DNA of 7,629 nt, taken from positions 1-7,629 of the forward strand of contig BOAU01000090.1 of the NCBI GenBank assembly GCA_026002025.1, in the 5' to 3' direction. Positions 1-7,629 of this stretch are shown here, in pieces. The notes below the pieces were generated by a model. It was not told where the DNA came from. It searched no databases and saw only the letters and a list, made by a program, of their open reading frames with translations. The translations under genes and the position numbers were made by a program. Positions within the stretch are counted from its first letter, which is position 1, and each line of letters opens with the position of its first letter. The stretch comes from Spirochaetia bacterium. GTDB lineage: Bacteria; Spirochaetota; Spirochaetia; Treponematales; Breznakiellaceae.

Positions 1-256
1 TTCGCGCTTCCGGCAATTCCAATGGAACCACAAGCCGCCTACTGGCGGCACCACACGGACCCTCACGGACAGATTAACAGACGATCCTTATGATTTTCGC
101 CTTGGGAAGACATAAAAATTTATCAGAAAACCCAATTTAAGCCCGGTTGCCACCAAGTAATTCATAATTTTTCTGTGTCCATACTCTGTTACCGTCTTTG
201 TCCGTGTTGTCCGTGTGGTCAGTGGTTAAATTTGGAATTACTGCCGGAAGCGCGAA
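1..256. repeat. Imperfect long inverted repeat with 'CACGGAC' units
   Basis: The first 20 bases reappear as their reverse complement at 234-256, with three extra bases in the right copy. Further in, the left arm (CCACACGGAC at 51-60, then CTCACGGAC) matches the complement of 194-220, which reads TCCGTGTTGTCCGTGTGGTC. The units recur about every 9 bases. The left arm also carries an extra small perfect hairpin (GCCGCC at 34-39, GGCGGC at 44-49) that the right arm lacks. Between the arms are about 100 bases with no gene that I can support. Arrays of this type (TTAACCAC-GACCACACGGAC...) are, to my knowledge, scattered between genes in many environmental bacteria. The left arm starts at the window edge, so the element may extend further. 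Confidence 0.7.
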
Positions 257-314
257 AAAGTTGACAAGGGAGGGCCGAAGGGGCATAATAATGTTGGGGC
301 ATAGGGGGTTAGAC

Positions 315-671
315 ATGGGTGAAAAAACGAAGGTAATTACCAAGTCTTACCAAGAGGAGCGTATAAATAGTGTGTTTTCCAACATCACGGTAACTTTTGA
401 TAATCTCTATGCAACATGGAAACAAGAAACATCATTTGTATCATCGACAAAAATATTCAAGGATATAAATTACCAAAAGATAGTCGCGCTCGGGGAAAGT
501 GTTTTACCAACCCTCATACAAAAATTAAATGGCTCGTCCACATTCCTCTTTCCTGCACTGCATCAAATTACAGGCATTGACCCCATTCAACCAGAGCATG
601 TTGGTAATACCGCATTGATGACTGAGGATTGGAGACACTGGTGGGAAGAGAACAGACATCATTATGCCTGA
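315..671 (+). CDS. Small conserved helical protein of unknown function, first gene of a two-gene cassette
   Basis: This is a 118-aa soluble protein. The frame is open from 198, but its first part would be translated repeat DNA. The ATG at 315 has AGGGGG at 303-308, six bases upstream, so I chose it. Residues 28-45 (FDNLYATWKQETSFVSST) and 53-71 (YQKIVALGESVLPTLIQKL) lead into a tract with TG-D-P (86-90) and a Trp-rich end (W106, W109, W110). From memory this matches a widespread family of about 100 aa (W-E-T-SS...HPAYQ-I--MG...ALR-ITG--P) that often precedes a DUF7689-type gene, as here. No membrane segment, signal peptide or catalytic motif is visible. A HEAT-like helical fold is a guess. 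The last eight bases overlap the next gene, so the two are probably translated together. Function unknown. Confidence 0.7.
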   Translation: MGEKTKVITKSYQEERINSVFSNITVTFDNLYATWKQETSFVSSTKIFKDINYQKIVALGESVLPTLIQKLNGSSTFLFPALHQITGIDPIQPEHVGNTALMTEDWRHWWEENRHHYA

Positions 672-1134
672 TGTACCAAACGACCTCAAGAAAAGCTTCC
701 CGTATCTTACAACCCAAAACTGGGAGCGGACCAGCTGCCCGGATGAAGCCTATAACTGCATCGCTTGGGCATACGGGGCCAATAATAATTGGTTTTGGCC
801 GGATGAAGAAGGTACGTTTCTTGCAAACGGAAAACAAAGTCATTGGCCTGCGGGCGTACCTCGCGAAGAAAATATTGACGCTTTTAAGGCACTTTTCAAC
901 TCCATCGGCTACGTGAGCTGCCAAGACGGCTCAGTCGAACAAGGCTTTGAGAAAATTGTACTCTATGCAGATGGTGAAGAACCAACGCATGCAGCCCGTC
1001 AATTAGAAGATGGAAAGTGGACAAGCAAAATTGGGCATGACATGGATATCCAGCACGATGATCCATACTGCCTATGCGGACCGCGATACGGGAATGTTAC
1101 CGTATTTATGAAAAGGCAAAAGAGGACAGACTAG
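664..1134 (+). CDS. DUF7689-like protein with Cys/His papain-like pattern
   Basis: A 156-aa soluble protein. Recognisable blocks are YNCIAWAYG (residues 30-38), a Trp-rich WFWP (43-46), HWPAGVPRE (60-68), a helix ending in IGYVSC (81-86), FEKIVLYAD (95-103), THAARQ (108-113), WTSKIG (119-124) and DIQH (128-131). The order Cys32, His109, Asp128/His131 resembles cysteine-peptidase or transglutaminase-like folds, but no activity is established for this family as far as I know. The ATG overlaps the end of the upstream gene (ATGCCTGA), which suggests translational coupling. The nearest purine-rich stretch (GGGAAGAG at 643-650) lies 13 bases away, so initiation may depend on the upstream ribosome. 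No signal peptide is seen, so it is probably cytoplasmic. The pair recurs in other bacteria, from memory, so a joint function is likely but unknown. Confidence 0.7.
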   Translation: MPDVPNDLKKSFPYLTTQNWERTSCPDEAYNCIAWAYGANNNWFWPDEEGTFLANGKQSHWPAGVPREENIDAFKALFNSIGYVSCQDGSVEQGFEKIVLYADGEEPTHAARQLEDGKWTSKIGHDMDIQHDDPYCLCGPRYGNVTVFMKRQKRTD

Positions 1135-1264
1135 ATAGACTACCAAAGGACCGCATAAAAAGCGGGCGGTTTAAAGAGCGAACGTAATGAAGGTATACAT
1201 CCAGAGAATGCGCCCAAAAAGAATTATTTCCGCAAGGCAGGCAGATTCGGATGACAAGGAGGCA

Positions 1265-1286
1265 TGTGTATAAATTTTTATACACA
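1265..1286. promoter_or_regulatory. Perfect palindrome, arms TGTGTATAAA / TTTATACACA
   Basis: Ten-base arms match perfectly around a central TT. The palindrome is AT-rich, has no T run beyond it and lies far from any gene end, so it looks more like an operator for a dimeric regulator than a terminator. It sits about 145 bases upstream of the XRE start. Which protein binds it, if any, is unknown. Confidence 0.45.
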
Positions 1287-1339
1287 ACTTGGCATAATAG
1301 CCTTCAAAATAATCCCCTTTGTCCAAGAAAAGTTATCTA

Positions 1340-1419
1340 TTGGCTAATATCCTTATTTATATTTAATCTGAATGTTTATTCTTTCTTTGTCAAGCCATTA
1401 GCATAATAAATTAGCCAAA
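1340..1419. promoter_or_regulatory. Repeated TTGGCTAA / ATCCTT words, candidate operator of the XRE gene
   Basis: TTGGCTAA (1340-1347) is followed by ATCCTT (1349-1354). The reverse complement TTAGCCAA occurs at 1411-1418, followed by AAGGAT, which covers the XRE gene's own Shine-Dalgarno region. A partial copy, CATTAGC, lies at 1396-1402. Paired inverted words flanking a promoter are common at self-regulated XRE repressor genes. Binding by the neighbouring protein is inference. Confidence 0.3.
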
Positions 1420-1431
1420 AGGATAATTTTT

Positions 1432-1773
1432 ATGGACGAGCAGGATTTGCGCGCGGTTTTAAGCGTAAATATCAAAAAATACCGCAAGGGGCGCCGGATC
1501 ACCCAGGAAAAGCTGGCGGAACAGCTTGATATTTCTATCCCTTTTTTAAGTGATATTGAAAATGGGAAAAAATGGGTTTCGCCCCATACCTTGGTAAAAA
1601 TAGCCGATGTTTTTTGTATTGAAGCCTATGAACTGCTCAAGCCGGAAAGGGCCCTTCCGGATAAGGCGGTGGATATCATTGAAAAATATACCTCCGATGT
1701 CTATACCGTTTTTGGGCAATCCCTGGAGGAACTTCACCGGAAATATATTTCTGATTTAAACAGTCGGCATTAA
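1432..1773 (+). CDS. XRE-family helix-turn-helix transcriptional regulator
   Basis: A 113-aa cytoplasmic DNA-binding protein. Residues 9-70 form a Cro/CI-type HTH_3 domain: VNIKKYRKGRRITQEKLAEQ, the turn and recognition helix (LDISIPFLSDIENGKKW, 32-48), then helices with PHTLVKIADVF and EAYELLKP. The C-terminal part (about 75-113) is a short amphipathic tail, with no peptidase or ligand domain, so this is the minimal one-domain type. The ATG is preceded by AAAAGGA (1417-1423) at a normal distance. It stands alone between a long non-coding stretch and a hairpin at 1776-1812 that faces the convergent flavoprotein operon. Similar stand-alone regulators are, from memory, numerous in termite-gut treponemes. 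Targets are unknown; self-regulation through the repeated upstream words is possible. Confidence 0.88.
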   Translation: MDEQDLRAVLSVNIKKYRKGRRITQEKLAEQLDISIPFLSDIENGKKWVSPHTLVKIADVFCIEAYELLKPERALPDKAVDIIEKYTSDVYTVFGQSLEELHRKYISDLNSRH

Positions 1774-1775
1774 CG

Positions 1776-1812
1776 GACTTGTTCGACAACCCGGTTGGTT
1801 GCCAAACAAGTC
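1776..1812. terminator. Hairpin between convergent genes, probable bidirectional terminator
   Basis: GACTTGTT (1776-1783) pairs with AACAAGTC (1805-1812), and inside this CAACC (1787-1791) pairs with GGTTG (1797-1801) around a five-base loop. The stem starts three bases after the XRE stop on one strand and abuts the stop of the flavoprotein gene on the other. Neither side has a proper T run, so termination is inferred from position and stem length. Confidence 0.5.
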
Positions 1813-2429
1813 TAATGGATAAAATTCGTCCATTCCCGCTTGACCGGCTCGGGTGGGTGGAAGTCGCGCTTCCCCATGGTGATGGCCTTGAGGAGCCATG
1901 CCATGTTCCGGGCGCTTATCTCCAGGATCTGGATTCCTTCCCTGTCTTCCTTAAATTCCTCGGGATTGTTGCCGTGGATCACCTCCCAATAGACCGAGGG
2001 GGCAAGGACCACCTGGGCCAGGTTGAGGTAGTTGTTAAGCTGATGAAAGGTGCTGATACCCCCGGAGCGCCGCAGGGAGGCCGCCACCGCGCCGACCTTG
2101 TACTTCAAATTGACGCCAGGGAAAAAGAGCCGGTCCAGGAATGATTTGAAGGTCCCCGCGATGCCGCCGTAATACACCGGGGAGCCCAGGATGATGCCGT
2201 TGGCGTCGTTTACCTTTTCCCGGCACTGGTTCACGATATCATCGTCAAAAACGCACCGGCCCAGCTCCCGGCATTTGCCGCAGTCGATACACCCCCGGAT
2301 AACTTCGTGCCCCACGTGGATTATTTCGGTTAGGATCCCCTCTTTGTCCAGTTCCCCCTTCATGGCCTCAAGGCCGCTATTCACCACCCCGTCCTTGTGG
2401 GGGCTTCCGTTAAAGGCGATTACGTTCAT
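1812..2429 (-). CDS. Flavodoxin-fold NAD(P)H/FMN reductase, iron-sulfur flavoprotein-like
   Basis: A 205-aa cytoplasmic redox protein. The N-terminal strand and phosphate loop (MNVIAFNGSPHKDG, residues 1-14) bind the FMN phosphate. Residues 47-59 carry Cys47, Cys50, Cys53 and Cys59 (C-x2-C-x2-C-x5-C), the compact cluster motif of iron-sulfur flavoproteins, so a 4Fe-4S cluster beside FMN is likely. GSPVYYGGIAGTFKSFLDR (about 82-100) is the classic FMN-contacting loop of this family, and SVYWEVIHGNNPEE further on is also typical. Length is normal. AGGAGG (2438-2443) lies eight bases before the ATG, a strong ribosome site. It is the last gene of a minus-strand operon, 12 bases after an unknown gene whose stop lies next to this ribosome site. 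Members shuttle electrons or reduce quinones, oxygen or nitro compounds; the substrate here is unknown. Confidence 0.88.
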   Translation of the reverse strand: MNVIAFNGSPHKDGVVNSGLEAMKGELDKEGILTEIIHVGHEVIRGCIDCGKCRELGRCVFDDDIVNQCREKVNDANGIILGSPVYYGGIAGTFKSFLDRLFFPGVNLKYKVGAVAASLRRSGGISTFHQLNNYLNLAQVVLAPSVYWEVIHGNNPEEFKEDREGIQILEISARNMAWLLKAITMGKRDFHPPEPVKREWTNFIH

Positions 2430-2441
2430 ACCCTTTACCTC

Positions 2442-2996
2442 CTATTTTATTGTCAGTGCCGCCTGTTGTTTCTCTATATAGCAACTTACAGCGGTATTCA
2501 TGTTTGCCATACGCTGTTGTATGACAGCCTTTTCTATCATGTTAATTCCGGGAGTACGAAGAGAGTTACTAAGCCGGGTCCGGTGGGCGTTACAAGCCTG
2601 ATGAAAAGCGTCCTGTGGAAGACCATGCTTACGGTTTCTTGTAGTGGGATGGGTTTTTTCCGCTTCCTGGTAGGCCGAAGGGCGGCCAACAACATCAAGG
2701 GAACGCAGGGCATCTTCAAAGCTCTGAACGGCCTGGGTAAGGCTGTTGCGGGTAATGGTGTCCGCAATTTCACAGTAATGGAGTTCCTGTTGAAGAAAAG
2801 TTTCTTCTGCAAGAATTAAAATCTTGCAATCTGCTATTTTTTTGGCTTCCTGAAAAGCAGCAAAGGCTGAGGAAATGCCGCTTTCATAAGAAAGCCGCCC
2901 TTGATGTTCCCTACCATCGTCGGCAAGCATTTTACGGCCGGAATTTATACGGAAAACACCGGCAAAAATCTCATCGAGTAATCCAGTCTTTTCCAA
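2442..2996 (-). CDS. Unknown 184-aa protein, middle gene of the flavoprotein operon
   Basis: I do not recognise a named family. The protein is soluble, rich in Ala, Gln and charged residues, and mostly helical; residues about 42-105 (SSAFAAFQEAKKIADCK... to SFEDALRSLDVV) could pack as helical hairpins. A later part reads DAFHQACNAHRTRLSNSL and PGINMIEKAVIQQRMANMNT. Cys and His are scattered without a clear metal motif. The start is the TTG at 2996: the frame has a stop only seven codons upstream, and AGAGG (complement of 3003-3007) lies six bases before it. The gene therefore begins inside the last 26 bases of the upstream gene, a sign of coupled translation. Its TAG stop adjoins the ribosome site of the flavoprotein gene. 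I recall similar spirochaete hypothetical proteins but cannot confirm this here. Confidence 0.6.
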   Translation of the reverse strand: MEKTGLLDEIFAGVFRINSGRKMLADDGREHQGRLSYESGISSAFAAFQEAKKIADCKILILAEETFLQQELHYCEIADTITRNSLTQAVQSFEDALRSLDVVGRPSAYQEAEKTHPTTRNRKHGLPQDAFHQACNAHRTRLSNSLRTPGINMIEKAVIQQRMANMNTAVSCYIEKQQAALTIK

Positions 2997-3213
2997 ATTC
3001 GGCCTCTGCTTCGGCTAAGTTATAGCCGCCTTTTATAAGGAAGTCTGCTCCAAGGTGGCTTTTGGCAAATTCGGCCAGATAGGGGGGCATGGGGTATTGG
3101 TGCCTTAACAGCACATCGGCTTCGGCCTTTTTCCCGGCACTTTCAAGGGCAAGCACCCGCTCCATGAGGGCACATTCTTCATCCAGGGTCATTGTCTGCT
3201 GTGTCTGGGGCAT
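2971..3213 (-). CDS. Unknown 80-aa protein, first gene of the flavoprotein operon
   Basis: A small soluble protein of 80 residues with no membrane segment or signal peptide. The first half is a helix with TLDEECALMERVLALESAGK (about 8-27), followed by a second helical stretch, YPMPPYLAEFAKSHLG, and a C-terminal segment, FLIKGGYNLAEAEAEFGKDW. The ATG is preceded by GAGGAG (complement of 3220-3225) six bases away, a very good ribosome site, and a TATAAT-type promoter lies about 55 bases upstream. The 3' end overlaps the next gene by 26 bases. I do not recognise a named domain. The tight packing with the next gene argues that both are real and act together, perhaps as partners. Confidence 0.65.
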   Translation of the reverse strand: MPQTQQTMTLDEECALMERVLALESAGKKAEADVLLRHQYPMPPYLAEFAKSHLGADFLIKGGYNLAEAEAEFGKDWITR

Positions 3214-3269
3214 CTGATACTCCTCGAAACTTCGGCCTTAGGGCCTCGTTGGATATTCCTTACCTTTGA

Positions 3270-3299
3270 ATTATACCTACGACAACGAGATTTAGGCAA
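3270..3299 (-). promoter_or_regulatory. Promoter of the minus-strand three-gene operon
   Basis: Read on the minus strand, TTGCCT (complement of 3294-3299) is followed after 18 bases by a perfect TATAAT (complement of 3270-3275). Transcription would start near 3263, giving a leader of about 50 bases before the ATG at 3213. A seven-base inverted pair, CTCGTTG (3245-3251) and CAACGAG (3283-3289), brackets the -10 box and could be an operator. Confidence 0.5.
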
Positions 3300-3346
3300 G
3301 GGAAACAATTCAAAAAATTCTTTGCCTTTACTCTTCAATATTTTTA

Positions 3347-3375
3347 TTGACATTTGATTGTATTTCCGTTAACCT
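3347..3375 (+). promoter_or_regulatory. Candidate promoter of the biotin operon
   Basis: A perfect TTGACA -35 box (3347-3352) is followed after 17 bases by a weak -10 candidate, TAACCT (3370-3375). If used, the transcript would begin around 3381-3383, only a few bases before the birA ATG at 3386. The -10 lies inside the left half of the BirA-type palindrome, so bound repressor would block RNA polymerase directly. The weak -10 keeps confidence moderate. Confidence 0.4.
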
Positions 3376-3394
3376 CATTTTATTCATGGTTAAC
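3368..3394. promoter_or_regulatory. Probable BirA operator (GTTAACC-N13-GGTTAAC)
   Basis: Two perfect seven-base half sites, GTTAACC (3368-3374) and GGTTAAC (3388-3394), face each other across 13 bases. Known BirA operators in firmicutes and proteobacteria have the form TTGTTAACC or TTGTAAACC, then about 14-16 bases, then the inverted half. The match in half-site and position, directly at a birA gene encoding an N-terminal HTH, makes this a strong candidate, though the spacer is slightly short. The right half overlaps codons 1-3 of birA. Confidence 0.75.
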
Positions 3395-4402
3395 CAAAAA
3401 GGACTTTCCACCAGGGCCTTCATTCTCAGGGAACTCCGCAGAAATGAGGGCGCCCCGGTTTCCGGTGAAGCCCTGGCCCATGGGGCGGGGATTTCGCGGG
3501 TGGCGGTGTGGAAGGGGGTGCGGTCCCTTGTCGCGGCGGGATATTCCATAGTGAGTGAAGAAGCCGGTTACCGGCTTGCCGCCGCTGCCGAGGATTTTCT
3601 TTACCCCTGGGAATTCGGGGAAAAGGAAAGACTCTTTCAGCATTTTGTTTCCACCGACAGCACCATGGACCGCTCGCGGGAAGCGGCGGAGCAAGGGCTG
3701 GGCAGCGGCACGGTGATCACCGCGGAAACCCAGACCGCGGGCCGGGGCCGGAGCGGCAGGGCCTGGGCCTCAAAACCGGGGGGACTTTTTTTTACCATCC
3801 TGGAACGGCCCGACATGGCGGTGGCCGATTATGCCCAGGCGTCCATGGAGGCCCAGATCGCTGCGGCAAGAACAGTGGAAAGGCTCTGCGGAAAAAGGGC
3901 CGCTCTCCGCTGGCCCAACGATGTGTACATCAAGGGCAAAAAGATAGCCGGCATCCTTACGGAACTTTCAGGGGAAGGCGACCGGATACGGTGGATAAGC
4001 TGCGGGGTTGGGCTCAACATCAACAACCGCACAGCGGCGGATGCCACAAGCTGCGCCAAAATCGCGGGGCATGATCTTTCGCGCCGGGAAGGGCTCACGG
4101 TATTTCTCAATGAAGCGGAAAAGCTGCGTTCTTCCCTTGCCGCTTCTGACGCGGGCCGTCAAGAACTTGCGGCCCTCTGGAATTCCCTGGCAGAGGGAAT
4201 CGGCGCAGAGGTTTTGATAATCCCCGCGGAACACGGCAACAGTAAAACTGTGGGGGAAAACAGAATCCTGGGAAAAGGGATTTTCTCCGGTCTTGATCCG
4301 TCGGGCCGGTGCATAATTAAAACTAAAGCCGGTAAGGAAAGGGCGGCCGCGCCGCTTATGTATTCCCCCGGATCGGTATCACTCATTTTTAAAGGATTAT
4401 AA
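3386..4402 (+). CDS. birA: Bifunctional biotin-protein ligase / biotin operon repressor
   Basis: A 338-aa cytoplasmic enzyme. It makes biotinyl-5'-AMP from biotin and ATP and attaches biotin to a lysine of carboxylase carrier domains; with its HTH it also represses biotin genes. Residues 7-65 form the winged helix (STRAFILREL... GISRVAVWKGVRSL... GYRL). The catalytic core has the biotinyl-AMP loop GRGRSGR (119-125), RWPND (175-179), the lysine-bearing KKIAGILTE (about 185-193) and GVGLNIN. The C-terminal SH3-like domain (about 285-330) is present, so this is a full-length group II BirA. The frame is open back to a TTG at 3347, but that TTG is part of the -35-like box; the ATG at 3386 gives the normal N-terminus. 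It has no Shine-Dalgarno sequence, consistent with a leaderless mRNA. The stop lies one base before bioY. The operator over its start suggests autoregulation. Confidence 0.95.
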   Translation: MVNQKGLSTRAFILRELRRNEGAPVSGEALAHGAGISRVAVWKGVRSLVAAGYSIVSEEAGYRLAAAAEDFLYPWEFGEKERLFQHFVSTDSTMDRSREAAEQGLGSGTVITAETQTAGRGRSGRAWASKPGGLFFTILERPDMAVADYAQASMEAQIAAARTVERLCGKRAALRWPNDVYIKGKKIAGILTELSGEGDRIRWISCGVGLNINNRTAADATSCAKIAGHDLSRREGLTVFLNEAEKLRSSLAASDAGRQELAALWNSLAEGIGAEVLIIPAEHGNSKTVGENRILGKGIFSGLDPSGRCIIKTKAGKERAAAPLMYSPGSVSLIFKGL

Positions 4403-4403
4403 T

Positions 4404-4991
4404 ATGGAAGCAAAACAGAACGCCGTCTCGGTCTCAGCAAAAAGAAGGACCATCACAGGCATCACCCTGGCCGCCCTCTTCGGGGCCCTCATTGCAGCGG
4501 GGACCTTCATCGCCATCCCCCTGCCCTTTTCGCCGGTACCCATCGTACTGCAGAACCTCTTCGCCCTTCTCGCAGGGCTGATCCTCGGCCCATTCCTGGG
4601 GGCCGCCGCAGTGGGGCTCTACCTTATCGCCGGGATCATCGGCGCGCCGGTATTCGCCGGGGCCTCCGGGGGCATCGCCCGCATTATCGGCCCCACCGGG
4701 GGTTTCCTCTTCGGCTACATCCTTGCCGCCTTTACCGCCGGGCTCATTGCGGGCAGGCCCCGGCCCGGTGTCAAAACCCCTGTCTGGCGGATCATCATTG
4801 CGGCCCTTGCGGGGCTCCTCATCGTATATGTGCCGGGGGTCATCCGGCTCAAGTTTGCCCTTGACGCAGGCTGGGGCAAGGCCTTGGCTTCGGGCTTCAT
4901 CCCCTTTATCATCGGGGACGCCCTGAAGGGCGTTACGGCAATCATCATCGCCCCGCGCCTGCGCCGTGTTGCCGCGGACCAGCTTGGCTGA
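4404..4991 (+). CDS. bioY: BioY, biotin-binding S component of an ECF transporter
   Basis: A 195-aa inner-membrane protein with about six membrane helices (roughly 18-40, 45-65, 66-85, 95-117, 128-148, 160-185). It captures biotin at the outer face and is tipped across the membrane by the energy-coupling module. Family signatures are IPLPFSPVPIVLQNLFALLAG (38-58, the substrate-side loop), GLYLIAGIIGAPVFAG (71-86), GGIARIIGPTGGFLFGY (89-105) and GDALKG (171-176), whose Asp172 and Lys175 match the conserved Asp/Lys biotin-binding pair of BioY. AAAGGA (4391-4396) lies seven bases before the ATG, within the end of birA, so the two are translated in series. It is followed directly by ATPase and EcfT genes, making a self-contained BioMNY-type system. 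Confidence 0.95.
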   Translation: MEAKQNAVSVSAKRRTITGITLAALFGALIAAGTFIAIPLPFSPVPIVLQNLFALLAGLILGPFLGAAAVGLYLIAGIIGAPVFAGASGGIARIIGPTGGFLFGYILAAFTAGLIAGRPRPGVKTPVWRIIIAALAGLLIVYVPGVIRLKFALDAGWGKALASGFIPFIIGDALKGVTAIIIAPRLRRVAADQLG

Positions 4992-5754
4992 CAGTAATAC
5001 TGTGGAACTGCTTTTTTCCATACGGAACCTTTCGGTGGTGTTCCCCGGCAATATAAAAGCGCTTTCAAAAATAAACCTTGATATCCGCGCCGGGGAATGC
5101 CTCCTCCTTGCGGGTTCCAACGGTTCGGGGAAAACCATGCTGATGCGCTGCATCGCCGCTCTCCTTGATCCAAGCGAAGGGGAAATTTTCTTCCGCGGCC
5201 GTCCCCTGAACCAGACGGGAAAAATCCTGCGCCGGGAACTGGGGATCATTTTCCAGGATGCGGACGCCCAGATCCTGGGGGAAACCGTGGAAGAGGATAT
5301 CGCCTTTGGGCCGGAAAACCTGGGTCTTTCAAAAGCGGAAGTTGCGCAGCGCAGTACTTCAGCCCTGGAGGCTTTAGGCTTAACTGAAAAACGGGAAGCG
5401 CCGCCCCGGCAGCTTTCCGGCGGGGAGAAACGGCGGCTCGCCGTTGCGGGGGTCCTGGCCATGGGCTGCGATACGGTGATCATGGACGAGCCCTTTGCAA
5501 ACCTTGACTGGCCCGGGGTGGTCCAAACCCTGGAAATTATTCGGGACTTAAAAAACAGGGGCAAGACCCTGATCATCCTGACCCATGAACTTGAAAAAGT
5601 TCTCGCCTTTGCGGACCGTCTGGTGATTCTCCACCGGGGCATTATCCGCTGTGACGGAAAACCCGCGGAGGTCCTTGATCAGCTTGAAGGCGAATGGGGT
5701 GTGCGGGACCCCCGGAAAACCTATTCCGCCGTGGAGGACTGCTCTTGGCTGTGA
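4984..5754 (+). CDS. ecfA: ECF transporter ATPase (EcfA/BioM) for biotin
   Basis: A 256-aa cytoplasmic ABC ATPase that drives biotin uptake. From the TTG at 4984: Walker A GSNGSGKT (44-51); Q-loop FQDADAQ (90-96) with the EcfA-typical ETVEEDIAFGPENLGL (100-115); ABC signature LSGGEKRR (144-151); Walker B VIMDEP (165-170) with D-loop NLD; and switch His201 in ILTHE. All catalytic parts are intact. Only one ATPase gene is present, so it probably works as a homodimer, as in BioMNY systems. The start is uncertain: GTG at 4966, TTG at 4984 and GTG at 5002 are all in frame, and none has a strong ribosome site. I chose 4984 because it overlaps the bioY stop in the same TTGGCTG context as the ecfT start. 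The upstream frame must be translated for coupling. Confidence 0.93.
   Translation: MADSNTVELLFSIRNLSVVFPGNIKALSKINLDIRAGECLLLAGSNGSGKTMLMRCIAALLDPSEGEIFFRGRPLNQTGKILRRELGIIFQDADAQILGETVEEDIAFGPENLGLSKAEVAQRSTSALEALGLTEKREAPPRQLSGGEKRRLAVAGVLAMGCDTVIMDEPFANLDWPGVVQTLEIIRDLKNRGKTLIILTHELEKVLAFADRLVILHRGIIRCDGKPAEVLDQLEGEWGVRDPRKTYSAVEDCSWL
5733..5737 (+). promoter_or_regulatory. GGAGG ribosome site that fixes the ecfT start at a TTG
   Basis: GGAGG lies inside the last codons of ecfA, seven bases before TTG at 5745 but 13 bases before the alternative GTG at 5751. Spacing favours the TTG, giving a 10-base overlap between ecfA and ecfT. Confidence 0.6.
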
Positions 5755-6437
5755 CTCCCTACGCTTATTGCAGCGGAAACAGCCCCCTCCACCGCTGTCC
5801 CCCATTGGCAAAACTTGCCGGTATCCTTGCGCTTTCGGTGTTTTCATTTTCTTCTATAATAGGACTTATTATAGCGGCCCTCATCGTCATAAGCGCCGCC
5901 ATCGTTGCGGGAATCCGGCCCTGGGAACTTTTGCGGGGAAGCCGGCCCCTTTTGATCCTGGTCATCTTCATCATCATATTGAGAACATTTATCTTTGACG
6001 GTTCAGGGCCAACACTGTGGGGCATGGCTTTGCCCGGCATAAGTATTACCGGGTTTTGGGGAGGCATCCGGCAGGGGCTTTCCATTGCGGCGGCCTTTGC
6101 GGCGGGGGCGCTGCTTTTTGCGGTCACCACCATGGGGGAACTGCGGCGCAGCCTGGGCAGGAACAAACTCAGTCTGGGCATCTCCCTGATGCTGGGCTTC
6201 CTTCCCCGTTTTTTTGAAATTTGGGAAGCCGCCAACCTTGCCTGCGAAGCCCGCTCCTGTAAAAAAGGACTCCGTCGGCTCATCATCATCCTGCCCCTGA
6301 CGATCGAAGGGATGATGCGGATCGCCGGTGAAACCGCCCAGGCCCTGGAAGCCCGGGGCTATTGCATTTACTTTCAGATTCCGGGAAATTACCGAAATTT
6401 GAAGAATTTTAACCGCAAAGGCGAAGAAGGCGACTAA
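5745..6437 (+). CDS. ecfT: EcfT (BioN), transmembrane coupling protein of the biotin ECF transporter
   Basis: A 230-aa inner-membrane protein linking BioY to the ATPase. The N-terminus (YCSGNSPLHRCPPLAKL) is typical of the family. Helices lie roughly at 22-55, 72-86, about 110-130 and in the long coupling region. The two cytoplasmic coupling motifs are present as ARS (169-171, in CEARSCKKG) and ARG (203-205, in ALEARGY), each ending a helix that docks in an ATPase groove. The start is TTG 5745, set by GGAGG at 5733-5737; GTG 5751 is the alternative. After the second motif the tail (206-230, CIYFQIPGNYRNLKNFNRKG...) is encoded by the left arm of a large inverted repeat, and the stop lies in repeat DNA. 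The tail is probably acquired and may not matter for function. Otherwise length is normal and nothing essential is missing. Confidence 0.92.
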   Translation: MAVTPYAYCSGNSPLHRCPPLAKLAGILALSVFSFSSIIGLIIAALIVISAAIVAGIRPWELLRGSRPLLILVIFIIILRTFIFDGSGPTLWGMALPGISITGFWGGIRQGLSIAAAFAAGALLFAVTTMGELRRSLGRNKLSLGISLMLGFLPRFFEIWEAANLACEARSCKKGLRRLIIILPLTIEGMMRIAGETAQALEARGYCIYFQIPGNYRNLKNFNRKGEEGD

Positions 6438-6555
6438 GGGAATACGTATCGTATTTTTTTCTTCCTTCTGCGCCTTTGTCGCCTTTGCGGTTGTTTTTTT
6501 TCCCGAAATATCGCGGTTCTGAGTAAATGCAATAGCCCTGCCCTGGAAGTCCGGG
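6341..6555. repeat. Large inverted repeat formed by the ecfT 3' end and downstream DNA
   Basis: GGCTATTGCATTTACT (6357-6372, ecfT codons) returns exactly as its reverse complement at 6522-6537. Further in, the AACCGCAAAGGCG module at 6411-6432 matches the complement of 6471-6492 at 20 of 22 bases. The module repeats AAAGGCG about every 9 bases. Just beyond the right arm, CCCTGGAAGTCCGGG (6541-6555) is a near-identical direct copy of ecfT bases 6343-6357. The region therefore holds both inverted and direct copies of gene sequence. Confidence 0.75.
6411..6501 (+). terminator. Terminator-like hairpin after ecfT
   Basis: The 22-base repeat arms (6411-6432 and 6471-6492) can form a long stem followed by G and eight T (6494-6501). 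A smaller stem inside it, AATACG (6441-6446) with CGTATT (6450-6455), also runs into a T tract. Either would end the biotin operon transcript just after the ecfT stop. Confidence 0.55.
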
Positions 6556-6659
6556 TACCGTGACAGTAGCGCGAGGGCCGGATATATACAAATAACAAAT
6601 GGAGAAAACGAACAAACAAACGCCTCGCTTGAGTTAACGTATAATTAAAGTTGGTAAAC

Positions 6660-6676
6660 CCCCGGCTTTGCCGGGG
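6660..6676. repeat. Left-end hairpin of the IS200-type element
   Basis: CCCCGGC (6660-6666) and GCCGGGG (6670-6676) form a perfect seven-base stem with a TTT loop. The same hairpin with one more pair closes the right end. In this family TnpA recognises subterminal hairpins on the single strand. Confidence 0.8.
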
Positions 6677-6718
6677 AGACAATAAGGGTTTGACCTTTCC
6701 GGGAGTATCAAGGATGCT

Positions 6719-6757
6719 CTCCTATCAGTGAACCGCTCAAAGTTCAATAGATAGGAG
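6719..6757 (+). promoter_or_regulatory. Stem masking the tnpA ribosome site
   Basis: CTCCTATC (6719-6726) is complementary to GATAGGAG (6750-6757), which contains most of the AGGAGG Shine-Dalgarno sequence (6753-6758) of tnpA. In the mRNA this eight-base stem with a 23-base loop would hide the ribosome site. IS200 elements are known to silence tnpA translation with such a leader stem, so this is very likely a brake on transposition. Confidence 0.7.
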
Positions 6758-6763
6758 GCATGA

Positions 6764-7201
6764 ATGAAAGACTATAAGAGTCTATCCCATAGCGTATGGG
6801 ACTGCAAGTACCACATAGTGTGGATACCGAAGTTTCGAAAGAAGAAGCTTTATGGGGAAGTGGCAACATATTTGGGGGAAATATTCCACGAATTGGCACG
6901 GCAGCGGGAGAGCAAGATAGTGGAGGGGCATATATGCCCGGATCACATCCATATGCTGATAGAAATCCCGCCGAAATACGCGGTAGCGGAAGTGGTGGGA
7001 TATATCAAAGGTAAAAGCGCCATAGCGATAGCCCGGACATATTTGGGTAAGCGGCAAAATTTTACCGGGCAGAACTTCTGGGCAAGAGGATACTTTGTAT
7101 CGACAGTAGGATTGGACGAAGAAGTTATCAAGCAATATATCCGGGGACAGGAAACCGAGGACAAACGGCTAGACCAACTGGACATGTTCAAAGATAACTG
7201 A
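6764..7201 (+). CDS. tnpA: IS200-type Y1 HUH transposase
   Basis: A 145-aa enzyme, full length for the family. It cuts and joins single-stranded DNA at the element ends, forming a 5' phosphotyrosine link. The HUH metal motif is His61-Ile-His63 (PDHIHMLIEIPP), and the catalytic residues are Tyr125 and Gln129 in IKQYIRGQE. The N-terminus SVWDCKYHIVWIPKFRKK and the NFWARGYFVSTVG block are also typical. The start is the ATG at 6764, five bases after AGGAGG. Another ATG at 6760 lies only one base after it and opens a five-codon frame that stops at 6777. Translation is probably held low by the upstream stem. The gene lies just after the biotin operon in the same direction, behind the ecfT terminator. 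Confidence 0.95.
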   Translation: MKDYKSLSHSVWDCKYHIVWIPKFRKKKLYGEVATYLGEIFHELARQRESKIVEGHICPDHIHMLIEIPPKYAVAEVVGYIKGKSAIAIARTYLGKRQNFTGQNFWARGYFVSTVGLDEEVIKQYIRGQETEDKRLDQLDMFKDN

Positions 7202-7208
7202 CAACAAA

Positions 7209-7251
7209 AACCGCCTTTAGGCGGTTCTTAAACCAACCGCTTTGAGCGGTT
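7209..7251. repeat. Two tandem hairpins between tnpA and the right-end hairpin
   Basis: AACCGCC (7209-7215) pairs with GGCGGTT (7220-7226) around TTTA, and AACCGCT (7235-7241) pairs with AGCGGTT (7245-7251) around TTG. The two stems share the AACCGC arm and are near copies of each other. They follow the tnpA stop by eight bases, so they may act as its terminator, though no T run follows, or belong to the right-end structure. Confidence 0.65.
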
Positions 7252-7263
7252 CACAAAAACAAG

Positions 7264-7282
7264 CCCCCGGCTTTGCCGGGGG
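7264..7282. repeat. Right-end hairpin of the IS200-type element
   Basis: CCCCCGGC (7264-7271) and GCCGGGGG (7275-7282) form a perfect eight-base stem with a TTT loop, the counterpart of the left-end hairpin at 6660-6676. TTTGAC follows just beyond and may hold the cleavage site. Confidence 0.8.
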
Positions 7283-7283
7283 T

Positions 7284-7524
7284 GTTTGACTATTTTAACC
7301 GGGTAATTTCTTTTTGCCCCCTTAACGATTTCGCAGTCACCCCGCTTGCCGGTATGAAATTACGATTCAAATCCATTACCGGTGCCTGTCAAAACATTAT
7401 TGAAACATTCGGCGATACTGTTGAGGAATCAGGGGCACTTGAATTTTCCGCATTGGGAAAGCAGATTCACCGCCATGCCAAGACCCTGAAAAGTTTACAA
7501 AAATTGGGGCATCCGGGAATATAG
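7284..7524 (+). pseudogene. Orphan reading-frame fragment between two insertion sequences
   Basis: An open frame runs out of the IS200 right end and ends at TAG 7522-7524. From the only internal ATG (7354) it would encode 56 aa (MKLRFKSITGACQNIIETFG...), with no ribosome site before it. Upstream codons read FDYFNRVISFCPLNDFAVTP without a start. The last five codons appear to lie in the end of the next mobile element. It is therefore best read as a remnant of a gene cut on both sides. I do not recognise the parent protein. Confidence 0.4.
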
Positions 7525-7550
7525 TGGAAAACCCCAAAAAGTAGTATAAT
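7507..7550 (+). promoter_or_regulatory. Probable left end and -10 box of a second insertion sequence
   Basis: The bases from about 7507 (GGGGCATCCGGGAATATAG, then GGAAAACCCC) have the look of ISL3-family terminal repeats, which begin with GG and end in a C run. A perfect TATAAT lies at 7545-7550, six bases before the transposase ATG, with no good -35 at the right distance. The boundary is an estimate, since the right end is outside the window. Confidence 0.35.
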
Positions 7551-7555
7551 GAGGC

Positions 7556-7629
7556 ATGAACCAACCAGAAAAAATAGAGGATTTTTATCAGGCCATATTA
7601 GGCATAACGGCGCCTTGGGAAGTAGTCAA
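7556..7629 (+). CDS. Start of a probable ISL3-family transposase, cut by the window end
   Basis: Only 24 codons are visible (MNQPEKIEDFYQAILGITAP, then WEVV). The pattern of an acidic helix with YQAILGI followed by PW-V resembles the beginning of ISL3-family transposases, in which this precedes a zinc-finger region and a DDE domain. GAGG lies only one base before the ATG and TATAAT six bases before it, so the mRNA may be leaderless or the ribosome site poor. The family assignment rests on a short stretch and on the terminal-repeat-like sequence just upstream. Confidence 0.55.
   Translation, partial: MNQPEKIEDFYQAILGITAPWEVV

Follow-up and report, generated by a model that had tools for sequence, protein, structure and literature searches.

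The start of birA in a 7,629-nt stretch of DNA from a termite-gut spirochaete (Spirochaetia; the window) very probably combines, judging from its sequence, a BirA operator with the promoter of a biotin operon. GTTAACC (3368-3374) and GGTTAAC (3388-3394) flank a 13-base spacer (3375-3387), and the exact motif GTTAACC-N13-GGTTAAC occurs a single time in the window. With up to three mismatches permitted, the window contains four matches, as compared with a mean of 0.32 in shuffled sequences. The birA ATG is located at 3386-3388, and the right half-site spans the third base of codon 1 to the third base of codon 3. A TTGACA box lies 15 bp before the left half. A preliminary description of this DNA had proposed two perfect half-sites, the right one covering birA codons 1-3, and a perfect TTGACA, all of which we found at exactly these coordinates. 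The elements are arranged as follows.

3347-3352, plus strand: TTGACA, -35 box; a match of at least 5/6 precedes the left half by 15-16 bp in 29/34 exact biotin sites.
3368-3374, no strand: left half-site GTTAACC, exact and kept in relatives.
3370-3375, plus strand: proposed -10 box TAACCT, inside the left half; T follows GTTAACC in 28/34 biotin sites.
3375-3387, no strand: 13-bp spacer, read from the sequence, whose final AT forms the first two bases of the start codon; N13 in 30/34 exact biotin sites.
3381-3383, plus strand: predicted transcription start, 3-5 nt before the ATG, from the position of the -10 box.
3388-3394, no strand: right half-site GGTTAAC, codons 1-3, exact; its first G is shared with the ATG in 22/24 birA-first treponeme loci.

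Pfam matches support the proposed four-gene biotin operon, birA-bioY-ecfA-ecfT, and a mismatch scan located a further motif copy in the divergent FMN reductase gene.

3386-4402, plus strand: birA, HTH and biotin ligase (group II type), protein starting MVN; PF08279, PF03099 and TIGR00121 above cut-off.
4404-4991, plus strand: bioY, biotin ECF transporter S component; PF02632, E 4e-41.
5002-5754, plus strand: ecfA ATPase, GTG at 5002 the likely start (longest ORF from 4966); ABC_tran, with ECF_ATPase models matching below cut-off.
5751-6437, plus strand: ecfT, CbiQ family, GTG at 5751 the likely start (longest ORF from 5694); PF02361.
2208-2234, no strand: two-mismatch motif copy inside the FMN reductase gene, 195 nt from the gene start.

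The N-terminal HTH (PF08279) and the ligase domain (PF03099) place the first gene product among the group II biotin protein ligases. An IS200-type Y1 transposase gene (6764-7201) is found downstream of the operon, and the ~0.9 kb between the FMN reductase gene and birA (2430-3330) contain two minus-strand ORFs (2442-2996 and 2971-3213) with no Pfam match. At nucleotide 195 of the FMN reductase gene, the exact motif is present in loci L127 (2405), L132 (1161), L206 (622) and L210 (2884), and a two-mismatch copy, as in the window, in L001 (4687). Its distance to the birA operator is 288-314 bp in L127, L132 and L210, 296 bp in L001 and 1.16 kb in the window. This copy may be an auxiliary operator or may reflect a protein motif (VN-x5-VN).

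We compared the site to known BirA operators, for which a consensus TTGTAAACC-N14/15-GGTTTACAA has been described in proteobacteria and Bacillus (PMC545781). The likeness consists of a similar AACC-GGTT core within an inverted repeat, a location before biotin genes and an accompanying HTH-bearing BirA (PMC545781). The window has exact inverted halves of the GTAAAC/GTTAAC type with C/G on the inside, and they are placed at a biotin-gene promoter in a genome encoding such a BirA. In Desulfovibrio vulgaris, a BirA site is predicted at position 6 relative to the bioB start (PMC545781). In Bacillus subtilis, GGTTAAC is part of a primer for amplification of a bioO half-site, and BirA is reported to bind its operators only with biotin and ATP, probably as a dimer, a single half-site not being bound (PMC4016012). 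Unlike the known operators, the window site has a spacer of 13 rather than the published 14/15 bases, lacks the outer TTG and has its right half coded as MVN; the system further differs in its probable leaderless transcript and in having a putatively autoregulated birA as the first gene. The preliminary description had called the spacer short, which holds against the published N14/15 but not among the relatives, where N13 is usual. B. subtilis operator spacing is said to differ from that of E. coli (PMC4016012), and because spacing thus reportedly varies between lineages we do not count N14/15 as defining and treat N13 as a spacing variant of the BirA operator. A repressor gene in first position, an operator overlapping the promoter and a missing Shine-Dalgarno (SD) sequence also characterize the autoregulated acuR-acuI-dddL operon of Rhodobacter sphaeroides, whose transcript is reported to start exactly at the AUG and whose repressor is reported to be weakly translated (PMC3017554). 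That repressor, in contrast, belongs to the TetR family, and its operator has 8-bp repeats with a 6-bp spacer and lies upstream of the ATG (PMC3017554). Among the matches listed in our literature search, no paper joined an N13 BirA operator, promoter/start overlap and a leaderless birA, and none concerned the in-gene N13 copies described below.

The layout at the birA start is conserved. A contig scan for relatives returned 37 loci, the nearest being L001 (Spirochaetia bacterium PG1894_85), whose BirA is 96% identical; the other fetched birA-first loci share 43-60% BirA identity with the window (48-60%, best segment, for the other spirochaete scan loci). Layout was counted in 24 fetched treponeme loci, the window included, in which birA comes first and has an operator; the fetched birA starts cover all but 11 of the 51 genomes in which group II BirA was read. 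The ATG uses the first G of the right half in 22 of these 24 loci; in L201 the ATG lies 3 nt earlier, and in L140 (G187) the operator is kept, with an SD and the birA start 5-11 nt further downstream. At 22/24 loci the left half is preceded at 15-16 bp by a TTGACA-like box (5 or 6 of 6), L010 and L129 having only a 4/6 match at this spacing. Together, the operator/ATG overlap and the box support an operator placed at the promoter, and the preliminary reading came through its own check, conservation of the palindrome in relatives. BirA residues 2-3 at the 22 overlap starts are VN, with IN once (L003). Where treponeme birA lacks an operator at its start, no resolved start reads MVN and one reads MIN (L004), and VN therefore looks as if imposed by the operator.

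Of 13 operons headed by bioY, 12 of them with a resolved start, 10 have their start codon 0-2 nt beyond the right half, and at these 10 starts the half-site GG falls mostly within the SD (-2.2 to -10.0); two others show the ATG overlap, and some bioY-first loci have an additional in-frame ATG upstream. The 34 exact biotin-operon sites comprise 30 N13 and 4 N14, one of the latter in SAR324. A TTGACA matching at 5/6 or better at 15-16 bp accompanies 29/34 of them but only 3/222 sides of in-gene copies. Similarly, T directly follows GTTAACC in 28/34 biotin sites as compared with 38/111 in-gene sites read on the coding strand, which points to TAACCT as the -10 box. Beyond the spirochaetes, TTGACA-N15/16-GTTAACC-N14-GG[T/C/A]TAAC precedes birA at three Desulfobacterales-type loci and one SAR324 locus, with the birA start 17-19 nt downstream.

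The birA mRNA is likely to be leaderless or nearly so, as deduced from the position of the -10 box. The box at 3370-3375 is spaced 17 bp from TTGACA and matches TATAAT at only 3/6 positions, for which reason a promoter scan of the window did not list this promoter. Pairing with the anti-SD over the 20 nt before the birA ATG gives +1.2 kcal/mol, no better than the shuffle mean of +1.3, bearing out the earlier statement that no SD precedes birA. The other genes of the window reach -5.4 (bioY), -5.4 (xre), -10.2 (IS200-like transposase) and -11.5 kcal/mol (FMN reductase). At 20/22 overlap starts the SD energy is -0.2 or higher, the exceptions being L122 (-3.3) and L210 (-2.4).

These features suggest a mechanism in which group II BirA charged with biotinyl-AMP would bind the inverted repeat as a dimer, its left half overlying the -10 box and its right half birA codons 1-3. 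The bound dimer would shut the birA-bioY-ecfA-ecfT promoter, and rising biotin would lower both BirA and the transporter. As promoter, operator and start codon all fall within 48 bp, the mRNA 5' end would fall ~3-5 nt before the AUG, with no SD. Translation of birA is probably leaderless and would thereby hold BirA at a low level, whereas bioY behind it has its own SD.

It is unlikely that the site is a BirA operator with the mRNA starting well upstream and birA translated from a leadered message. SD-less leadered genes exist, and the poor -10 box would fit such an arrangement; the spacing of -35 box, operator and ATG, however, is nearly fixed across the fetched loci, and the 20 bp upstream of TTGACA are unconserved even in comparison with the 96%-identical L001. 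There, identity is 4/20 in the 20 bp before -40, 8/10 for TTGACA and 10/10 for operator and start, a footprint as expected if the promoter ends at the gene. In L001, 75 bp separate the operator from the start of an upstream FMN reductase gene (98.5% identical); the corresponding gap in the window is 939 bp.

We next consider the same motif outside biotin operons, which is the reason why the site alone is not sufficient proof of biotin regulation. The exact N13 motif is present in 65/195 genomes of the family, with 184 sites in total and 1-11 per genome; a reversed-pattern control listed none. With one mismatch permitted, at least 109 matches were found versus 6 in the reversed control, and by eye, among the matches listed, the variants mainly have T in place of the inner C. 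We sorted 162 distinct sites (N12-15) from fetched loci, a subset of all exact sites with the G114:C152 region left out, into 34 biotin-operon sites, 111 inside genes and 17 others; genes were called there as longest non-overlapping ORFs, which makes some starts too long (545 aa for birA of G065). The in-gene N13 copies come from loci L051-L092 and L141-L240 (genomes G001-G189). They recur at matching positions in mutS, radical-SAM/DUF2344, ligA, purH, dtd, xanthine-dehydrogenase-like and lactate-racemase-like genes. Reading frame 0 is used in 92 of the 111 and frame 2 in 19, and the frame in which TAA would be read is never used. Neighbouring N13 pairs 34-60 bp apart occur at L233, L236, L239 and L227 (G113, G114 and G178), with a mismatch in one of the two sites that are 34 bp apart.

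Chance or codon periodicity does not account for the N13 copies: in 14 genomes, 30 other spacings (N15-44) gave one match as compared with 64 exact N13 sites, the genomes having been picked mostly for containing sites and the reversed-pattern control there giving 4 matches. The lone match at another spacing combines two neighbouring N13 sites. A hand count in 18 genomes chosen only via BirA matches gave 38 N13, 6 N14, 1 N12 and no N15 or N16 sites.

The copies differ in how well their protein surroundings are conserved. Over 18 flanking residues, pairwise identity is 9% in mutS (12 genes) and 11% in radical-SAM genes (13 genes), these genes having been chosen by exact motif match, which fixes 14 bases. 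Coincidence of a protein motif is thus rejected for both, and the unconserved surrounding protein points to what is apparently selection at the DNA level. Flank identity of 41% in ligA, 46% in purH and 37% in dtd would fit either cause. A protein-motif coincidence is possible for the xanthine-dehydrogenase-like (59%) and lactate-racemase-like (78%) genes, and we accept it for the ftsA copy (VN-RAG-type), found mostly in genomes without group II BirA and in some with it. In an unselected survey of mutS loci in 30 genomes, 13 had the motif exactly, 6 with one mismatch and 2 with two, and 9 had no copy; counted from the mutS start, 20 of the 21 copies fall at nt 2436-2628, and one (L269) lies outside the gene.

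Many of these sites are linked on the chromosome. Among the matches listed, five of five sites with 0-1 mismatch on G014:C3 fall within 82 kb and six of nine on G003:C2 within 165 kb; both contigs were noticed because of their sites, and the small probabilities are not independent tests. In the complete genome G155 (3.856 Mb, dnaA at 685), ligA with a site lies at 1.905 Mb, mutS without one at 1.929 Mb and birA with a site at 2.036 Mb. Sampling of its weak GC skew gave positive or zero values in 9 windows up to 1.85 Mb, mixed values in 3 and negative values in 8 from 2.06 Mb, and the three genes lie near the replication terminus, where the skew changes sign. Three of the five exact sites of G155 are located elsewhere on the chromosome, one of them the ftsA coincidence. 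Two sites ~8 kb on either side of dnaA in G178 count against a terminus role. The N13 site is not parS but a different element: the canonical parS palindrome is separately present as an exact copy in 7/8 genomes, on the dnaA contig in G003, G014 and G008, ~15 kb from dnaA in G155 and on other contigs in G090, G011 and G178.

Short sites scattered around the replication terminus are known from the E. coli MatP/matS system, in which the 13-bp matS is present in 23 copies in 800 kb (PMC3330122). The in-gene copies differ in having an unrelated motif, 27 bp long with its N13, in fewer copies; their terminus position is seen in one complete genome only, for two exact sites and the mutS gene, and they have only candidate reader proteins. 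Since letters and spacing of the in-gene copies equal those found at birA, in vitro binding by BirA is to be expected. BirA may have a chromosomal role, or another protein may recognize the same site. A search of 12 genomes for a BirA-HTH paralogue found none close, with two weak matches beyond BirA (E 0.0025 and 0.086). Group II BirA is present in ~51/195 genomes, and many treponemes have a match to a second, HTH-less biotin ligase of group I type. Among the 51 group II BirA genomes, 8 lack the exact site. We tentatively suggest, as a possibility below even chances, that BirA of termite-gut treponemes, or a factor of the same specificity, also binds the N13 sites in mutS, ligA, radical-SAM, purH, dtd and other genes, many of them near the terminus, with BirA doubling as a chromosome-domain protein or the sites buffering free BirA.

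Improbable, by contrast, is the idea that the site belongs to a chromosome-organizing terminus factor other than BirA, the birA copy being one of its sites and biotin control secondary. Consistent with such a factor, the exact copies spread through a third of the family genomes lie mostly in genes among those fetched. Furthermore, G167, G169, G170, G172 and G177 (2-5 exact sites) have no group II BirA, no BioY and no close BirA-HTH relative, and G061 and G062 (3 sites each) also have no group II BirA, G061 with BioY; these genomes, however, may be incomplete assemblies. Against such a factor, the birA site, unlike the in-gene copies, is coupled to a promoter and a start codon, its core recurs in distant BirA operators, and in G027, a single large contig, the only exact site is that at birA, at 0.70 of ~4.6 Mb. 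Two or more N13 sites go with group II BirA (36/51 genomes versus 7/144 others, read by hand and confounded by kinship). Finally, an RNA hairpin (7-bp stem, 13-nt loop) controlling translation around the AUG is very improbable and is rejected on sequence, since, although the halves are complementary and the AUG sits at the loop-stem border, the left half lies upstream of the predicted mRNA start, changed halves in relatives (GTTATCC/GATTAAC in L003, GTTACCC/GGTTAAC in L010) break the pairing with no compensatory changes, and the near-fixed N13 and conserved -35 box fit a DNA site.

Our preferred reading of the birA start is thus a promoter, an operator and a start codon fused in 48 bp, with the operator apparently dictating residues 2-3 of its own repressor. 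From this layout, dozens of uncultured treponemes are predicted to have leaderless starts and BirA sites. The in-gene copies are the larger matter, as they look like a chromosomal site family sharing its motif with a metabolic repressor. If BirA does read them, a biotin-sensing repressor would link vitamin (carboxylation) status to chromosome behaviour.
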